Below, piece after piece: positions 1 to 64,000 of a DNA stretch of 64,000 nt. Under the pieces are notes generated by a model that made no database searches, had not been told where the DNA came from, and saw only the letters and a program-made list of their open reading frames with translations. The position numbers were made by a program, and so were the translations under genes. This DNA comes from Cryomorpha ignava (GTDB lineage Bacteria; Bacteroidota; Bacteroidia; Flavobacteriales_D; Cryomorphaceae). Where the stretch lies: positions 62,001 to 126,000 of the forward strand of contig NZ_JAAGVY010000009.1 in the NCBI RefSeq assembly GCF_010686655.1. The letters run 5' to 3'. How positions within the stretch are numbered: the first letter of the stretch is position 1; every line of letters starts with the position of its first letter.

Positions 1-3000
1 CAAGGATAGGAAGCGGTAGACTTATCCAACATTAAAATCATATCTCTTTTATCGGTAGCAAAATCCCTTAATTCAGGTGGAATGATCAGAAAAAACAGGG
101 TTTTGGAAATGCTGCGCCCATCGCTTGAATTGGTAACAATTGATGCCAATAGTTTTTCAATAAGCCTGCGTTGGGTAGGCAGTATTCTCACTTCAGATTT
201 CGCCTTATCTGTAATAGAAACAAATTTCAATGGATTGATTTCATCATTGTCAATTACCTCTTCCGTAATCTGAAGTCTGAACCACCATTCGTCTGTATCT
301 AATTCGGCAATTTTCAGCCTTTTTCCGGAGACCTCGTTTATAATAGGGTACGATAATAAAAAGTCATTGTAATGCTCTGTTTTAATGAGTCTATTTAAAA
401 GTTGAGCTGCAGAAATCACTCTGTCTTCATAAATCTCTACAAATTCAATTTCGGAAATCTGCTTTACACTACTATTTTTTAAAAGCTGTATCTCTTTATT
501 TGCAAGTGTTACCCCATTGAGCAATGATTTAATAGAATCGCCTAAAGTGAGCCCGGCATATCCGCTTCCTATTAATAGAGTTGAAACTCCCACAGACTTT
601 AATTCATCAATTAAAAAAGAATTTTTGTATTGCTCTATTTGTTTCATTACCAGGGTGATCAAACTATCGGCAAACGATTTCTCTAAGTTTCCTTTTGACA
701 AGGATCCTGCCTGACCGAGCCCTACAACGACTGCTCCTTTAAAGTATCCATCGTCGTTGTTTAAAATGACCAGCGAAGTTTGAATATTTCCCGGGTAGGT
801 TCCGGCATTGTAATAATCCGACAACATGCCATCCATGTACTTATCAACCACATTTTCTGCACTTACCAAACCATCATCTTTTAAATGGCCTACCGCCACC
901 GGATATTTAGCGTAGCCCAAATCTCCATGGGTTAATGTGATTTTAACAGGTGGAAGTTTTTTCTCATCCTCGACTTCCGGAACTATGCCAAATAGTTTTT
1001 CTTCAAGCTCAAGCGTATTAGAGACCAAAGTTGGTTCTGTTTCAACAATTTCAAAAAACTCTTCTACTCCTCTTGATACCGGAGCAAACTTGCTCAATCT
1101 TTCCGTTTTACCGGATATTAAAATTTCGCTTATTGCATCAAAATATTCCGGTTTGTTGCACATCTGACCGTGAGAAGCGTCCATATACCAGGTTTTTGAC
1201 TTTAGTTCTTTGGTTATTCCAGTGTCCCAGGTTACGCGGCCATCTCCGTTTGTGGTTCCAATAAGGGTGTATCGTTTATCTTTTGAATCAGCGTTTTCAA
1301 TAAGCTTTGCAGGTGTAGAATCGCTTTTTCCGGCTATATAAAATACATTTTTCCCTTGGATAGGGTCTTCTTTAAACCTTTGTCTGGTTTTTAATGCTTT
1401 TTTCAATTTTGCCAGTGCAGGCCTCGAAAATTTATCATCATATTTGGTTAATCGTTCATAGAATTCGTCTCCAAAATAATCGATTGTATTTCCTGCTGAA
1501 TCTATGTCAGAATTCTCTGGCAACAAGTCAAGAATTCCCGGATAATTCATTATAATTTCAAGAAATTCTTTTTGAGAATTGGTAATATCCAGATTATGCA
1601 GTATTCTAAAAAAGTGCTCTTCCCTCAGCATGATCTGCGGTATTATATGCGAACCCCTCAAAGGCGAACCGAGTAGTAAAACTCTTGAATTCTCCCTTTT
1701 CATTAAAGTATCCCAAACCTCGGTTTCAGCAGCGTTTTTATAATTATTGTACAACGCATGCACTACCAAACCGCCCAAGGAATGGGCAACGATATGAACC
1801 GGTTTATTGGTTTCATCCAAAACAGATTTCACCTTAAGCGCAAGTAAATCAGCTGCATTTTCAATAGATTTTCTCCAATCGTAAGGAAATGGAACAATGT
1901 TATAAGAATGTGACATGGAGCGAACGAACTTCTTATAAGCACTCCCCATCAGATCATACGGTTCTACATTTGGATTATCGATATCCAAGTCGCTCATTGC
2001 ACCCCTGGCAAGACTTGGTAGATGGGCCCAGGCTCTTTTCCCATTGGCCATTAATTTTGATCCCATAATGCCGGGAACGAGAATAATTGTTGGCAGATTT
2101 CTGGTTTTGGCGCGATTTACAATAAAGTCCATAACACCATCAGTATCCTGGCCTTCATCTATTTTTGTAAAGCCAAGCAATTCATTTGCCTTCCCTTGAA
2201 GTCCGATGAGAATGGCCTTCTGCGTAAGCGGATTTGAGAAATATTTGAAATGACTTACAGTTTCATTCTGATGAAAGAAAACGTGGGTAGAGCTTCTTTT
2301 AATTCCCTGATGCATCGCTCTGGAGTGCACCACAAAATCATTGTTTTCAAGGAAGTACAAGTCAATCAAGCGTATTTTAATGATTTTCATCAAACCCCCT
2401 TTCGCTACAGCATCTCCTTCTATTACAATCAGTTCTGAATGGATAGTTTTGGTTCTATTGTTGAGGACTTTAATTAATGGCGAAGCTGGATCCATGGCCT
2501 CCAGTCCGGGCACGATATCTTGATCTGATCTTAGCTTCACAAAGGCTATCAAAAATTCTTTGAGGTACATGTAAATTGGATTGCCCGCCAGAAAGGGGAC
2601 TAAACCAATTAAATTGAGCATAATATTAAAGTATATGTTTATTCTTTTTGACGCCAACAGCGTTCCTGCGGCAGGGCAGGCAACTCTCACAAACCTTTCA
2701 ACCGTTATGCTCTTCTCAATAAAAAGACGATTTAAGGTCTTCATATTTTCTGTGTCAGCATCTCTGTCAAGATCCTCAAATATCTTTAACTCCTGATCTG
2801 TAAAACCCGTATTTGCCGCCGTATTGCTTTGAGACAATATTTCTCCAACCAAACCACCTCTTGAGCAGGAGAGCATATGAACTACTGCATTTTTTGGAAG
2901 CGCTTCAAGCACCATTATGGCATTTTCGAATGGACTTTTGGTCAATGTTCTATGCTGAACACCGTAAACATTATCTCCGTATTTTTCTTTTATCTCATTC

Positions 3001-3584
3001 CATATGGTTCTATCGCCTTCTGTGGTAAACCCGCCAAAAGTACCAAGCACATTAGAGCCCGTACCATGCAACAATAAAAGTATAGGCGAACTTGTTTTCT
3101 CTATAGCTGAAACCCAAGAACTTGCAGCAATTTCCTCATTGGGAGTAGTACATTTAAATAGACCTTCTTTGGGTACTAGTTTGGTATCGAGGCGCAAAGC
3201 TAGTTGGCTCAATGTTAATTTTGCAAGCTCCTTATTAAGGCCAAAAATTTTAATTCTTTTAAAGAGCCTTCGCAGGCCAAGGCCTCTTTCGGTTGAATCA
3301 AACTCAATTAAATCGTTTAGAATAACTAATTCGGGTTCGTCACCGGCTCCTCTTTTCTGGCTGATTGGTTCTTTTTTTTCGAGCAGAATTCCGAGGGTGG
3401 TAATTTCTATGTAGTCATTTTCGCCATGAAGCTCAATGGGGTCATCTTGGGCTACTCCATCCAATTCTATTATCTCGTCTCCTGCTCTAAACGAATGGAG
3501 TTCTACATCGTGAACAAGTTCAATACCATCGCTTATTTTCTCTGTGGGAATGGTGTTAAGCGATCCGTAAACTATAATTTTCAT
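1..3584 (-). CDS. Large multidomain CHAT-type protein with two alpha/beta-hydrolase domains (C-terminus beyond window)
   Basis: The frame runs open from an ATG at 3584 to the window edge, giving 1194 residues with the C-terminus missing. Domains seen in order: a short beta-rich N-terminus (1-105); a DUF7379-like hydrolase with LLHGTGSN and nucleophile motif CSRGG (Ser about 241); an LCAT-type hydrolase with PGIMGS (about 500) and AHSLGG (Ser about 602); a region resembling the macro/leucyl-aminopeptidase N-terminal fold (about 875-1060, YPVAVGH and VVVGLGQ); and, at the edge, MILMLDKSTASYPW, which matches the opening strand of CHAT caspase-like domains. No signal peptide or membrane segment is seen, so it is probably cytoplasmic. 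Family knowledge links CHAT proteins to proteolytic effectors. The catalytic His-Cys lies outside the window. Domain identities are by motif only; a housekeeping lipase role is not excluded. Confidence 0.8.
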   Translation of the reverse strand, partial: MKIIVYGSLNTIPTEKISDGIELVHDVELHSFRAGDEIIELDGVAQDDPIELHGENDYIEITTLGILLEKKEPISQKRGAGDEPELVILNDLIEFDSTERGLGLRRLFKRIKIFGLNKELAKLTLSQLALRLDTKLVPKEGLFKCTTPNEEIAASSWVSAIEKTSSPILLLLHGTGSNVLGTFGGFTTEGDRTIWNEIKEKYGDNVYGVQHRTLTKSPFENAIMVLEALPKNAVVHMLSCSRGGLVGEILSQSNTAANTGFTDQELKIFEDLDRDADTENMKTLNRLFIEKSITVERFVRVACPAAGTLLASKRINIYFNIMLNLIGLVPFLAGNPIYMYLKEFLIAFVKLRSDQDIVPGLEAMDPASPLIKVLNNRTKTIHSELIVIEGDAVAKGGLMKIIKIRLIDLYFLENNDFVVHSRAMHQGIKRSSTHVFFHQNETVSHFKYFSNPLTQKAILIGLQGKANELLGFTKIDEGQDTDGVMDFIVNRAKTRNLPTIILVPGIMGSKLMANGKRAWAHLPSLARGAMSDLDIDNPNVEPYDLMGSAYKKFVRSMSHSYNIVPFPYDWRKSIENAADLLALKVKSVLDETNKPVHIVAHSLGGLVVHALYNNYKNAAETEVWDTLMKRENSRVLLLGSPLRGSHIIPQIMLREEHFFRILHNLDITNSQKEFLEIIMNYPGILDLLPENSDIDSAGNTIDYFGDEFYERLTKYDDKFSRPALAKLKKALKTRQRFKEDPIQGKNVFYIAGKSDSTPAKLIENADSKDKRYTLIGTTNGDGRVTWDTGITKELKSKTWYMDASHGQMCNKPEYFDAISEILISGKTERLSKFAPVSRGVEEFFEIVETEPTLVSNTLELEEKLFGIVPEVEDEKKLPPVKITLTHGDLGYAKYPVAVGHLKDDGLVSAENVVDKYMDGMLSDYYNAGTYPGNIQTSLVILNNDDGYFKGAVVVGLGQAGSLSKGNLEKSFADSLITLVMKQIEQYKNSFLIDELKSVGVSTLLIGSGYAGLTLGDSIKSLLNGVTLANKEIQLLKNSSVKQISEIEFVEIYEDRVISAAQLLNRLIKTEHYNDFLLSYPIINEVSGKRLKIAELDTDEWWFRLQITEEVIDNDEINPLKFVSITDKAKSEVRILPTQRRLIEKLLASIVTNSSDGRSISKTLFFLIIPPELRDFATDKRDMILMLDKSTASYP

Positions 3585-4140
3585 ACTAAGGGGGTTGTTG
3601 GTTAGCTATATACAATGTAAGAAATAGTATTCTTAATTTATCCAAGAATTTAGAATTAAATTTTATTATTCAATTCATTTTGAAGTTTTTTTGAACCAGA
3701 GTTTGAATCTTTGATAAGGAATAAAATTTAGATTGAAAGCAGATTTAAATCTCTATGCTACTCCTTTAGTTTGCATAAATTAAACCGTTAAGAGAGGAAG
3801 GGGCACTGCGGTTTTTTGAATCCGAAGCAGCGCAACTTATCGGAGAGATCTCAAGATTACTCCCTATGGTTGAGGAGGCCGCTTTTTAGTAGAAATGACT
3901 CCGTATGTTCGAAGCGAAGCAAGTAGATGTGATGAGGAGGGAACTAATGGAATGGAGAACGAATGGAACCCCAATTTAATGGTCAAGCCCAACGGGACAA
4001 CATATAATAGCACACGTTAAGTAGCTTGCTGCGAAGTCCTGTGTCGTAGTCACAACAATTATCAAAGCCATGAAGGAGTAACCTATCTATGCGTATATCT
4101 TATCTGCGACTCATCATGGCGCAAGATTTAAGTTTTGATA
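3585..4140. other. Intergenic region without a recognisable gene
   Basis: About 550 bp between the CHAT-type gene and the IS1595-like element. It contains an open stretch on the plus strand at roughly 3783-3888 with no start codon, then a more GC-rich, non-coding block (about 3890-4130) that does not resemble the flanking AT-rich spacer. It may be the remnant of a mobile element or a structured RNA, but I recognise no family. Confidence 0.5.
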
Positions 4141-4968
4141 GGGTTATCCATTAAGATGTCGAAATCCGTTAAAATCTAAATTGGTTACGTTGTGAGCTTC
4201 TATAATTGTCAAAAACAAGCAATGATGATGCTCTTAAAAGACCTAAGTAAAAAGAAATTCAGCGCTCAGTTTGGAACAAAAGAAAGATGTATGTTGGATT
4301 TAGCAATTTGAAATGGCAAGATGGTTATAGCTGTCGCAAATGTGGCTCCTTCCTCTTCATCAGGGGTAAACAGCTATATTCCCAACGATGCAAAGCGTGT
4401 GGCTATGATGAATCTCCAACTGCACACACGCTATTTCACAAAGTGAAGTTCGGAATCGAAAATGCCTTTGAAATGTTGTATAACATAGCAACCAGCACTA
4501 AAGGAGCGAATAGTATTTGGCTCGGCGAACGTTTTGAAGTCAAGCAAACTACAGCTTGGTTTATTCGTCGCAAAGTTCGAACAGCCATGGTCAGTAGTGG
4601 TCAAAACCCTTTAGATGGTGATGTGCACGTAGATGAGTTTGAAATTGACACTCCGAAAAAAGGGGAACAAGGGCGAAGCAAGTCGGAACCAAAAAATTCG
4701 TATTGTGATCTCTTTAGAGAGCAGAGGTGATAAATGTAGATGCGGTTACGCTCCCATTTCTAAATAAGAAACTTCAAAAACTGGCTACGCGGAACGCATT
4801 CATACTACAACTCCAAAAATATAACAGATTACATTAATGAGTATTTCTTTCGTTTAATCGCAGAAATCACCGAAAATCCACACTTTCTAAGCTTATTGAA
4901 AGAATGACACACCAAAGACCAATAACATACAGCCAGTTAAAAATTGTCACGACTTAAATGGATAATCC
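4141..4968 (+). mobile_element. Decayed IS1595-family insertion sequence
   Basis: The element is bounded by imperfect inverted ends: GGGTTATCCATTAAG at 4141 and, on the complementary strand, GGATTATCCATTTAAG ending at 4968. Between them lies a frameshifted ISXO2-like transposase. About 828 bp fits a small single-gene IS. I see no convincing 8-bp target duplication, consistent with an old insertion. The same terminal sequence bounds the non-coding element at 7067-7315. Confidence 0.65.
4222..4907 (+). pseudogene. IS1595 (ISXO2-like) transposase, broken by frameshifts
   Basis: The main open frame (4287-4730) encodes a zinc ribbon (CRKCG then CKACG, about residues 18-41), a central helical part and the first catalytic Asp in VHVDEFEI. 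Its start is not the true one: an upstream frame beginning ATG at 4222 (MLLKDLSKKKF...) supplies the usual N-terminus and must join by a shift near 4300. A second shift near 4690 moves the downstream part (KIRIVISLES...) to another frame, which then stops near 4768. A fragment resembling the family C-terminus (INEYFFRLI...LLKE) ends at 4907. With at least two frameshifts and a stop, it cannot make an active enzyme. Confidence 0.75.
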
Positions 4969-5132
4969 TGTTTCTTAAAATTGCTCATTCTCAGTTGCCT
5001 AATTTTAAATTCACGTTAATCGGTCTTATTATCTTCTTTCGTTCTTATTTCCTCTAGAATTATTCTCAGCGGAGCCTGGGTTATCGTAGATTTCGCGGAC
5101 TATCTGGAATGTGGGATTTTGAATGTAATGTC

Positions 5133-6980
5133 CTATATTTTAATCACCTTTTTTGTTATTTCTTGTCCGTTTTTGACCTTAATTTTCAGAAAATAGAGGC
5201 CCTTGGATAATCCTTGGAGTTTTAAGGGAAGCGCGGCGGGATTAGCCGTTAGGTTTTTTACCAATTGACCACTGACATCAACTAATTGGAGATTTTCAGT
5301 CCCGTGCAATCCGGAGATATAGAGTGTGCCTGTTGTGGGATTGGGATATAGACTTATCTTATCAATTTCAACTCCTTCTATGGAAAGAGCGCAATTTCCC
5401 TGAGAATCTCCATAAATACTCCAGCCCATTTCAAGGAGGTCATCATGGGCACTGACTATACTTTCATCCATACTGTAGTGCAAGCCGGTGGCATACATTT
5501 TAATATCGGAGGCCGTATTGGGATTCTGGCTCCAGGCATAAAGGGTCTGACTATAATTTTCACAATCTATGCCGCTGTGTGCCAAAGAAATATGATTGTT
5601 GTTGACTGGTTGGTGATAGATGGGTTGAAGGCTGCTGAGATTCCAGTTTGCCAAGGATTGGTTAAAGCTGCTGGCTTCGGTGAAGATTTCGAACATATCT
5701 TCTACATTACTGACATCCCAGTTCCCGAGAGGTTGATTAAAAGAAGTAGCATTATTGAACATTCCTATCATGGTCGTCACATTATGAACATCCCAGTTCT
5801 CAAGAGGTTGATTAAAAGAAATAGCATTATTAAACATTCCTCCCATGTTTGTTACATTATGAACATCCCAGTTTTGCAAGGGCTGATTGAATATATGGTT
5901 GTAAGCGAACATTCCTGACATATCCTCTACATTACTGACATCCCAGTTTCCTATCGGATAGTTAAAAACCGCATCTGCGTTAAGCAAATAAGGGGAGTTG
6001 GCAAACATTCCTGACATATCCACTACATTACTGACATCCCAATCACCGAGAGGCTGGTTGAAATCATGGGTCATAGCGAACATTTGTGACATATTCTCTA
6101 CATTGCTGACATCCCAATCATTGAGAGGCTGGTTAAAAGAAATCGCTACGGTGAACATGCTGTGCATATTCGTGACGCTACTGACGTCCCAATTGGCAAG
6201 GGCCTGATTAAAGTCAGTTGCATAGGTAAACATATACTGCATGGCGGTAACATTACTGGTGTTCCAATTCGCCAAGGGTTGGTTAAAGCTTTGTGCGGCG
6301 TAAAACATTTTTGTCATATCCTCTACATTGCTTACATCCCAATTTCCAAGCGGCGAATTGAAATTGATTGCACCCTCAAACATTCTGGACATATCTGTCA
6401 CATTACTGACATCCCAATTGTTGATATTGGGGATGTAACTTAAATGAGTAACGGCAAAAGCGTTTTGCATAGAGGTCACCTGACTCAGGTCAGGTATGTC
6501 GGTAGCGGTGATTTCCATATTTGAGGCAAAGTAGAAGGCTTCTTTCATGGAACTCCATTCCACATCGCCCCATTGTTCCAATCGGATCAGCTTGTAGCTG
6601 TCGCCGTAATCATATTCAAAGTTTATCTGGTGAAAAGGATTATTGTTAAGCTCAGAGGGCATTACTTCCAAACGGTAGATGCCGGTATAGGGAAAGGTGA
6701 GGGTCAAAGTGCCACTTGCATTTCCCGAATCGGTGTTGCTTGTGGGAGCGCCCTCTTCGTCGAGCTCAATCCAGGTGTAATTATAATCGCCTGAAGCCAC
6801 CAATTGAATTTGATTATCCTCGGTGGCGTTGGGAATGGGATTTCCATTTATGTCTAAGGTATTATCCGTTTTCCAAACCGTGATAAAAGGTGCTTGCGCC
6901 AGGGCACCGACCAGGCCAAAAAAGAGAAGGAATACGGTGGTTAAGCTTATAATTTTGTGTGCAAAAAATTTTGAAGTCAT
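5133..6980 (-). CDS. BspA-type repeat (DUF285) surface protein with T9SS sorting domain
   Basis: 615 aa. An N-terminal signal peptide (about 1-29, ending ALAQA) is followed by a beta-rich region (30-140). Ten full and one partial copies of a 24-35 residue repeat with core NWDVSNVxxMxxMF (about 185-455) follow. These are typical of BspA-like leucine-rich surface proteins (DUF285). The C-terminal 75 residues (ISLYPNPTTG ... KKVIKI) are a type A T9SS sorting domain, so the protein should be secreted and surface-anchored. A binding or adhesion role is inferred from the repeat class; no enzyme motif is visible. It sits alone between an IS relic and a MITE-like element, a setting that favours gain or rearrangement. 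Confidence 0.88.
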   Translation of the reverse strand: MTSKFFAHKIISLTTVFLLFFGLVGALAQAPFITVWKTDNTLDINGNPIPNATEDNQIQLVASGDYNYTWIELDEEGAPTSNTDSGNASGTLTLTFPYTGIYRLEVMPSELNNNPFHQINFEYDYGDSYKLIRLEQWGDVEWSSMKEAFYFASNMEITATDIPDLSQVTSMQNAFAVTHLSYIPNINNWDVSNVTDMSRMFEGAINFNSPLGNWDVSNVEDMTKMFYAAQSFNQPLANWNTSNVTAMQYMFTYATDFNQALANWDVSSVTNMHSMFTVAISFNQPLNDWDVSNVENMSQMFAMTHDFNQPLGDWDVSNVVDMSGMFANSPYLLNADAVFNYPIGNWDVSNVEDMSGMFAYNHIFNQPLQNWDVHNVTNMGGMFNNAISFNQPLENWDVHNVTTMIGMFNNATSFNQPLGNWDVSNVEDMFEIFTEASSFNQSLANWNLSSLQPIYHQPVNNNHISLAHSGIDCENYSQTLYAWSQNPNTASDIKMYATGLHYSMDESIVSAHDDLLEMGWSIYGDSQGNCALSIEGVEIDKISLYPNPTTGTLYISGLHGTENLQLVDVSGQLVKNLTANPAALPLKLQGLSKGLYFLKIKVKNGQEITKKVIKI

Positions 6981-7446
6981 AATAAAAGAAACTTAATTAC
7001 TCACGATTTAGGACATTAAAGATATAAAAAAATTAATGTTTACTTAATATTTTACTTGAAATAATAGGGTTATCCATTTAGGTTGCGAAATTTTCAAATT
7101 TGTTTTAATTATATAAGGTGCCATCGCTCCGAATCTCGCGAGCGACCCTGATTTAAATGTAAATTAGATGCGCAAACTCATTGAGAGACAATAGGATAAT
7201 TTTGCAGATTCATTAAAGCATTCTGAAATACAAAACCGTCCCTCGCGAGGCGTGAGGCGACTGCGTTGAGTGCTTTTGAGGTAAAATCGTCTCCCGATAC
7301 CTAAATGGATAACCCAAATTTTTGATATCAGCTTTTCATCGAATAGATAGGAAACAATGAAGGCATCAAGAATAATTAAGCGACAGCCTTAAGAACGACC
7401 CCTTCATTTTCTTAATTTCTAATTGCTAAAAAAAAGTATTTAGAAT
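6981..7446. other. Intergenic region holding a MITE-like element
   Basis: 466 bp with no gene. Most of it is the inverted-repeat-bounded element at 7067-7315. The remainder is AT-rich spacer with no start-to-stop frame that looks coding. Confidence 0.6.
7067..7315. mobile_element. MITE-like element with IS1595-type ends
   Basis: About 249 bp bounded by near-perfect inverted ends (GGGTTATCCATTTAGG at 7067; its complement ends at 7315). The interior is non-coding and includes a short GC-rich stretch (CCCTCGCGAGGCG near 7233). The ends match those of the IS relic at 4141-4968, so it is probably an internally deleted, transposase-dependent derivative. Confidence 0.6.
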
Positions 7447-7998
7447 TTACCGTTTATTTCCGACAAAAGTATCATCGTAAAGCACAAAACTCTCTTCGAT
7501 AATGCGCACAGCAGCTTCTCTCCCGCCAAACTCTTCTACCACAACAGATTTATCTTCAAGCTTTTTGTAATCTTCAAAAAATGCCCTTAATTCAGAAATA
7601 AAGTGAGGTGGCAATTCTGAAATATCATTGATATGATTCACACTTGGGTCGCCCGCCGAAACGGCAATTATCTTATCGTCGGCCTCGCCCTGATCGAGCA
7701 TCTGCATTACGCCTATCACCTTTGCCTTTACCAAACAAAGAGGTACCACATCGACCTGAGAAAGAATAAGAATATCTAGCGGGTCATTGTCTTCACAAAA
7801 GGTACGTGGTATAAATCCATAATTTGCAGGATAGTACATCGAAGCAAAAAGTACCCGGTCAAGTTTCAGCATTCCCGACCTTTTATCGAGTTCATATTTC
7901 GCACGGGTACCTTTTGGAATTTCAATAATTCCGGTTATGTCGGTTCCGTTAAAATCATGGCTTACATCATGCCAAGGATTGAAGAGTTTCTCGTTCAT
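7447..7998 (-). CDS. ppa: Inorganic pyrophosphatase (family I, soluble)
   Basis: 183 aa, the usual length of the cytoplasmic family I enzyme. It hydrolyses pyrophosphate to two phosphates and so pulls biosynthetic reactions forward. The substrate/metal region [10 protein letters not shown] (about 27-36), the [10 protein letters not shown] strand (55-64) and the metal-binding D-N-D-P-L-D signature (70-75) are all present. The start at 7998 gives the normal [12 protein letters not shown]-terminus. It is followed on the same strand by nothing coding for over 450 bp and preceded by an AsmA-like gene 90 bp upstream, so it may be transcribed alone. Confidence 0.95.
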
Positions 7999-8089
7999 GG
8001 TTTTAAATTTTTTTGATCAAAGATCGGGTTTTTAATTCCACGACGCATTGTCCGCGCTGCCATTGCCATGCCAGGCACCTTCAATTTTA

Positions 8090-9211
8090 TCAATCTTTAT
8101 CTTTCTTTTTTTTCTTCTTAGGCGCTTTCTTAGAACCTCCGTCATCAACAACAATTTTTTTACCGCGCACTACAATTCTCCCTTCCAAATCTTTCTGCAA
8201 GGGTTTGATAAAGGCATTTTTAAGTAGCTCAATAATTGCGGGAAAAACATTTATGCTATTGTTTGAAATGGTTCCTGAAATTTCCACACGGGTGGCAGTT
8301 TGATCTTCGCGTTGATTTTCTAGCAATTCAGTAGCTCCTCCAACTAATCCTTGATAGACTTTATTAAGAAAACCTTCATCCTCGTTTTTCCAGTCGAGTA
8401 CTTTTACATCGTTGAGCAAAGGTTTAAAATAGCCGGTAAGGTTGCTGTCAACCAAAGCCATTTCAGAATAGAGATTAAAATCTCCGCGCTCAAAATCAAA
8501 CCAGGCGTAAGCCTTAAACAAATCATTAAATGCCGTTAAATTGGCTTTTTCAAATTTAAAATCAAGGTCAAAGTTTGGAATCTCCCGCAGCAGATTTGCC
8601 TTCCCTGTAGCACTCATATTCCCTTCGCCCAAGCTTATGGCAGTAAGTGAGTATGGAGAAGGAAGCGGATCGGAATCATCATCCGTATTCCTCATATTTT
8701 CAAGCCTAAAATTCATACTTCGTAAATACACATCAACCTTGGGTTGGCTAAAATCATCGATATAATTTATTTGCCCATTTTTAATTTGGAATAAATTTAT
8801 GGAAATAGGAAGCAGGGCTTTAATTTGCTTTGTCCAATCTACAGTTTCGCCGGTTTCCATAGAGTCTGTTTCGCTCTTGGCTGCCACAAAATTCAGCTCG
8901 GGTCGCTCAAGAATGACTTCACCCACAATAGCTCCTTTAAATATATCGCGCCAGCTGATTGAGAGGTCAATAGCATTGGTGGCAAAAAACGGACGGCCTC
9001 CCAAATCCTGGGTAGTGCTGTATATTGCAAGGCTGTCAATTCGGTAGGCGCCGCGGTAAAGTGCTAAATCAACATCTTCTACATGGCCGGTGTAACCTTC
9101 AAGATTTTCAAGAAGGTTATTTAAATACTTTTCAACTATGAATGGGAGCGCAACTCTTACAATCACAAGGAGTGCTACAATGGCAATAATAATCTTATAC
9201 CGCTTCTTCAT
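8090..9211 (-). CDS. AsmA/DUF748-like membrane-anchored protein
   Basis: 373 aa. One N-terminal membrane helix (about 5-24) is followed by a periplasmic beta-rich region. The pattern GYTGHVEDVDLALYRGAYRI just after the anchor, and the alternation of short strands, resembles DUF748/AsmA-like proteins of Bacteroidota that are linked to envelope lipid or membrane-protein homeostasis. The C-terminus is a highly basic tail (last 20 residues mostly K, after VVDDGGSKKAP), an unusual feature that may bind membrane phosphates or nucleic acid, or be disordered. Function is inferred from family resemblance only. It is co-directional with ppa downstream. Confidence 0.7.
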   Translation of the reverse strand: MKKRYKIIIAIVALLVIVRVALPFIVEKYLNNLLENLEGYTGHVEDVDLALYRGAYRIDSLAIYSTTQDLGGRPFFATNAIDLSISWRDIFKGAIVGEVILERPELNFVAAKSETDSMETGETVDWTKQIKALLPISINLFQIKNGQINYIDDFSQPKVDVYLRSMNFRLENMRNTDDDSDPLPSPYSLTAISLGEGNMSATGKANLLREIPNFDLDFKFEKANLTAFNDLFKAYAWFDFERGDFNLYSEMALVDSNLTGYFKPLLNDVKVLDWKNEDEGFLNKVYQGLVGGATELLENQREDQTATRVEISGTISNNSINVFPAIIELLKNAFIKPLQKDLEGRIVVRGKKIVVDDGGSKKAPKKKKKKDKD

Positions 9212-9313
9212 TTATTATTAATCAAATTATTTTGCATTTGCGCAAATCCAATAACAGCGATTTGATGAAATGGTTTTATAAGATGCTTTTAAGAAAAAAA
9301 CGAAGCTTGTCCC

Positions 9314-9436
9314 CTACTCTTTCTCATGATTAAACTCACACTTAGAGCATCCATTGCCGGAAGGCTTACGCAAAAACTTATAAACCGCATAAGCGATAAT
9401 TGAAAAGAATAATATAAAAACAATCACTTCTTGCAT
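9314..9436 (-). CDS. Small FeoB-associated Cys-rich membrane protein
   Basis: 40 aa, starting 10 bp after the feoB stop codon, with ATG at 9436 and TAG at 9314-9316. One membrane helix (about 4-20, VIVFILFFSIIAYAV) is followed by a basic turn and CSKC near the end (residues 30-33). This matches the layout of the FeoB-associated Cys-rich proteins found after feoB in many bacteria. They are thought to assist ferrous iron transport or its regulation, in a FeoC-like position. It is very short, but its position, helix and CxxC support a real gene. Confidence 0.75.
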   Translation of the reverse strand: MQEVIVFILFFSIIAYAVYKFLRKPSGNGCSKCEFNHEKE

Positions 9437-9446
9437 AGCTTTAAAG

Positions 9447-11558
9447 TTACGAAAGAATTTGGTAAACTAAAAGTGCCGATAGATATGCAAATACGGTCAT
9501 ATAAACGGTTTGCAATAGCGGCCATTTGATAGATTTCGTTTCGCGATACACCACGGCAATTGTGCTCATACACTGCATTGCAAAAGCATAAAAAATTAAA
9601 AGCGACCATACCACCGCAGGGGTAAACATTTTTTCTCCCTGGTCATTTTTTTCATTTGCCATGAGCTGTTTAAGCGTTGTAATATCTTCGCTATCGTTTC
9701 CGATGCTGTAAAGAGTCGCGACTGTAGAGACGAACACCTCGCGAGCGGCAAAACTACACACCAGGGCGATTCCTATTTTCCAGTCGTAGCCGAGTGGTCT
9801 TATTACGGGTTCTATCCAGTGACCCACCACAGCGGCATAGGATGCTTCAAGCTTTTTATTGGACAATTCGCCACGATAATGCTGAAGTTCTGCTTCGGTA
9901 GGATTTGCAGGCAACACCACTGAAGCTTCGGCTGCTGCCATCTTTTCGGGAGGGCCGTATGAGGCCATGACCCAGAGAATGATAGATATGGCAAGAATTA
10001 TTCTACCTGCCTCAACCACAAAGGTCTTAGACTTTTCGTACATGGTTAACCCAACCGTTTTAAGGCTTGGCCATTGATATCGTGGAAGCTCCAAAACCAG
10101 ATTTCCGCTTTTTTCGCTCCGCATAATCTGCTTCATAGCCCATGCGGAAATAAGGGCAGCAAAAATACCTAGAAAGTAGAGTAGAAAAAGAGAAGCGCCT
10201 TTATAGTTGAAAAAACCATTATCGCCTTCCGGAAAAAGCAAACCGACCAAAACGATATACACCGGAAGCCGTGCAGAGCAGCTCATAAATGGGGTAACAA
10301 AAATGGTAATTAGCCTGTCTTTGCGATTGGAAATAGTACGCGTGGCCATAATAGCCGGAATGGCGCAGGCAAAACCCGAAATTAGCGGCACCACACTCCG
10401 CCCGTTCAGACCAAAAGGACGCATTAGCCTGTCGGTGATAAAAACCGCCCTGGCCATATAGCCTGATCCTTCCAGAACAGCCAAAAAAGCGAAAAGCAAG
10501 GCTATTTGGGGAACGAAAATCACGATTCCTCCCAGTCCCGGAATGATTCCCTGACTAATCAAATCGTTTAAAGCTCCAGCTGGCAGTGAGGTACTTACAA
10601 ATTGACTCAACTCGGCAAATGCGGTATCAATCAAATCCATAGGCCCCTCGGCCCAGCTGAAAATCGTTTGAAAAATAAGGAAAAGAATAGCGAGAAAAAT
10701 GAGGAAGCCCCAACTTTTGTGCAGGAAAACAGCATCGAGCTTACGGGTGTAGTTCAGCTTTTCCTTTTCTGCTTTTTTAACGCATTTCGATAGAATGTCG
10801 CGAATGCGGTCGTAGCGTAATTCTGTTTCTTTGCTCTGCGTCTCTGCACTCTTAAAGGAATACTTATCGGCAATTCTATTTAGATCAATTTTTACATCAG
10901 CTGAAAGTTGACTTTCCTCATTTCGAAATTTAAGAACCTGAAGTGCACGATAGTCATTCTTTTGACCTGTTGCTTCCATCATCTCATCAATCATTTCTGA
11001 TGGAATCAATTCAGAAGCGGTAAGAAGTTTGCGGCCCGACTTAAAATTGCTATCGAGAATAGATTGTTTTATAGTGTCTAACCCTCTACCCCGATCGGCA
11101 GTTGCGAAAAAAACAGGAATGCCGAGCAAGCGCTCCAGCATAATGCGATTTATGGTAGTACCTTCTTTGGCTGCCTGATCTTCCATATTGAGAATCAATG
11201 CCGCAGGGTATCCCAAATCTATAAGCTGGGTTACCAAAAACAAACCGCGCTCCAGATTGCTCATATCAGCTACAGCCAATACTGCATCTACATCGAGCCC
11301 TTTTTGCAAACCGCATAAAACGCGAAAAACCACCTGCTCATCTTCAGATCGCGGATAGAGGTTGTAAGTGCCCGGAAGGTCTACAATTCTTACAGAGTGA
11401 TCTTTTCCCTTGAGTTTACCGATCTTTTTATCGACAGTAACGCCTGGATAATTGCCAACCTTTTGATTGAGCCCTGTAAGATTATTAAAAATGGTAGTTT
11501 TACCAACGTTTGGAACCCCCGTAAGGGCAATAAGCTGATGATCAGTATTTTTACTCAT
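9447..11558 (-). CDS. feoB: Ferrous iron transporter FeoB
   Basis: 703 aa. An N-terminal G domain has G1 GVPNVGKT (14-21) and G3 DLPGTY (60-65). The membrane part contains the two gate-type regions (GLGGIVIFVPQIALLF, and ACAIPAIMATR with the Cys typical of the pore). The protein imports Fe2+ across the inner membrane and is gated by GTP hydrolysis. It starts 2 bp after the feoA stop, so the two are translationally linked, and a 40-aa Cys-rich gene follows. No internal frameshift is seen. It lacks the long C-terminal extension of some enteric FeoB proteins, which is normal for this phylum. Confidence 0.96.
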   Translation of the reverse strand: MSKNTDHQLIALTGVPNVGKTTIFNNLTGLNQKVGNYPGVTVDKKIGKLKGKDHSVRIVDLPGTYNLYPRSEDEQVVFRVLCGLQKGLDVDAVLAVADMSNLERGLFLVTQLIDLGYPAALILNMEDQAAKEGTTINRIMLERLLGIPVFFATADRGRGLDTIKQSILDSNFKSGRKLLTASELIPSEMIDEMMEATGQKNDYRALQVLKFRNEESQLSADVKIDLNRIADKYSFKSAETQSKETELRYDRIRDILSKCVKKAEKEKLNYTRKLDAVFLHKSWGFLIFLAILFLIFQTIFSWAEGPMDLIDTAFAELSQFVSTSLPAGALNDLISQGIIPGLGGIVIFVPQIALLFAFLAVLEGSGYMARAVFITDRLMRPFGLNGRSVVPLISGFACAIPAIMATRTISNRKDRLITIFVTPFMSCSARLPVYIVLVGLLFPEGDNGFFNYKGASLFLLYFLGIFAALISAWAMKQIMRSEKSGNLVLELPRYQWPSLKTVGLTMYEKSKTFVVEAGRIILAISIILWVMASYGPPEKMAAAEASVVLPANPTEAELQHYRGELSNKKLEASYAAVVGHWIEPVIRPLGYDWKIGIALVCSFAAREVFVSTVATLYSIGNDSEDITTLKQLMANEKNDQGEKMFTPAVVWSLLIFYAFAMQCMSTIAVVYRETKSIKWPLLQTVYMTVFAYLSALLVYQILS

Positions 11559-11560
11559 TA

Positions 11561-11803
11561 TCAGGCTGCCGTAATTGCAACCTTAACGCGGATAAGTTTC
11601 GCTTCTGCCTTGCGCAGTGCAATAATGGTATTATCAACTTTAAAAGCGAGCGGATCTCCAAAAGGTGCAGAAATAAGTAACTGAATGGACTTGCCGGGCC
11701 AGAAACCCATTTCGCCAAGTCTTTGCCCAAGATCATTGGTGTCGAGATCCAATATTTCTACGGTCTCGTTAATCTGAATAATATCTGCTGTAAGTGAAGC
11801 CAA
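11561..11803 (-). CDS. feoA: FeoA-type iron transport protein
   Basis: 80 aa with the SH3-like FeoA fold pattern: LGQRLGEMGFWPGKSIQLL in the middle, followed by GDPLAFKVDNTIIALRKAEA. FeoA is a small cytoplasmic protein thought to modulate FeoB. It is the first gene of the feoA-feoB-Cys-rich operon. A candidate Bacteroidota promoter lies 35 bp upstream. Confidence 0.93.
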   Translation of the reverse strand: MASLTADIIQINETVEILDLDTNDLGQRLGEMGFWPGKSIQLLISAPFGDPLAFKVDNTIIALRKAEAKLIRVKVAITAA

Positions 11804-11837
11804 CTTATTTCTTATTTAAAACCAATCTAAACAAGTG

Positions 11838-11868
11838 CAATAATACAACCCAAAAAGGATTGTGCAAA
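11838..11868 (-). promoter_or_regulatory. Candidate promoter of the feo operon
   Basis: Reading the minus strand, TTTG (11868-11865) is followed after 19 bp by TATTATTG (11845-11838), one mismatch from the Bacteroidota -7 box TAnnTTTG. The inferred transcription start is about 28 nt before feoA. No clear Fur or DtxR box is evident by eye. Confidence 0.35.
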
Positions 11869-12102
11869 GTTTTTGACTCAAAATACCTTGTTTGTGGTAT
11901 AGCGAATCGATGGCACTCATAATATTTTCATAAAAAATGCATTTGAAATCAATTTGAGCCCTAAAAGTAATCGGTACGCCGCTGCGCAAATTAGGAAGAT
12001 CTCATTATGACGAAAACTACATCACAATATGATAATTATGGGTAGGTTGCACCCCGCTATTCAATGAGTAGCAACTTGGCAAAATATTCAAAACCCATCT
12101 AC

Positions 12103-12207
12103 ATGAATTTAAAAAGAGAACTGTTTACAGAAGAAATAGAGGGCGCGAAAACCGACATATGCAGCTGTAATTCAAGCAATTGCCAAGAATTAAAGATTGA
12201 CAATTAA
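12103..12207 (+). CDS. Possible 34-aa Cys-rich small protein
   Basis: ATG at 12103 to TAA at 12205-12207. The product begins MNLKRELFTEEIEG, is acidic at the front and has three cysteines in the pattern CSC-x4-C near the end. No family is recognised. It lies in the upstream region divergent from the iron-uptake operon, so a metal- or redox-related peptide is conceivable. No ribosome-binding motif is visible, which is normal in this phylum, so it may be a chance frame. Confidence 0.3.
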   Translation: MNLKRELFTEEIEGAKTDICSCNSSNCQELKIDN

Positions 12208-12367
12208 TCGGCAATCATTCACGATTAAATCTCGATCATATTTTTATCAGCCAGGTTTGGTGATTAATTTGCCTGATGATAGGTAAGAAATGGACAACTC
12301 CATTTTCGACAACTCCATTTTCATTGAATAAAAACACTATTTAAGAAAAACACTACAAACAAATATT

Positions 12368-12817
12368 ATGAAAACCCTAGTAACTATTATTGCATTAAGT
12401 GCAGCCACAGTTTTTTCGGCACAAGCACAAGACACTCAAAGAGCGAATAAAAAAGCCGTTCACAATGTTCAGGAACAGCCTCAGCAGACTCCTGCAGATC
12501 AGGCGAAAGCTCAAACAGATCGCATGACACGTGACCTAAATTTAACAGCAGAGCAAAGCAAACAGCTCATGGAACGCAACACAACTTATTATTCTGATGT
12601 AGCGAACATGAGTAAAAAAGATGTTGCGGAGAGAGATGCAATGATGTCAAAATCAATGGATAAATATGATAGTGATCTCCAAAATATATTTGACGACACT
12701 CAGTACGAACGTTATTCTACTATGAAGGATGATTATATGATGGATATGAAATCGAACCAAATGGATCAAGCGCCGATGAATAAAGATATGAAGCGCGACG
12801 ATAATATGCGTAAATAA
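12368..12817 (+). CDS. Secreted helical DUF4890/Spy-like protein
   Basis: 149 aa with a clear signal peptide (1-20, ending SAQA-QD). The mature part is Gln-, Met- and charge-rich and mostly helical. It includes a segment of the form TDRMTRDLNLTAEQ-KQLMERN (about 50-72), which is typical of periplasmic DUF4890/CpxP-Spy-like proteins of Bacteroidota. The C-terminus is rich in Met, Asp and Lys. A chaperone-like or metal-binding periplasmic role is inferred, not shown. It is a single gene followed by a hairpin terminator. Confidence 0.75.
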   Translation: MKTLVTIIALSAATVFSAQAQDTQRANKKAVHNVQEQPQQTPADQAKAQTDRMTRDLNLTAEQSKQLMERNTTYYSDVANMSKKDVAERDAMMSKSMDKYDSDLQNIFDDTQYERYSTMKDDYMMDMKSNQMDQAPMNKDMKRDDNMRK

Positions 12818-12837
12818 GAACCATCTTACACAATATG

Positions 12838-12870
12838 AAAAGCTGCAAGCGTTATGTTTGCGGCTTTTTT
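12838..12870 (+). terminator. Hairpin terminator after the DUF4890-like gene
   Basis: Stem AGCTGCAA / TTTGCGGCT with a short loop, followed by a T run at 12866-12871. Confidence 0.75.
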
Positions 12871-12914
12871 ATTTCAATATTTCACGAGTTCTATCTCAAA
12901 TAACTTGAATGAAA

Positions 12915-13100
12915 TTATGCGTTAATCAGCGCTTCAATATCAAATTTCTTCATTTCCATAAATGCAGCCATTACTCGTCGCGATCTGGAAGGGTCGCTCA
13001 TAAGCTCACTCAAAATAGCAGGCACCACCTGCCACGATAAGCCGAACTTATCTTTTAGCCAACCACATCGTCCTTCTTCTCCGCCACCATTTAGCTTAGT
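12915..13100 (-). pseudogene. C-terminal fragment of a PhnB-like VOC (glyoxalase-fold) protein
   Basis: About 60 codons ending at TAA (12915-12917) read GGGEEGRCGWLKDKFG, then LSWQVVPAILSELM, then SRRVMAAFMEMKKFDIEAL. This is the characteristic C-terminus of PhnB/3-demethylubiquinone methyltransferase-like VOC proteins. In the same frame a TGA precedes it at 13101-13103 and no start codon is available. The N-terminal two thirds are missing. It lies directly downstream of another truncated gene on the same strand. Confidence 0.75.
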
Positions 13101-13236
13101 TCAATATTGCCATTGAAGCTTATAAATACTCAGTCTGAAAAATAATTTACATAATCATTGCATAAGGGTCAATACATCTGGTAGTGAAAATTTATTGCAG
13201 CCGTTTAAGGCGGAATAATCCTTTTTCAAAAATCCA

Positions 13237-14040
13237 TCAGAACTCTACTAAAGGTTCATCCAACTCAATACCTTCTAGCATGTGATTTAATATGGGCTTG
13301 CACTTATCTATACAGGAAGGATAAAATTTACCGTGTTGCACATTGACTTTTTTGGGATTCTTACCCCACCAAAATTCGGCCAGGGCAATGGGTTTCATAT
13401 TTTGCGTAAATGCATATTGTAACAGCTTTGGAGCTGCACACTCTCCTGCCCCACCAGGTGGACTTTTGGGAAGCAGGTGTTGGAAAATCTCGCGCAAAGT
13501 TTTTGATTCGCCGGCTTGATTTAAAAAATGATACTGATCGAAAATTTTGTTTAAAAGTGAGACTGAATGGGTTTTTCGCAAGTGCTTTAAAAGATTTATT
13601 TTCTCTAATTCTTCAGCCAAATCTGCATTTTCTTTTTCTAAAATAGCATTGTTTATGAGCGTAATCTCGCGCATACCATCATCTACAAAGGCATTGTAAA
13701 CTTCGCTATTATACACTGGTGGTGCGAAGCCGGGATAATTTGTTCCGTCTGCCAGGCCACCGGAAAAAGCAGCTAGGAAGCCAATTTGCCCATCAGTGTT
13801 TTTTACAATCAATACACCGAACATTTTGCCAATTCCATGGCTCTCGCTATCAGATTGCAATCCAAAATTATGCTCCCATTCACCCTGTGTTTCAAGGTGT
13901 TTCTTTAATAAATCAGATGCTTCAACACAAAGCGGATGCGGCTTATAACTAAATGGATAGGTGAATTTTTCAGGAAGCTCTTCAATCTCAATAGCCCGAT
14001 TGAAAAGGTGAAATAGCTCGATTTTATTTGAGTTGGTCAC
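13237..14040 (-). CDS. N-terminal half of an RluA-type pseudouridine synthase (catalytic domain absent)
   Basis: 267 aa. The sequence matches the long N-terminal region found in Bacteroidota RluA-family proteins of about 550 aa. Landmarks are HGIGKMFGVLIV, FLAAFSGGL, APPVYN, PPGGAGECAAPKLLQYA and AEFWWG, then HGKFYPSCIDKCKPILNHML near the end. The catalytic synthase domain that normally follows is absent: the frame stops at 13237 and no homologous sequence is seen in the next 130 bp. Either it is a truncated, probably inactive gene, or a natural stand-alone form of this domain. The domain's own function is unknown to me. Confidence 0.7.
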   Translation of the reverse strand: MTNSNKIELFHLFNRAIEIEELPEKFTYPFSYKPHPLCVEASDLLKKHLETQGEWEHNFGLQSDSESHGIGKMFGVLIVKNTDGQIGFLAAFSGGLADGTNYPGFAPPVYNSEVYNAFVDDGMREITLINNAILEKENADLAEELEKINLLKHLRKTHSVSLLNKIFDQYHFLNQAGESKTLREIFQHLLPKSPPGGAGECAAPKLLQYAFTQNMKPIALAEFWWGKNPKKVNVQHGKFYPSCIDKCKPILNHMLEGIELDEPLVEF

Positions 14041-14072
14041 AATAGTTTTTGAGTGCTTAAAGCCGATAGCTA

Positions 14073-14468
14073 TCAGGCATCTTTTGCAAGCCGGTTTCTT
14101 ACGTATTCTTTCTCGGTTTTTCCGTGTGGTGCCGGTTTTCCGTCATCACCAAGGTTAACCATAGTTACATTTTCAATGGTCAAGATGGTTTTTCGGGTCA
14201 TCATATTCCGCACTTCGCAGCGCAGCACAAGAGAGGAACGACCAAATTTCACTACATCAATGCCAATCTCAACAATATCGCCCTGATGCGAAGCTTCCGA
14301 AAAATTAATATCAGAAATATACTTGGTAACAACCTTTTTGTTCTCGAGCTGCACAATGGCGTACAAAGCCGCTTCTTCGTCAACCCATTGCAGTAAGCGA
14401 CCGCCAAACAAGGTGCCATTCGGGTTTAAATCTTCGGGTTTAACCCATTTTCTGGTGTGAAATCTCAT
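14073..14468 (-). CDS. Acyl-CoA thioesterase (hot-dog fold, YciA/BFIT type)
   Basis: 131 aa from the ATG at 14468. A longer frame reaches 14540, but its extra residues do not look like the family and the internal ATG is preceded by an AG-rich stretch. Motifs are NPNGTLFGGRLLQWVDE, the usual hot-dog active-site helix, and the following strands (VVTKYISDINF, GDIVEIGIDVVKFGRSSLVL). It hydrolyses acyl-CoA to free acid and CoA in the cytoplasm; substrate range cannot be read from sequence. It starts upstream of the truncated RluA-like gene on the same strand. Confidence 0.88.
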   Translation of the reverse strand: MRFHTRKWVKPEDLNPNGTLFGGRLLQWVDEEAALYAIVQLENKKVVTKYISDINFSEASHQGDIVEIGIDVVKFGRSSLVLRCEVRNMMTRKTILTIENVTMVNLGDDGKPAPHGKTEKEYVRNRLAKDA

Positions 14469-14595
14469 AGAATCTCTTTCTGTGCGCAAAGATATGAGAA
14501 AGAAAATAGTGATTCGTTCAGAATGAATTGCTAATGGCATAAGGATTATAAATCGCTTAAAATTTCGATATTTATCAATTCAAATCCTCCCGAAA

Positions 14596-15165
14596 ATGCA
14601 AGATGATTATCTGGAAAGTGTAAAAAAGCAATTTGCATATTACAAGCTCCTTGGCGAACGCACCTTTCATCAGCTCAGTGATGACGATTTACTTTGACAA
14701 TACAATGCTAATAGCAATTCTATTGCCATTATGGCTAATCACTTATGGGGCAATATGCTTTCTCGATGGACCGACTTTTTAACCACAGATGGCGAGAAAA
14801 ATTGGCGCAAGCGCGATGCAGAATTTGAAGAAAGCATTAAAACCCGCAGAGAACTTGAAGAAAAGTGGGAAGCCGGATGGATGTGCTTATTTGAAGCTCT
14901 GGAAAGTATAAATAGCAAAAATTTCAACGCCACGATTTACATTAGAAACCAAGGACATACCATTACAGAAGCTATAAACAGGCAGTTGGCACATTACGCC
15001 TACCATGTAGGTCAAATAGTGTATGTGGGTAGAATGGTAAAAGGAAAAGACTGGAAAAGTTTGAGTATTCCAAAAGGCGAATCAACTACTTTTAATGCCG
15101 ATAAATTTAAACAGGAAAAACACAAAGCCCATTTTACAGATGAGTTTTTAAAACCAAAAGAATAA
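14596..15165 (+). pseudogene. DUF1572/DinB-superfamily protein with an in-frame TGA
   Basis: A continuous frame from ATG 14596 to the stop at 15163-15165 is interrupted once by TGA at 14695-14697 (codon 34). It reads MQDDYLESVKKQFAYYK up to DDDLL, stop, then QYNANSNSIAIMANHLWGN. DUF1572 proteins usually carry Trp at this place, so TGG to TGA explains the stop. The rest (GNMLSRWTDFLTTDGEKNWRKRDAEFE, then INRQLAHYAYHVGQIVY with the DinB-type His) is intact. An ATG at 14731 could still start a 144-aa protein lacking the first helix. DinB-fold proteins are metal-binding four-helix bundles. Confidence 0.75.
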
Positions 15166-15312
15166 ACAATTCAAAAATTGCGCTCAATTATATGGAAACA
15201 ACGCTTTCGCTTCATAACTATCTCGCTTTACTCCTTTTTGCCATAGCATGGCCTATTTATTTTTCAATATTTAGTTTCGCACTGATTTTAGATTTGGCAA
15301 TAAATTTAATCC

Positions 15313-15720
15313 TTATTCAAAAAAGCCATTTAGAGCATCCAAAAGTGATTTTGGTGCAGGCACCGGCCGGTTCGTTTCTTTGCTTACAAACACGAGTGTA
15401 GTTTCAGCGCTTGTTAATAAGTCTGCATTTTCATTAAATATATCATAGTTAAATTTTATTCGGGCTGTCGGCATTTCTTCAATTCTGGTTTCTACCGTAA
15501 TTAAGTCGTCATAGAGTGCCGGTTTAAAATAGCGGACTGAAAAATCGCGTACAGGAAGCATGAGCCCAGATTCTTCTATTTGGCGGTAGCTGGTACCTAG
15601 TTGGCGCATAAGTTCAACCCTTCCTACCTCATAATAGGCAGCATAATTGCCGTAATAAACATAACCCATTTGGTCTGTTTCAGCGTAGCGCACCCGTAAT
15701 TCTGTTCTATTTTTTACCAT
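15313..15720 (-). CDS. Acyl-CoA thioesterase (YbgC/FadM, 4-hydroxybenzoyl-CoA thioesterase type)
   Basis: 135 aa, full length for the family. The signature RYAETDQMGYVYYGNYAAYYEVGR (split about residues 11-34) contains the catalytic Asp in ETDQMG and the conserved YYGNY. It acts in the cytoplasm on acyl-CoA or acyl-ACP. In many bacteria a homologue sits by Tol-Pal genes, but here it is alone, divergent from dnaA. The start at 15720 fits the family N-terminus. Confidence 0.9.
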   Translation of the reverse strand: MVKNRTELRVRYAETDQMGYVYYGNYAAYYEVGRVELMRQLGTSYRQIEESGLMLPVRDFSVRYFKPALYDDLITVETRIEEMPTARIKFNYDIFNENADLLTSAETTLVFVSKETNRPVPAPKSLLDALNGFFE

Positions 15721-16217
15721 AGAGCAAATATAATGCGGATGGTTGCAAATAAATAAGAATCTTTAACATCAATCTTATAATCTGATTTTGATTGAGTCAA
15801 AAAATGGCTAACTTACGGCCGTAAAAATCACTATTTGATTTTTTAAAACAACATTAAAGTATTAACCGAGTTAAATAACCAATATCAACTGTTCAATCCG
15901 GTGAAAAGAAGCATCTAAGAGCTTTATTTCATGAATGGGTTTAACGTAAAGCATCTAACCAATTAGGTATCATTCAAGTACTGCAAATTGGTGGTATTCT
16001 ATACGAAATTATTTAAATAAAACCGTGCCAAATGTCAGGAATAACAGGCTTTTCAAATATTTTCATCCCCTGTAAAACATTTAGTTATTGCAATAGCGTC
16101 ACGGCTTTTTTTTTAACTTTTTTCTACGAATATTTGCCTCGCGTTTCGGCAATGTTAAAAAGGCATTAAGCCTTTGAATGAAATCAGGTTATTAACTTTA
16201 ACTACACGTATCAAGAA
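15721..16217. other. Intergenic region upstream of dnaA
   Basis: 497 bp, AT-rich, containing divergent control regions for the thioesterase and dnaA. I looked for TTATCCACA-type DnaA boxes on both strands and saw no cluster, so there is no visible support for an origin here. Confidence 0.5.
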
Positions 16218-17648
16218 ATGAGTAATAAACATGAGAAAGTGTGGGACGATTGTCTTTCAGTAATTAAAGACAATGTAACCCTGCAAGGCTTCAAAACTTG
16301 GTTTGAACCGATCAAACCGGTGAAGCTTGACAACAATGTGTTGACTATACAAGTACCTTCTCAGTTTTTTTACGAGTGGTTGGAAGAACACTACATACAT
16401 TTACTTAAAAAAATTATCAGGAAAGAATTAGGCGATGAAGGCAGGCTTGAGTACAGCATTATAATGGAGGGTAACTACTCCGACTCGAGTCCCTACACTG
16501 TTAAGATTCCAACCTCAAACCGTCGTGCGATTAAGAATCCGGCCGTTCAGGTACCTGTTAATGTCGGCAGCAAACAGATCAAAAATCCGTTTGTTATTCC
16601 GGGATTGAAGAAAATCAATGTAGATTCCAATTTAAAACCAAACTACTCGTTTGAAAACTTAGTGGAAGGTGATTGTAACCGACTGGCGCGCTCTGCGGGA
16701 TTTGCTGTTGCAAAAAACCCCGGCGGAACCGCTTTTAACCCTTTATTGATTTATGGTAGCGTTGGTTTGGGTAAAACCCACCTGGCTCAAGCCATTGGTA
16801 TTGAAATTAAAAACAGATTTGAGAATAAAACGGTACTCTATGTAGAGTCAGAAAAGTTTATTCATCAATTTATCGATGCCGTTAAAAACAACAATGTAAA
16901 CGACTTTAGTCATTTTTATCAAATGATTGACGTGCTGATTATTGACGATGTACAATTTCTTGCAGGAAAAGAAAAAACGCAAGACATGTTTTTCCACATC
17001 TTCAATCATTTGCACCAAACCGGCAAACAAATCGTACTTACAAGCGATAAAGCACCAGTAGAAATGCTGGGCATGGAGCAACGTCTCCTTTCGCGATTTA
17101 AGTGGGGCCTGTCTGCCGATTTGCAAACACCGAGTCTAGAAACGCGTATAGCCATTCTGGAGAAGAAAATGTATGCCGATGGAATTGAACTTCCTAAAGA
17201 TGTAGTAGAATATCTCGCTTATAGCATTACCACCAATATTCGTGAACTTGAAGGTGCGTTGATTTCACTTATCGCTCACTCGTCGCTTAATCGCAAGGCC
17301 GTAACCCTCGATCTCGCTAAGCAGATGATTGATAAATTTGTGAAAAACACTGCGCGTGAAGTATCTATCGATTATATTCAAAAAGTGGTGTGCGATTATT
17401 TTGATTTGCCTATTGAATTATTGAAATCTAAAACGCGTAAACGCGAAGTGGTTCAGGCGAGACAAATCGCTATGTTCTTTGCGAAGAAAATGACCAAAAG
17501 TAGCTTGGCAAACATTGGAATGCACTGCGGTGGAAAAGACCACGCAACAGTACTTCACGCCTGCCGAACGGTGAATAACCTTCAGGAAACTGACAAGCAA
17601 TTTAGAAAGTATTTAGACGATTTAGAGAAGAAACTAAGCATACAATAA
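16218..17648 (+). CDS. dnaA: Chromosomal replication initiator DnaA
   Basis: 476 aa, full length. Domain I (1-80) has TLQGFKTWFEPIKP. The AAA+ domain has Walker A GSVGLGKT (180-187) and Walker B VLIIDDVQFL (239-248). Domain IV has the DNA-binding signature GGKDHATVLHACRTV near 440-455. It binds DnaA boxes and opens the origin. It is not followed by dnaN or recF, a separation that is common in Bacteroidota. A strong hairpin terminator follows. Confidence 0.97.
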   Translation: MSNKHEKVWDDCLSVIKDNVTLQGFKTWFEPIKPVKLDNNVLTIQVPSQFFYEWLEEHYIHLLKKIIRKELGDEGRLEYSIIMEGNYSDSSPYTVKIPTSNRRAIKNPAVQVPVNVGSKQIKNPFVIPGLKKINVDSNLKPNYSFENLVEGDCNRLARSAGFAVAKNPGGTAFNPLLIYGSVGLGKTHLAQAIGIEIKNRFENKTVLYVESEKFIHQFIDAVKNNNVNDFSHFYQMIDVLIIDDVQFLAGKEKTQDMFFHIFNHLHQTGKQIVLTSDKAPVEMLGMEQRLLSRFKWGLSADLQTPSLETRIAILEKKMYADGIELPKDVVEYLAYSITTNIRELEGALISLIAHSSLNRKAVTLDLAKQMIDKFVKNTAREVSIDYIQKVVCDYFDLPIELLKSKTRKREVVQARQIAMFFAKKMTKSSLANIGMHCGGKDHATVLHACRTVNNLQETDKQFRKYLDDLEKKLSIQ

Positions 17649-17673
17649 TATTTGCCAACCTTTTGAAATCCAA

Positions 17674-17706
17674 AAAAGTCCTGCCCAAAGCAGGACTTTT
17701 TTTTTA
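17674..17706 (+). terminator. dnaA terminator
   Basis: Perfect 11-bp stem AAAAGTCCTGC / GCAGGACTTTT with a 5-nt loop (17674-17700), running into a T tract. Confidence 0.92.
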
Positions 17707-17811
17707 TTAACAGGCAACCCTTAGCTAACCCTTATTGAACAGTTTGAGAATCCACGGTTCAGAATTATCTTTGGTGCTTTTATCAAATAGCTTGTTTAAC
17801 TTTAGCATCGA

Positions 17812-18246
17812 ATGAAAATTTTTCCAAAATTCCTGATCTTTGGTTTGTTTATATTGAGTTGCACGGCCATAAATAAATCAGGGGCTTTGCGAATACCTGA
17901 AGACGCAAAAGATGTACGCATTTTAAATAGAGCAGAATTTAGTCAAAAGTCAGATCCGATAAATATAAAATTCGCCCAACAAAGTGGGGATTATATCGTA
18001 TTTGATGTATCTTATTCAGGAGGTTGCGCAGAGCACACTTTTGATTTAGTGACAATGGGTGCCTTTTCGGCAACTTATCCACCCGAAGTAGAAATAAGTT
18101 TAAAGCACAATAATAATGGTGACGGATGCAGAAGTGTTATTGACCAAAAACTCTATTTCAATATTAGCCAGTTAAAATATGATGGCACTGCAAGAGTATT
18201 GCTAATCATTAAGAATACTGATAAAACCCTTGAATACAACTATTGA
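17812..18246 (+). CDS. Hypothetical lipoprotein
   Basis: 144 aa. The N-terminus KFLIFGLFILSC is a lipoprotein signal with Cys at about 17. The mature part is beta-rich and contains SGGCAEHTFDLV (about 70-81) and a later single Cys. The GGCxxHxF pattern recurs in uncharacterised Bacteroidota lipoproteins, but I know no function for it. Its stop lies 4 bp before the start of the T9SS protease gene, so the two are probably co-transcribed. Confidence 0.75.
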   Translation: MKIFPKFLIFGLFILSCTAINKSGALRIPEDAKDVRILNRAEFSQKSDPINIKFAQQSGDYIVFDVSYSGGCAEHTFDLVTMGAFSATYPPEVEISLKHNNNGDGCRSVIDQKLYFNISQLKYDGTARVLLIIKNTDKTLEYNY

Positions 18247-18250
18247 TTAA

Positions 18251-20515
18251 ATGAATAAAATCTACCTTCTGGCAATCGTTATGCTTTTCTCGCTTTCCGG
18301 CAAATCGCAAATAAGCCATGGAGGCGAGCCGTTTGATTGGAATGAAAGAGGGTCAGCTAACCTCAATTTTGAGGCCATGCCGGCAATTGACCTGGAAACG
18401 CTAAAACGCGAGGATGCGATTTTTGACCAGCAAAAAGATATTCCCTGGCGGTTTGGAGCCAATATTCCGGTAGATCTGGACATTAACAATAGTGGAAACT
18501 GGACTATTCTCCAAAATGGCGACCGGATATGGAAACTATCCATAAAAGCAAAAGGTGCTTTGACAATTAATTTTGTTTTTGACCAATACCATTTGCCGGA
18601 AGGCGGAAAAGTATTTGTTTACGATATTGATAAAAAACAACTCCTGGGCAGTTTTACCAGTGAAAATGCCAGTCCGGAGAGTTCCCTCGGTGTTGGTTTT
18701 ATATTTTCAGATCAACTCGTTATTTCTTATTACGAACCTGCAGGGGTGGCCGGACAAGGCTATTTGCACATCAATAATGTAACACACGGATATCGCAATG
18801 TACTTCTGGAAAAAGAAATAGAAGCTAAAGGGCCATTTGGAACTTCCGAAGCGTGTAATGTAAATGTAAATTGCCCGGAAGGGTTGCCTTACGGGATTCA
18901 AAAAAGAAGTGTGGCTCTGATTGTGGTCGGTAATAACGGTCACTGCACTGGCGCCTTGATCAACAATACTTCACAAGATCTTACACAATATTTTCTTACT
19001 GCCAATCATTGTTTGGGAGCTCAAGGTAATTGGATTCTATACTTTAATTACGAAACGCCCGACTGCGATGGAAATGGGGATGCACCTATTAACCAGAGTG
19101 TTTCCGGCGCTACGCTTAAAGCAAAAAACGCAGAAAGCGATTTTGCCCTTTTGGAAATTAATAACCCCATTCCCGATTCTTACAATGTATGCTATTCGGG
19201 TTGGGACGCCACGGATGACCCGAACACGTTGGCATCGGCTTATGGAATACACCACCCGGCAGGCGATATTAAGAAAATTAGTATTGAAAATGATGTTCCT
19301 ACTCAAACTGCGCTTGGCGGTTTTGTGCACGAGGTGTGGTTTGTTAACAACTGGGAGCTTGGTGTTACCCAGGGTGGGTCATCAGGGTCTCCCCTTTTTA
19401 ATCAGTCAGGCCGAATTATTGGACAGCTCGCCGGCGGACAGGCAGATTGTATAGGAAATGTAAACAATGGCCAATATGATTATTACGGACGATTTGGGGT
19501 TTCGTGGGATTTCGGGGATACACCCGTTACCCGCCTCAAAGACTGGCTAGACCCTGGAAATACCGGGATGCTTATTGTTCCAAATTCTTGCGCCGGAAGT
19601 GAGCCCACAATTGATGCCTCTCTGGTAGAAATAAATGGAATTGAAACGCCGACCTGTAGTCTGGAACCTCTACAGCCAACCATTAACGTGCTAAATACCG
19701 GAAGCGAAACGATTACAGAAATCACCTTAAGCCTGACTATCAATGAATTGAGTCAGAATAATATAAACTGGAGCGGAAGCATCGAGCCTTTCTCTTTTAC
19801 TGATATTTCGCTTGGTGTGATAAATCCAGTTTTGGGCGCCAATAATATAGAAGTTGAAATAATAGATGTAAACGGTGAGACCGATGCTGTAATAGCCGGA
19901 AATTACCGAGCCACGGATTATTATGGAAATGAGTCGAGTCAGACTATTTCACTCGGAATTATTTTTGACAATTATCCTTTAGAGACCACCTGGAGACTGG
20001 AAACTGAAAGTGGTTTTGTTCTCGCCTCAGGCAGCGGTAATTCGGCAGTGGCTCAGATTGAAGAAAATATCTGTGTCGGTTTGGGTTGCTACACTTTTAT
20101 AATAGAAGATAGCGAAAATGATGGAATTTGCTGTGCTTACGGAACAGGCTCATATACACTCACAGATATGGAAGGAGCTGTTTTAGCATCAGGAGGTCAA
20201 TTTGGCTCCCAGCAATCAACAGATTTCTGTATTTCTACTGTAGTGGATATTCCAAACGCTGCACAAGAGTTTATTAGCATTTACCCTAATCCTACCAATA
20301 ATCTGTGCCATATCTATCTCGGCGATACAGCCAATAGCGTTTTGTCGATTCAGGTTACTGATGCTATTGGTAAAGTTGTAATCAGACAAACAAACTTTGG
20401 CAGCAATGCACGAACCTTGACAATGGCAACCGCCAGGTTTGGTGAGGGAATCTACTTTGTGACTATTCAAACCACTATGGGGACGGCTACTCGGAGGATT
20501 GTTGTTATTAGATAG
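18251..20515 (+). CDS. Secreted lysyl-endopeptidase-like serine protease with T9SS sorting domain
   Basis: 754 aa. A signal peptide (1-19) and an N-terminal beta-rich prodomain (20-200) are followed by a chymotrypsin-fold S1 domain with catalytic His253 (LTANHCLGA), Asp297 (ESDFALLE) and Ser378 (QGGSSGSPLF). The arrangement and the Cys pattern (HCTGA, NHC, DCDGNGD) resemble Achromobacter-type lysyl endopeptidases. Further domains (about 450-670) are beta-rich. The C-terminus (ISIYPNPTNN ... RRIVVIR) is a type A T9SS sorting domain. It should be exported and surface-attached or released to degrade proteins. Specificity for Lys is an inference from family resemblance. Confidence 0.92.
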   Translation: MNKIYLLAIVMLFSLSGKSQISHGGEPFDWNERGSANLNFEAMPAIDLETLKREDAIFDQQKDIPWRFGANIPVDLDINNSGNWTILQNGDRIWKLSIKAKGALTINFVFDQYHLPEGGKVFVYDIDKKQLLGSFTSENASPESSLGVGFIFSDQLVISYYEPAGVAGQGYLHINNVTHGYRNVLLEKEIEAKGPFGTSEACNVNVNCPEGLPYGIQKRSVALIVVGNNGHCTGALINNTSQDLTQYFLTANHCLGAQGNWILYFNYETPDCDGNGDAPINQSVSGATLKAKNAESDFALLEINNPIPDSYNVCYSGWDATDDPNTLASAYGIHHPAGDIKKISIENDVPTQTALGGFVHEVWFVNNWELGVTQGGSSGSPLFNQSGRIIGQLAGGQADCIGNVNNGQYDYYGRFGVSWDFGDTPVTRLKDWLDPGNTGMLIVPNSCAGSEPTIDASLVEINGIETPTCSLEPLQPTINVLNTGSETITEITLSLTINELSQNNINWSGSIEPFSFTDISLGVINPVLGANNIEVEIIDVNGETDAVIAGNYRATDYYGNESSQTISLGIIFDNYPLETTWRLETESGFVLASGSGNSAVAQIEENICVGLGCYTFIIEDSENDGICCAYGTGSYTLTDMEGAVLASGGQFGSQQSTDFCISTVVDIPNAAQEFISIYPNPTNNLCHIYLGDTANSVLSIQVTDAIGKVVIRQTNFGSNARTLTMATARFGEGIYFVTIQTTMGTATRRIVVIR

Positions 20516-20917
20516 CTTTAAGCTATAAGCCGCAAGCTTCAAGCGAAAATTTTTTGCGTGTTTTGATCCAATTTGTTTATTGAACCTCTATCTCAAATTA
20601 TAGGTTGAGAGTTATAGTCAGTGATATTGGAAGCATCAAAAATGTGTGCTCACTTTCTTCCACACGCAAACGCTCGCGTCTAGCGAGGGTTCAATCCTCT
20701 GGCGTCCCGCCAGGTTTTATTGTGCAAATTCTCTTAACGTCATCAAGTCGTGTTGGTTTGAAATAAAAACAAACGATAAGACTCTGAAACCCGGCGGGAC
20801 GCCTGAAAAAACGTCCCCAAGCTAAAAGCTTGGCGACTGTGCGACAAGAAGTAAAATAATTTGGTCAGTGTAATTTAGGCAACATCAACTTGAAGCTTAA
20901 AGCTTATGGCTTGTAGC
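20514..20917. repeat. Nested inverted repeat between converging genes
   Basis: The outer arms (20514-20543 and 20889-20917) are inverted copies of about 30 bp with around 24 matches, both ending in AAGCTTCAAG. Inside lies a second inverted pair built on GGCGTCCCGCC (about 20700-20713 and, reversed, 20792-20803). The element fills the whole space between the protease gene and the VWA gene, which converge on it. No coding sequence is seen inside these roughly 400 bp. Confidence 0.65.
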
Positions 20918-20920
20918 TCA

Positions 20921-22999
20921 TCAGTAATGTCCCGACCGTTTTCGAATGAACCACTCAATACTCAAGAGAATTAAGATAAGGAAAAACGGCCACTTAAAAT
21001 TGAGAAATGAGCTCAATATTTCTGTGGTATAGCTTACGGGCTGCATTGATTTTGCCGCTTTTATATCTTTTACCAATTGGTCTACCTCACTGGGATAAAA
21101 CAGTTTCCCGCCGGTACCTTGCGAAATGGCATTCAACAAATTGTGATTTGCAGTAAGCTCGGCAGCTTCGAGTGCAAATGGACGAATTACTATGCTTCCG
21201 CTATCGGTAAGCCGCTCTCCATTTTGATCAACGCTGGCAGTAAATGCGTAATTGCCCACAGGCAATACGCCGGCATCAAGGCGGTAACTCACATCAGTAC
21301 GCGAAAAAACAAAAGGATAACTCTTTCCAGTTTCGTCGGTAAAGACGATGTTTACCTCAGGTTCGTTTACAGGTTCGTAAGCTGCATTGTAGAGTTCGGC
21401 AGTAAGGACAACCGACTCATTTTCCATAACATTGGCAGGAGATTGTACTCTAAAAAGGCGCTTGTCATCTTTTACCGAAAGAAATTGTACAATGCTTCCA
21501 AAAAAGCCATCAAACAGTTCATGGTTTTCGTTTAATGCGAAATTGTAAAGTCTCCAGCGCCATATTCCGTCTCCGAGAAGCATGGCAGACTTTTGATCGC
21601 CGACTTTGGTAACCAAAAGCAAAGGATCTTTAGTAGGAATATTCCCAATCTTCTGATAAAGTACTGTTTCAGAAGCATTGCTGGTTCTCCATTCGCCGAA
21701 AGGCATACGCAGCGGAGGTGCATCTGAAAGAAAGGAATTAAAATTCTCGTTAATTCTAAATTGTCCAAAACCGGAATTTACAGAAGCTCCTACATCATTA
21801 AGTGTGTTTTTTGAAGACCCTATGCGAACCCCGAAATCTGTGAGATTACCCAGATTTGTCTGACTGCTTACCACAACCATAACAGGTATTTTGGTATCGC
21901 GCATTTGATTAAGCAAGTTTGCATTTCCATCACCGGAAGGAAGACCATGAAGAATAAGCACGTTATAATCGAGTAGTTTATTTTGAAAATCAGTGATATA
22001 GGCCACTTCTACTTCATAATTTTCATTAGAAGAGATAGCATTTCTAAGGGCAGCAATATCGGGATGCGGAGCATTACCCAAAATCAAAACTTTCTCGCGG
22101 CCATCGATCACATCAATAAATACAGATCGTTGATTATTAGCGAGTGTAAGCTCATCGGGCACTGCATTTATTCGAATGGTGTAGCGCTGCAACCCGGGTT
22201 TCTCAGCACTGAGTAAGAACCGAACCATTTTTTCATCCTGTTCACTTTCGGGAGTAAAAGAGCCAGATTCCACTACATCGTTTCCTCTTAAAAGTGCGTA
22301 ATCAATCTTTACTCCTTCGAGCTTATCGGCTCTAAAGCGCGCCTCTACGGGAAATTTATTTCCAAGAAAGGCAATTCTATTTGCGGCTACTTCCGCAATA
22401 AGGGCATCTTTTCGGCGAATGGTATCGCCCATGGCCACGGTATAAACAGGTGCATTAATTCCCGTTACGGAGTAGCGAGGATTTGACCCACGGTTATAAA
22501 TCCCATCTGTGGCAACGATTACCGCTCCAAGATTTCTATTGGCAAAGCGGCTCTTAACAGATTCAAAAAGGTCGGAGATATTTGTAACCGGATCGGTGAA
22601 ATTTGTGTCTAAACCCTCATTAACTTTCTGGCCAAAAGTATAGATTGATACCGTATAATTGTTACCAAGTTGATTCTGAACACTTGCGGTAAGCTGCTCT
22701 ATTTGAGCACGTACTTCGAGAGAGTCTTTGCTTAAAACCATCGAACCTGAATTATCGAGTGCGAGTACTATCGAAGGCGGCTCAATATCAGTCTGGAAAT
22801 AGCGCACCAAAGGCCCTAACAAAAGGAAAGCAATAATAGTAATGAGCGCAAAACGCAGGAAGCCGAGGAAAACCAGCACTGCCTTAGACAAATCTTGAAG
22901 CCGCTTATCTTTATAATAGAGCAGTAAGGCAAAGCCAAGCCCTAGTAATGGGCAAAGGGCAATGGCCCAGGTAGGATATTCTGTGATTAGATTCTTCAA
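20921..22999 (-). CDS. VWA-domain inner-membrane protein
   Basis: 692 aa. Two membrane helices near the N-terminus (about 11-29 and 42-63) precede a von Willebrand A domain with MIDAS motif D-N-S-G-S (82-86). A long periplasmic region with Ig-like strands follows, then a final helix (WPFFLILILLSIEWFI) and a short basic tail. Such proteins are widespread in Bacteroidota and resemble Bat/aerotolerance-type proteins, but their role is not defined. No MoxR ATPase gene is beside it. The last codons lie within 5 bp of the outer arm of the inverted repeat. Confidence 0.8.
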   Translation of the reverse strand: MKNLITEYPTWAIALCPLLGLGFALLLYYKDKRLQDLSKAVLVFLGFLRFALITIIAFLLLGPLVRYFQTDIEPPSIVLALDNSGSMVLSKDSLEVRAQIEQLTASVQNQLGNNYTVSIYTFGQKVNEGLDTNFTDPVTNISDLFESVKSRFANRNLGAVIVATDGIYNRGSNPRYSVTGINAPVYTVAMGDTIRRKDALIAEVAANRIAFLGNKFPVEARFRADKLEGVKIDYALLRGNDVVESGSFTPESEQDEKMVRFLLSAEKPGLQRYTIRINAVPDELTLANNQRSVFIDVIDGREKVLILGNAPHPDIAALRNAISSNENYEVEVAYITDFQNKLLDYNVLILHGLPSGDGNANLLNQMRDTKIPVMVVVSSQTNLGNLTDFGVRIGSSKNTLNDVGASVNSGFGQFRINENFNSFLSDAPPLRMPFGEWRTSNASETVLYQKIGNIPTKDPLLLVTKVGDQKSAMLLGDGIWRWRLYNFALNENHELFDGFFGSIVQFLSVKDDKRLFRVQSPANVMENESVVLTAELYNAAYEPVNEPEVNIVFTDETGKSYPFVFSRTDVSYRLDAGVLPVGNYAFTASVDQNGERLTDSGSIVIRPFALEAAELTANHNLLNAISQGTGGKLFYPSEVDQLVKDIKAAKSMQPVSYTTEILSSFLNFKWPFFLILILLSIEWFIRKRSGHY

Positions 23000-23057
23000 T
23001 TAGCTAGTATCTGTCTGTGGATTTGTAGGTCTGGATCAAAAAGTTCAAGATCAAGCG

Positions 23058-23157
23058 CCGTGCTGAGCTTGTCGAAGTGGCTTGCACAGATTTGAATACT
23101 TAGCGCAGCGATCTCACCACCGCAGGGCGTAATCAAGGAGTCCCGCTGGGGCGGGAT
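23058..23157. repeat. Intergenic GC-rich repeat elements
   Basis: Two motifs in a 200-bp spacer: GTGCTGAGCTTGTCGAAGTG (from about 23059), whose complement CTTCGACAAGCTCAGCAC is a frequent intergenic repeat of Bacteroidota, and a perfect hairpin TCCCGC-TGGG-GCGGGA (23141-23156). No gene is seen here. Confidence 0.55.
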
Positions 23158-23208
23158 GACTGTTATCAAATCAAGCATAACGAAGATATTGGGCATTATG
23201 GACGGACA

Positions 23209-23955
23209 CTAGGTTAGCATTCCCCCATCTACATTAATAGTTTGGCCGGTAATATAAGCGCTCATATCAGAACCCAGGAATACACAAAGGTTGGCTACAT
23301 CTTCGGGTGTGCCGCCACGCTTTAGCGGAATGGCATCGCGCCATCCTTGCACTGTTTTTTCATCAAGTGCTCCGGTCATTTCGGTTTCTATAAAACCCGG
23401 GGCAATGGCGTTGCAGCGTATGTTTCTGGAACCGAGTTCGAGAGCAATAGACTTTGTAAATCCGAGTACTCCCGCTTTTGCAGCAGCATAATTTGCCTGA
23501 CCTGCATTCCCCTTCACTCCCACTACCGAACTCATATTAATAATCGATCCGGCACGTGCTTTAAGCATAGGTTTTAGCACAGCTTTAGTTAGGTTGAAAA
23601 CAGATTTTAAGTTTACCGCCATTATTTCATCCCACTGCTCTTCGCTCATGCGCATAAGCAGGTTATCGCGGGTTATGCCGGCGTTGTTTATCAAAATATC
23701 AATACGACCGTATTCAGCAATTACATCATCGGCCAGCTTTTGAGCGGCGTTAAAATCGCCGGCGTCGCTTTTAAATCCTTTTACAGTTCCGCCTTTTGCC
23801 GAAAGCTCGCTTTCGAGCGCTTTGGCTTTATCGTCAGAACTCATGTAGGTAAAGCACACTGTGGCGCCCTGATCTACAAACATTTGAGCTATGGCCTTCC
23901 CTATTCCGCGGGAGGCACCTGTTACGATTGCGATTTTTCCTTCAAGTAATTTCAT
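23209..23955 (-). CDS. fabG: 3-oxoacyl-ACP reductase FabG
   Basis: 248 aa from the ATG at 23955; a frame extending to 24000 adds residues foreign to the family. It is a classical short-chain dehydrogenase: cofactor loop TGASRGIG (12-19), NNAG (90-93), catalytic Ser143, Tyr156 and Lys160 (NYAAAK), and the C-terminal ITGQTINVDGGM. It reduces 3-oxoacyl-ACP with NADPH in fatty acid elongation. It stands apart from other fab genes here. Other SDR functions are possible, but the sequence is very FabG-like. Confidence 0.93.
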   Translation of the reverse strand: MKLLEGKIAIVTGASRGIGKAIAQMFVDQGATVCFTYMSSDDKAKALESELSAKGGTVKGFKSDAGDFNAAQKLADDVIAEYGRIDILINNAGITRDNLLMRMSEEQWDEIMAVNLKSVFNLTKAVLKPMLKARAGSIINMSSVVGVKGNAGQANYAAAKAGVLGFTKSIALELGSRNIRCNAIAPGFIETEMTGALDEKTVQGWRDAIPLKRGGTPEDVANLCVFLGSDMSAYITGQTINVDGGMLT

Positions 23956-24097
23956 GAATTGAATTTCAATATTTGCCGTAAAGTTAAAAACTATGCGCAA
24001 TGGTGAAACTTAAAGTTCTTTAATAACCACTGATTGCCTCCAAACTTTGGTGAAGAAATTTCATTATACAAAAAATTCAACATGAAACTTTTATTTC

Positions 24098-24105
24098 TAC
24101 ATTTG
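24098..24105 (+). promoter_or_regulatory. -7 box of the beta-barrel protein gene
   Basis: TACATTTG, a perfect match to TAnnTTTG, 28 bp before the start codon. No clear TTG -33 element is seen. Confidence 0.4.
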
Positions 24106-24132
24106 ATCGCATAAACAAGAAAACTAAAAACG

Positions 24133-24768
24133 ATGAAAAACATCTTTACATTACTAATCGCTTGCATGTTGGCGGTTACAGTTTCAGCTCAAACAGAGGG
24201 TTCAGAAAAAATTAATTACGGCAATCGAATTACAAAGGGAACCGTTTTGTTAACCGGTGATGTAAATTTTGCAAACGCCAGTAATGATTTCAGTGAGAGT
24301 AACGAGTTTAGCCTGAACTTTGGCGCCGACTTTGCACTGAGTAAAAGGTTTGCTATAGGCTTGGGGGTAGGGTACGAAAAAAGTAAGTTTACTTTTAATA
24401 AAGATACCCCTAGTGAGGGCGAATCAGAGATGGACGCCTTTACAATTGCTCCGGCCTTTACTCTTTTTGGAGATGTGAATTTTGGTTGGCTGCAGCCTAC
24501 TGCAACACTTGCAATACCCATTAGTTTTGGCGAAAGAAACAATAATTCTGGTGAAAGCGATTTACGCTACACGGCTTTTGGAGGCTTAGTGAGTGGAGGA
24601 TTCAATATTTATTTAAGCAGAAAACTGGCTCTCACTGCCTCTCTGGGTTTAGTTAGTTATTCTCAAACTTCTTATGAAGATTCGGATGATACCGACAATC
24701 GTTTTAGTATCGGCTTTGGTACTAACAATTTGAATTTTGGGCTACTATTTCTTTTGGGATCTGAATAA
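24133..24768 (+). CDS. Outer-membrane beta-barrel protein
   Basis: 211 aa with a signal peptide (1-19, ending VSAQ). The mature part is a series of amphipathic strands (for example RFAIGLGVGYEKS, KLALTASLGLVSY, NFGLLFLLGSE) ending in a hydrophobic C-terminus, as in small 8-stranded outer-membrane barrels (OMP_b-brl family). Function is unknown, perhaps structural or adhesive. It is a single gene with its own promoter box and terminator. Confidence 0.82.
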   Translation: MKNIFTLLIACMLAVTVSAQTEGSEKINYGNRITKGTVLLTGDVNFANASNDFSESNEFSLNFGADFALSKRFAIGLGVGYEKSKFTFNKDTPSEGESEMDAFTIAPAFTLFGDVNFGWLQPTATLAIPISFGERNNNSGESDLRYTAFGGLVSGGFNIYLSRKLALTASLGLVSYSQTSYEDSDDTDNRFSIGFGTNNLNFGLLFLLGSE

Positions 24769-24800
24769 ATTCTTGTGAAAGTATTGTTTTACTTACTACA

Positions 24801-24827
24801 TAAACCCGGCAGGAATGTCCGGGTTTA
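24801..24827 (+). terminator. Hairpin after the beta-barrel gene
   Basis: Stem TAAACCCGG / CCGGGTTTA around a short loop. There is no long T run, so termination may be weak. Confidence 0.6.
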
Positions 24828-25221
24828 TCATTTATATACAATGCTATATTTGTTTCTTTTGAAGGTCATAATCATTTCTAATTCCTAATCAAAAATTATT
24901 AGAACTTCCTAAACAGTTGCTCAAACGAAAGCCTTTACGGTAGTGATTCTTCTATTTCACTTTATCATTTCGGATATGCGGGTTTGAGGAATATTCAAAT
25001 CTTTGGAATGTTGATATGCGCTAATTTCGCAAGGCAGCCGGAATTTCTGGTTTAGGATCTTTAACTGATGTCTCCTTTCTCGGATTTTTTTCATAATTCT
25101 TAATTAATGAAACGAAATTATTTCTACTTGACTTGCTTTATTCTTTTCCCAGCTAGAATAAGTCAACATTGGCAATGCAACCATTTCTTCCTTTCTATCA
25201 TCATTTAGGAAAGAAAACATC
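24828..25221. other. Intergenic region, no gene seen
   Basis: About 390 bp of AT-rich sequence before the tandem T9SS genes. No convincing coding frame or RNA was recognised. Confidence 0.5.
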
Positions 25222-26004
25222 ATGAAAAAATTTACACTACTCTTCCTATTTCTACCCTTATTCGCCTCAGCGCAAACAATCCCAAATGGTAACTTTGAAT
25301 CGTGGATTTGGGTGGGATGGACTGAGCATTTTGAATCTTGGACTTCAGAAAATACTGAGGACTACAATATTGTAAGTGTGGACTTTGACTCTTACGAAGG
25401 TGAAACTGCCATGCGGGTTACAGCTCAACCTAACGGATTGGGTGATTATGGAGAAGCATACAACCTGTTTGAAATAGACGCCATTCCGGCTGCTTTGAAT
25501 TTCTATGCCAAAACCGAAGTAGCGTTTGGCGGAACGTCAGTTGAAATCACTTTCCTGAATCTGGATGTCGAAGTCTATTCAGAAATATGGTTTGGCACTG
25601 AAAATTGGGAAGAATATACCTTGGTAAGCATTCCATTAGTCCAAATAGAGCCTGTAATAACTCATGCCAAAATAAAAGTAATAGCGGAGGTGGGCGACCT
25701 CGTAGCCGGCACAGCCTGGATATCTGTAGATGCGATGGAGTTTGGAGAGCCACTAAGTGTAAAGAAAACGGAAATGAACACATTTAGAATTTACCCTAAC
25801 CCCGTAAGCGAAAATCTCACCATACAATCTATAAGTGGTTCATTGGGAAATTTGAAAATTACTGACGCCCTGGGTAAAATTGTGATAGAGAAACAGGTTC
25901 AGGAAAACCAAACGACAATTGGTATTCAAAATCTGGCTGCCGGAGTTTATATGATAAGCAGTGATAAAGGTAATCTGAAGGCTTCCAGGTTTATGGTAAA
26001 ATAA
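25222..26004 (+). CDS. Secreted T9SS protein, first of a tandem pair
   Basis: 260 aa. A signal peptide (1-18, LFASAQ) is followed by a single beta-sandwich-like region that opens IPNGNFESWIWVGW (19-32), a pattern seen in carbohydrate-binding-like modules. The C-terminal 75 residues (FRIYPNPVSENLTI ... RFMVK) form a type A T9SS sorting domain. No catalytic motif is seen. The next gene is a paralogue 65 bp downstream with almost the same first 40 residues, so the pair arose by duplication. A surface binding role is an inference. Confidence 0.82.
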   Translation: MKKFTLLFLFLPLFASAQTIPNGNFESWIWVGWTEHFESWTSENTEDYNIVSVDFDSYEGETAMRVTAQPNGLGDYGEAYNLFEIDAIPAALNFYAKTEVAFGGTSVEITFLNLDVEVYSEIWFGTENWEEYTLVSIPLVQIEPVITHAKIKVIAEVGDLVAGTAWISVDAMEFGEPLSVKKTEMNTFRIYPNPVSENLTIQSISGSLGNLKITDALGKIVIEKQVQENQTTIGIQNLAAGVYMISSDKGNLKASRFMVK

Positions 26005-26069
26005 GAATCACTTCTATTATTAGCAACCGCCTCTTCCCTTTCGCCATCATATAATTAAAGAAAAACATC

Positions 26070-26861
26070 ATGAAAAAATTTACACTAATCTTCCTATTTC
26101 TCCCATTATTCGCCACAGCGCAAACAGTCCCAAATGGCAACTTTGAAAGCTGGTTTTGGGTAGGATGGTCTGAAAATCCCGAATTTTGGGTAACCGATAA
26201 TACGGAATTAGGGCCGACAGTAACTAAGGATTTCGATTCTTACGAAGGTGAAATTGCCATGCGGGTTACGGCACAGCCTACGAGTTTGGGTAGTTATGGC
26301 GAAGCAAATACGCTTATCTCACTCACCGAAGTTGCTACAGCCTTAAACTTTTACGCTAAAAGTGAAGTTGAAAATGGCAGTGTTGCCGTGAATGTAACCT
26401 TTCTAAACGGCGAGACTGAAGTTTATACCGTACACTGGTTCGGAAATGAGAACATGGAAGAATATACGCTTGTTTCAGTTCCTTTAAGTCAGGTGCTGCC
26501 CCCTCCAGGAATAGTTACTCATGCACGCATCAGCGTAAGCGCAGAATTTGCCGATTTGATAGGTGGTACAGCGTGGATATCTGTCGATGCGATGGAATTT
26601 GGGGAACCGCTACTGGTAAAGGAGAACGAATTAAATTCTTTTAAAATCTATCCAAATCCCACAAGTGATGTGCTAAACCTTCAAACAGAAGCTAGTGTAG
26701 AATCTGTGGACATCTTCAATATCACAGGCGAAAAGATTCGATCTCTAAATGCACCTGAAATTGAAAAGCCTATTGATGTTTCTGCGCTAAGCAAAGGAGT
26801 CTATTTGATTAGATTTAATACTGCAACGTCGAGTTTTGTAAAGCGGATGGTAATTGAATAG
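26070..26861 (+). CDS. Secreted T9SS protein, second of a tandem pair
   Basis: 263 aa, paralogous to the preceding gene: the same signal peptide, the same NGNFESWFWVGW opening, the same middle features (YEGEIAMRVTAQP, GTAWISVDAMEFGEPL). The sorting domain (FKIYPNPTSDVLNL ... FVKRMVIE) has diverged strongly from its partner. The 5' leaders share an AACATCATG start context. Different cargo partners or attachment sites for the two proteins are possible but not shown. Confidence 0.82.
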   Translation: MKKFTLIFLFLPLFATAQTVPNGNFESWFWVGWSENPEFWVTDNTELGPTVTKDFDSYEGEIAMRVTAQPTSLGSYGEANTLISLTEVATALNFYAKSEVENGSVAVNVTFLNGETEVYTVHWFGNENMEEYTLVSVPLSQVLPPPGIVTHARISVSAEFADLIGGTAWISVDAMEFGEPLLVKENELNSFKIYPNPTSDVLNLQTEASVESVDIFNITGEKIRSLNAPEIEKPIDVSALSKGVYLIRFNTATSSFVKRMVIE

Positions 26862-26969
26862 ATTGGTAACATTTCAATTTCATCAAAACTTTCGACGAAC
26901 AAATGGTAAGAATCTTCTGAATTCTGACCTTCGATTAATTAGCTTAGCAGCTGATTCTACGATGAAATT

Positions 26970-27578
26970 ATGATTTTGAAAAGACTTATACTCATTGGCC
27001 TTTTGCTCTTTATTGCCGATTTTTTTATAGCCTGCTGCCGTTGTGATAGTCCGCCAATAATTGAGTACAAGCGATGTGAGCTCGAAGTTTTCAACTTGAA
27101 ATACACCGATACTGAGTACGATAAATTAATCACAGATAGCATTGAAACAGAGAAATATGGAATTCAACTCCAGTTCACTCAAAAAGAAAATACTTGCCAA
27201 GTAAAATCATCGGGACTCTTTGTAAATACTGCACTGGCATGCAGCTGTGATGAGACAAACGGTAAGGCATTAGACCGTTTCCAATCGATAAAAATCTTTA
27301 CGGTTCATCCATTCGATTCCATCCATCCGGCAGAATCAGATATTACAAAATACTTTATTGCAGGGATGAGTTATTGGGATCAAACATCTATTCCTGAATA
27401 TGTTGCGTATCAAAATAATTATGATGATGGCATGACCTATTTCGGCCACAGAGATATTCTATCAATAAGACTCAATGCTATTCCAGACAGCACGATGACC
27501 CGCCAATTTAAGATTGAGGCTACAATGACAGATGGAAGGGTTTTAACACAAAACAGTCCGCTGGTAGTTCTTTATTAA
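26970..27578 (+). CDS. Hypothetical lipoprotein (DUF5034-like)
   Basis: 202 aa. The N-terminal helix (LILIGLLLFIADFFIACC) ends in Cys residues compatible with lipidation at about 22. The mature region is Cys-containing (CSCDET near 92) and mostly beta. It resembles DUF5034-type lipoproteins of Bacteroidota, with no known function. Alone on its strand, between the tandem T9SS genes and a toxin-antitoxin module on the other strand. Confidence 0.65.
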   Translation: MILKRLILIGLLLFIADFFIACCRCDSPPIIEYKRCELEVFNLKYTDTEYDKLITDSIETEKYGIQLQFTQKENTCQVKSSGLFVNTALACSCDETNGKALDRFQSIKIFTVHPFDSIHPAESDITKYFIAGMSYWDQTSIPEYVAYQNNYDDGMTYFGHRDILSIRLNAIPDSTMTRQFKIEATMTDGRVLTQNSPLVVLY

Positions 27579-27660
27579 TCTTTCCAGAAATCTGTACCTA
27601 TGAGAGGCATTTGATTTTTACAACCTACTTCGAAATTGATTAAACTACACAGAAGAAAAC

Positions 27661-28092
27661 TCAATTATTCTTTCTCAAATAAACAGATTTGATGTATGCA
27701 CCCGGAGCAAGAACCGGCAGGTCACTAAGTTTATAATCCTTAATATTTCGAGTGCAAATAATACTAATTTCACTGGAATCAAGAGCAGAGTAATACTGCA
27801 TTGCATCTTCAAAGTCCTTGAATTTAGAATTGAGAGCCGTTAAAATCGATTCTTTTTTCATATCAATTACATCGACTATTGTCAATAATTCTCGAAGTTT
27901 ATCAGTTACCTTTTTGTGGCTTCCAACCTTTCTCAAAACATAGTAAACATTGCTAATAATTACTGGGGATACAAATCCCTTTAGTTTACCTGAACTACAT
28001 AAAGAAAGAATTTTATCAGCAGAATCTGAGAAAGGGACTCTTCCTGCAAACGAATCCAAAAGAACATCTGAATCAATTAGGACTTTATCCAT
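27661..28092 (-). CDS. PIN-domain toxin (VapC-like)
   Basis: 143 aa. The PIN fold opening VLIDSDVLLDSFAGR supplies Asp7 and Asp9; a later acidic residue in FKDFEDAMQYYSA and Cys-Thr-Arg-Asn-x3-Asp near the end complete the expected metal site. PIN toxins are ribonucleases. Its start overlaps the end of the upstream DUF6364 gene by 8 bp, the usual coupling of a toxin-antitoxin pair. Confidence 0.87.
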   Translation of the reverse strand: MDKVLIDSDVLLDSFAGRVPFSDSADKILSLCSSGKLKGFVSPVIISNVYYVLRKVGSHKKVTDKLRELLTIVDVIDMKKESILTALNSKFKDFEDAMQYYSALDSSEISIICTRNIKDYKLSDLPVLAPGAYIKSVYLRKNN

Positions 28093-28342
28093 TTTTTAGA
28101 TATTTCTCGGTCAACGCCTCGGTTAAAGCCGCTTTATAATCGAAATTATCCGGAAGTTTAAATGATCCACTTATTGATTTAACTACGGGCGTAATTTCAA
28201 TTTCGTCATGAACCTCATCAATTGTTATTGTCTTCAGGTAGTTTTCTATTAAACTTGAAAGGCTTCTACCTTGGCTTTTAGCGTAGCGTTTTGCCTTTTC
28301 AATAACAGACTTCTCTAAGGTCAGTGTTAGTTTTGTACTCAT
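28085..28342 (-). CDS. DUF6364-type antitoxin
   Basis: 85 aa. The N-terminal half (KLTLTLEKSVIEKAKRYAKSQ, then GRSLSSLIENYL) is a ribbon-helix-helix DNA-binding pattern as in DUF6364 proteins. The C-terminal half (SGSFKLPDNFDYKAALTEAL) likely wraps the partner PIN toxin. It should repress its own operon. A -7-like box (TAATTTTG, minus strand, 28414-28407) lies upstream. Confidence 0.85.
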   Translation of the reverse strand: MSTKLTLTLEKSVIEKAKRYAKSQGRSLSSLIENYLKTITIDEVHDEIEITPVVKSISGSFKLPDNFDYKAALTEALTEKYLKNG

Positions 28343-28498
28343 CTCTTTGTGATCTAAATCATTAGACTTATTGCAGTGTGAAAGTACAACAATCTTATCA
28401 AACGTGCAAAATTATTAGTTTTTACACGTGTGCGAGTCACAGTAAACTTATTACGACCTCATTGAGTTGATATTATTTATAAACCTATAATCGATTGC

Positions 28499-29509
28499 CT
28501 ATTTGGAAACATGAACCGTAAAAACAAAATCTTTTAGTATTTCAACCCTATCTGGAAGAGAGAGATCGGGTGTGCTTTGCTCCTGGCCCAGCGGTACATT
28601 CAGCATTTCAAGAAATGGAATTAAATACTGCGATTTTATGGCGTACCCTGCTCCTTCTGCGCCTTTGAGCTTGGCGTTTATCACACCGATTATTTGTCCG
28701 CGCTCATTGTAAAGCGGGCTGCCGCTATTGCCCGGCTGCACCGGTGCCGAAAATTGATATTGCGAATAGGAACCTTTATAGCCTGTAAGCGAACCTATTA
28801 TTCCATCAGTTACTTTTATTTCTTCGCCCATTGCGCTCACCATTGGGTATCCCAATACAAAAGCCGGTGCACCCTGACGCTCCGCTTTTGCAGAAATACT
28901 GTAAGGCAAAATTCCTAAGCCGAGCGATGCGCTATCGGCTTTTATCAGAGCCAAATCAAGATCAGCATCAAAGCCAATTACTTCGGCTACGGTTGTATCC
29001 GAACCATGAATAATATCTACTTTTTTGCGGTCTTTTACTACGTGATAGTTTGTTATTAAATATCCTGATGAATTAACTGCAAAGCAAGTTGCCTGGCCTC
29101 CGCCAAAGGAAGATGTTTCGGGCAAGTCGCCAATGGGGTTGTATATGTCTTCTTCGCCGGTGTAGGTTTTTGAGTTTCTTTCGAATATTTTAATACCTGT
29201 TTCGGTAGTGACCTCCTTGGTTCCGCTAAAACCACCACTTATTTGGATATAGTAATCATAGCCATTTTTCATATCTATCCCTAATGTGAGTGTAGCAATA
29301 TCAACAGCAAATCTTCCTTCTGAATAAACTTTATAAGAATAATTCTCACCATACCGAATTGCAAAAATATAGTGATTATTCAGGTATATTTTATAGGCTG
29401 TGTCATACACACCATCTTTCATCACAAAATGAATTGTGCTGTAATCATCTTGAGCTTTTGATTGAAATGGTAGCGAAATAAAAATGAACACACATAGAAA
29501 TAGCCTCAT
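28499..29509 (-). CDS. Periplasmic S1C trypsin-like serine protease
   Basis: 336 aa with a signal peptide (1-19). After about 130 residues of beta-rich N-terminus comes a DegP-type protease domain: His156 (TNYHVVKD), Asp185 (DLDLALIK) and Ser262 (QPGNSGSP). No PDZ domain follows, so it is a short form that would act in the periplasm on misfolded or specific substrates. It is preceded by a TTTGCGACCTTTGCG-type intergenic repeat. Confidence in the fold is high; the substrate is unknown. Confidence 0.9.
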   Translation of the reverse strand: MRLFLCVFIFISLPFQSKAQDDYSTIHFVMKDGVYDTAYKIYLNNHYIFAIRYGENYSYKVYSEGRFAVDIATLTLGIDMKNGYDYYIQISGGFSGTKEVTTETGIKIFERNSKTYTGEEDIYNPIGDLPETSSFGGGQATCFAVNSSGYLITNYHVVKDRKKVDIIHGSDTTVAEVIGFDADLDLALIKADSASLGLGILPYSISAKAERQGAPAFVLGYPMVSAMGEEIKVTDGIIGSLTGYKGSYSQYQFSAPVQPGNSGSPLYNERGQIIGVINAKLKGAEGAGYAIKSQYLIPFLEMLNVPLGQEQSTPDLSLPDRVEILKDFVFTVHVSK

Positions 29510-29587
29510 AGCGCAGGTTTAAATTAAATAAGGGCAAGGTAAGGTTTTTCATGTTTTGATAAAATAAGTAGGCAACTAGCTGATTTC

Positions 29588-29630
29588 TTTCTTTGCGACC
29601 TTTGCGTGAGATCTTGGCGTGCTTTGCGGT
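29588..29630. repeat. TTTGCG-type intergenic repeat
   Basis: TTTCTTTGCGACCTTTGCG followed by TTTGCGGTTAAA at about 29630. This motif family recurs in Bacteroidota intergenic DNA. A related but degenerate version occurs near 50325-50420. Confidence 0.45.
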
Positions 29631-29667
29631 TAAAACAAGCACCTCGATGCTCTTCCATCAAAACAAA

Positions 29668-29695
29668 AAATCCCCACGAATACTCGCAGGGATTT
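29668..29695 (-). terminator. sucD terminator
   Basis: AAATCCC / GGGATTT stem with an inner CGA-GTAT-TCG helix, followed on the minus strand by a T-rich run. Confidence 0.7.
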
Positions 29696-29721
29696 CAAAT
29701 ATGGTTTATTTGTCTTTCGGC

Positions 29722-30603
29722 TTACGCAGTAACACCCATCACTTCGGCCATTTTTTTACCGATCTCTGCCGGTGAATCAACAACGTGGATTCCGCATTCG
29801 CGAAGTATTTTCTTTTTGGCTTCGGCCGTATCGTCATCGCCACCAACTATAGCGCCGGCATGACCCATTGTACGCCCTTTTGGTGCAGTAACTCCGGCTA
29901 TAAAACCAACCACGGGCTTGGTACCGTGCTCTTTTATCCAGCGTGCAGCTTCTGCCTCAAGGTTTCCACCTATCTCGCCTATCATTACTATTCCTTCGGT
30001 ATCCGGATCGGCCATAAGCAGTTGCACCGCTTCTTTGGTCGTTGTTCCTATTATAGGGTCACCACCAATTCCTATCGCCGTTGATTGACCCAATCCAGCT
30101 TTGGTAATCTGGTCAACTGCTTCGTAAGTCAATGTACCCGATTTAGATACGATACCAATAGTTCCTTTTTTGAAAATAAAGCCCGGCATAATGCCCACTT
30201 TCGCTTCACCGGCTGTCATAACTCCAGGGCAATTAGGGCCAATAAGTGTACAGTCGTTTAGTGTGTCAATAAAGTTTTTCACTTTTACCATATCGTTTAC
30301 CGGAATACCTTCGGTAATGGTAACTATAACTTTAATCCCTGCATCAGCAGCTTCCAGAATAGCATCTGCCGCGAACGCCGGCGGAACAAAAATAATGGTC
30401 ACATCGGCACCTGTTTCTTTCACTGCATCGGCTACGGTATTAAAAACCGGTTTATCGAGATGCGTTTGTCCACCTTTGCCCGGTGTAACTCCACCTACTA
30501 CATTGGTGCCATATTCAATCATTTGCCCGGCATGAAATGTTCCTTCACTTCCGGTAAATCCCTGTACGATTACTTTTGAATTTTTATTGACTAAAACGCT
30601 CAT
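29722..30603 (-). CDS. sucD: Succinyl-CoA synthetase alpha subunit
   Basis: 293 aa, normal length. CoA-binding N-terminus [11 protein letters not shown] (15-25), [10 protein letters not shown] (36-45) and the phosphorylated active-site His248 in [13 protein letters not shown]. With SucC it makes ATP or GTP from succinyl-CoA in the TCA cycle. sucC is not adjacent, which is unusual compared with Proteobacteria but common in Bacteroidota. It has its own promoter and terminator. Confidence 0.97.
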
Positions 30604-30627
30604 CTGATATATTTAATTTTTAGGCCA

Positions 30628-30658
30628 CAAACTTACTACATTCGCATGGGCTGTACAA
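30628..30658 (-). promoter_or_regulatory. sucD promoter
   Basis: On the minus strand TTG (30658-30656), 20 bp, then TAAGTTTG (30635-30628), a perfect TAnnTTTG box. The inferred leader is about 20 nt. Confidence 0.55.
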
Positions 30659-30778
30659 GGACGGAATTTAAAAAGCCGAGAGAACATTGTTTAAGCAAAT
30701 TTCGCGGAAGCACCAACACAAAAAATGAAAGAACTATTAATACGTTATATGCTTATCCGCATCTTTAATTCATAAAAA

Positions 30779-30800
30779 AACAGGACATAATAGCCCTGTT
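30779..30800 (-). terminator. Terminator of the Gly-rich lipoprotein gene
   Basis: Stem AACAGG / CCTGTT with a T run on the minus strand (A run at 30774-30780 on plus). Confidence 0.7.
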
Positions 30801-30827
30801 CTTCTGGTCAATCGATGTATAATCTTA

Positions 30828-31397
30828 TTAATTCCATGTAACTGTTAAAGTGTGATTTGCGCTATTAAACGTTACCGGCTGATTTGTAATTAACTGCGTA
30901 GTAGTAAGTGTAGCCACTTCAAGAGAGTAGGTACCTTCGGGCACAGTTAAAGTTATTTGAGTTTCGCCTGTATTCCACGCCCATGTTCCTGATTCGGGGG
31001 TTTGGGGAGCATTTGGGTCGCATTTTGTCGGCCCTTCATCGTAGGTGTAGGCCAAGTTGGAGTTAAATTGATAGAAATTGTCTAACATACAGACATCATA
31101 AAACTGAGTAATGTCTGTTTCTGTTGTTCCATTTCCATCGGCATCAATGGCAGGATTGATTTGCAGGCTTAGCGTTTTCCACGTTTTAACGGTAAGCATC
31201 TGGGTTTTTGAAGATCCGCCGGTATCTCCGCCACCACCAGTTCCATCTCCACCAGTTCCGCCGCCACCAATTCCGCCGAGGCCGCCTGATCCACCGGACG
31301 GAGTGCTTGTGTCTGACGATTCTTTTGCACAGGATGCGAGCGCAAACATGGATACGAACATCCAGATTGAGAGTTTTGATGTAAGTCTTATTTTCAT
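30828..31397 (-). CDS. Gly-rich-linker lipoprotein, lipocalin-like
   Basis: 189 aa. A lipoprotein signal (ALASC, Cys about 23) is followed by a Ser/Gly linker with repeated GGTGGDGTGG units (about 34-62). A compact domain starts near 65. The pattern CMLDNFYQF ... EGPTKCDPN ... SGTWAWN resembles the lipocalin-like lipoproteins of Bacteroidota (a Cys pair and GTW). Ligand and role are unknown. The long Gly linker would hold the domain away from the membrane. Confidence 0.7.
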   Translation of the reverse strand: MKIRLTSKLSIWMFVSMFALASCAKESSDTSTPSGGSGGLGGIGGGGTGGDGTGGGGDTGGSSKTQMLTVKTWKTLSLQINPAIDADGNGTTETDITQFYDVCMLDNFYQFNSNLAYTYDEGPTKCDPNAPQTPESGTWAWNTGETQITLTVPEGTYSLEVATLTTTQLITNQPVTFNSANHTLTVTWN

Positions 31398-31796
31398 GAT
31401 TATTGGTTTTTTGCAGACTTATCGAAAGGAATTGAATAAGGTGAACAGTGGTTTCGAGAGAATGCTGAGAAAAATGCAATATCCTTGAAAAAATGGCCGA
31501 ATTATGTTGCTACCTCTTAGTTGGAAATATTCAAAAATGTTAAATCAGTTTTAATCAATATTGGATTCTAAAACATAGTTGTGGTCATAACACGTCCGCT
31601 TACATCTGTAATACACCTACGTGCACTGCTGACTACCAGAAATATCCTTTTAATCCTACGAGTAGATGAGCTTTTGTAAAAAGGTTTATGTTAGTAATTG
31701 AAGGTAGTAAACTATTGAACGAGGAATTATTTTGTAGTTTTGCCAACAATCTTCTCTGCCAAATAGAGAAGACGCTATAAACTAAAGATTAGAATT
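31398..31796. other. Divergent intergenic region
   Basis: About 400 bp between two divergently transcribed genes. Apart from the promoter at 31715-31742, no gene or repeat was recognised. Confidence 0.5.
31715..31742 (+). promoter_or_regulatory. Promoter of the first choice-of-anchor J gene
   Basis: TTG (31715-31717), 17 bp, then TAGTTTTG (31735-31742), a full TAnnTTTG match; start codon 55 bp downstream. Confidence 0.5.
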
Positions 31797-33143
31797 ATGA
31801 TTAAAAATTTACTTTTTTCAACAGGAATCGTAGCAGCATTGACATGCTTTTCTGCTGTAGATTCTAACGCACAAATGACTGAAGGATTTGAAGATGGCTT
31901 TTTGCCACCTTGCTGGACTCAAATAGATGCGGATGGTGATGGTCAAGGTTGGTTTCAATACAACGCAGCTGGTTCAGCTTACGAAGGAGCAATGTCAGCG
32001 GCATCGGCTTCTTGGAATCAAGCAATTCTTACACCAGACAACTATTTGGTTACACCACAGTTAACAATTGGTGCTGGTGAATTACTTTCATATTATGTTT
32101 CTGCTCAAGATCCAGCTTACCCAGATGAAAACTATAGTGTTTTGGTTTCTACATCGGGAAATGAAGAAGCCGATTTTACGGACGAATTATTGGTAGAACT
32201 AACAGACTCAGTTTGGACATTGAGAACGATTGACATGTCAGCTTATGAAGGTCAGGATATTTATATCGCGTTCCGTCATTATGATGTAACAGATAATTTT
32301 TACATGAAACTAGACAATGTTACCCTTCCTGGTGTTTTCACAAATGTGTGTGTAGTAGATCCAGTTCTTCCAGTAGTTTTACTTGAAGGTGCTGAAAGCT
32401 TTGAAGCTGATACGGTAAACTTTCCTGATTGCTGGCAAACTATCGATGCAGATGGAGATGGTAATTCTTGGAATTTACTTCCTGCTGCGAACCTGGCATT
32501 TGATGGTGTGGTAGCAGCGAGATCGGAGTCTTACATTAACCCTCCAGGAGCTGGAGCTATAACTCCTGACAATTATTTGATAACTCCTTTATTGGACATT
32601 GTAGATGGAGACTCACTATATTACGTTGTAAGAGCAATAAGCGCAAATTTTCCTGCTGAAAACTACTCAGTACTCGTTTCTACAACTGGAACTGAAATTA
32701 GCGACTTTTCTGACGAAGTGTTAACTGAAGTTCTTGAATCTGCAGCTTATGAAGGTCGATCTGTTGACTTGAGTGGTTATGCCGGAGAATCAATTTATAT
32801 TGCATTCCGTCATCATGATGTAACAGATCAGTTCGCTTTCCTAATAGACGCTATCTATCTACCAGGAGTTAATTGTATCCCAGATGCAGTTACAGAATTA
32901 GAAAAAGTTGAGTCAAACCTTTTCCCTAACCCTGCAACTAACAACTTGAACATAACTTCATCTCTTGAAGGTGCTGCTACAGTTCGAGTGTTTGATGCAA
33001 TAGGACGCATAGTTTTAGAGAATAATGTAAACCTTTCGCAGGCTACGTTTACTCAAAACATTTCATCGTTAGAAAATGGTATTTATACAATTCAAATCAG
33101 CACAACTGATAAAGTTGCGACGCAGCGATTTGTAAAACAATAA
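31797..33143 (+). CDS. Secreted protein with two choice-of-anchor J domains and T9SS sorting domain
   Basis: 448 aa. A signal peptide (1-25) is followed by two repeats of a cleaved-adhesin/choice-of-anchor J module (about 28-180 and 195-360). Each has FEDGFLPPCW or SFEADTVNFPDCW, then IDADGDG, LTPDNYLVTP and YIAFRHYDVTD. The sorting domain (NLFPNPATNNLNI ... RFVKQ) is nearly identical to that of the next gene. Such modules occur in surface adhesins and gingipain-associated proteins. The IDADGDG segments look like Ca2+-binding loops. Confidence 0.88.
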   Translation: MIKNLLFSTGIVAALTCFSAVDSNAQMTEGFEDGFLPPCWTQIDADGDGQGWFQYNAAGSAYEGAMSAASASWNQAILTPDNYLVTPQLTIGAGELLSYYVSAQDPAYPDENYSVLVSTSGNEEADFTDELLVELTDSVWTLRTIDMSAYEGQDIYIAFRHYDVTDNFYMKLDNVTLPGVFTNVCVVDPVLPVVLLEGAESFEADTVNFPDCWQTIDADGDGNSWNLLPAANLAFDGVVAARSESYINPPGAGAITPDNYLITPLLDIVDGDSLYYVVRAISANFPAENYSVLVSTTGTEISDFSDEVLTEVLESAAYEGRSVDLSGYAGESIYIAFRHHDVTDQFAFLIDAIYLPGVNCIPDAVTELEKVESNLFPNPATNNLNITSSLEGAATVRVFDAIGRIVLENNVNLSQATFTQNISSLENGIYTIQISTTDKVATQRFVKQ

Positions 33144-33168
33144 TTGATTGATTAATTCTCAATTAGAG

Positions 33169-33199
33169 AAAAGCGGAACTTCGGTTCCGCTTTTTTTTT
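33169..33199 (+). terminator. Terminator, copy 1
   Basis: AAAAGCGGAAC-TTCG-GTTCCGCTTTT, a perfect 11-bp stem with a UUCG tetraloop, then T9. It is identical to the hairpin after the next gene. Confidence 0.95.
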
Positions 33200-33342
33200 G
33201 GCTTTATAAATCCGTAAAGTCGCATTTTATTTTTTCTATTTAACATATCTCGAAGCCACAATACTTCCCGCATATCATGTGATTTGCTCACTCTCTGGTT
33301 CAAAGATTTTATAAGGAAACGAACGATTCTTGTGAGAATTGC

Positions 33343-33350
33343 TAAATTTG
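33343..33350 (+). promoter_or_regulatory. -7 box of the second choice-of-anchor J gene
   Basis: TAAATTTG, a full TAnnTTTG match, 41 bp before the start codon. No TTG is at the expected spacing. Confidence 0.35.
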
Positions 33351-33391
33351 TTTAAATAACTTTTATTCAAACATTTTTAAACAACAAGCAG

Positions 33392-34624
33392 ATGATTAAA
33401 AATTTACTTTTTGCCGGATTAACATCGTTAATTACGGTTACAGCAAGTGCTCAGTGTATGGACTGGGTTGATCCAGCCCCTCCGGAAGCGTATTTGAGCT
33501 TTGGTGATGTGCCATGTACAGGCCAATCACGAGAAATAACTGGTTTCGAAGTGTATAAGTCTGAGGCTTACATATTAGCAAATGTTCAGATAGGCGATAA
33601 TTTTACTTTCAGCATGTGTAACGGCCCTGGCGCTGGAACATGGGTTCCTGAATTTACAGTTATAGCTCCGTCAGATGCAGTTGATAACTTTGGAGCCGGT
33701 GATGGCGATGGTTGCTCAATTACCTGGACAGCGTCAGAAGCCGGGATTTACAAAATCGTAATAAACGAAGCTGGAAATTGCGGAGTAGCTGGTGCTGTTG
33801 ATGGCGGATTTCCTAAAATTACTACCAATAGTAGTGGCGTAGCTTGTCCGGAATTTCTTGATGGTGCCGAAAGTTTTGAAACAGCGGGTGGAGCGCTACC
33901 GGCTTGCTGGCAAGCAATTGATGCAGATGGTGATGAACAGAACTGGACAATAGTGACCAATGATGATGGAAATTTCGGTCTGGATGGTGCCAGTGCTATT
34001 GGTTCATTTTCTTATACAGGCCCTGCGGGACCTCTAACGCCAGACAACTATCTTATTACTCCTCAAGTTACTTTGAGCGAAAATGAATCACTCTATTATG
34101 CCGTTAGATCACTAAACAGCAATTATTCTGAAGAAGAATATTCTGTATTGGTATCAACAACCGGTACCGATATCGCTGATTTTACTGATGAAGTGTTTGC
34201 AGACAATCTGGAGTACGTAAACCAATGGCAGGCAAGAACTGTAGATCTTAGCGCTTATGACAATCAAACCATCTATTTGGCCTTCAGACATTTTGGTGTA
34301 ACTGACCTTGTTGGATTTGTAATTGATGCAGTGAAACTGCCTGGCACTGTGAACTGTAATCCAGATGCAGTTACAGAACTTGATAAAGTTGAGTCAAATC
34401 TTTTCCCTAACCCTGCCACTGACAATGTGAACATTACTTCATCTCTACAAGGTGCAGCGACAGTTCGTGTGTTTGATGCTATAGGTCGAGTTGTTTTAGA
34501 GAATACTGTTAACCTTTCGCAAGCTACATTTACTCAAAACATCTCTACTTTAGATAATGGAATTTATACAATTCAAATTAGCACAACTGATAAAGTTGCT
34601 ACCCAGCGATTTGTTAAACAATAA
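33392..34624 (+). CDS. Secreted protein with one choice-of-anchor J domain and T9SS sorting domain
   Basis: 410 aa, partial paralogue of the preceding gene. After the signal peptide (1-21), residues 22-150 form a different, Cys-containing beta domain (PCTGQSREITGFEVY, MCNGPGAGTW). One choice-of-anchor J domain follows (about 157-320, SFETAGGALPACW, IDADGDE, LTPDNYLITP). The sorting domain differs from the neighbour's at only a handful of positions. Domain shuffling at the N-terminus plus a shared C-terminus suggests recombination between the two genes. Confidence 0.87.
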   Translation: MIKNLLFAGLTSLITVTASAQCMDWVDPAPPEAYLSFGDVPCTGQSREITGFEVYKSEAYILANVQIGDNFTFSMCNGPGAGTWVPEFTVIAPSDAVDNFGAGDGDGCSITWTASEAGIYKIVINEAGNCGVAGAVDGGFPKITTNSSGVACPEFLDGAESFETAGGALPACWQAIDADGDEQNWTIVTNDDGNFGLDGASAIGSFSYTGPAGPLTPDNYLITPQVTLSENESLYYAVRSLNSNYSEEEYSVLVSTTGTDIADFTDEVFADNLEYVNQWQARTVDLSAYDNQTIYLAFRHFGVTDLVGFVIDAVKLPGTVNCNPDAVTELDKVESNLFPNPATDNVNITSSLQGAATVRVFDAIGRVVLENTVNLSQATFTQNISTLDNGIYTIQISTTDKVATQRFVKQ

Positions 34625-34649
34625 CTAATTGAATAATTCTCAATTAAAG

Positions 34650-34680
34650 AAAAGCGGAACTTCGGTTCCGCTTTTTTTTT
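34650..34680 (+). terminator. Terminator, copy 2
   Basis: The same GCGGAAC-TTCG-GTTCCGC hairpin and T run as copy 1, and the AAT-TCTCAATTA lead-in is also shared. Confidence 0.95.
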
Positions 34681-34744
34681 TGACTCGTTTTTTCTGTAAA
34701 CCCAGCATTCTATTATCTCTTCAACTTGCCTTACCTTTGCCGCC

Positions 34745-36121
34745 ATGCTGCACTACAATACAGACGATACCATTTGCGCTCTCTCCACTCCGCCCGGAAT
34801 GGGAGCACTCGCCATAATCAGAGTGTCGGGAGGTGAATCTTTTAAGATCATGAATAAAGTCTTTAGCAAAGATTTAAGTTCTGCGCAAGGCAATACCATT
34901 CATTTTGGCCGCATTACCGATGGAGATGAGCTTATAGACGAAGTGCTGGTGTCAGTTTTCAGAGCGCCACGCTCCTTTACCGGCGAGGAAAGTGTTGAGT
35001 TGAGTTGCCACGGATCTGAATACATTCAATCGCGTATTTTGCAGCTTCTGCTCTCAAATGGTTGCCGCATGGCTCAGCCCGGCGAGTTTAGTCTGCGCGC
35101 TTTCGCGAATGGAAAAGTTGACCTCAGCCAGGCCGAAGCTATTGCAGATCTTATCGCCTCATCTACCTCTGCCGCCCACAAACTCGCAATGAACCAAATG
35201 CGTGGTGGATTTTCAAAAAAGATAAATGCTCTCCGCGAAAAGCTAATAAATTTCGCCTCTCTCATTGAGCTTGAGCTAGACTTTAGCGAAGAAGATGTGG
35301 AATTTGCAAACCGCGACGAACTTACGGCCCTAGTTTCCGGAATTGATACCATGGTAACGGGATTGATGGATAGCTTTGCCACCGGAAATGCGATCAAAAA
35401 CGGAGTGCCAGTCGCCATTCTCGGCGCTCCCAATATGGGTAAAAGCACCTTGCTCAATGCTTTACTTGAAGATGAGCGTGCCATTGTATCGCATATTCCC
35501 GGTACCACCCGCGATACCATTGAAGACGAGATGATTATTGACGGAGTCCGGTTTCGGTTCACCGATACTGCGGGCATTCGCGAAACCACCGATGAAATTG
35601 AGACCATTGGCATTTCACGAGCATTTGAAAAAGCGGGTAAATCTGCGGTTGTGATTTATCTTTTTGATGCGGCAACCAGCACTACTTCAGAAATTGCAGA
35701 TGAACTGGAAAACCTGCGCCAGAAAGTAGGATTGGAAGTGAACATAATCCTTGTTGGGAATAAAATTGATAAGGTAGAAGGCAAGACAGTTGCATCTGGA
35801 AAGTTTGAGAATGTGCTTTACATTTCTGCAAAACAAGGAACCGGATTGACTGAATTGAAAACCAGGCTTCTAGCTATAACTAAAACCTTGAGCACTGAGG
35901 GGAATGATATTGTAGTCAGCAATATCCGTCATTTCGAAGCATTATCTAAAGCCCACGAAGCGCTTACTTCGGTATTGGCTGGCATTGATTCGGACATTAC
36001 CAGCGATTTTCTGGCAATGGATATTCGTAGAGGGTTGTTTCACTTGGGTGAGATTACTGGGGAGATTACTACGGAAGATTTACTTGGGAATATATTTTCT
36101 AAGTTTTGCATTGGGAAGTAA
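34745..36121 (+). CDS. mnmE: tRNA modification GTPase MnmE
   Basis: 458 aa. N-terminal tetrahydrofolate-binding domain (TPPGMGALAIIRVSG, 15-29), helical domain, G domain with G1 GAPNMGKST (227-235) and IPGTTRDT, and the C-terminal CIGK that carries the catalytic Cys. With MnmG it makes the (carboxymethyl)aminomethyl modification of wobble uridine in tRNA. TACCTTTG 6 bp before the ATG looks like a -7 box, so the transcript may have almost no leader. A hairpin terminator follows. Confidence 0.97.
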   Translation: MLHYNTDDTICALSTPPGMGALAIIRVSGGESFKIMNKVFSKDLSSAQGNTIHFGRITDGDELIDEVLVSVFRAPRSFTGEESVELSCHGSEYIQSRILQLLLSNGCRMAQPGEFSLRAFANGKVDLSQAEAIADLIASSTSAAHKLAMNQMRGGFSKKINALREKLINFASLIELELDFSEEDVEFANRDELTALVSGIDTMVTGLMDSFATGNAIKNGVPVAILGAPNMGKSTLLNALLEDERAIVSHIPGTTRDTIEDEMIIDGVRFRFTDTAGIRETTDEIETIGISRAFEKAGKSAVVIYLFDAATSTTSEIADELENLRQKVGLEVNIILVGNKIDKVEGKTVASGKFENVLYISAKQGTGLTELKTRLLAITKTLSTEGNDIVVSNIRHFEALSKAHEALTSVLAGIDSDITSDFLAMDIRRGLFHLGEITGEITTEDLLGNIFSKFCIGK

Positions 36122-36130
36122 GTGAGACAG

Positions 36131-36149
36131 AAAAAATCTGCGATTTTTT
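36131..36149 (+). terminator. mnmE terminator
   Basis: AAAAAATC-TGC-GATTTTTT, a perfect 8-bp stem with a T run. Confidence 0.75.
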
Positions 36150-36162
36150 CGTAGTCGAACTC

Positions 36163-36191
36163 ATCCCGAAGCGCGCCAGCGATATCGGGAT
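36163..36191. repeat. Palindromic intergenic repeat
   Basis: ATCCCGA ... TCGGGAT arms around a GC-rich centre (GCGCGCCAGCG), of the REP-like type common between Bacteroidota genes. Confidence 0.4.
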
Positions 36192-36274
36192 TCTTGCAAG
36201 CCAAGAATAATGGATATTACGTTTTATTCACCAATACTCAATGAATCGAATATTCTTCAAATATTAACCAGTAA

Positions 36275-36481
36275 TTACGAAGCATAAATCCTCTCCTGGA
36301 ACCCAATGAACGCTTCCCTAATATGCTTAATGCTTCCGAGTTCATTCTTTGCATCAGAAACTGATTTATACCTTAATTCCAATATTTTGGGCAGTTTGTC
36401 ATCATCAAGCTCAGAAAAACCCACGGCAACATATTGATCCAATACGAAATTTAGAAAGCCCTGCTGTTTTGGATTATAGTC
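36275..36481 (-). pseudogene. C-terminal remnant of a type I restriction subunit HsdR
   Basis: About 68 residues read YNPKQQGFLNFVLDQYV, then GFSELDDDKLPKILELRY, then IKHIREAFIGFQERIY. This is the characteristic extreme C-terminus of HsdR. The frame continues upstream to 36628, but those residues are antisense to another gene remnant and do not resemble HsdR. Helicase and nuclease domains are absent, as are hsdM and hsdS. The junction with foreign sequence is near 36482-36487. Confidence 0.75.
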
Positions 36482-36486
36482 TCCCA

Positions 36487-36573
36487 ACTGAAGGTGAGTT
36501 TGTAAGCGCATGGAAATTGCGTTTAAACATGAGCCAAGAAAATTTAATACAGATTGCGCAAAGTAAATACTAA
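36487..36573 (+). pseudogene. C-terminal remnant of the gene upstream of abiEii
   Basis: A 28-residue fragment (EGEFVSAWKLRLNMSQENL, then IQIAQSKY) ends at TAA, which overlaps the ATG of the AbiEii remnant. By position it should be the end of the cognate antitoxin, but the piece is too short to assign a family. Its start coincides with the HsdR junction. Confidence 0.45.
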
Positions 36574-36900
36574 ATGATCTTACATCGAGAAATCGAAGAA
36601 AAAGCTCAAGAATGGAAAGTACCGCCACGGTGGAAAAAGATTACGTATTGGGACATTTTTTATCTGTATTTCTTGAACAGTACAAGGATAAGTTGGTATT
36701 CGAAGGGGGAACTTGTTTAGGAAAGTGCTACATCGAAAATTATCGTTTTTCTGAAGATTTGGATTTTGCCGCTTTGGAAAACACATTTGTGCTGAGCAAA
36801 AAAATATTAAGAAAATAGTTAAGACTATTGAGAAAAAAACTGGAATTCAATTTTTCGTAGCAGCCATCAACAATGGAGGCAAGGTTGCATTTATGGCTTG
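36574..36900 (+). pseudogene. Frameshifted AbiEii-type nucleotidyltransferase toxin remnant
   Basis: Starting ATG ATC TTA, the first frame gives MILHREIEEKAQEWKVPP. The next frame (from about 36630) gives TVEKDYVLGHFLSV, LVFEGGTCLGKCYIEN and YRFSEDLDFAAL. These are the hallmarks of the AbiEii/AbiGii toxin family (GG-T and the D-L-D nucleotidyltransferase motif). A second shift near 36815 joins a further fragment (KIVKTIEKKTGIQF). At least two frameshifts and a missing C-terminal half mean it is inactive. AbiE is a type IV toxin-antitoxin phage-defence system. Confidence 0.78.
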
Positions 36901-36931
36901 AATCTACCTTATCATAACTTTTCTATTTTTG
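36898..36931 (+). promoter_or_regulatory. Candidate promoter of the SNF2 helicase gene
   Basis: TTG (36898-36900), 23 bp, then TATTTTTG (36924-36931), matching TAnnTTTG; start codon 28 bp downstream. Confidence 0.4.
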
Positions 36932-36958
36932 TGATTGAAGTGATTTAACTACTTACCT

Positions 36959-39787
36959 ATGTCCACACAACTCATATTCGACCCCGTAGCGGCAGGATCC
37001 CTTAAATGTCCTTTTACCTTTTTTATAAAACTACTATCGGGAAAAAACACAACATTCCAACACGAGCCGTATTCCGTGAAAAACCTGCAAGCTATTTATT
37101 CGAAGGATTACGACCAGAATACCCTAAAAACTTTGGCTTTATTAACGGTGGACGAACTCAATAAAGAAGAAAAAAAGTATGCCTCCCATTATCGGCAATT
37201 AAAACCAAGAAGAGATTTGGAGGATTATATCGACCAATATTTATCGGAATATTACTTCAATTCCTTCCGTCAAGTTTTTCATATCCTCTCGGCAAACCAA
37301 CAGCTCTATCACAGAATAAAAATTAGCGAAAAACGGTATAGAAACCTACCGTGCAATTTTGATACTTCTGAGGTTCCCGAACTATCCTTTAAGATTGTGC
37401 GAAACGGAAAAAGACTTTCCATTGCCACTTTTTTTCAACTGAACAATGAGAGTTACGAGGCCGCAGAGGTCAACCGGTTCCAGTTTTTAATTTGTTGGAA
37501 CAATACTTATTACATGCTAAAAAAATCCGATTGGAAAGTATTGGAAGACATTGCCGAAGCCGGGACGTTCGACCATGATACCTACCTTGAAAAATACAAC
37601 AAGAAACTGAAAAAATATCCGTTGGATCTCGGGGGGGCTTTTAGGGAGGAAACTCGGGAAGCAAGCCCCCAAGCGTTGATTCAGATTTCTGAATTGGGCG
37701 GCGACATGTTGATGTTTTTACCCCGTTGGGATTATGACGGCACTATTGTGGAAGACGATAAAGATATATTTACGATTTATGAGGGAGAAAAGCGGATTAC
37801 TTATAAACGTGATAAAAGAGCAGAACGGGAAACTCTGGAATTCCTGCAAAATGCCCATCCTAATTTTAAAGGCCAAACCATCTTTTTCCTGAAGTTCAAC
37901 GAAGCTTCCAAAAAGAACTGGTTTTATAATTTTTACCACGAGCAGCTCAAGGATAATTTCTCCGTAACCGGTATGGATATGCTGGGCTATTTTCGGTATT
38001 CGAACCACAAAGCACAATCAAACCTTAGCATTACGAAAACATTGGATAACACGGTAGCCGCCCAATTTACAACCTATTTCGGTGCCGAAAAAATAGACAC
38101 AAAAACCCTTCAAAAAGCTCTAAGCCAAGGAGATCATTTTGTTTTATTGAAGGACAATTCCCTTGGCATACTTTCGGAAGAGTGGTTAAAAAAGTATGCT
38201 TTATTTGTAAAAAACGCCAAAATCGATAAAGATGAGATCCAATTTGCCAAATGGCTTCCACTTATTTCGGGTCCAGAACATCATCAGGCTGCCCTTAGTA
38301 TCGTTTTTCCCAAAAACTGGTTGGAAGAATGGAACCGTTGGAATCAGTCGGAAGACCAACTTTATGTAAAACCGGATTCCATCAAGGCCAAGTTAAGAAA
38401 TTACCAACAAAAGGGCTACGAATGGTTAAACTTGATGGCCGAAATCAATGCGGGAACCCTACTGGCAGATGACATGGGTTTGGGGAAAACCTTGCAGTCT
38501 ATCTCTGCGATGGCTTACTGGCTAAAAAGCAATCCAGAATCCAAGTTCTTAATCGTCTCTCCGGCTTCGCTTATCTACAATTGGAAAAATGAATTTGAAA
38601 AGTTTGCGCCAGATTTCAACCTCTTCATCTATCACGGCGCCCAAAGGGATATTCACGATTTTTTAAAAGGCGACAACCAGGTGTTGATCACCTCGTATGC
38701 TTTGATCAGGAACGATAACGAACTTTTCTCAAACATGCTATGGGAAGCGATCGTGTTGGATGAAGGCCATCACATTAAAAATTACACTTCCCAACAAACC
38801 CAGGCCGTACTGAAGCTCAACGGAAAACGAAGGATTATCCTCAACGGGACGCCCATTATGAATAATATCACCGATTTATTCCCGCAATTACATTTTCTAT
38901 TGCCCCAGCTCTTTCCTTCCCAAAAGCATTTTAAGGAACAATTCGAGAAACCCCTCCAACATAAAAAAATAGAAGGACAAATGGATGCCCTCAAAAAAAT
39001 GACCAGTCCATTTATGTTAAGACGGACCAAGGAAACCGCTGCCCCCGACCTGCCCCAAAAAACAGAATCCGTGCTTTGGTGCGAGATGGAAGATGAACAG
39101 CGTTCGGCTTATGAAGACATAAAAAGCCATGTAAGGAACAATATTATGATCCAAATTAAAGACAAGGGATTAAACAAGGCCAAATTGGGTGTTTTGCAAG
39201 GGATCACCAAACTCCGGCAGGTTTGCAGTTCGCCCCGACTTTTAAAGAAAGAATCGGATTTTAGTTCCAAACCTTCCATAAAAATAGATAATTTAATCGA
39301 AACCCTGACTTCGGATCTAGCCAATCACAAGGTTCTTGTTTTCTCTCAATTTTTAGGCACAATGGATCTATTGTCCGAAGCCTTTGAAAAAAACGAGATC
39401 ACTTTTCGCCGGTTTAGCGGAAAAACCACTGCAAAAGAGCGCATCCGCTTGGTTTCTGAATTTCAAGAAAAGGATTCGGACATACAGGTGTTCTTATTGA
39501 GCTTGATGGCCGGTAATTCCGGGATAAACCTGACCAATGCCAATTATGTTTTTCTGATGGAGCCTTGGTGGAATAAAGCCGTTCAGCAACAAGCTATCGA
39601 CCGGACCCACCGGATTGGCCAGGACCAAAAAGTCTTTGCCTACAACATGATCTGTAAGGACACCATTGAAGAAAAAATCATGGCTTTACAGGAGAGAAAG
39701 CAGATACTCTCGGATGAGGTCATTGCGGACGATGGCAATTTCGTAAAAAACTTGACCGCCGACGATATTGCGTTTTTGTTTGAATAA
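36959..39787 (+). CDS. SNF2-family helicase/ATPase
   Basis: 942 aa. A long N-terminal region (1-470) of no clear family precedes a SNF2 core: Walker A DDMGLGKT (504-511), DEGH (601-604), then motif III-like NGTPIMN and the C-terminal helicase motifs QFLGTMDLL, LLSLMAGNSGINLT and QAIDRTHRIGQ. These proteins translocate on duplex DNA. Its setting, between a degraded type I R-M/AbiE locus and a HigBA module, suggests an accessory or defence region, although many Bacteroidota have such a helicase without known partners. No nuclease domain is visible in the N-terminal half. Confidence 0.9.
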   Translation: MSTQLIFDPVAAGSLKCPFTFFIKLLSGKNTTFQHEPYSVKNLQAIYSKDYDQNTLKTLALLTVDELNKEEKKYASHYRQLKPRRDLEDYIDQYLSEYYFNSFRQVFHILSANQQLYHRIKISEKRYRNLPCNFDTSEVPELSFKIVRNGKRLSIATFFQLNNESYEAAEVNRFQFLICWNNTYYMLKKSDWKVLEDIAEAGTFDHDTYLEKYNKKLKKYPLDLGGAFREETREASPQALIQISELGGDMLMFLPRWDYDGTIVEDDKDIFTIYEGEKRITYKRDKRAERETLEFLQNAHPNFKGQTIFFLKFNEASKKNWFYNFYHEQLKDNFSVTGMDMLGYFRYSNHKAQSNLSITKTLDNTVAAQFTTYFGAEKIDTKTLQKALSQGDHFVLLKDNSLGILSEEWLKKYALFVKNAKIDKDEIQFAKWLPLISGPEHHQAALSIVFPKNWLEEWNRWNQSEDQLYVKPDSIKAKLRNYQQKGYEWLNLMAEINAGTLLADDMGLGKTLQSISAMAYWLKSNPESKFLIVSPASLIYNWKNEFEKFAPDFNLFIYHGAQRDIHDFLKGDNQVLITSYALIRNDNELFSNMLWEAIVLDEGHHIKNYTSQQTQAVLKLNGKRRIILNGTPIMNNITDLFPQLHFLLPQLFPSQKHFKEQFEKPLQHKKIEGQMDALKKMTSPFMLRRTKETAAPDLPQKTESVLWCEMEDEQRSAYEDIKSHVRNNIMIQIKDKGLNKAKLGVLQGITKLRQVCSSPRLLKKESDFSSKPSIKIDNLIETLTSDLANHKVLVFSQFLGTMDLLSEAFEKNEITFRRFSGKTTAKERIRLVSEFQEKDSDIQVFLLSLMAGNSGINLTNANYVFLMEPWWNKAVQQQAIDRTHRIGQDQKVFAYNMICKDTIEEKIMALQERKQILSDEVIADDGNFVKNLTADDIAFLFE

Positions 39788-39889
39788 TACCGATTCGACA
39801 AATAATATAGTCCAATTTTGACTTCGCCTCATTGTACTATTTATTTGTTACTCTCGGCATTATTCAAACTCCATTTTAAATCCATTTTT

Positions 39890-39940
39890 GTCAGGTTTTA
39901 ACCTTACTATTAATTATTAATTGTCAGGCTTTAACCTGAC
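39890..39940. repeat. Paired palindromes, copy A
   Basis: GTCAGGTTTTAACCTTAC (39890-39907), 15 nt of AT-rich spacer, then GTCAGGCTTTAACCTGAC (39923-39940). Each unit is an inverted repeat of about 18 bp. The same two-unit, 15-nt arrangement occurs at 51600-51650. Confidence 0.75.
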
Positions 39941-40026
39941 TTTGCATTTGTCATATAACCTTATATTTCGTCATGATAATTAGTTCTATTTTTCAACATA
40001 TAATCCCATATTACAAAACTATTTGC

Positions 40027-40034
40027 TATTTTTG
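40027..40034 (+). promoter_or_regulatory. -7 box of the higBA operon
   Basis: TATTTTTG, 16 bp before the higB start, a full TAnnTTTG match. Confidence 0.4.
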
Positions 40035-40049
40035 CAGTAAACTGGATAA

Positions 40050-40346
40050 ATGCGGATAGTTACCTTTAAACGGATCAAGGAGTTTTCTGAAAAGCATGCC
40101 AATTCGAAAACTGCACTTCACGTATGGTATCATTTCGTATCAGAAAAAGAATGGGAAAATCTCAACGAACTAAAACGGGATTTCAATAATGTTGATTACG
40201 TTGGCAACCACCGTTTCGTCTTCAATATTAATGGAAATGCTTACATGCTAGTTGCAATTATCTCCTTCAATGCAAAGAAAGTGTACATCCGATTTATTGG
40301 AACACATTCAGAATACGATAAGATTCAAGACATTAAAAACATTTGA
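40050..40346 (+). CDS. higB: HigB-family mRNA interferase toxin
   Basis: 98 aa, matching the HigB_toxin family (MRIVTFKRIKEFSEKHANSK, HVWYHFVSEKEWENLNELKR, NGNAYMLVAII, VYIRFIGTHSEYDKI). These toxins cleave mRNA on the ribosome. Toxin gene first, antitoxin second is the typical hig order. The stop codon is 2 bp before the downstream ATG. Confidence 0.9.
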   Translation: MRIVTFKRIKEFSEKHANSKTALHVWYHFVSEKEWENLNELKRDFNNVDYVGNHRFVFNINGNAYMLVAIISFNAKKVYIRFIGTHSEYDKIQDIKNI

Positions 40347-40348
40347 CG

Positions 40349-40708
40349 ATGATCAAAACCGAAAAAGAATATCAAACAATAGTAGAAAGGGTTGAAACCC
40401 TTCTTCAAAATGCGGACAACATCGAAAACCGTGATACCAAAGGCTATATCGAGTTGAATCTCTTGTCAGATCTCGTAGCAGATTATGAGGAGCGCACCTA
40501 TCAAGTGCTAAAACCCGCACTTGTAGATGTGATAAAATTGCGCATGGCCGAGATGGGTTTAAATCAAAAACGGCTGTCAGAACTTCTTGGAGTAAGCACA
40601 TCACGCGTAAGCGAATACCTTAACGGAAAGAGCGAGCCTACCTTAAAAGTAGCGCGCGAAATGAGTATTAAACTCGGGATCGATGCTTCAATTGTTTTGG
40701 GGGTATGA
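40349..40708 (+). CDS. higA: HigA-family antitoxin (XRE helix-turn-helix)
   Basis: 119 aa from ATG 40349; a TTG 6 bp earlier overlaps higB and is an alternative. The N-terminal half is helical. The C-terminal XRE domain reads MGLNQKRLSELLGVSTSRVSE (about 69-89) and YLNGKSEPTLKVAREM. It should neutralise HigB and repress the operon. Its last 87 bp recur in a decayed copy at 42808-42894. Confidence 0.9.
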   Translation: MIKTEKEYQTIVERVETLLQNADNIENRDTKGYIELNLLSDLVADYEERTYQVLKPALVDVIKLRMAEMGLNQKRLSELLGVSTSRVSEYLNGKSEPTLKVAREMSIKLGIDASIVLGV

Positions 40709-40812
40709 GGCTTTAAACTTCTCTTGCTGATACGCTAACCCAGTCCACTGAAAAGATTATCCATAAGAATGCTTTCTGTGTTTTGTTTGGGGAAGTAAGC
40801 TTTTCGGCAATT

Positions 40813-42447
40813 TTAAAGCTTAATAACCTTCTTTTCTAAAGTCCCCTTTTCAGTCAAAACCTGAATAATATAAGTCCCACTGGGCAGATCACTCAATGCC
40901 AACCTGAAAATATTTTGATTTTGAAAATAAGAAGCCAATTCTTCCCCAAGAATTGAATAAACCCGAACCTGAGATCCAAGCAATGAATTTTTCAGGTGAA
41001 TGCTGATATCTTGATTAAAAGGGTTTGGATAAACTTGAATATCGTTTTCACTTAAAGCATTTTCTGCATTCAATGCACCCTCCTGATAGACTCTTACATA
41101 ATCTACAACCATAGCGCTCTCTGTAAAGTTTTGATTTACTGGATTTTGCATAGCCACATTGAGGAGAATATACTGATCAGCTATATAAGGCCAATTGTCC
41201 ATGTTTTGATTTTCGGGCTGGTAGGTATAGTAGATATTGCCATCAACGCTAAAGCTGATTAATTCTGGTGTCCACACCATGCCATACGTATGAAAAGTAT
41301 TTGAAACATCGTTTATATAGAGGCCACCATGATTTTCGGTTGCACCAAATGAAGATGGCGTGTGAAGTGCCGCCTGAACATAATTTTGGTTGGTTCCCCA
41401 ATGTTCCATAACATCAATCTCACCACATGCAGGCCAAAATGTTTGGCCGTATTGATCAGACCAAAATGCCCCTGGTTCTATTATGTTTTTACCCAATGTC
41501 CAAATAGCCGGCCATGTGCCGTAACCGAAAGGTAACTTAGCTCTTACTTCCATTTTACCATAAGTAAAGGCAAATTTCGAGTTGAGTCGTGCCGATGTAA
41601 AATTTCTACCAAGACCCTGGTCTGTATAATCTTCTCTTATGGCCACAATGTTTAGAAATCCATCTTCTACAAACGCGTTTTCTTCCCTATCGGTATAATG
41701 CTGAAGCTCATTATTGTACCAGCCACCTGCTGTGGGTATTTGTGTTTGGTAATGCCATTTGTCTGCATCGATTTCCGATCCATCAAACTCGTCAGACCAA
41801 ACCAGATGATTGTAGATATTACCTGTAGGATCATTTGTCAGATCAATTTCACCATCGTAATAAAAATCATCAAAGTAGGCTTGAACAAGATCAGCATTGT
41901 TCTCGCCATTAACTTGTAAAATCACCCGGTTAAAATCAGTGCGATTAACCGGAATATCTGAGTTCATATTCGCATTAATAAAAGCATCATTTTCAAAATC
42001 AAAACTCACTTCTTGCCATTGATCGAGCTGGACCTCCTTTATTATCTCGGTTTGCGTGGCCCAAGGTTGCGAAATAGCAGCATTTTGAAGTTTTAGAGAT
42101 ACTTGATTATTCTGAGAACCACTTATGGTTGCCGAAGGAATAAAAATCTTGAGAGTAAAACTGTGATTTTCGCTTAAATCAAAGCTGGCCGGAAGAGTGA
42201 ATCCTACGTGCGCATATTGCCCACCGAGATCTCGGTACCGCATAACCCTCGATGATAAATTTACACCTTCCTGAAACGGATTGCCCCAGGCGGTATCTGC
42301 TTGTGCTTCTGATGCATACCAACTTTCAATAGTTCCGTTGCCTTCAAAATCATCCTGTATAGTCAAGGGCTGACCATAAGTACAATTCACCGCTACACAA
42401 AGGAGGATTGTGAAAGAAAGGTTTAATTTACTCAATACCATATTCAT
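40813..42447 (-). CDS. Secreted GH16 beta-glucanase (laminarinase-like) with T9SS sorting domain
   Basis: 544 aa. A signal peptide (1-25) and a beta-sandwich carbohydrate-binding-like region (about 28-205) precede a GH16 catalytic domain (LVWSDEFDGSEIDADKWHY, 216-234). The catalytic signature E343-I-D-V-M-E348 (nucleophile and acid/base) is intact, and GTWPAIWTLG is present. The end (IQVYPNPFNQDISI ... KKVIKL) is a type A T9SS sorting domain. It should hydrolyse beta-1,3- or mixed-linkage glucans such as laminarin outside the cell. No SusCD pair is adjacent, so it is not part of a polysaccharide utilisation locus in this window. Confidence 0.94.
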   Translation of the reverse strand: MNMVLSKLNLSFTILLCVAVNCTYGQPLTIQDDFEGNGTIESWYASEAQADTAWGNPFQEGVNLSSRVMRYRDLGGQYAHVGFTLPASFDLSENHSFTLKIFIPSATISGSQNNQVSLKLQNAAISQPWATQTEIIKEVQLDQWQEVSFDFENDAFINANMNSDIPVNRTDFNRVILQVNGENNADLVQAYFDDFYYDGEIDLTNDPTGNIYNHLVWSDEFDGSEIDADKWHYQTQIPTAGGWYNNELQHYTDREENAFVEDGFLNIVAIREDYTDQGLGRNFTSARLNSKFAFTYGKMEVRAKLPFGYGTWPAIWTLGKNIIEPGAFWSDQYGQTFWPACGEIDVMEHWGTNQNYVQAALHTPSSFGATENHGGLYINDVSNTFHTYGMVWTPELISFSVDGNIYYTYQPENQNMDNWPYIADQYILLNVAMQNPVNQNFTESAMVVDYVRVYQEGALNAENALSENDIQVYPNPFNQDISIHLKNSLLGSQVRVYSILGEELASYFQNQNIFRLALSDLPSGTYIIQVLTEKGTLEKKVIKL

Positions 42448-42807
42448 AAGCTATTCTTAGCAGTTTGGCTTTGTAAAATTTGGGCATCGCTTTTTATAGA
42501 TTCAAACTATCATTGCAAGAGCTATTGAAAGAGATTGGCAATGTTAGTTCCTAGCATAAAATTGAAAAAAGTCGGTTTTGATTTGTGCTAATGTACAAAC
42601 CCGAATTTGCATTAAGAAGTTATTACTCATCAATAAACCATTAAAATCTTGGAAAGCTGAGAACCTAAGTAATTAAATCATTTGAAATGTGTAGGCTCTA
42701 TTTCTGTAAATACTTAAAATAATCTATGCCGATTTAGCGGGTAAAATTTCAAAAACTTTAAAAGACGATTGACCAACTGTATATGCTCGGTCTCAGCAGC
42801 AAATATT

Positions 42808-42894
42808 CACGGAAAGAGCGAACCCACCTTAAAAATAGTGCGCGAAATGAGCATTAAACTCGAAATCGATGCTTCAATTGTTTTGGGGGTTTGA
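42808..42894 (+). pseudogene. Truncated copy of the higA 3' end
   Basis: About 87 bp closely matches the last 87 bp of higA (40622-40708), encoding GKSEPTLKIVREMSIKLEI, then DASIVLGV and stop. No start or upstream homology is visible. It is either a local duplication or the relic of a second HigA-type gene. Confidence 0.75.
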
Positions 42895-42975
42895 AGATAA
42901 ACTTTCTGTAAAATATCACCTTGTCCGAAGGCGCTACTGAAAATGTATCGAAATTGAGATCATTAAAATCCCCTA

Positions 42976-42996
42976 TCCATATTTGCTAAATATGGA
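42976..42996. promoter_or_regulatory. Palindromic operator of the parDE operon
   Basis: TCCATATTT-GCT-AAATATGGA, a perfect inverted repeat of 9-bp arms, 36 bp before the parD start. Position and symmetry fit an autoregulatory site for a ribbon-helix-helix antitoxin. Confidence 0.65.
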
Positions 42997-43032
42997 CATA
43001 TTATTTAAATTAGCATACTTAAAGATAAAGCA

Positions 43033-43269
43033 ATGAATATCAGTTTCACAAAAAAGCAAGTCGAGTATATTACCAGTCAGGTAGAATCGGGTGATTATCA
43101 AAACAATAGTGAAGTTATTCGCGAGGCACTCCGCTTACACCAAATATACCGGGATAAACTAATCGCCGATTTACAAACAGAGATTGAAAAAGGACTAAAT
43201 AGTGGCAATAGCCAACGATCTGTAAAAGACATTATTGAATCAAAACGCAAGTCAAGGAAAACAGCCTAA
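43033..43269 (+). CDS. parD: ParD-family antitoxin
   Basis: 78 aa. N-terminal ribbon-helix-helix (MNISFTKKQVEYITSQVESG, NNSEVIREALRLHQ), then a charged helix (LQTEIEKGLNSGNSQRSVKDI) that would bind the toxin. It overlaps parE by one base (ATGA). Confidence 0.9.
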   Translation: MNISFTKKQVEYITSQVESGDYQNNSEVIREALRLHQIYRDKLIADLQTEIEKGLNSGNSQRSVKDIIESKRKSRKTA

Positions 43270-43574
43270 TGACCAAAAAGATCCTCAACTCGTATATTCT
43301 TTCAAATAAGGCCGATTCTGATCTGGATGAAATCTTCGATTATACTTTTGATGAGCACGGCTTTAATCAAGCTGTGAAGTATTTATCCGACTTAGAAAGT
43401 CTCTTCTGGCAATTAGTAAAGAATCCAAAACTTGGAAGAGAAAGAAGAGACTTAAAAAATGAAATCCTCAGTATTACTGAACAAGGTCACACTGTCTTTT
43501 ATCGAATACATCAGGATTATATTCTAATCGTAAGAGTGTTGCATGGGAACAAGGATATTCCCAGATCCCTGTAA
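43269..43574 (+). CDS. parE: ParE-family toxin
   Basis: 101 aa, RelE/ParE fold: YILSNKADSDLDEIFDYTF, LGRERRDLKNEILSI and HTVFYRIHQDYILIVRVLHG. ParE toxins usually inhibit DNA gyrase. One-base overlap with parD indicates translational coupling. Confidence 0.9.
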   Translation: MTKKILNSYILSNKADSDLDEIFDYTFDEHGFNQAVKYLSDLESLFWQLVKNPKLGRERRDLKNEILSITEQGHTVFYRIHQDYILIVRVLHGNKDIPRSL

Positions 43575-43678
43575 ACTTTTCTGTGTTTTGCGAAATAGAG
43601 AATATTTTTAGAGAATCTTTAGCCTAAATTTGCTCAACAAAAACCCTTCATGCTTAAACTCAAATTCAGACTAAAACC

Positions 43679-43888
43679 CTAAACCCCACAACTCCCACTA
43701 CCCGTATTTTTCACCCCAAGTTTATTCAAAATATTTTGCAATAAACACCATTGGGTAAGCGACGACTGAAACAAATTAACGCCTACAAAAGCAGCAAGCC
43801 AAAGCCAGTTTATATTTACATACATGGCAAGGATTAAACTGATTATAATAAAACTACCTGCAATTCCGTGAATGATTCTATTATGCAT
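43679..43888 (-). CDS. DUF2892 small membrane protein
   Basis: 69 aa from ATG 43888 (an upstream ATG at 43915 would overlap the PII-like gene by 35 bp). Two membrane helices (GSFIIISLILAMYV and WLWLAAFVGVNLFQSS) are followed by a short Cys-containing tail (SGSCGV), the layout of DUF2892. Such proteins often accompany rhodanese or transport genes. It is the last gene of the efflux operon. Confidence 0.8.
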   Translation of the reverse strand: MHNRIIHGIAGSFIIISLILAMYVNINWLWLAAFVGVNLFQSSLTQWCLLQNILNKLGVKNTGSGSCGV

Positions 43889-44204
43889 TTTCTGTAAAGT
43901 TTGATTGCTCCACATTCAGTGAAACAAAGTGAATTTTAGATGTGAATTCTTGAGCCGCATTCGCGCGATTTACTTCTTGAAATATTTTTTCGGCGGTTTC
44001 GCCTGAAGCGAAAACGTAAAAAATAACAGATCCGGTTGACCGACTCTCATCGCCGGCAAACCAATGCGGAACCGTTTCGCCAGTTGAATTGGTTTTGTAG
44101 CCCGTTATGTCGTGAAACGAAAAAGTGTCAACTTTACATTTCTTGAGAATATGTTTCAAATCAGTCTCATATTCTCTTACTGCTGTTATTACTACAAATT
44201 TCAT
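43881..44204 (-). CDS. PII-like signalling protein beside RND pump
   Basis: 107 aa with the ferredoxin-like PII pattern (MKFVVITAVREYETDLKHIL; SGETAEKIFQEVNRA), a long middle loop and no GlnB-type Tyr uridylylation site. PII-like proteins next to heavy-metal-type RND pumps form a described group (PII-NG). It sits 12 bp after the RND gene and overlaps DUF2892 by 8 bp, so it is in the operon. It may sense metal, nucleotide or pump state. Confidence 0.7.
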   Translation of the reverse strand: MKFVVITAVREYETDLKHILKKCKVDTFSFHDITGYKTNSTGETVPHWFAGDESRSTGSVIFYVFASGETAEKIFQEVNRANAAQEFTSKIHFVSLNVEQSNFTENA

Positions 44205-44216
44205 AGTGATTAAATT

Positions 44217-47200
44217 TTAGTTTTGCTGTTTTTCTTTCATTTCAGCATGTATCTTCTCCCACTTCTTATGCTCCGTCATATAGTAAATCAATGGAACCAC
44301 AATAAGCGTTAGCATCGTAGAAACAATTGCACCTGCTACCAGCGATATAGCCAGACCCTGGAAAATAGGATCGAACAAAATGATAGAAGCTCCAATTACA
44401 ACCGCTCCCGTGGTTAGCAAAATTGGCGTGGTGCGGACTGCGCCGGCATCAATAATGGCCTGTTTCATAGGTGTACCCTCTTTAAGTCTTATCTCAATAA
44501 AGTCAATCAGCAGCACCGAGTTTCGAACCATGACCCCAGCAAGGGCAATCATTCCTATAAACGAAGTGGCGGTAAAGAAAGCACCCAAAATCCAGTGTCC
44601 CAATACAATACCCACCAACGAAAGCGGAATAGCAACCATCATAACCAATGGGGTTTTGAAATTCTGAAACCAACCGACAATCAACATATAGATCACGATA
44701 ATTACGATCAAAAATGCCGCTCCCAAATCGCGGAATACTTCCAGTGTAATTTGCCATTCACCATCCCATTTCACGGTATAGTTTTGCTCATCTTCGGGCT
44801 GACCCAGATAGAGCTCATTCAAAGAATATCCCTTTGGAAGATCAATATTTTTCAATTTTTCTTCCATTCCCAATATGGCATAAACCGGACTTTCCAATCC
44901 GCCGGCCATATCAGCCATGACATAAACAACCCTTTTTTGATCCTTTCGGTAAATCGATGGCTCAAGTGTATTCTCCTGAACCCGAACCAGATTGCCTATT
45001 GGAACCATATTTCCACCGCTACCTTTCACCTTCAAATTCTGAATATCCTGCAAGCTGCTTTTATCCCGATCATCAAGTGCAAGCACAATACCAACTGGAT
45101 CGCTCGAATTTTCGTCATACAAGTTCGAAACCGTATGCTCGCCAAGTACATAGGTAATATTTCCAACTACCTGTGCAGGAGCTACGCCATTGAGCATGGC
45201 TTTTTCATTATCAACCACTAACTTATATTCAGTTTGTGGAGATTCCACGCGCCAGTCAATATCAACTACGGATTCTGTATTTTTCAAAATATCAATAACG
45301 CTGTTGGCTACTTCAATTTGTCCATCATAGTCAGGGCCATAAATCTCAGCCACCAATGTTGAAAGTACTGGCGGTCCTGGCGGAACTTCTACAATTTTGA
45401 CATTTGCCCCATATTTGGCTGCGATTTTTTGAACTTCAGGGCGTACCCTTTTGGCTATGTCGTGACTCTGGTCAGACCGATCGGCTTTGTGCAATAGGTT
45501 AACCTGAATATCAGCCACACTGCTTGAAGAACGCAGATCGTAATGCCTTACCAATCCATTAAAAGTAATTGGCGCCGAAGTACCCACATAATTCTGGTAA
45601 TTAACCACTTCAGGTACAGTCGATAAATACTGTGCAATTTCCTTTGTTACCGCAGCAGTTCGCTCCAAAGTTGTTCCTTCAGGCATATCAATTATCACCT
45701 GAAATTCATTCTTATTGTCAAAAGGCAACATTTTTACAGCCACCGATTTGGTGAAAAACATTCCTACCGATCCCAACAACAACAGAACCGTAACCGCCAG
45801 CACGATACTTCGCTTTTTGGAACTATCCAGCATAGGCTTCTCGATTCTTTTATAAACCTTGTAAATCCAGCCGGTTTCAATGCCTTTTACCTCTTTATGT
45901 TCCTGATCTTCTTTTTCGCGAAGCAAATGGTATCCAAGATATGGCGTAACCGTCAAAGCGATAAATAAAGACAAAATCATAGCGATTGATGCGCCAATAG
46001 GCATCGGGCTCATGTATGGCCCCATCATTCCCGACACAAATGCCATTGGCAAAATAGCCGCAATAACTGTAAGAGTGGCAAGTATGGTTGGGTTTCCAAC
46101 TTCATTAATCGCATAAATGGCGGCTTGCTTAAACGGCAGGCGTCTCATCTTGAAATGCCGGTGCATATTTTCAGCAATAATTATACTGTCATCAACCACA
46201 ATTCCTACAACAAAAACCAATGCAAATAGCGTAATCCGATTGAGCGTATAGCCCAACATATAATAGCTAAACAGCGTAAGTGCAAATGTGAGTGGAACCG
46301 AGAAAAACACGACCAATCCACCGCGCCATCCCATGGCAAACATTACCAAAATGGTAACAGCCAAAATGGCGACACCCAAGTGCAATAAAAGCTCACTAAC
46401 CTTGTGCGAAGCCGTCTCTCCGTAGTTACGACTCACTTCCACGTGCATGTCATCCGGTACGAGCGTACGTGACAACCCACTCACTTTATCCAATATTTTT
46501 TCAGAAATTTTCATGGCATCGGCACCCTTCACTTTAGCCACCGAAATGGTTACTGCCGGATAATCCGAAGGCGCTTCTTCAAAGGCTGCCTGGCCTTGAC
46601 CATATCCAAAAGAAACGTAACTCGCAGGCACTTCCGGCCCATCTTCTACACGCGCTATTTGGTTTAAGTAAACCGGCATATTTTGGTTCACACCTACCAC
46701 CAGGTTTTCCACATCTTCGGCCGAGCTTAAAAACTCACCAGTGGTTACCAAAAACTCTTCATCGCCACTCACAAAACTCCCAGATTGCGAACTGTAATTA
46801 TTGGCCTTTATCATCTCAATAATTCCCAGAGCATCTACCCCACTTTCGGCCATTTTATCCTTATCCAGAACAATTCTCAGCTGTCGGTTTCGTCCGCCAA
46901 TGATTTTCGTAATCGACACATTATCAACTTTTTTAATCTCATTAACCAGCTCTTCCGCCACTTCACGAATCTCAAAATCGTCGTATCTTTCACTCCAAAG
47001 CGTAAGTCCCAGCATGGGCACATCATCAATAGAACGCGTTTTTACAACAGGCTCAAAAACACCTTCGGGAAACATATCCCTGTGCTTCATCAATTCGTCG
47101 TAAAGCTTTACATAAGAGCGTTCTGTGTCTTCGCCAACATAAAACTGGACAATGATCATCCCCATTCCATTCATCGCCGTACTGTGCAAATGCTCCACCC

Positions 47201-47441
47201 CTTTTATATTGGCAAGCACCTTCTCTAACGGAGCAATGATGCGGCTTTCCACTTCTTTCGGACTGGCGCCGGGATATCCCACCATCACATCGGCCATTGG
47301 CACCACAATCTGCGGTTCTTCCTCACGGGGTATGAGCGTTGAGCTATAAGCCCCTATAATCATCAACCCAATAATCAGCAAAATAGTAAGCTTTGAATTG
47401 ATAAAGAGATTGGCAATTTTACCGGATATTCCTTCTTGCAT
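44217..47441 (-). CDS. RND efflux pump, inner-membrane permease
   Basis: 1074 aa with typical AcrB/CusA topology: a first helix (about 16-33), a large periplasmic loop, helices 2-6, a second loop and the C-terminal helix set. The proton-relay helix reads VVGIVVDDSIIIAENMHRH, the VDD form of multidrug-type pumps rather than the VDG of CzcA-type metal pumps. It would work with the adaptor and TolC-like genes upstream. Substrate cannot be read from the sequence. The gap to the adaptor gene holds a GC-rich repeat. Confidence 0.95.
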   Translation of the reverse strand: MQEGISGKIANLFINSKLTILLIIGLMIIGAYSSTLIPREEEPQIVVPMADVMVGYPGASPKEVESRIIAPLEKVLANIKGVEHLHSTAMNGMGMIIVQFYVGEDTERSYVKLYDELMKHRDMFPEGVFEPVVKTRSIDDVPMLGLTLWSERYDDFEIREVAEELVNEIKKVDNVSITKIIGGRNRQLRIVLDKDKMAESGVDALGIIEMIKANNYSSQSGSFVSGDEEFLVTTGEFLSSAEDVENLVVGVNQNMPVYLNQIARVEDGPEVPASYVSFGYGQGQAAFEEAPSDYPAVTISVAKVKGADAMKISEKILDKVSGLSRTLVPDDMHVEVSRNYGETASHKVSELLLHLGVAILAVTILVMFAMGWRGGLVVFFSVPLTFALTLFSYYMLGYTLNRITLFALVFVVGIVVDDSIIIAENMHRHFKMRRLPFKQAAIYAINEVGNPTILATLTVIAAILPMAFVSGMMGPYMSPMPIGASIAMILSLFIALTVTPYLGYHLLREKEDQEHKEVKGIETGWIYKVYKRIEKPMLDSSKKRSIVLAVTVLLLLGSVGMFFTKSVAVKMLPFDNKNEFQVIIDMPEGTTLERTAAVTKEIAQYLSTVPEVVNYQNYVGTSAPITFNGLVRHYDLRSSSSVADIQVNLLHKADRSDQSHDIAKRVRPEVQKIAAKYGANVKIVEVPPGPPVLSTLVAEIYGPDYDGQIEVANSVIDILKNTESVVDIDWRVESPQTEYKLVVDNEKAMLNGVAPAQVVGNITYVLGEHTVSNLYDENSSDPVGIVLALDDRDKSSLQDIQNLKVKGSGGNMVPIGNLVRVQENTLEPSIYRKDQKRVVYVMADMAGGLESPVYAILGMEEKLKNIDLPKGYSLNELYLGQPEDEQNYTVKWDGEWQITLEVFRDLGAAFLIVIIVIYMLIVGWFQNFKTPLVMMVAIPLSLVGIVLGHWILGAFFTATSFIGMIALAGVMVRNSVLLIDFIEIRLKEGTPMKQAIIDAGAVRTTPILLTTGAVVIGASIILFDPIFQGLAISLVAGAIVSTMLTLIVVPLIYYMTEHKKWEKIHAEMKEKQQN

Positions 47442-47444
47442 GGT

Positions 47445-47590
47445 ATTTTTTTTCTTTGGGCGTGCCCCTACGGGTCGGGCTTTCCGCTACTATCTTTTTT
47501 GCCGATCCGTGCGGACTCCCGTTGGTCGAAGGCAAAAAAGGATAACCGCTTCTATCCCTCACGCGCGTGTTGTCTATCTAAGTTTATTCA
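47445..47590. repeat. GC-rich Bacteroidota-type repeat between adaptor and pump genes
   Basis: The spacer contains GGGCGTGCCCCTACGGGTCG then GGGCTTTCCGCTA, a strongly GC-rich module that recurs between genes in many Bacteroidota, and CGCGCGTG near 47562. It interrupts an otherwise tightly packed operon. Confidence 0.55.
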
Positions 47591-47593
47591 GAA

Positions 47594-48673
47594 TTAAAAA
47601 GTAACTGGTACACCATTATACAAGCGTCCCTCTGCCGATATGATGAACGTTTCATCCGGTTTCAAACCCGAAAGCACTTCCACTTCATCACCGGTACTTC
47701 TACCTGTTCGCAGCCATCTCAAAATGGCCGCATTTTCGTTTCCTATTGTATAAACGCCGGTTAGCTGACCCTGATGTACAAGTGCTTCTTCGGGTATCCA
47801 TACACTTCTATTTGCATCTCCAGCATTGCTTCCACTTCCATGAATTTGCACATTGGCGTACATTCCAGCATATATTGAGCTATCAGGTGCTTCCATATCT
47901 ATCTTCACCACGTACTGTCCTCCAGTATTCTTCGCCGAAAGGCTCACTTCACTCACTACTCCTTCTACTGTTAACCCAATAGATTTTAGCGAAACATCAG
48001 CTTTCATTCCCTCGTGAACATTTTGTATGTCCGCCTCAGAAATCATAGCTGCTACTTCCATTTTACCGGGTGCTTCAAGACCAATTAATGGCATACCAGG
48101 ATTGGCCATATCTCCTTCTTTTGCAAAAGTATTGGTCACCACACCGCTGAAAGGTGCGCGAATATTAGCGTAAGAAAATTGCGCATTCACTTCATTTTCC
48201 ATTTCCCTTGCTGCATCCAATCCGGCTTTTGCCATCTCATAGCGGGTGGTCATATCATCCAGCTCTTTTTGTGAGGCACTTTTTTTGGCAAATAAGGCTT
48301 GAAAGCGTTCATAGTCTTTCTCCGCATTTTTATAAGCCGCTTTTGCTTGTAATACGCCAGCTTCTACCTGTCCTTTTTTAGCCAGAAGATCTGTATTGGA
48401 AATGCTAATCAATAAATCGCCTTTCTTTACTTTTTGACCCGTTTTTACAGGAATATCTTGAATATACCCCATCATTCGGGTACTTATATTGGCGCTTTTT
48501 ATTGCTTCTATCTGACCACTGGCCGAAATGTAATGCGTTTTTTCACCTCCCGAAGCCTTTTGCACTTTTACAGCAACTGAAGGCAATTCTGTTGTATTTG
48601 TTTCTGCTTCTTGGGTGCAGCCTGCTATAAACAGAAAACTAAAACCCAGTATGCTTTTGTATAAATTCTTCAT
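47594..48673 (-). CDS. RND efflux periplasmic adaptor lipoprotein
   Basis: 359 aa. Lipoprotein signal (FLFIAGC, Cys19). Barrel-sandwich and lipoyl-like strands (YISASGQIEAIKSANIS, GYIQDIPVKTGQKVKKGDLL), a helical hairpin (about 115-160) and a C-terminal beta-barrel with ANIRAPFSGVVT. It bridges the pump and the outer-membrane channel. It begins 12 bp after the TolC-like gene. Confidence 0.93.
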   Translation of the reverse strand: MKNLYKSILGFSFLFIAGCTQEAETNTTELPSVAVKVQKASGGEKTHYISASGQIEAIKSANISTRMMGYIQDIPVKTGQKVKKGDLLISISNTDLLAKKGQVEAGVLQAKAAYKNAEKDYERFQALFAKKSASQKELDDMTTRYEMAKAGLDAAREMENEVNAQFSYANIRAPFSGVVTNTFAKEGDMANPGMPLIGLEAPGKMEVAAMISEADIQNVHEGMKADVSLKSIGLTVEGVVSEVSLSAKNTGGQYVVKIDMEAPDSSIYAGMYANVQIHGSGSNAGDANRSVWIPEEALVHQGQLTGVYTIGNENAAILRWLRTGRSTGDEVEVLSGLKPDETFIISAEGRLYNGVPVTF

Positions 48674-48685
48674 TTGGCTGAACGA

Positions 48686-49996
48686 TTATTGCGTTAAAAA
48701 TTCTAAGTATTTTTTGGTGTAATTAAATTCAAAAATTGATTGTAGGTATTCAAGTTCTTTTTTAAACATCTGTGTTTCGGACATCAACATATCCGTAGTT
48801 TTAACCAAACCTTCTTTAAAACGGTCGCTTCGTATGCGATAAGCTTCCTCGGACTGTTCGTAGGCCAAACGGCTATTAATTACCTTGTTAGATGCATCTT
48901 GAAGCTGGCGATTTGCCTGATTTAGCTCCATTTGACTCTGCATTTTATACTGTCTGGCTTCTGTTTGGGCTTTTTCATACTCAACTTTAGATTTTTGATA
49001 TTTTCCAATTGATTTGTACCCATCAAAAACAGACCACGACAAGCTGGCGCCAACCAGGTAACCGCTTGCAGAAAAGCCTACTGGGTCGCCATCATAAATT
49101 TGATAACTACCAAAAGCATTGAGTTGGGGCAGGAAACCCATTTTTTCTGATTGAAGCATTTTGCCGTAAGCCTCAGTAGATTTCCCCATCGCCAGAATAT
49201 CTTTCCGGAATTCAGGCACTTCTGATATGGTTTCCAAAGACCCCATTTCGGTATTCAAACCTTCTTCCGGCCGATATGTCTTACCCGCCATATCCTCATC
49301 TAAAAGAAAAGCCAGATAGTCTGAAGCGTTTTGCAAATTGCTCTCCGTGATTTGAAGCTGATTCTTCACTTCATTCACCCGAACTTCAACATCGAGCAAG
49401 TCCATTCTTTGTAAGAGACCTTGATCGAAATAGTCTTGCACAAACTTTAAATTGGCCTCGGCTGTAGTATTCGCTTCGCGAAGCACATCTACTGCTTTGT
49501 AGGCTATTTGCAATTGCATATAGGCCTTTTGCGATTCCAGATTGAGATATTCATTGGTGCGCTGGGACTTTAATTGGTAAGCATCCATTTTGCTTTTTGC
49601 AGCTTGTCTTTCAAATAGACCGTCAACATTAATAAGTGGTTGCTGCACCTCTATAAGCGTAGCGTAATTTTCAATTCTATCAGGATCGTTAAGCAAAGCC
49701 GGATTAAAATCGTTTTGAGTTAAAATTTCCTGGTTGAGCTTAGAACCAAAAGCCATCAGCGGATTCGTTGTCAAGATGGCCGTGTACGATGCACTGATAT
49801 TGGGCAAAAACAAGGCATTCGACTGGCGGTAATCCGCTTGAGCAGATTCAAAATCTTGCTGCGCCATGCGAATCTGAAGATTTGACTCCTGCACCCTGGC
49901 CATCACACTCGAATTTGAAATCGAAATCGTGTCCTGCGAAAAGAGACTTAAACCTGTAAAGAGAAATATCCCTATCAATACTGTTCGAACCATCAT
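48686..49996 (-). CDS. TolC-family outer-membrane channel
   Basis: 436 aa with a signal peptide (1-20) and two repeated long-helix segments typical of OEP proteins (VMARVQESNLQIRMAQQDFE; SASYTAILTTNPLMAF; DMLMSETQMFKKELEYLQSI). It is the first gene of the pump operon, which departs from the more common order ending in TolC. A -7 box and a palindrome lie about 75-115 bp upstream. Confidence 0.93.
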   Translation of the reverse strand: MMVRTVLIGIFLFTGLSLFSQDTISISNSSVMARVQESNLQIRMAQQDFESAQADYRQSNALFLPNISASYTAILTTNPLMAFGSKLNQEILTQNDFNPALLNDPDRIENYATLIEVQQPLINVDGLFERQAAKSKMDAYQLKSQRTNEYLNLESQKAYMQLQIAYKAVDVLREANTTAEANLKFVQDYFDQGLLQRMDLLDVEVRVNEVKNQLQITESNLQNASDYLAFLLDEDMAGKTYRPEEGLNTEMGSLETISEVPEFRKDILAMGKSTEAYGKMLQSEKMGFLPQLNAFGSYQIYDGDPVGFSASGYLVGASLSWSVFDGYKSIGKYQKSKVEYEKAQTEARQYKMQSQMELNQANRQLQDASNKVINSRLAYEQSEEAYRIRSDRFKEGLVKTTDMLMSETQMFKKELEYLQSIFEFNYTKKYLEFLTQ

Positions 49997-50067
49997 ATTA
50001 TCACAATAAATTTTGATAAAAGGGTATCTCCACTTTTTGGTAGAACCCTTCCTGTTGTTTGAAGGTG

Positions 50068-50111
50068 CAAAAGTAGAGTGAAGGGATGGTTTGTTTCGTA
50101 ACTCAGGTTAC
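50068..50111 (-). promoter_or_regulatory. Candidate promoter/operator of the efflux operon
   Basis: On the minus strand TACTTTTG (50075-50068) matches TAnnTTTG. Just upstream lies the inverted repeat GTAAC-TCAG-GTTAC (50098-50111), located where a repressor or activator could overlap the promoter. Confidence 0.4.
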
Positions 50112-50494
50112 TTACGACCCAAGACGTCCTGTCAAATTCAAAAAATCTAATGGATAAATTGCTATATCTAATGGATAAATTGCTATAAACAACTCATAAT
50201 GAACACTATATTTTTGATATTTTACAAATTGAAATAACTTGGTTCGTAATTGTAAACGAAAAGTCAATCGTCCAGTTCACTATTCGAGCTGAAGGAATTT
50301 TATATTAATAGTTCTACTCCTTTGAGACCTTTGCCTAGATCTAAGATGCTGATAAATCTTTGATTTCGTCAGTAATCTTTGCGTCCCATGCCTACGGCTT
50401 GATCTTCGATTTGCGGTTAGACTGCAAATTTCGTCTTCAAAATGCATAACCCAATATTGAAATATAGACTAAGTTTGCAACGCAATTCATTTAC
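50112..50494. other. Intergenic region with a perfect 21-bp tandem repeat
   Basis: Two exact, adjacent 21-bp copies (50145-50165 and 50166-50186, core TAATGGATAAATTGCTAT) lie in an otherwise AT-rich, gene-free spacer. A degenerate TTTGCG-type repeat is near 50325-50420. Confidence 0.7.
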
Positions 50495-51550
50495 ATGCGA
50501 AAACTTAAACATCTATTTTTCACCTTTTGCATAGTTACTCTTGCTGATACATGTGCAGCACAAGTGAGCGCAGCCATCTCAAGCGAAGCAAGCATTCCAA
50601 CCCCAGATACAATGAAAGTTGATAAGAAAGTAAACCTTGCCTGCGATATTGAAACCGGAGAATGCGGGCCGGAAGAACAATCAGGAATTGAAGAAATTAA
50701 TCTTCAAAAAGCAAACAAAGTGAAACTCATCTACTATACAGATCCAATTTGCTCGGCCTGCTGGGCTATTGAGCCAGAACTTAGAAAGTTTAAAATGTCT
50801 TATGGCGATTTTGTGGACATTGAATACCGAATGGGCGGCCTTCTGCCTGGATGGGATGGTTTTGCCGATAAGGCGAATGGAATAGGTAAACCCAGCGACG
50901 TAGCACACCATTGGGATGAAGTAGGCGAAATGAGCGGGATGAGTATAGACGGGGATGTGTGGATAAATAATCCACTTGATTCTTCTTTCCCATCTTCCAT
51001 CGCCTTCAAGGCCATGCAGAAACAAGGCGGAGCGATTTCTCTGACGTACTTAAGACGAATACGAGAGATGGTGTTTTTGGAAAATGTGAACATCGCAAAA
51101 GAAGAAAACCTTATTCAAGCTGCCGCTGATGTTGGTGCCGATGTCGATGAATTCACAGAAGACTTAAACGATCCAATAACCAAGCTGGCCTTCGAACAAG
51201 AAATGCGAGAATGTCGTGAAATGGGTGTCCGCGGATTTCCAACTTTTATATTTATTGGCAATGATGGGAAGGGTTATAAAATATCAGGCACATCGGGCTA
51301 TGAGAACTACGAGCTGGCTTTAGAAAAAGCTTATGGCAAAAAAGTTGAAGCCAAAACCATCACTTACAATGAGTTGCAATTGCTTGAAAAATATGATTTT
51401 TTAGCTTCCCAAGAAATTGCTGTTGCTTTGTCCCAAGATTTAAGTACAACGGAATCAAACTTGAAAAAGTTAGGTGAGAAAGGCTTGGTTAAAGAAGTTC
51501 CTCAAAAGTATGGTAGCTTTTGGCGGTTTGTTAAGGGGTGCAGTTATTAA
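50495..51550 (+). CDS. DsbA/FrnE-like thiol protein with C-terminal winged-helix-like segment
   Basis: 351 aa. The thioredoxin-fold active site is CSAC (86-89) after KVKLIYYTDPI. An inserted helical region has GGLLPGW and KPSDVAHHWDEVG, and GVRGFPTF has the cis-Pro. The C-terminal 60 residues (NELQLLEKYDFLASQEIAVA, then LSTTESNLKKLGEKGLVKEV) look like a winged helix-turn-helix. The first 40 residues resemble a signal peptide, but an internal ATG at 50612 (MKVDKKVNLACDIETGECG) gives a cytoplasmic protein closer to homologues. Location is therefore uncertain. Role: thiol-disulfide exchange, perhaps redox-linked control. Confidence 0.8.
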   Translation: MRKLKHLFFTFCIVTLADTCAAQVSAAISSEASIPTPDTMKVDKKVNLACDIETGECGPEEQSGIEEINLQKANKVKLIYYTDPICSACWAIEPELRKFKMSYGDFVDIEYRMGGLLPGWDGFADKANGIGKPSDVAHHWDEVGEMSGMSIDGDVWINNPLDSSFPSSIAFKAMQKQGGAISLTYLRRIREMVFLENVNIAKEENLIQAAADVGADVDEFTEDLNDPITKLAFEQEMRECREMGVRGFPTFIFIGNDGKGYKISGTSGYENYELALEKAYGKKVEAKTITYNELQLLEKYDFLASQEIAVALSQDLSTTESNLKKLGEKGLVKEVPQKYGSFWRFVKGCSY

Positions 51551-51599
51551 TAGACTTGCTATTTTAAATCTCAATGGTAATTTGGCTGACAAGTTATTT

Positions 51600-51650
51600 G
51601 TCAAGCTATAGCCTTACGATATTTACACGTTTGTCAGGTTATAGCCTGAC
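51600..51650. repeat. Paired palindromes, copy B
   Basis: GTCAAGCTATAGCCTTAC (51600-51617), 15 nt, GTCAGGTTATAGCCTGAC (51633-51650). The architecture is identical to copy A (39890-39940), including the CCTTAC/CCTGAC difference between the first and second unit, while the spacer sequence differs. Confidence 0.75.
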
Positions 51651-51814
51651 TATTTTTCTAATGCAAGGCATAATTACCAATAAACAGCAAAAAGAATGAT
51701 AAAACCGTAAAAAACTGTGACCAGTTAGAAAACTAAAACCTCCTTTGACAAGGCATTCACAGAACTAATATTTTAAACAACATAGATTTCTTTTTTACGG
51801 CAAGTCTCCCTTCA

Positions 51815-52804
51815 TCAACGAGAAACAATAAATCTCCCACTATTCACAGGAACATCATTTTCTTTCAACACATACATATACATCCCACTACTCCAGCGTT
51901 GAAGATCGATAGAGAGTTCATCTCCTCTATAGGGAATTTCCTTTACGAGCTGACCGGCCACGTTGAATATGCTCAAAACAGCCTGGGAAGTTGTGTTTTC
52001 CGGCTTATAAAATTGGAGCGTCTCTCCCGCCGGCTGCGGATATACCTTAAGCGGTGGAAGATTGTGCTCAGACAATCCACCTATACACTCAAAATAGCCA
52101 TAAGTCACATCATCAATTATCCAACCTGCATTTTGTGCAGAATTTGGGCCTGCAAGAAATGAAAATTTCACCCATATAGAATCTGGTGGAAAAGAGCGAA
52201 ATCCTCCCTCGGTCATCACAGGCGTAACCCAGCAAATATTCATACAGGTGTGTTGGTACTCCTCTAGCACTCCGGTAAACCCGTAAAGAGAATCGTTTCC
52301 ATCAAAATGCCAGTTATCAAAAAAATCTGATGAATAAAGAATCATACCATTCCCTTGTGTCAATGCCCATCCCCCTTCGTCGCTTGTGTAGTCAGACCAG
52401 AAATTTCCCTGATCGGCCGACACAGCAACATGCGCAAAGTCTACTCCCTCCTCCGCTTCAAGCTTGTGATAAAAACAAATTTTGCCGCTGTAATAAGGCT
52501 CATCGTATAGCGTATCTGTATTCGAAAATTTTAAAATAAATGAAGAACGTGTATCAGCTGCAAAAGGTTGAAGGGTATCGGTCATAATTGCATAAGGCTG
52601 GGAGTAGGCATCTCCAAAAAATTCTTTTTGAGGTAAGCCTATTTGCCAATCGCCTGTGGTAGAATCTGCGAGGAGCTGAACAACACTATCGGGATCATTA
52701 AAATCGACTATGTCATATTGCGAATTCTGTGCAAAAATATTCTGACTTATAGCCACTTGAAATAGTAAAAGTGCAAGAATGGGTAGAAATTTCGGTGATT
52801 TCAT
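51815..52804 (-). CDS. Secreted T9SS protein of unknown function
   Basis: 329 aa. A signal peptide (1-25) is followed by a beta-rich domain (about 30-245) resembling a MAM/jelly-roll fold (SGKICFYHKLEAEEGVDFAHV; GWIIDDVTYGYFEC). The C-terminal domain (LKVYPQPAGETLQF ... GRFIVSR) is a type A T9SS sorting signal with YPQP in place of the usual YPNP. No catalytic residues are recognised. It is transcribed towards the DsbA-like gene and lies downstream of the PorP/SprF gene. Confidence 0.8.
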   Translation of the reverse strand: MKSPKFLPILALLLFQVAISQNIFAQNSQYDIVDFNDPDSVVQLLADSTTGDWQIGLPQKEFFGDAYSQPYAIMTDTLQPFAADTRSSFILKFSNTDTLYDEPYYSGKICFYHKLEAEEGVDFAHVAVSADQGNFWSDYTSDEGGWALTQGNGMILYSSDFFDNWHFDGNDSLYGFTGVLEEYQHTCMNICWVTPVMTEGGFRSFPPDSIWVKFSFLAGPNSAQNAGWIIDDVTYGYFECIGGLSEHNLPPLKVYPQPAGETLQFYKPENTTSQAVLSIFNVAGQLVKEIPYRGDELSIDLQRWSSGMYMYVLKENDVPVNSGRFIVSR

Positions 52805-52926
52805 GTCAGTTGGTTTATGGTTAATTAGATACAGTATTTGGACGAAGAAGGATAAATATAGCTATTTCAACTATAAAATATCAATCTAAAACCCGCGATT
52901 CTTTATTTCCTATAAAACACTTTTTT

Positions 52927-53925
52927 CTAAAAACTAGCACAAGGAACAATCCTTCTCTTCGCCTTTTTCTGTTTCGAATAAAACTCCAAAATCAAGGAAA
53001 TTTCGTGGGCTCCACCCGAATAGCCAAACAATCTATTGATGCTAATTTCATAGCTGTACCCAAAAGAAAACCGCTTGGGAGCTTCGTAGCCAAGAAGAAA
53101 AATAACTGACTCATTATTCGGAATATCCGGTTTGTATCGTTTCGTGGGAAGGCCGCGGTACCACATTCCAAAATTGACATTGCGGAAGGTGTAATACGTC
53201 CCGAGATCTAATTGATTCCACTCGCCTTGCTCCTTGTAATTAAAGGCGATACGCAGCTTTTTCTCTCCGTACGACTCTTCAAAACTTTTAATAGGCACCA
53301 CTGTTCCACCATGCACAGAAAGCTTTCGCGGAATAACATCTATACCTCCCATAAGCGATTGATTGGGCTCATTGATGCGGTGAAGCGATACTCCCAGCCA
53401 GGCCTTGGTATTGTAGTAAAGAATTCCGGCAGAAAAATCGGCATAAGCTACTTGATTTAACATTCCCGGATTGGATGAACTGGCCGAGGTTTCATTGATA
53501 ATCTGATCGGCAAAGAGTAGATTGCTATTGTCAAAAGCGCGCTGCCCATAGCTTCCTTTTATTCCAAGTGAAATATTCGACTTTCGTGAAATGCGTAGAT
53601 GTTGAGCATAGTACACCGAAGCCATGGTATTGCTAAGATTATGCTCACCTGCAATATCTTTAAGAAACGAAACCCCTACTCCAGAATTCATATGCTTAAC
53701 ATAAAAATCGGTACTGGCGGCAAATGCGTTGTATTCATGCTTTAGGCCAGGCCATTGCTTTCGGTAATTTAAAACCACTCGCGTAGCCTGTTTTGTTCCC
53801 GAAAAAGCAGGATTCAAATAAAGCGGATTGCTATATGACTGGGAAAATTGAATATCCTGACCGTACAAACTACCAACACCAATAAAGGCGGCGAAAAACC
53901 AATACTTACGCAAGTTCAATCTCAT
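52927..53925 (-). CDS. PorP/SprF-family outer-membrane protein
   Basis: 332 aa. The signal region is followed by the family opening QDIQFSQSYSNPLYLNPAFSG (split, 24-44) and a series of amphipathic strands ending in a short basic tail. PorP/SprF proteins work with T9SS to attach CHU_C (type B) cargo. Its ATG overlaps the stop of the 1461-aa CHU_C gene by one base, the usual partner arrangement. Confidence 0.92.
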   Translation of the reverse strand: MRLNLRKYWFFAAFIGVGSLYGQDIQFSQSYSNPLYLNPAFSGTKQATRVVLNYRKQWPGLKHEYNAFAASTDFYVKHMNSGVGVSFLKDIAGEHNLSNTMASVYYAQHLRISRKSNISLGIKGSYGQRAFDNSNLLFADQIINETSASSSNPGMLNQVAYADFSAGILYYNTKAWLGVSLHRINEPNQSLMGGIDVIPRKLSVHGGTVVPIKSFEESYGEKKLRIAFNYKEQGEWNQLDLGTYYTFRNVNFGMWYRGLPTKRYKPDIPNNESVIFLLGYEAPKRFSFGYSYEISINRLFGYSGGAHEISLILEFYSKQKKAKRRIVPCASF

Positions 53926-56900
53926 TACCTGAAAAGGGTTACATCTCCCACTTTTGTGCGTTTTTTGCCATCGGTAAACCTAAATTCAACCTTATAGACA
54001 TACACATCTTGCGGGCATGGCTCATCTCTGTACGTTCCATTCCAACCCATCTCAAACTCGGAACTTTCAAAAATCAATTCGCCCCATCTATTGAAAATAC
54101 TCAACTGATAATCTGATACATAATCAGAAAAGGGGTAAAAAACAGTGTTTGAAGTTGCTTTTGGATCGTAATACGGATTGTCGCCCGGATTGCTCGGCGT
54201 AAAGGCATTTGGTATTTCTACCGAATGATCTATTTCAATAGTTATCCATTTGGTAATGCTATCTCGACAGCCAAATTCAGTTTCAACATAGAGCTGCACG
54301 GCGTAACGCCCCGTATCAGAAAAAGTATAGGCTGTCTGAATTTGGTTTTGGACTGTTGTATTATCTATAGTCCAGATTGAAAAAACAGATCCGGTACTGA
54401 TATCGGTAAAGTTAATTTCTGGGTTTTCAATACTCGTTGACCATGGTGAAGCATTAAAGTTGGCAACAGGCAATGCAAATACCTCAACCGGAATGGCGTT
54501 TTCGCTTAGAGCGGAACAACCTTCAGGACTTGTTACGATAAGTGTTACTTCATAAATTCCGGGATCGGTGAGCACGACGCTTACAGGATTTCCAGATTGT
54601 GAATCCGAATTGGAAATCAACCATTCATGCGAATAACCTGACGTATTGTTGAATGGATCAATCAAATTAATTTCCAGTGGACTACATCCCGAAAGAAGAT
54701 CATTGGGCAAAATTGCTATTGGACTTTCGTACAGTTCGACTTCCACATTTGCCGTGAGCGTGTTGTCGCAAATATCAGAAACTGTAAGTTCGAAGGTTGT
54801 TGTTTCCGAAGGCGAAACACTATGCGGCCCCATCCCTATTTCTACTCCACCCGTCCAACTGTAAGTGTAAGGCGGGTAGTTTCCCGAATAGAATCCCGAA
54901 AGTGATGCAAACTCACCCGGACAAATTGCCGTATCGCTTGAAATACTTAGAAGTCCGGGATCCATCGACATTACTGCGACGGTCAGTTCGATTTCTTCGC
55001 TCACACACCCATTTGCATCCTGAGCAAATACCGTGTAAAGCGTATCGACTTGCGGACTTACATTACTATTTCCCAAAACTGAAGCCGTATGATTCCAATG
55101 ATATGTTTTATCGCCTGTACCTCCGGTTGCTGTTGCAAATAAAGTCGTTTCCGCTCCAAGGCAAATAAGCGTATCTCCCGTAAGGGAAATCTCAAGCGGC
55201 GCAGGTTCGCTTATCGCGAATGAGATATTTGTTTCACAGCCGTGCGCATCTGAAATATCCACATTGTATGTTGCCGGAATCAATCCTTCGCCAATCGCAC
55301 CGTGCTCCTGACCATCTGACCAGGAGAAAGAATATCCCGGTGTTCCCTGGGTTACAGCAATTTCAGCATAGCCGTTATTTTCACCAAAGCAAGTTACACT
55401 TGCAATGGAGTCAATTGCCGCAACAGGCAGTGACCACACCACGACCGGAATTTCTTTTGAAACCGAATTTCCACAATCGTCTGTAACGGTAATTGTGTAT
55501 GCGGTTGTAGAATCGGGTGAAACGATATTTGGACCGGGACCATCGGGCAAGCCATTGCTCCAAGTATAGATGTAAGGCGGATACTGACCTGAATAAGAAG
55601 CCAATAGAGTTGTTGATGATCCAATACACAAAGAATCACTAGCCGAGACTTCCAAAGAATCAGAATACATGGAAATTACAGTAACGCTGAGTGTGATTGT
55701 ATCGGTTTCGCAACCATTTTCATCATTTGCAAATACGGAATAGTCTGTGTCTTCTGTCGGACTCACAGTACTGCTTGGTGCATTTGAAGTGGTGTGGTTC
55801 CAGTGATATTCAAAATCTCCTGTGCCTCCTGTTGCTTCTGCAATAAGATTAGATTCAGAGCCGAAACAGATTAATTCCTCTGCCGATGCTGTGAGAGAAA
55901 CCACCGTTGGCTCCAGTATTTCAAACAAAGTTTCTGCTTTACAACCATTGATATCAGCTACCTCAACCGAATAAGTGCCGGGCTCAAGATTATCTGCTTG
56001 CGCGCCGTGTTCAATTTCGTCAGACCAAGTGTAAGAATAACCGGGATTACCTCCAGAAACTGAAATTTCAGTACGCCCGTCATTTTCATTAAAACAAGTC
56101 ACATTTGCAATAGTATCAATGGCCACAATCGGTAGTGACCACACAATAACCGGAATTTCTTTTGAGACAGTATTTCCACAATCGTCTGTAACCATTACAG
56201 TATAAGATGTTGTCGCATTGGGCGAAACCGAGAATGGACCGGGACCATCTGGCAAGCCATTGCTCCAAGTATATGCATATGGTGGATATTGGCCTGAATA
56301 AGATGCTGATATTATAGTCGAAGATCCAAAACATAAAGAGTCTCCTTCAGAAACTTCTAACGAATCAGAATGCATGGTAATTACAGCAACATTTAGTGTG
56401 ATTGTATCAGTTTTACAACCATTTTCATCATTTGCAAATACGGAATAGTCTGTGTCTTCTGTCGGACTTACAGTACTGCTTGGTGCATTTGAAGTGGTGT
56501 GGTTCCAGTGATATTCAAAATCTCCTGTGCCTCCTGTTGCTTCTGCAATAAGATTAGATTCAGAGCCGAAACAGATTAATTCCTCTGCCGATGCTGTGAG
56601 AGAAACCACCGTTGGCTCAATTATTTCGAACAGCGTATCTGCTTTACAGCCATTATCATCTGTTACCTCAACAGAATATGACCCCAACTCAAGGCTTTCT
56701 GCCAGTGAACCGTGATCAATTCCATCAGACCATTCATAAGTGTATGGTCCGCTTGTACCATTTATATCCAGTGAAACTGATCCGTCTTGCTCTCCGAAAC
56801 AGCTAATGTGATTCAGCTCATTAAATTCAATCTGAAAATCAATATGAAAAGCGAGATTTATGGTAAAAAGCGTGTCGCATAAAGCGGGATCACCGGCTAC

Positions 56901-58310
56901 CAGAATGCTATATTGGCCTACATTTCCAACTTCCGTTCCGTCGGGCAATTCATACGTATTCCCTTCACAAATTTGGGCATCAACCACAATTTGTATCGGT
57001 GATGCTACCACGAGATTAATGTTGTAAAGGCTGTCGCATCCATTCACAGTTTGATATGCGAAATTATATGTTCCGGTAGTAGAAACTTCAGTACCATCAG
57101 GCAAGGTATACGCATCACTTTGACAAATTTGTGGGTTCAGCTCGAACTCATAACTTGGATGTACCTCCAGGCTCACAGTTATCAGGCTGTCGCATCCATT
57201 TCCGGTTTGGAGTAGAATTGGATAATCTCCTGCCGTAGTTACCACTTGATTGTTTGGAAGCGTATAACTCTCTCCATCGCAAATCGCATCTGTAATTAGA
57301 ATCTGGTAAACAACATCTTCCACATCAATGCATTGATTAAAAGTATTGCCTAAAGCGTCAGTTATCAATACACAATATTGCCCGGCGCAGAGTTGATCGG
57401 CAATTTGAGTGTTTTGAGACTGTGGGTCATTCCACAAATAAGTGTAGGGTGGAGTTCCTCCCACAGGATTGGCGGTGGCGGTTCCATTACAGTTAATAGA
57501 TTCAGCATCTACGCAAGTGGTATTGCAAATTGCATAAGTTGGAGCGCCGGGGCCGCTCCAGGTCCCCCCATCGGGAATTCGGCGAATACTTTGGCCACTA
57601 AAATCGGAAGCGGACGTATTGAGGATATAATTTTTCCGGTCGTTTGGGAATTCATTGTAGTTGGGAAGTGTTCCGCTAAAACCGCATCCCGTTAAAGTCG
57701 GCACACATGGGTAGTTGCCTGCATTAGATTGAGTTGCCCACGAAACGGCATCTTGCGGAACACCATCGGCATCGTAAAAAGCAAACCACCCACCCGCATT
57801 GGGAAACCACAATCGCGAACCGCCACCTACGCATACGCCAACTCCGGTTACCTCAAGCTCCACAACATTTCCGCCATTTTCAACTAAAAGTTGAGAAGGA
57901 ACGGCAGCAGCGTTTACCCCGCGAATAAGCGCAAAACCGGCAGGTGGAACAACAGTTCCAGGCGGTATTACATATCCACCCGGATATGGGCTATTGTCGT
58001 TGGCATTATTGCCCAGGTAATAGCATGAAATATCAATTGGTTCACAAATATTCGGATTGTAAAGCTCTATCCACTCCCCTCTTTGTGTTGCTGAACCGCC
58101 CCACAAAGAGCCATCGAAAGTGGTTGGCGACATCATTAATTCGTTGATGAGAATGCTTGGACCGCTATAAGTGCAGGGAGATCCATTGCAATTTGTATTG
58201 TCTGTAGTTGTTAGATCAGCATCGAGCTGACCATAGATCATGGATGGAAAGCAGGTTGTTAGGAATATAACGAGCGCACTGGGAAAATAAATGGTAGAAA
58301 GTTTCTTCAT
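53925..58310 (-). CDS. Giant T9SS type B (CHU_C) adhesin with LTD and SprB-like repeats
   Basis: 1461 aa. A signal peptide is followed by a lamin-tail domain (ILINELMMSP ... RGEWIELYNP, about 50-205). Many SprB-type repeats (C-x-GE-DG, PYTYEWSDGxxHG, SYSVEVTDxNGC) alternate with Ig-like segments (STVSPTEDTDYSVFANDENGC). The end (VEIPNAFTPSNPGDNPYYDP, QLSIFNRWGELIF, VYKVEFRFTDG) is a gliding-motility-associated CHU_C domain. It should be exported by T9SS and attached through the adjoining PorP/SprF. Two internal units 705 bp apart are almost identical at the DNA level (55711-55913 and 56416-56618). Confidence 0.92.
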   Translation of the reverse strand: MKKLSTIYFPSALVIFLTTCFPSMIYGQLDADLTTTDNTNCNGSPCTYSGPSILINELMMSPTTFDGSLWGGSATQRGEWIELYNPNICEPIDISCYYLGNNANDNSPYPGGYVIPPGTVVPPAGFALIRGVNAAAVPSQLLVENGGNVVELEVTGVGVCVGGGSRLWFPNAGGWFAFYDADGVPQDAVSWATQSNAGNYPCVPTLTGCGFSGTLPNYNEFPNDRKNYILNTSASDFSGQSIRRIPDGGTWSGPGAPTYAICNTTCVDAESINCNGTATANPVGGTPPYTYLWNDPQSQNTQIADQLCAGQYCVLITDALGNTFNQCIDVEDVVYQILITDAICDGESYTLPNNQVVTTAGDYPILLQTGNGCDSLITVSLEVHPSYEFELNPQICQSDAYTLPDGTEVSTTGTYNFAYQTVNGCDSLYNINLVVASPIQIVVDAQICEGNTYELPDGTEVGNVGQYSILVAGDPALCDTLFTINLAFHIDFQIEFNELNHISCFGEQDGSVSLDINGTSGPYTYEWSDGIDHGSLAESLELGSYSVEVTDDNGCKADTLFEIIEPTVVSLTASAEELICFGSESNLIAEATGGTGDFEYHWNHTTSNAPSSTVSPTEDTDYSVFANDENGCKTDTITLNVAVITMHSDSLEVSEGDSLCFGSSTIISASYSGQYPPYAYTWSNGLPDGPGPFSVSPNATTSYTVMVTDDCGNTVSKEIPVIVWSLPIVAIDTIANVTCFNENDGRTEISVSGGNPGYSYTWSDEIEHGAQADNLEPGTYSVEVADINGCKAETLFEILEPTVVSLTASAEELICFGSESNLIAEATGGTGDFEYHWNHTTSNAPSSTVSPTEDTDYSVFANDENGCETDTITLSVTVISMYSDSLEVSASDSLCIGSSTTLLASYSGQYPPYIYTWSNGLPDGPGPNIVSPDSTTAYTITVTDDCGNSVSKEIPVVVWSLPVAAIDSIASVTCFGENNGYAEIAVTQGTPGYSFSWSDGQEHGAIGEGLIPATYNVDISDAHGCETNISFAISEPAPLEISLTGDTLICLGAETTLFATATGGTGDKTYHWNHTASVLGNSNVSPQVDTLYTVFAQDANGCVSEEIELTVAVMSMDPGLLSISSDTAICPGEFASLSGFYSGNYPPYTYSWTGGVEIGMGPHSVSPSETTTFELTVSDICDNTLTANVEVELYESPIAILPNDLLSGCSPLEINLIDPFNNTSGYSHEWLISNSDSQSGNPVSVVLTDPGIYEVTLIVTSPEGCSALSENAIPVEVFALPVANFNASPWSTSIENPEINFTDISTGSVFSIWTIDNTTVQNQIQTAYTFSDTGRYAVQLYVETEFGCRDSITKWITIEIDHSVEIPNAFTPSNPGDNPYYDPKATSNTVFYPFSDYVSDYQLSIFNRWGELIFESSEFEMGWNGTYRDEPCPQDVYVYKVEFRFTDGKKRTKVGDVTLFR

Positions 58311-58601
58311 ATTTCAGCATTTAATCCAGGGGCTTGTTGTACGTTCTATCAGCCTCTAAGTTTCGAAAAATACGCGAAAAGTATTACGTCTTTCATGCAG
58401 TTTCCTCTACCTCAAAGACTTGTTTGGACAAAAAAACTATCGATTATTTTGGCCTATTCATCAATTTGAAGCGTGGAAATTGAAAGGGTAGAATTAATGA
58501 AATACTTCCATGTGCTAAATCCTTTACAAACAATCTTGAAGCAATTTTATGCCAGCCGTTGAAACATACCAATAAGTGAAAAAACAATTATTAGTTTTAT
58601 C

Positions 58602-59591
58602 TTGCTGTCATTCACCCAAAAAGCTTGCGAAATGATTTTCTTTTCCGATCCATTTCCCGCAAAATGCAGCGACAGAAGCACATTACCAAAAAAGCATCCA
58701 CACAGCGGTGAGCCGCAAGACTGGTTTGCCGACAAGGTGTTGCAACGCCACGGTATGTATGGACTTTCATTCGACTTTTTTGTAGACTGGAGTCTATCAA
58801 AGCCAAGCTTAACGCCAGTTATCTGGATTAAAAAAATCTTGTCAAAAAATCATGATTATGCGCAAGTGCAGCGCCATCTCAACACCATTATGACAATTGA
58901 ACTGGGCGAATCTTATCTGCACCGTTTAGAAGCCCTTAAGCACGTAAATAATCTCAAGATTCAGTTCATCATATTCCGAGATGATCTTGACTGGAGTTCT
59001 TTTAAAGCTTCGTTGCTGGTAGCGACATTCAATGGATTGGAGAGTAACGGTTTTGATTTTAGCGGAGAACTCATAAAAATTCAAGATTTTAAATCAAGAA
59101 TCAAAGCGTTTTCCGGTGGGCCCATTCGAATAGGCTCGAAGGGTCTTACTTATGGAACATCAAATCTGGAATGCTATCTATCAAATACTTCCAGCCTCTA
59201 CCCAGGCGATGTTGATTTAATCATTTTTGATCAGGCGCACAGACCTATTGCGATTTTAGAATACAAAAAACATACGCTAAAAAGCCCGATTACAAATCAG
59301 AAATTGTCGAATTACTATCCACGTCCAGACGGTAGAAAGTACAATCGACTGGCAATTTTGAGAACCTATCTAGAAAATACTAAAGCCAGAATTCCACTTT
59401 TTGTGATCTATTTCCCTACCATGCCTAAGTCCACTGAAGGTCGGATTGAGATTTTGAAAGGAGAAACCGGAAATTTAGAAACAGATAGCGCAACCAATTT
59501 TTGCCTTCCGGCAAATGAATCTTTAGCCAAGTATGACAATGTAATTGAAAAGCTGCTAGAGGCCATTGCCAAACACAACACAATAAACTAA
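58602..59591 (+). CDS. Orphan protein with PD-(D/E)XK nuclease-like motif
   Basis: 329 aa, no recognised family. Residues YPGDVDLIIFD (200-210) followed by IAILEYKKH (217-224) give the pattern D203/D205 ... E220-x-K222 on two adjacent strands, the hallmark of the PD-(D/E)XK nuclease fold. The N-terminal part is rich in aromatic residues (GMYGLSFDFFVDW); the first 10 residues may be extra, with ATG 58632 an alternative start. Nothing next to it suggests a partner. It could be a restriction-like or repair nuclease, or a nuclease-fold protein without activity. Confidence 0.6.
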   Translation: MLSFTQKACEMIFFSDPFPAKCSDRSTLPKKHPHSGEPQDWFADKVLQRHGMYGLSFDFFVDWSLSKPSLTPVIWIKKILSKNHDYAQVQRHLNTIMTIELGESYLHRLEALKHVNNLKIQFIIFRDDLDWSSFKASLLVATFNGLESNGFDFSGELIKIQDFKSRIKAFSGGPIRIGSKGLTYGTSNLECYLSNTSSLYPGDVDLIIFDQAHRPIAILEYKKHTLKSPITNQKLSNYYPRPDGRKYNRLAILRTYLENTKARIPLFVIYFPTMPKSTEGRIEILKGETGNLETDSATNFCLPANESLAKYDNVIEKLLEAIAKHNTIN

Positions 59592-59666
59592 TTGAAAATT
59601 AAAACGGCTTTGCAAAAGGAACACGCTACTTCGGTTTCACGGCCTTTAAAGCATTGAAAATTCGCA

Positions 59667-60347
59667 CTAACTTGTGATAAAATCGATCGCCATTTGCACA
59701 TGAAGATCGGTTGTGGCCAAAGCTGGAATTACTGTGTCAACTTCTTTCATCAAAATGGGTAATTCGGTACAACCCATAATTACCCCATCAGCACCCGCTT
59801 CTTTCAGTTTTTGGATTTGCACTTTGTAAAAACTGCGTGCTTCGTCAGAAAACACACCCCGGGTAAGCTCTTCGGAAACAAAATAATGAGATTGATCGGT
59901 AGCTTCACTATGTGGTTTGATAGTTTCTATATTAAATTTCGAGTTTAGTCTAGCTGAAATAAAGCTGCCTGTAATTGTTGGTTTATTTCCCAACAGACCC
60001 AGTTTCTTAAGTCCGAGACGCTTTGCTTCGCGCCCTGTGGCATCTGCAATATGTAAAATTTCAATTCCAATTTGGGGCTGAACGTACTCGTACGCCATGT
60101 GAGGAGTATTTGCGCAAATTACGATGGCCTCTGCTCCGGCGGCTTCCAGCTTTTTGGCTACTTCCAAATATTTAGCGTTGATCGCATCCTTGTCTTGTGC
60201 CCGCATAATTTCGATATTGATGCTGTACAAAATTAGCTCCGGATTGGCTTGCGATCCAATAATTTTGCTCACACCTTCGTTTATAGCGCGGTAGTATTCT
60301 ACCGTCGAATGCCATGAAGTACCTCCTATTAAACCCAATTTTTTCAT
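59667..60347 (-). CDS. Aspartate/glutamate racemase family protein
   Basis: 226 aa. Family opening KKLGLIGGTSWHSTVEYY. Two catalytic Cys: C78 in CANTPH and C193 in GCTELP. It interconverts L- and D-Asp (or a related amino acid) without PLP. It is more like the YgeA/aspartate racemase group than MurI, so a peptidoglycan role is not assumed. It is followed upstream on the same strand by a TlpA-like gene 21 bp away, possibly one transcript. Confidence 0.92.
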   Translation of the reverse strand: MKKLGLIGGTSWHSTVEYYRAINEGVSKIIGSQANPELILYSINIEIMRAQDKDAINAKYLEVAKKLEAAGAEAIVICANTPHMAYEYVQPQIGIEILHIADATGREAKRLGLKKLGLLGNKPTITGSFISARLNSKFNIETIKPHSEATDQSHYFVSEELTRGVFSDEARSFYKVQIQKLKEAGADGVIMGCTELPILMKEVDTVIPALATTDLHVQMAIDFITS

Positions 60348-60368
60348 CTATTCAATTTTAGCATTTCA

Positions 60369-60944
60369 TTAAAACAATCCCCTCATAAAAACTTTAAACT
60401 CTTCGCTGTCGTATTTTGCCATTCCCTTTTGAGACAAGTGCATTCTGCCTTCTTTGTCAAAAACATAAGTCGTGGGCAGAGATTCAGTATCAAGCTCTTC
60501 CGGAAGGCTTGCTGCCAGTCGGTATATCGGAAAGTCGTACCCATTGTCTTTTTTAAATTTCACAGCTTTCGCGAAATCGGCATCAGTGGAAAGCATAATA
60601 AAAGATGCTTTTTCTCCGCCTATTTCGGTGTACAATTTTTGAATTCCCGGCATCTCGGCCCTACACGGCGGGCACCAGGTAGCCCAAATATTTAAAAAAA
60701 CAGGTTTCCCTCTAAATTCGGATAGCGAAACCCTATTGCCATTTTCATCATAAAAATGAGCATCTGTATCTGCCAATTCCGAAATTGGCTCGTTACCAGA
60801 AATATCGGGCTTTATAATTCCCGTTGACAGCACCGCCTGCTGCAGCTTAGCAATCAATGGTCTATGCCAGCCTGTAAAATAGAAAACCGCTATAACAGCT
60901 ATCGTGGCAACCCATTTTAAAATTTCCTTTTTATTCTTCTTCAT
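60369..60944 (-). CDS. TlpA-like membrane-anchored thioredoxin
   Basis: 191 aa from ATG 60944 (MKKNKKEIL); a frame to 60977 adds foreign residues. One membrane anchor (about 9-24) precedes a periplasmic thioredoxin domain with active site ATWCPPC (Cys91 and Cys94), FLNIWATW and a later LPTTYVFD. It reduces disulfides in the periplasm, as in cytochrome c maturation. It is co-directional with the DsrE-like gene 40 bp upstream. Confidence 0.93.
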   Translation of the reverse strand: MKKNKKEILKWVATIAVIAVFYFTGWHRPLIAKLQQAVLSTGIIKPDISGNEPISELADTDAHFYDENGNRVSLSEFRGKPVFLNIWATWCPPCRAEMPGIQKLYTEIGGEKASFIMLSTDADFAKAVKFKKDNGYDFPIYRLAASLPEELDTESLPTTYVFDKEGRMHLSQKGMAKYDSEEFKVFMRGLF

Positions 60945-60984
60945 AACCGATGGAGTCATTAAATTTTCAAAACACAAGATTCGA

Positions 60985-61425
60985 TCAAAATCCGGCTTTA
61001 ATATACGACCAGCCCGCCTCTTGTTTCAGAACAACTTCTCCAATTCCCATTGGCACAAAACCTGCGACTTCCAGAATTTCTAATTTGTCTATTTCTTTTG
61101 ATTTAAGCGTATTCTCACAGGCTTTAAACTCCACCCCTTTTTTCACCAATGCCTCAATTTCAGATTTAAATCCTGACTTTTCTTTCATCAAGTAATGAAT
61201 TCCTGCCGAGTGCACCACAACTTGTATTTGAGCATTTGGCCAGCTCTCGGTTAGGTTTTTAAGTTGGTTAGTCAATGCCTTTTGGCTTTTCACATCATTG
61301 TCAGTAAGTTGAAATACAATTTTGTGGTTTTCTCCTGTATCCTGCGCTTCCATGCTGGTCGAGAATAGCGAAATGATGATAGTGACTACTGCGAGAAGAG
61401 AGAGCTTAGCGGTGTACGATTTCAT
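60985..61425 (-). CDS. Exported DsrE-family protein
   Basis: 146 aa with a signal peptide (1-27). DsrE/DsrF-like fold: KIVFQLTDNDVKSQKALTNQ, QIQVVVHSAGIHYLM and a single conserved Cys103 in FKACENTLKSK. The family is associated with sulfur relay, often beside TlpA-type thioredoxins, as here. A periplasmic sulfur-handling role is inferred. Confidence 0.85.
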   Translation of the reverse strand: MKSYTAKLSLLAVVTIIISLFSTSMEAQDTGENHKIVFQLTDNDVKSQKALTNQLKNLTESWPNAQIQVVVHSAGIHYLMKEKSGFKSEIEALVKKGVEFKACENTLKSKEIDKLEILEVAGFVPMGIGEVVLKQEAGWSYIKAGF

Positions 61426-61994
61426 AAATTTTGCAGTATAAGTGATTTTCCAGCAAAGATACGGGATGTGAAGCCGACTGAAGGTAACCGGAGTTACTTT
61501 GGGGGGTGGAATTGGTTAAAGGCTGTTTAAAAATGATTAGGTTGAGGGTTTTCAGTTTTGAAATATCAAAGCTTCTCAATACGTAAAATCAAGCTTCTCA
61601 CCAACGATAATTTGTGCGGTGGAAGCTCCCCTTCAGGGTCGGGGGCGCGCGAGAGCATTGAAATGTAGTCAGTTAAATTGATTCCTTTTAACTCCATAGT
61701 CGGCATTTCGAATAAAAGAAAAATATCATTTTCAATCGCAAAAAAGATGTGTACAGAGATTAATGGGGTGAGGAGAACCAGATCCACTTATAGCAGAGAA
61801 TAACATCGAAATGATGTCTTTTGCTTTACTTTTTACTGACTTATTTTACGTTACACGTCTCTATACACCGCGCTAAGAGTTAGGCCGGTAAGGCGCGGCA
61901 CTCGACGTGACGGAACTCTGCGGAATTTCACCTTGAGACATCATCATCACAACCTAATCAAAAAGGATTCAGATACCATAGGAAAACGCCACTC
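61426..61994. other. Intergenic region without a supported gene
   Basis: 569 bp. A possible 73-codon minus-strand frame (61566-61787) has no family features. A GC-rich segment (about 61617-61655, TCCCCTTCAGGGTCGGGGGC) and a second (61868-61925, AGGCCGGTAAGGCGCGGCAC) look like intergenic repeats. Confidence 0.5.
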
Positions 61995-62384
61995 CTACAT
62001 CTCAAAATCAAGCTCATAAAAATGCTTTCCATCCTTAACTTCAATGGTCATTGATCCAGAAATGTTTTTTAATTCTCCGCTGCCCGAATCCGGCACGACC
62101 TCCAGAATAAGTCGGTCTTTTCCGCGGTTCATTATGCCAAAATGTTGCAGAACAAAATTACCGGCCATTCCATTCAGGCTTCCACTCACCTGCTCAATAG
62201 CCACATAACCCGCCGAGCCTTTTACAGAAGTCATCGCCGAAATCATTTCACCCTTGCTTTCCGCATTTAGCGCACCGTTGAACTTTTTGTTTAAAGAATA
62301 TCTGCCCAATTGAATTTCATTTTCTCCCTGAACCGAAAAATTTTCGGGTTGCATTTTTACTTCAAATGTTCCTGCTGCTTTCAT
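61995..62384 (-). CDS. DUF3224 protein
   Basis: 129 aa, normal length for the family. Landmarks: AGTFEVKMQPENF at the start, SAGYVAIEQVSGSLNGMAGNF in the middle and SGSGELKNISGSMTIEV, HFYELDFEM at the end. DUF3224 proteins are small cytoplasmic beta-barrels of unknown function. The frame on the opposite strand ends in the histidine-kinase fragment. Confidence 0.9.
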   Translation of the reverse strand: MKAAGTFEVKMQPENFSVQGENEIQLGRYSLNKKFNGALNAESKGEMISAMTSVKGSAGYVAIEQVSGSLNGMAGNFVLQHFGIMNRGKDRLILEVVPDSGSGELKNISGSMTIEVKDGKHFYELDFEM

Positions 62385-62501
62385 TTGGCCAAAGTATTAA
62401 TTCTTGAGAAGAATTTTAAATATGAACTATCATTTATCTACAAATTTCTACGTTTCCAAACTAGAAATTCAAAGTTGTGTAATGGTGATGCCGTTAATAC
62501 C

Positions 62502-62801
62502 GGCGCGCGTCTCGACCCCAAAATCGAAGTGAATTTATACCGAATAGCTCAGGAGCTGATAAACAATATTATAAAACATTCTGAAGCCACCGCGGTTAAA
62601 GTTGAACTTGTAGCCACAAAAAGAAGTGTAGAAATGAGCGTTGAAGACAATGGCAAGGGCCTTTCGGCAAATGCCGGCGACGGCCATGGGTTGCTGAATA
62701 TGAAAACGCGTATAAACCATATTAAAGGAAGCATTGAATTTCTACATTCACCGAAAGGTGGCACCCGAGTGGAAATGCGTGTGCCGGTAAGCCAAAATTG
62801 A
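62502..62801 (+). pseudogene. C-terminal ATPase fragment of a NarL-type histidine kinase
   Basis: About 100 codons keep the HATPase_c domain: LYRIAQELINNIIKHSEA (N box), DNGKGLS (G1) and GHGLLNMKTRI (G2). The sensor part, the phospho-accepting His domain (HisKA_3) and any start codon are missing: the frame runs back to 62310 only across sequence antisense to the DUF3224 gene. It overlaps the response regulator start as TGATG, so it is the 3' remnant of an ordinary kinase-regulator operon. Confidence 0.8.
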
Positions 62802-63469
62802 TGGAAGATAATTTGATAAAAGTAATCGTGGCCGATGATCATACCCTGGTGCGCGATGGAATTGCCGAAATGGTGACCGCTATTGGAAAATACGAAGTAC
62901 TGGCCAAAGTGAGTAATGGTAAGGAGGCTTTTGAATATGCAGAGCTCTTAAACCCTGACATCGTATTAATGGATGTTGATATGCCGGTAATGAATGGTTT
63001 GGAAGCTACACAGCGTATTAAATCACAACTAAAAGGCGTAAAAGTGGTTGTACTTACTATGCACGGCGACCCGGCTTTGATAAAACGTATGATGGAAATT
63101 GGAGCTGAAGGTTTTCTGCTTAAAAACTCAGATCGTGAAGAGTTTATCGATGCACTAGATCGTGTGTCACATGGCAAAACATACTTTAGCAGCGATGCCG
63201 CACAAGCCGTTATCTCTGGGAAGCATGTAACTCCGGGCAATTTTACGGTGGGTACCGATTCTATTCTGGCCTCTACCCTTTCTGAACGCGAAATTGAAAT
63301 ATTGAGACTGGTGGCAGAAGGTTTTTCGAACAAGGAGATTGGTGAAAAGCTATTTATTTCGCACCGCACTGTAGATACCCATCGCACTAATTTGATGAAG
63401 AAACTTGAAATTCACAATACGGCAGGTCTGGTACGATTTGCTTTAAACAATGGGCTAACCCAATCATAA
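62801..63469 (+). CDS. NarL/LuxR-type response regulator
   Basis: 222 aa from ATG 62801; a TTG one codon earlier is an alternative. Receiver domain with acidic pair D12-D13, phospho-acceptor Asp58 (LMDVDMP) and VVVLTMHG; C-terminal LuxR helix-turn-helix (LSEREIEILRLVAEGFSNKE, FISHRTVDTHRTNLMKKL). It starts inside the stop of the truncated kinase. Its phosphodonor must be another kinase or small molecule, or it acts without phosphorylation. Confidence 0.94.
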   Translation: MEDNLIKVIVADDHTLVRDGIAEMVTAIGKYEVLAKVSNGKEAFEYAELLNPDIVLMDVDMPVMNGLEATQRIKSQLKGVKVVVLTMHGDPALIKRMMEIGAEGFLLKNSDREEFIDALDRVSHGKTYFSSDAAQAVISGKHVTPGNFTVGTDSILASTLSEREIEILRLVAEGFSNKEIGEKLFISHRTVDTHRTNLMKKLEIHNTAGLVRFALNNGLTQS

Positions 63470-63479
63470 TAACCACCGA

Positions 63480-64000
63480 ATGAGCAAATCTGAAGACAAA
63501 CCAAAAGACTCGAAACAAGTACTCCGCGAGCAGCTTAACGAAAGTATGCAGGAGTACCGAAGAAGCAATTTAAATATTTTTTTAAGCGCAGTAACGGCAG
63601 GGCTTGAAATTGGTTTTTCGATTTTGCTCATGGGCATTCTATACACCGTTTTTCGCAATTATCTACCCGATGATCTCTTGCATCTGGTTACCGCATTTGG
63701 CTACCCGCTTGGATTTATATTCGTCATTATCGGCGGAAGCCAGCTCTTTACCGAGCAAACATCGCTTGCCGTTATGCCCGTTTTGAGCGGAAGGGTAGGC
63801 TTCAAAGATTTGTTTCGATTGTGGTTGGTTGTCTTTACAGGAAATATTATTGGCGGAGGGCTCTTTGCCATGCTGATAACATGGATAGGCCCCGCGATGA
63901 ATATCATTGAAGTCGAGGCTTTTACCCATTTCGCAAAATTACTAACCGATCCGGAATGGTATGTAGTATTGGGAAGCGCTACGCTGGCCGGCTGGCTGAT
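63480..64000 (+). CDS. Formate/nitrite transporter family protein (C-terminus beyond window)
   Basis: 173 codons to the edge. After a charged 30-residue N-terminus come membrane helices (NIFLSAVTAGLEIGFSILLM; HLVTAFGYPLGFIFVIIGGSQLF; LFRLWLVVFTGNIIGGGLFA). The G-GSQLFTEQT and FTGNIIGG segments match FocA/NirC-type channels (YfdC-like group). It begins 11 bp after the response-regulator stop, so the two may be co-transcribed. Substrate is unknown. Confidence 0.85.
   Translation, partial: MSKSEDKPKDSKQVLREQLNESMQEYRRSNLNIFLSAVTAGLEIGFSILLMGILYTVFRNYLPDDLLHLVTAFGYPLGFIFVIIGGSQLFTEQTSLAVMPVLSGRVGFKDLFRLWLVVFTGNIIGGGLFAMLITWIGPAMNIIEVEAFTHFAKLLTDPEWYVVLGSATLAGWL

Follow-up and report, generated by a model that had tools for sequence, protein, structure and literature searches.

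Relics of two defence systems behind mnmE in Cryomorpha ignava and a proposed family of mnmE-docking islands in Bacteroidota

How did broken pieces of a type I restriction gene and of an AbiE toxin-antitoxin pair come to meet directly behind mnmE in Cryomorpha ignava? The locus was analysed in a window of 64,000 nucleotides (C9:62001-126000), which belongs to a 149-contig draft genome of 5.0 Mb with 40% G+C; its features are listed in Table 1. A gap of 837 bp separates mnmE from an SNF2-type gene, which is followed by HigBA. An earlier note on this DNA had placed both neighbours beside the relics, and the domain search found them at 36959-39787 and 40050-40708, where they keep their reading frames. 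The SNF2-family helicase, which may or may not be a defence gene, was patchy in relatives (five of 40 genomes at 1e-30, its own included), and the best PADLOC matches of the protein, DpdE and ZorD, corresponded to helicase regions that are common to many families.

Table 1. Features of the locus behind mnmE (window positions).
Feature	Position	Strand	Basis
mnmE (trmE/thdF), intact, 458 aa	34745-36121	+	Pfam MnmE_helical, TrmE_N
Proposed left attachment-site copy, the last 18 bp of mnmE, TTTTGCATTGGGAAGTAA	36104-36121	+	Pattern matching within the window and in other genomes
HsdR relic, ~70 C-terminal residues, with ~90% of the protein gone	36284-36487	-	Pfam, alignments to homologs
Junction of the HsdR and AbiEi relics (deletion inferred)	36487-36493		Meeting point of alignments
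AbiEi antitoxin C-terminal relic, 27 residues and stop	36490-36573	+	PADLOC, alignments
AbiEii toxin N-terminal relic, two frames, ~81 of ~290 residues, recognisable to 36797	36574-36818	+	PADLOC, Pfam, alignments
SNF2-family helicase, 942 aa, open frame	36959-39787	+	Domain search
HigBA-type toxin-antitoxin pair, open frames	40050-40708	+	PADLOC, Pfam
Proposed right attachment-site copy, degenerate direct repeat of the mnmE 3' end, 22/27; 18-mer at 40781-40798	40773-40799	+	Repeat search, genome comparison

Relics of HsdR and AbiE in the gap

The minus-strand open reading frame at 36275-36628 matched the final part of the Pfam profile EcoEI_R_C (PF08463; 4.3e-9), and the C-termini (approximately residues 745-831) of six intact HsdR proteins of 822-836 aa all aligned to the relic. 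Four of these homologs aligned over 36502-36284 with 59-66% identity, a fifth (L276) over 36550-36284 with 53% identity, and the HsdR encoded in the same genome over 36475-36284 with 48% identity. The profile match and the six alignments agree with the earlier reading of this piece as the last 68 residues of a type I restriction subunit. The HsdR protein of the same genome is intact and 47-48% identical to the relic, which means that no recent duplication of its gene gave rise to the relic. The relic resembles type I restriction-modification (R-M) systems of the EcoEI_R_C type in its C-terminal domain and differs from them in that about 8% of the subunit remains and neither hsdM nor hsdS lies beside it. 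In particular, the endonuclease and helicase domains are missing, with no credible HsdR homology beyond approximately 36487-36550, and no open frame of methylase or specificity-subunit size lies between mnmE and the SNF2-type gene.

On the opposite strand, the 27 C-terminal residues of AbiEi at 36490-36570 showed 44-48% identity to three of four homologs and 35% identity to the fourth over a longer stretch (E-values of 1e-6 to 9e-6 across the four), and PADLOC matched AbiEi at 1.5e-5. AbiEii residues 19-81 (approximately) were found at 36618-36797 with 52-53% identity to five homologs and 43% to a sixth; PADLOC matched AbiEii at 1.6e-24, and Pfam also found it. The first 17 or so AbiEii residues lie at 36574-36624 in a different frame, in a short match that is weak alone (two of six homologs, E-values of 0.04 and 0.26). 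The antitoxin gene ends directly upstream of the toxin gene, whose start at 36574 is set by this weak piece, and the relic keeps the AbiEi-AbiEii order of the AbiE type IV toxin-antitoxin systems. It differs from these systems in being truncated and frame-broken and in having no complete toxin or antitoxin frame: the alignment to six homologs gave no credible homology past AbiEii residue ~81 of ~290, and a complete nucleotidyltransferase frame is absent.

The HsdR and AbiEi alignments meet at about 36487-36493, where the two divergent relics are both truncated on their 5' sides. The earlier note had described two broken pieces that meet head to head at 36482-36487, which lies within approximately 10 bases of the meeting point found here, and the orientation that it gave agrees with the alignments. 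It had also named AbiEii as the piece that abuts HsdR; an N-terminal part of AbiEii is indeed present, but the abutting piece is the C-terminus of AbiEi, which had been missed. Because both genes are cut on the 5' side at one point, one deletion would suffice to form the junction. Although a 149-contig draft could contain a junction that was made in assembly by joining two copies of a repeat, this explanation is very improbable here, since no near-identical second copy of either relic was found (best protein identity of 47% for HsdR and 42% for AbiEii) and the longest other DNA match of 36122-36958 covers 46 nt at 85% identity, directly behind mnmE. In this match, the first 46 nt after mnmE (window 36122-36167) resemble a stretch that also looks intergenic (G000:C40:15449-15494).

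We compared the surroundings of close intact relatives of both relics by tblastn. The six neighbourhoods of close HsdR relatives (10-19 kb) showed a type I methylase match in five cases, a specificity-subunit match in four and AbiE in none; the eight neighbourhoods of close AbiEii relatives (5-18 kb) contained no hsd genes. The relics being cut at one point and facing apart, like divergent neighbours after an internal deletion, would also fit a single composite R-M/AbiE cassette that brought both in. We regard such a cassette as quite unlikely, as none of these 14 loci (5-19 kb) contained both systems and the examples with R-M or AbiE at the mnmE site, described below, hold one or the other. 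The comparison supports the view of the earlier note that two distinct defence systems were lost at this one site.

Islands behind mnmE in other Bacteroidota

The genomic island SGI1 of Salmonella is reported to dock at the last 18 bp of thdF (trmE, mnmE), to be flanked by 18-bp direct repeats and to form tandem arrays (PMC2297512); because of this use of the thdF end, a second copy of the mnmE end was sought. Among 40 genomes of the order, including that of C. ignava, mnmE was found in 34. The downstream sequence was read for 18 relatives, chosen mainly for long contigs (approximately 10 kb or more in 14, 1.4-4.1 kb in four); there was no genome of the same genus among those found for comparison. 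Four of the 18 contexts showed mobile or defence cargo. In G001, from the same family as Cryomorpha, mnmE is followed by an HTH protein, a tyrosine integrase, BT4734-like and DUF3987/PriCT_2 proteins and an Argonaute, with no right end of the island in about 40 kb. In G025, an integrase is followed by type I methylase, specificity and restriction subunits (HsdMSR), and the copies of the mnmE end lie 20.5 kb apart. G010 contains an intact AbiEi-AbiEii pair between two copies 2.17 kb apart, the rear one exact to the 18-mer pattern; its AbiEi was assigned by position and by tblastn to other AbiEi proteins, with Pfam giving a sub-threshold DUF6577 match only. In G024, copies 1.49 kb apart surround an HTH_3 protein and a ParE-like protein, the latter below the Pfam cut-off. 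The other 14 contexts, the genes of which were annotated in part, contained no integrase of the G001-type family and no second exact copy.

The 18-mer pattern matched 341 of 399 genomes in a search of the whole order. Among the matches listed (109 genomes), a second copy on the same strand within 60 kb was seen by eye in at least four (G114, G024, G099 and G334): the copies are 10 kb apart around a type I R-M system in G114, and 50 kb apart with an integrase and a type II methylase in G099. G010, G024, G114 and G334 have such copies, yet no integrase of the G001-type family in the stretch that was read. In G334 (C156:4132-4231, L162), two 18-mer copies follow mnmE only 82 bp apart, possibly as a collapsed island. 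When 50 mnmE-end loci were fetched regardless of cargo, eight had a member of the integrase family or an HTH neighbour within 1.2 kb (two of 29, the C. ignava locus being among the 29, and six of 21), counts that give no estimate of frequency: the six among the 21 come from two genera only (g57 and g59), one of these six (L140) shows only the HTH protein and a fragment, and the two sets share at least one genome.

The earlier note had proposed a test for hotspot behaviour and had pointed to the same site in relatives as the place to look for intact R-M or AbiE systems. Both were found there, in different genomes, and the relatives differ from each other instead of sharing identical pseudogenes, which bears out the hotspot. 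Beyond that note, the comparison suggests that the basis of the hotspot is the 3' end of mnmE as an integrase attachment site.

A seed alignment was made of the integrases of G001, G025, G099 and G195 (46-50% identity to the first), and one scan of named genomes gave 308 confirmed integrase relatives; the best 80 of the 308 were analysed, and other sites are possible among the remaining 228. In 77 of these 80 loci, a distance of 189-683 bp separates the end of mnmE from the integrase, which follows on the same strand; the remaining three (L207, L226 and L255) are cut by contig ends, and the contig of L207 starts with the 18-mer. The hosts include Winogradskyella, Aequorivita, Algoriphagus, Cyclobacterium, Sphingobacterium, Gynurincola, Sunxiuqinia, Fulvivirga and others. 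The most extreme pairs combine integrases that are 96-99.5% identical with mnmE proteins that are 50-55% identical (for example, 98% versus 51%). Among 2,775 pairs from 75 loci, the similarity of the integrases exceeded that of mnmE by over 10 points in 2,428 and the reverse held in 21, an imbalance that is favoured by the choice of the loci by integrase similarity. Near-identical integrases beside half-diverged mnmE genes indicate that the islands moved horizontally between distant hosts. Among the matches listed, the best integrase relatives in phage and plasmid records reached 51% and 43%, and one phage record besides fell in the 60-80% band.

Eight protein clusters recurred in the 80 loci, all on the integrase strand and each named after one representative: an HTH protein before the integrase (72 of 80), the integrase (80), a protein matching DUF6617 (80), an unannotated protein of about 99 aa (68), HTH_17 (74), BT4734-like (74), DUF3987/PriCT_2 (73) and a Cro/C1-type HTH protein (65). 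All eight were present together in 53 loci, and 73 loci combine the integrase with the clusters of DUF6617, HTH_17, BT4734 and DUF3987. The cargo after this backbone is variable. In a view that spans about 7 kb past the integrase, 63 of the 80 loci have one or more of five clusters that were defined loosely and named after representatives, namely Argonaute (33 loci), type I methylase-like (11), Eco57I/MmeI-type methylase (11), ApeA (11) and type III methylase (7); the Argonaute of G001 was matched by tblastn in 29 loci. PADLOC, applied to one cargo protein per locus, returned its commonest Argonaute model in 28 of 73 loci and its commonest type I methylase model in 24, the Argonaute count being inflated by the 20 loci in which a later cargo gene was used (12 of these an Argonaute). 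We also observed the ApeA-like cluster directly before the Argonaute in L232, L233, L235, L237, L244, L249, L256, L257, L266 and L267, and a functional pairing of the two proteins is possible.

The ends of the islands were sought in 48 genomes, where the 18-mer pattern occurred 77 times (48 expected from mnmE itself) and its reversed control 11 times. In 11 genomes, another exact copy was seen within 60 kb of the first, on its contig and strand, and no such copy was seen in the other 37; on the opposite strand, none occurred within 60 kb. Nine of the 11 (all except G423 and G406) were read, a set that was chosen for a detectable second copy. In these nine, 17.6-43.3 kb separate the mnmE copy from the following one, and each contains the integrase as well as an Argonaute that lies between the copies and shares 45-48% identity with the Argonaute of G001. 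Type I R-M-like matches lie between the copies in five (G419, G403, G421, G416 and G415), with methylase, specificity and restriction matches together in the last four, of which G421 and G415 gave the strongest. G422, G420 and G417 contain the type III methylase cluster, and no methylase was recognised in G413. Contig C25 of G421 (Sphingobacterium lumbrici; L294-L296) has three mnmE-end copies on one strand, as would be left by two tandem islands.

A worn repeat of the mnmE end and the proposed origin of the relics

In the window, 36104-36121 and 40781-40798 lie on the same strand, 4.68 kb apart, with the second copy after higBA. The latter has three mismatches to the mnmE end of its own genome (15/18); matches this good averaged 0.13 over 100 shuffles of the window and never numbered two. 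The repeat extends to 22 of 27 positions (36096-36122 and 40773-40799); the repeat search of the 8-kb region gave 29 families of direct repeats, this one included, and short two-copy families often arise by chance. Upon comparison of the 27-mer with both strands of a 0.43-Mb sample of the genome, the maximum among 857,908 positions was 19, and none reached 22/27. When the contexts of the 18 relatives were compared with their own mnmE ends, only G024 exceeded 19/27. Additionally, the sequence at 40781 scored 16/18 to TTTTGTATTGGGAAGTAA and TTTTGTATCGGGAAGTAA, forms known from right-hand copies elsewhere that were picked after the window repeat was known. At least 16/18 to these forms was reached at none of 858,304 positions in the genome sample, and 15/18 was reached within the window by 36104 and 40781 only. 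A loose search of the whole genome (degenerate 18-mer, up to two mismatches) gave 101 matches versus 63 in the reversed control, and a loose match of this kind was dropped as sufficient evidence; chance matches are common at such stringency, and the case rests on the closer matches and on the other genomes. A tRNA as the docking gene was dismissed, as there is no tRNA in the window.

The window locus is probably an eroded mnmE island that lost its integrase, its island identity being deduced from both relics, the junction, the repeat, the like cargo at the same site elsewhere and the integrase family that occurs there. The relics would have arrived as cargo of one or more integrase-driven islands, for which the final 18 bp of mnmE served as the docking point. 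Integration between attB (the mnmE end) and attP would spare mnmE and leave a second 18-bp copy at the far end of the island, and the copies at 36104-36121 and, worn, at 40781-40798 would be the old island ends. The integrase would then have been lost, a single deletion would have taken the 5' parts of hsdR and abiEi and all in between, and the AbiEii toxin would have decayed after this deletion. Toxin-antitoxin modules resist loss, and HigBA may have persisted at the right end for this reason. We infer the former island in the 4.68-kb stretch, the single-deletion junction and the order of these events.

Several observations speak against the island. No remnant of an integrase or of the backbone was found in 36122-43700 with proteins from the 80 integrase loci; one protein cluster matched this stretch below 0.01, a cargo cluster at the helicase part of the SNF2-type gene. 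The four integrase matches in the C. ignava genome are partial and distant, and all lie on contigs other than that of mnmE. The right repeat has two to three mismatches in 18, island-free relatives exist, and the G+C content is ordinary (0.392 in the proposed island versus 0.403 and 0.415 in the flanks, hardly different). The missing integrase, the imperfect repeat and the 14 of 18 contexts in the order that have neither a family integrase nor a second exact copy would also fit gene decay alone, with hsdR and abiE entering a permissive gap behind mnmE independently of each other, by illegitimate or homologous recombination, followed by a chance deletion that fused them, and with a coincidental repeat. 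This account is unlikely, however, because a repeat at this level of match is rarer than chance in this genome and sits just beyond the last gene of the cluster, and because the integrase family uses the mnmE site in the same order and family.

The sequence beyond the proposed right end of the eroded island contains further toxin-antitoxin genes. A second 3' remnant of higA lies at 42806-42894, with DNA 90% identical to 40620-40708 (83% over 29 residues), which indicates that another HigBA-type unit decayed there. A GH16 gene (40813-42447) sits between the two higA copies, and a ParDE pair with open frames (43033-43574) follows the remnant. With this higA remnant and the ParDE pair beyond it, the right boundary may be older or more complex. 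By eye, 43578-43590 weakly resembles the left half of the mnmE-end repeat.

Relation to known islands

In Gammaproteobacteria, islands at the trmE/mnmE end are known, some with defence cargo (PMC12016545, PMC8409611), and MGItrmE of Shewanella is reported to carry a type I R-M system (PMC12016545). The matching passages of PMC5704250 contain 'trmE' twice, both times for Gammaproteobacterial elements. Within Bacteroidota, the 10K genomic island of Riemerella anatipestifer is described with a tyrosine integrase and direct-repeat att sites and docks at tRNA-Arg (PMC6764341), whereas the family described here docks at mnmE. Among the papers listed by full-text searches, assessed by titles, term counts and the beginnings of abstracts, none presents mnmE-end islands in Bacteroidota; among the papers listed in one search that contain 'trmE', 'Bacteroidetes' also occurs in only one, which concerns SGI1, and PMC6907783 mentions neither trmE nor mnmE. 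We regard the window locus as a putative decayed member of the Bacteroidota family.

The Bacteroidota islands share with SGI1 the docking at the mnmE end and the 18-bp direct repeats, and some of them share with MGItrmE a type I R-M system. They differ from both in belonging to another phylum and in their backbone of HTH proteins, integrase, DUF6617-type, BT4734-like and DUF3987/PriCT_2 proteins, often with an Argonaute. The window locus differs further from SGI1-type islands in having no integrase; it is most likely an eroded island, analogous to the SGI1 sites of Gammaproteobacteria. It appears likely that integrative elements of one family, spread across the Bacteroidota, dock at the 3' end of mnmE (its last 18 bp) in the manner of SGI1. 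They would share an integrase/primase-type backbone, usually an Argonaute, and a slot beside the backbone in which R-M and other defence systems are exchanged. This would make the mnmE end a phylum-wide turnstile for defence genes, and the window would represent a graveyard after the loss of the integrase.

This proposal gives a testable rule, by which defence genes of Bacteroidota are to be sought directly behind mnmE. It also links prokaryotic Argonautes and R-M systems with a single family of mobile elements that have readable ends, by which whole elements can be delimited, excised and tested. In addition, it suggests that mobile elements in two distant phyla have come to use the conserved FCIGK end of MnmE for docking.

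Further features were observed in the window upstream of mnmE. A VapBC-like pair at 27661-28342 consists of a PIN_3 protein and a DUF6364 protein. Two tandem pairs of similar secreted proteins lie at 25222-26861 and 31797-34624; the first member of each contains Por_Secre_tail, 31797-33143 also contains Cleaved_Adhesin, and the second members were compared by eye.
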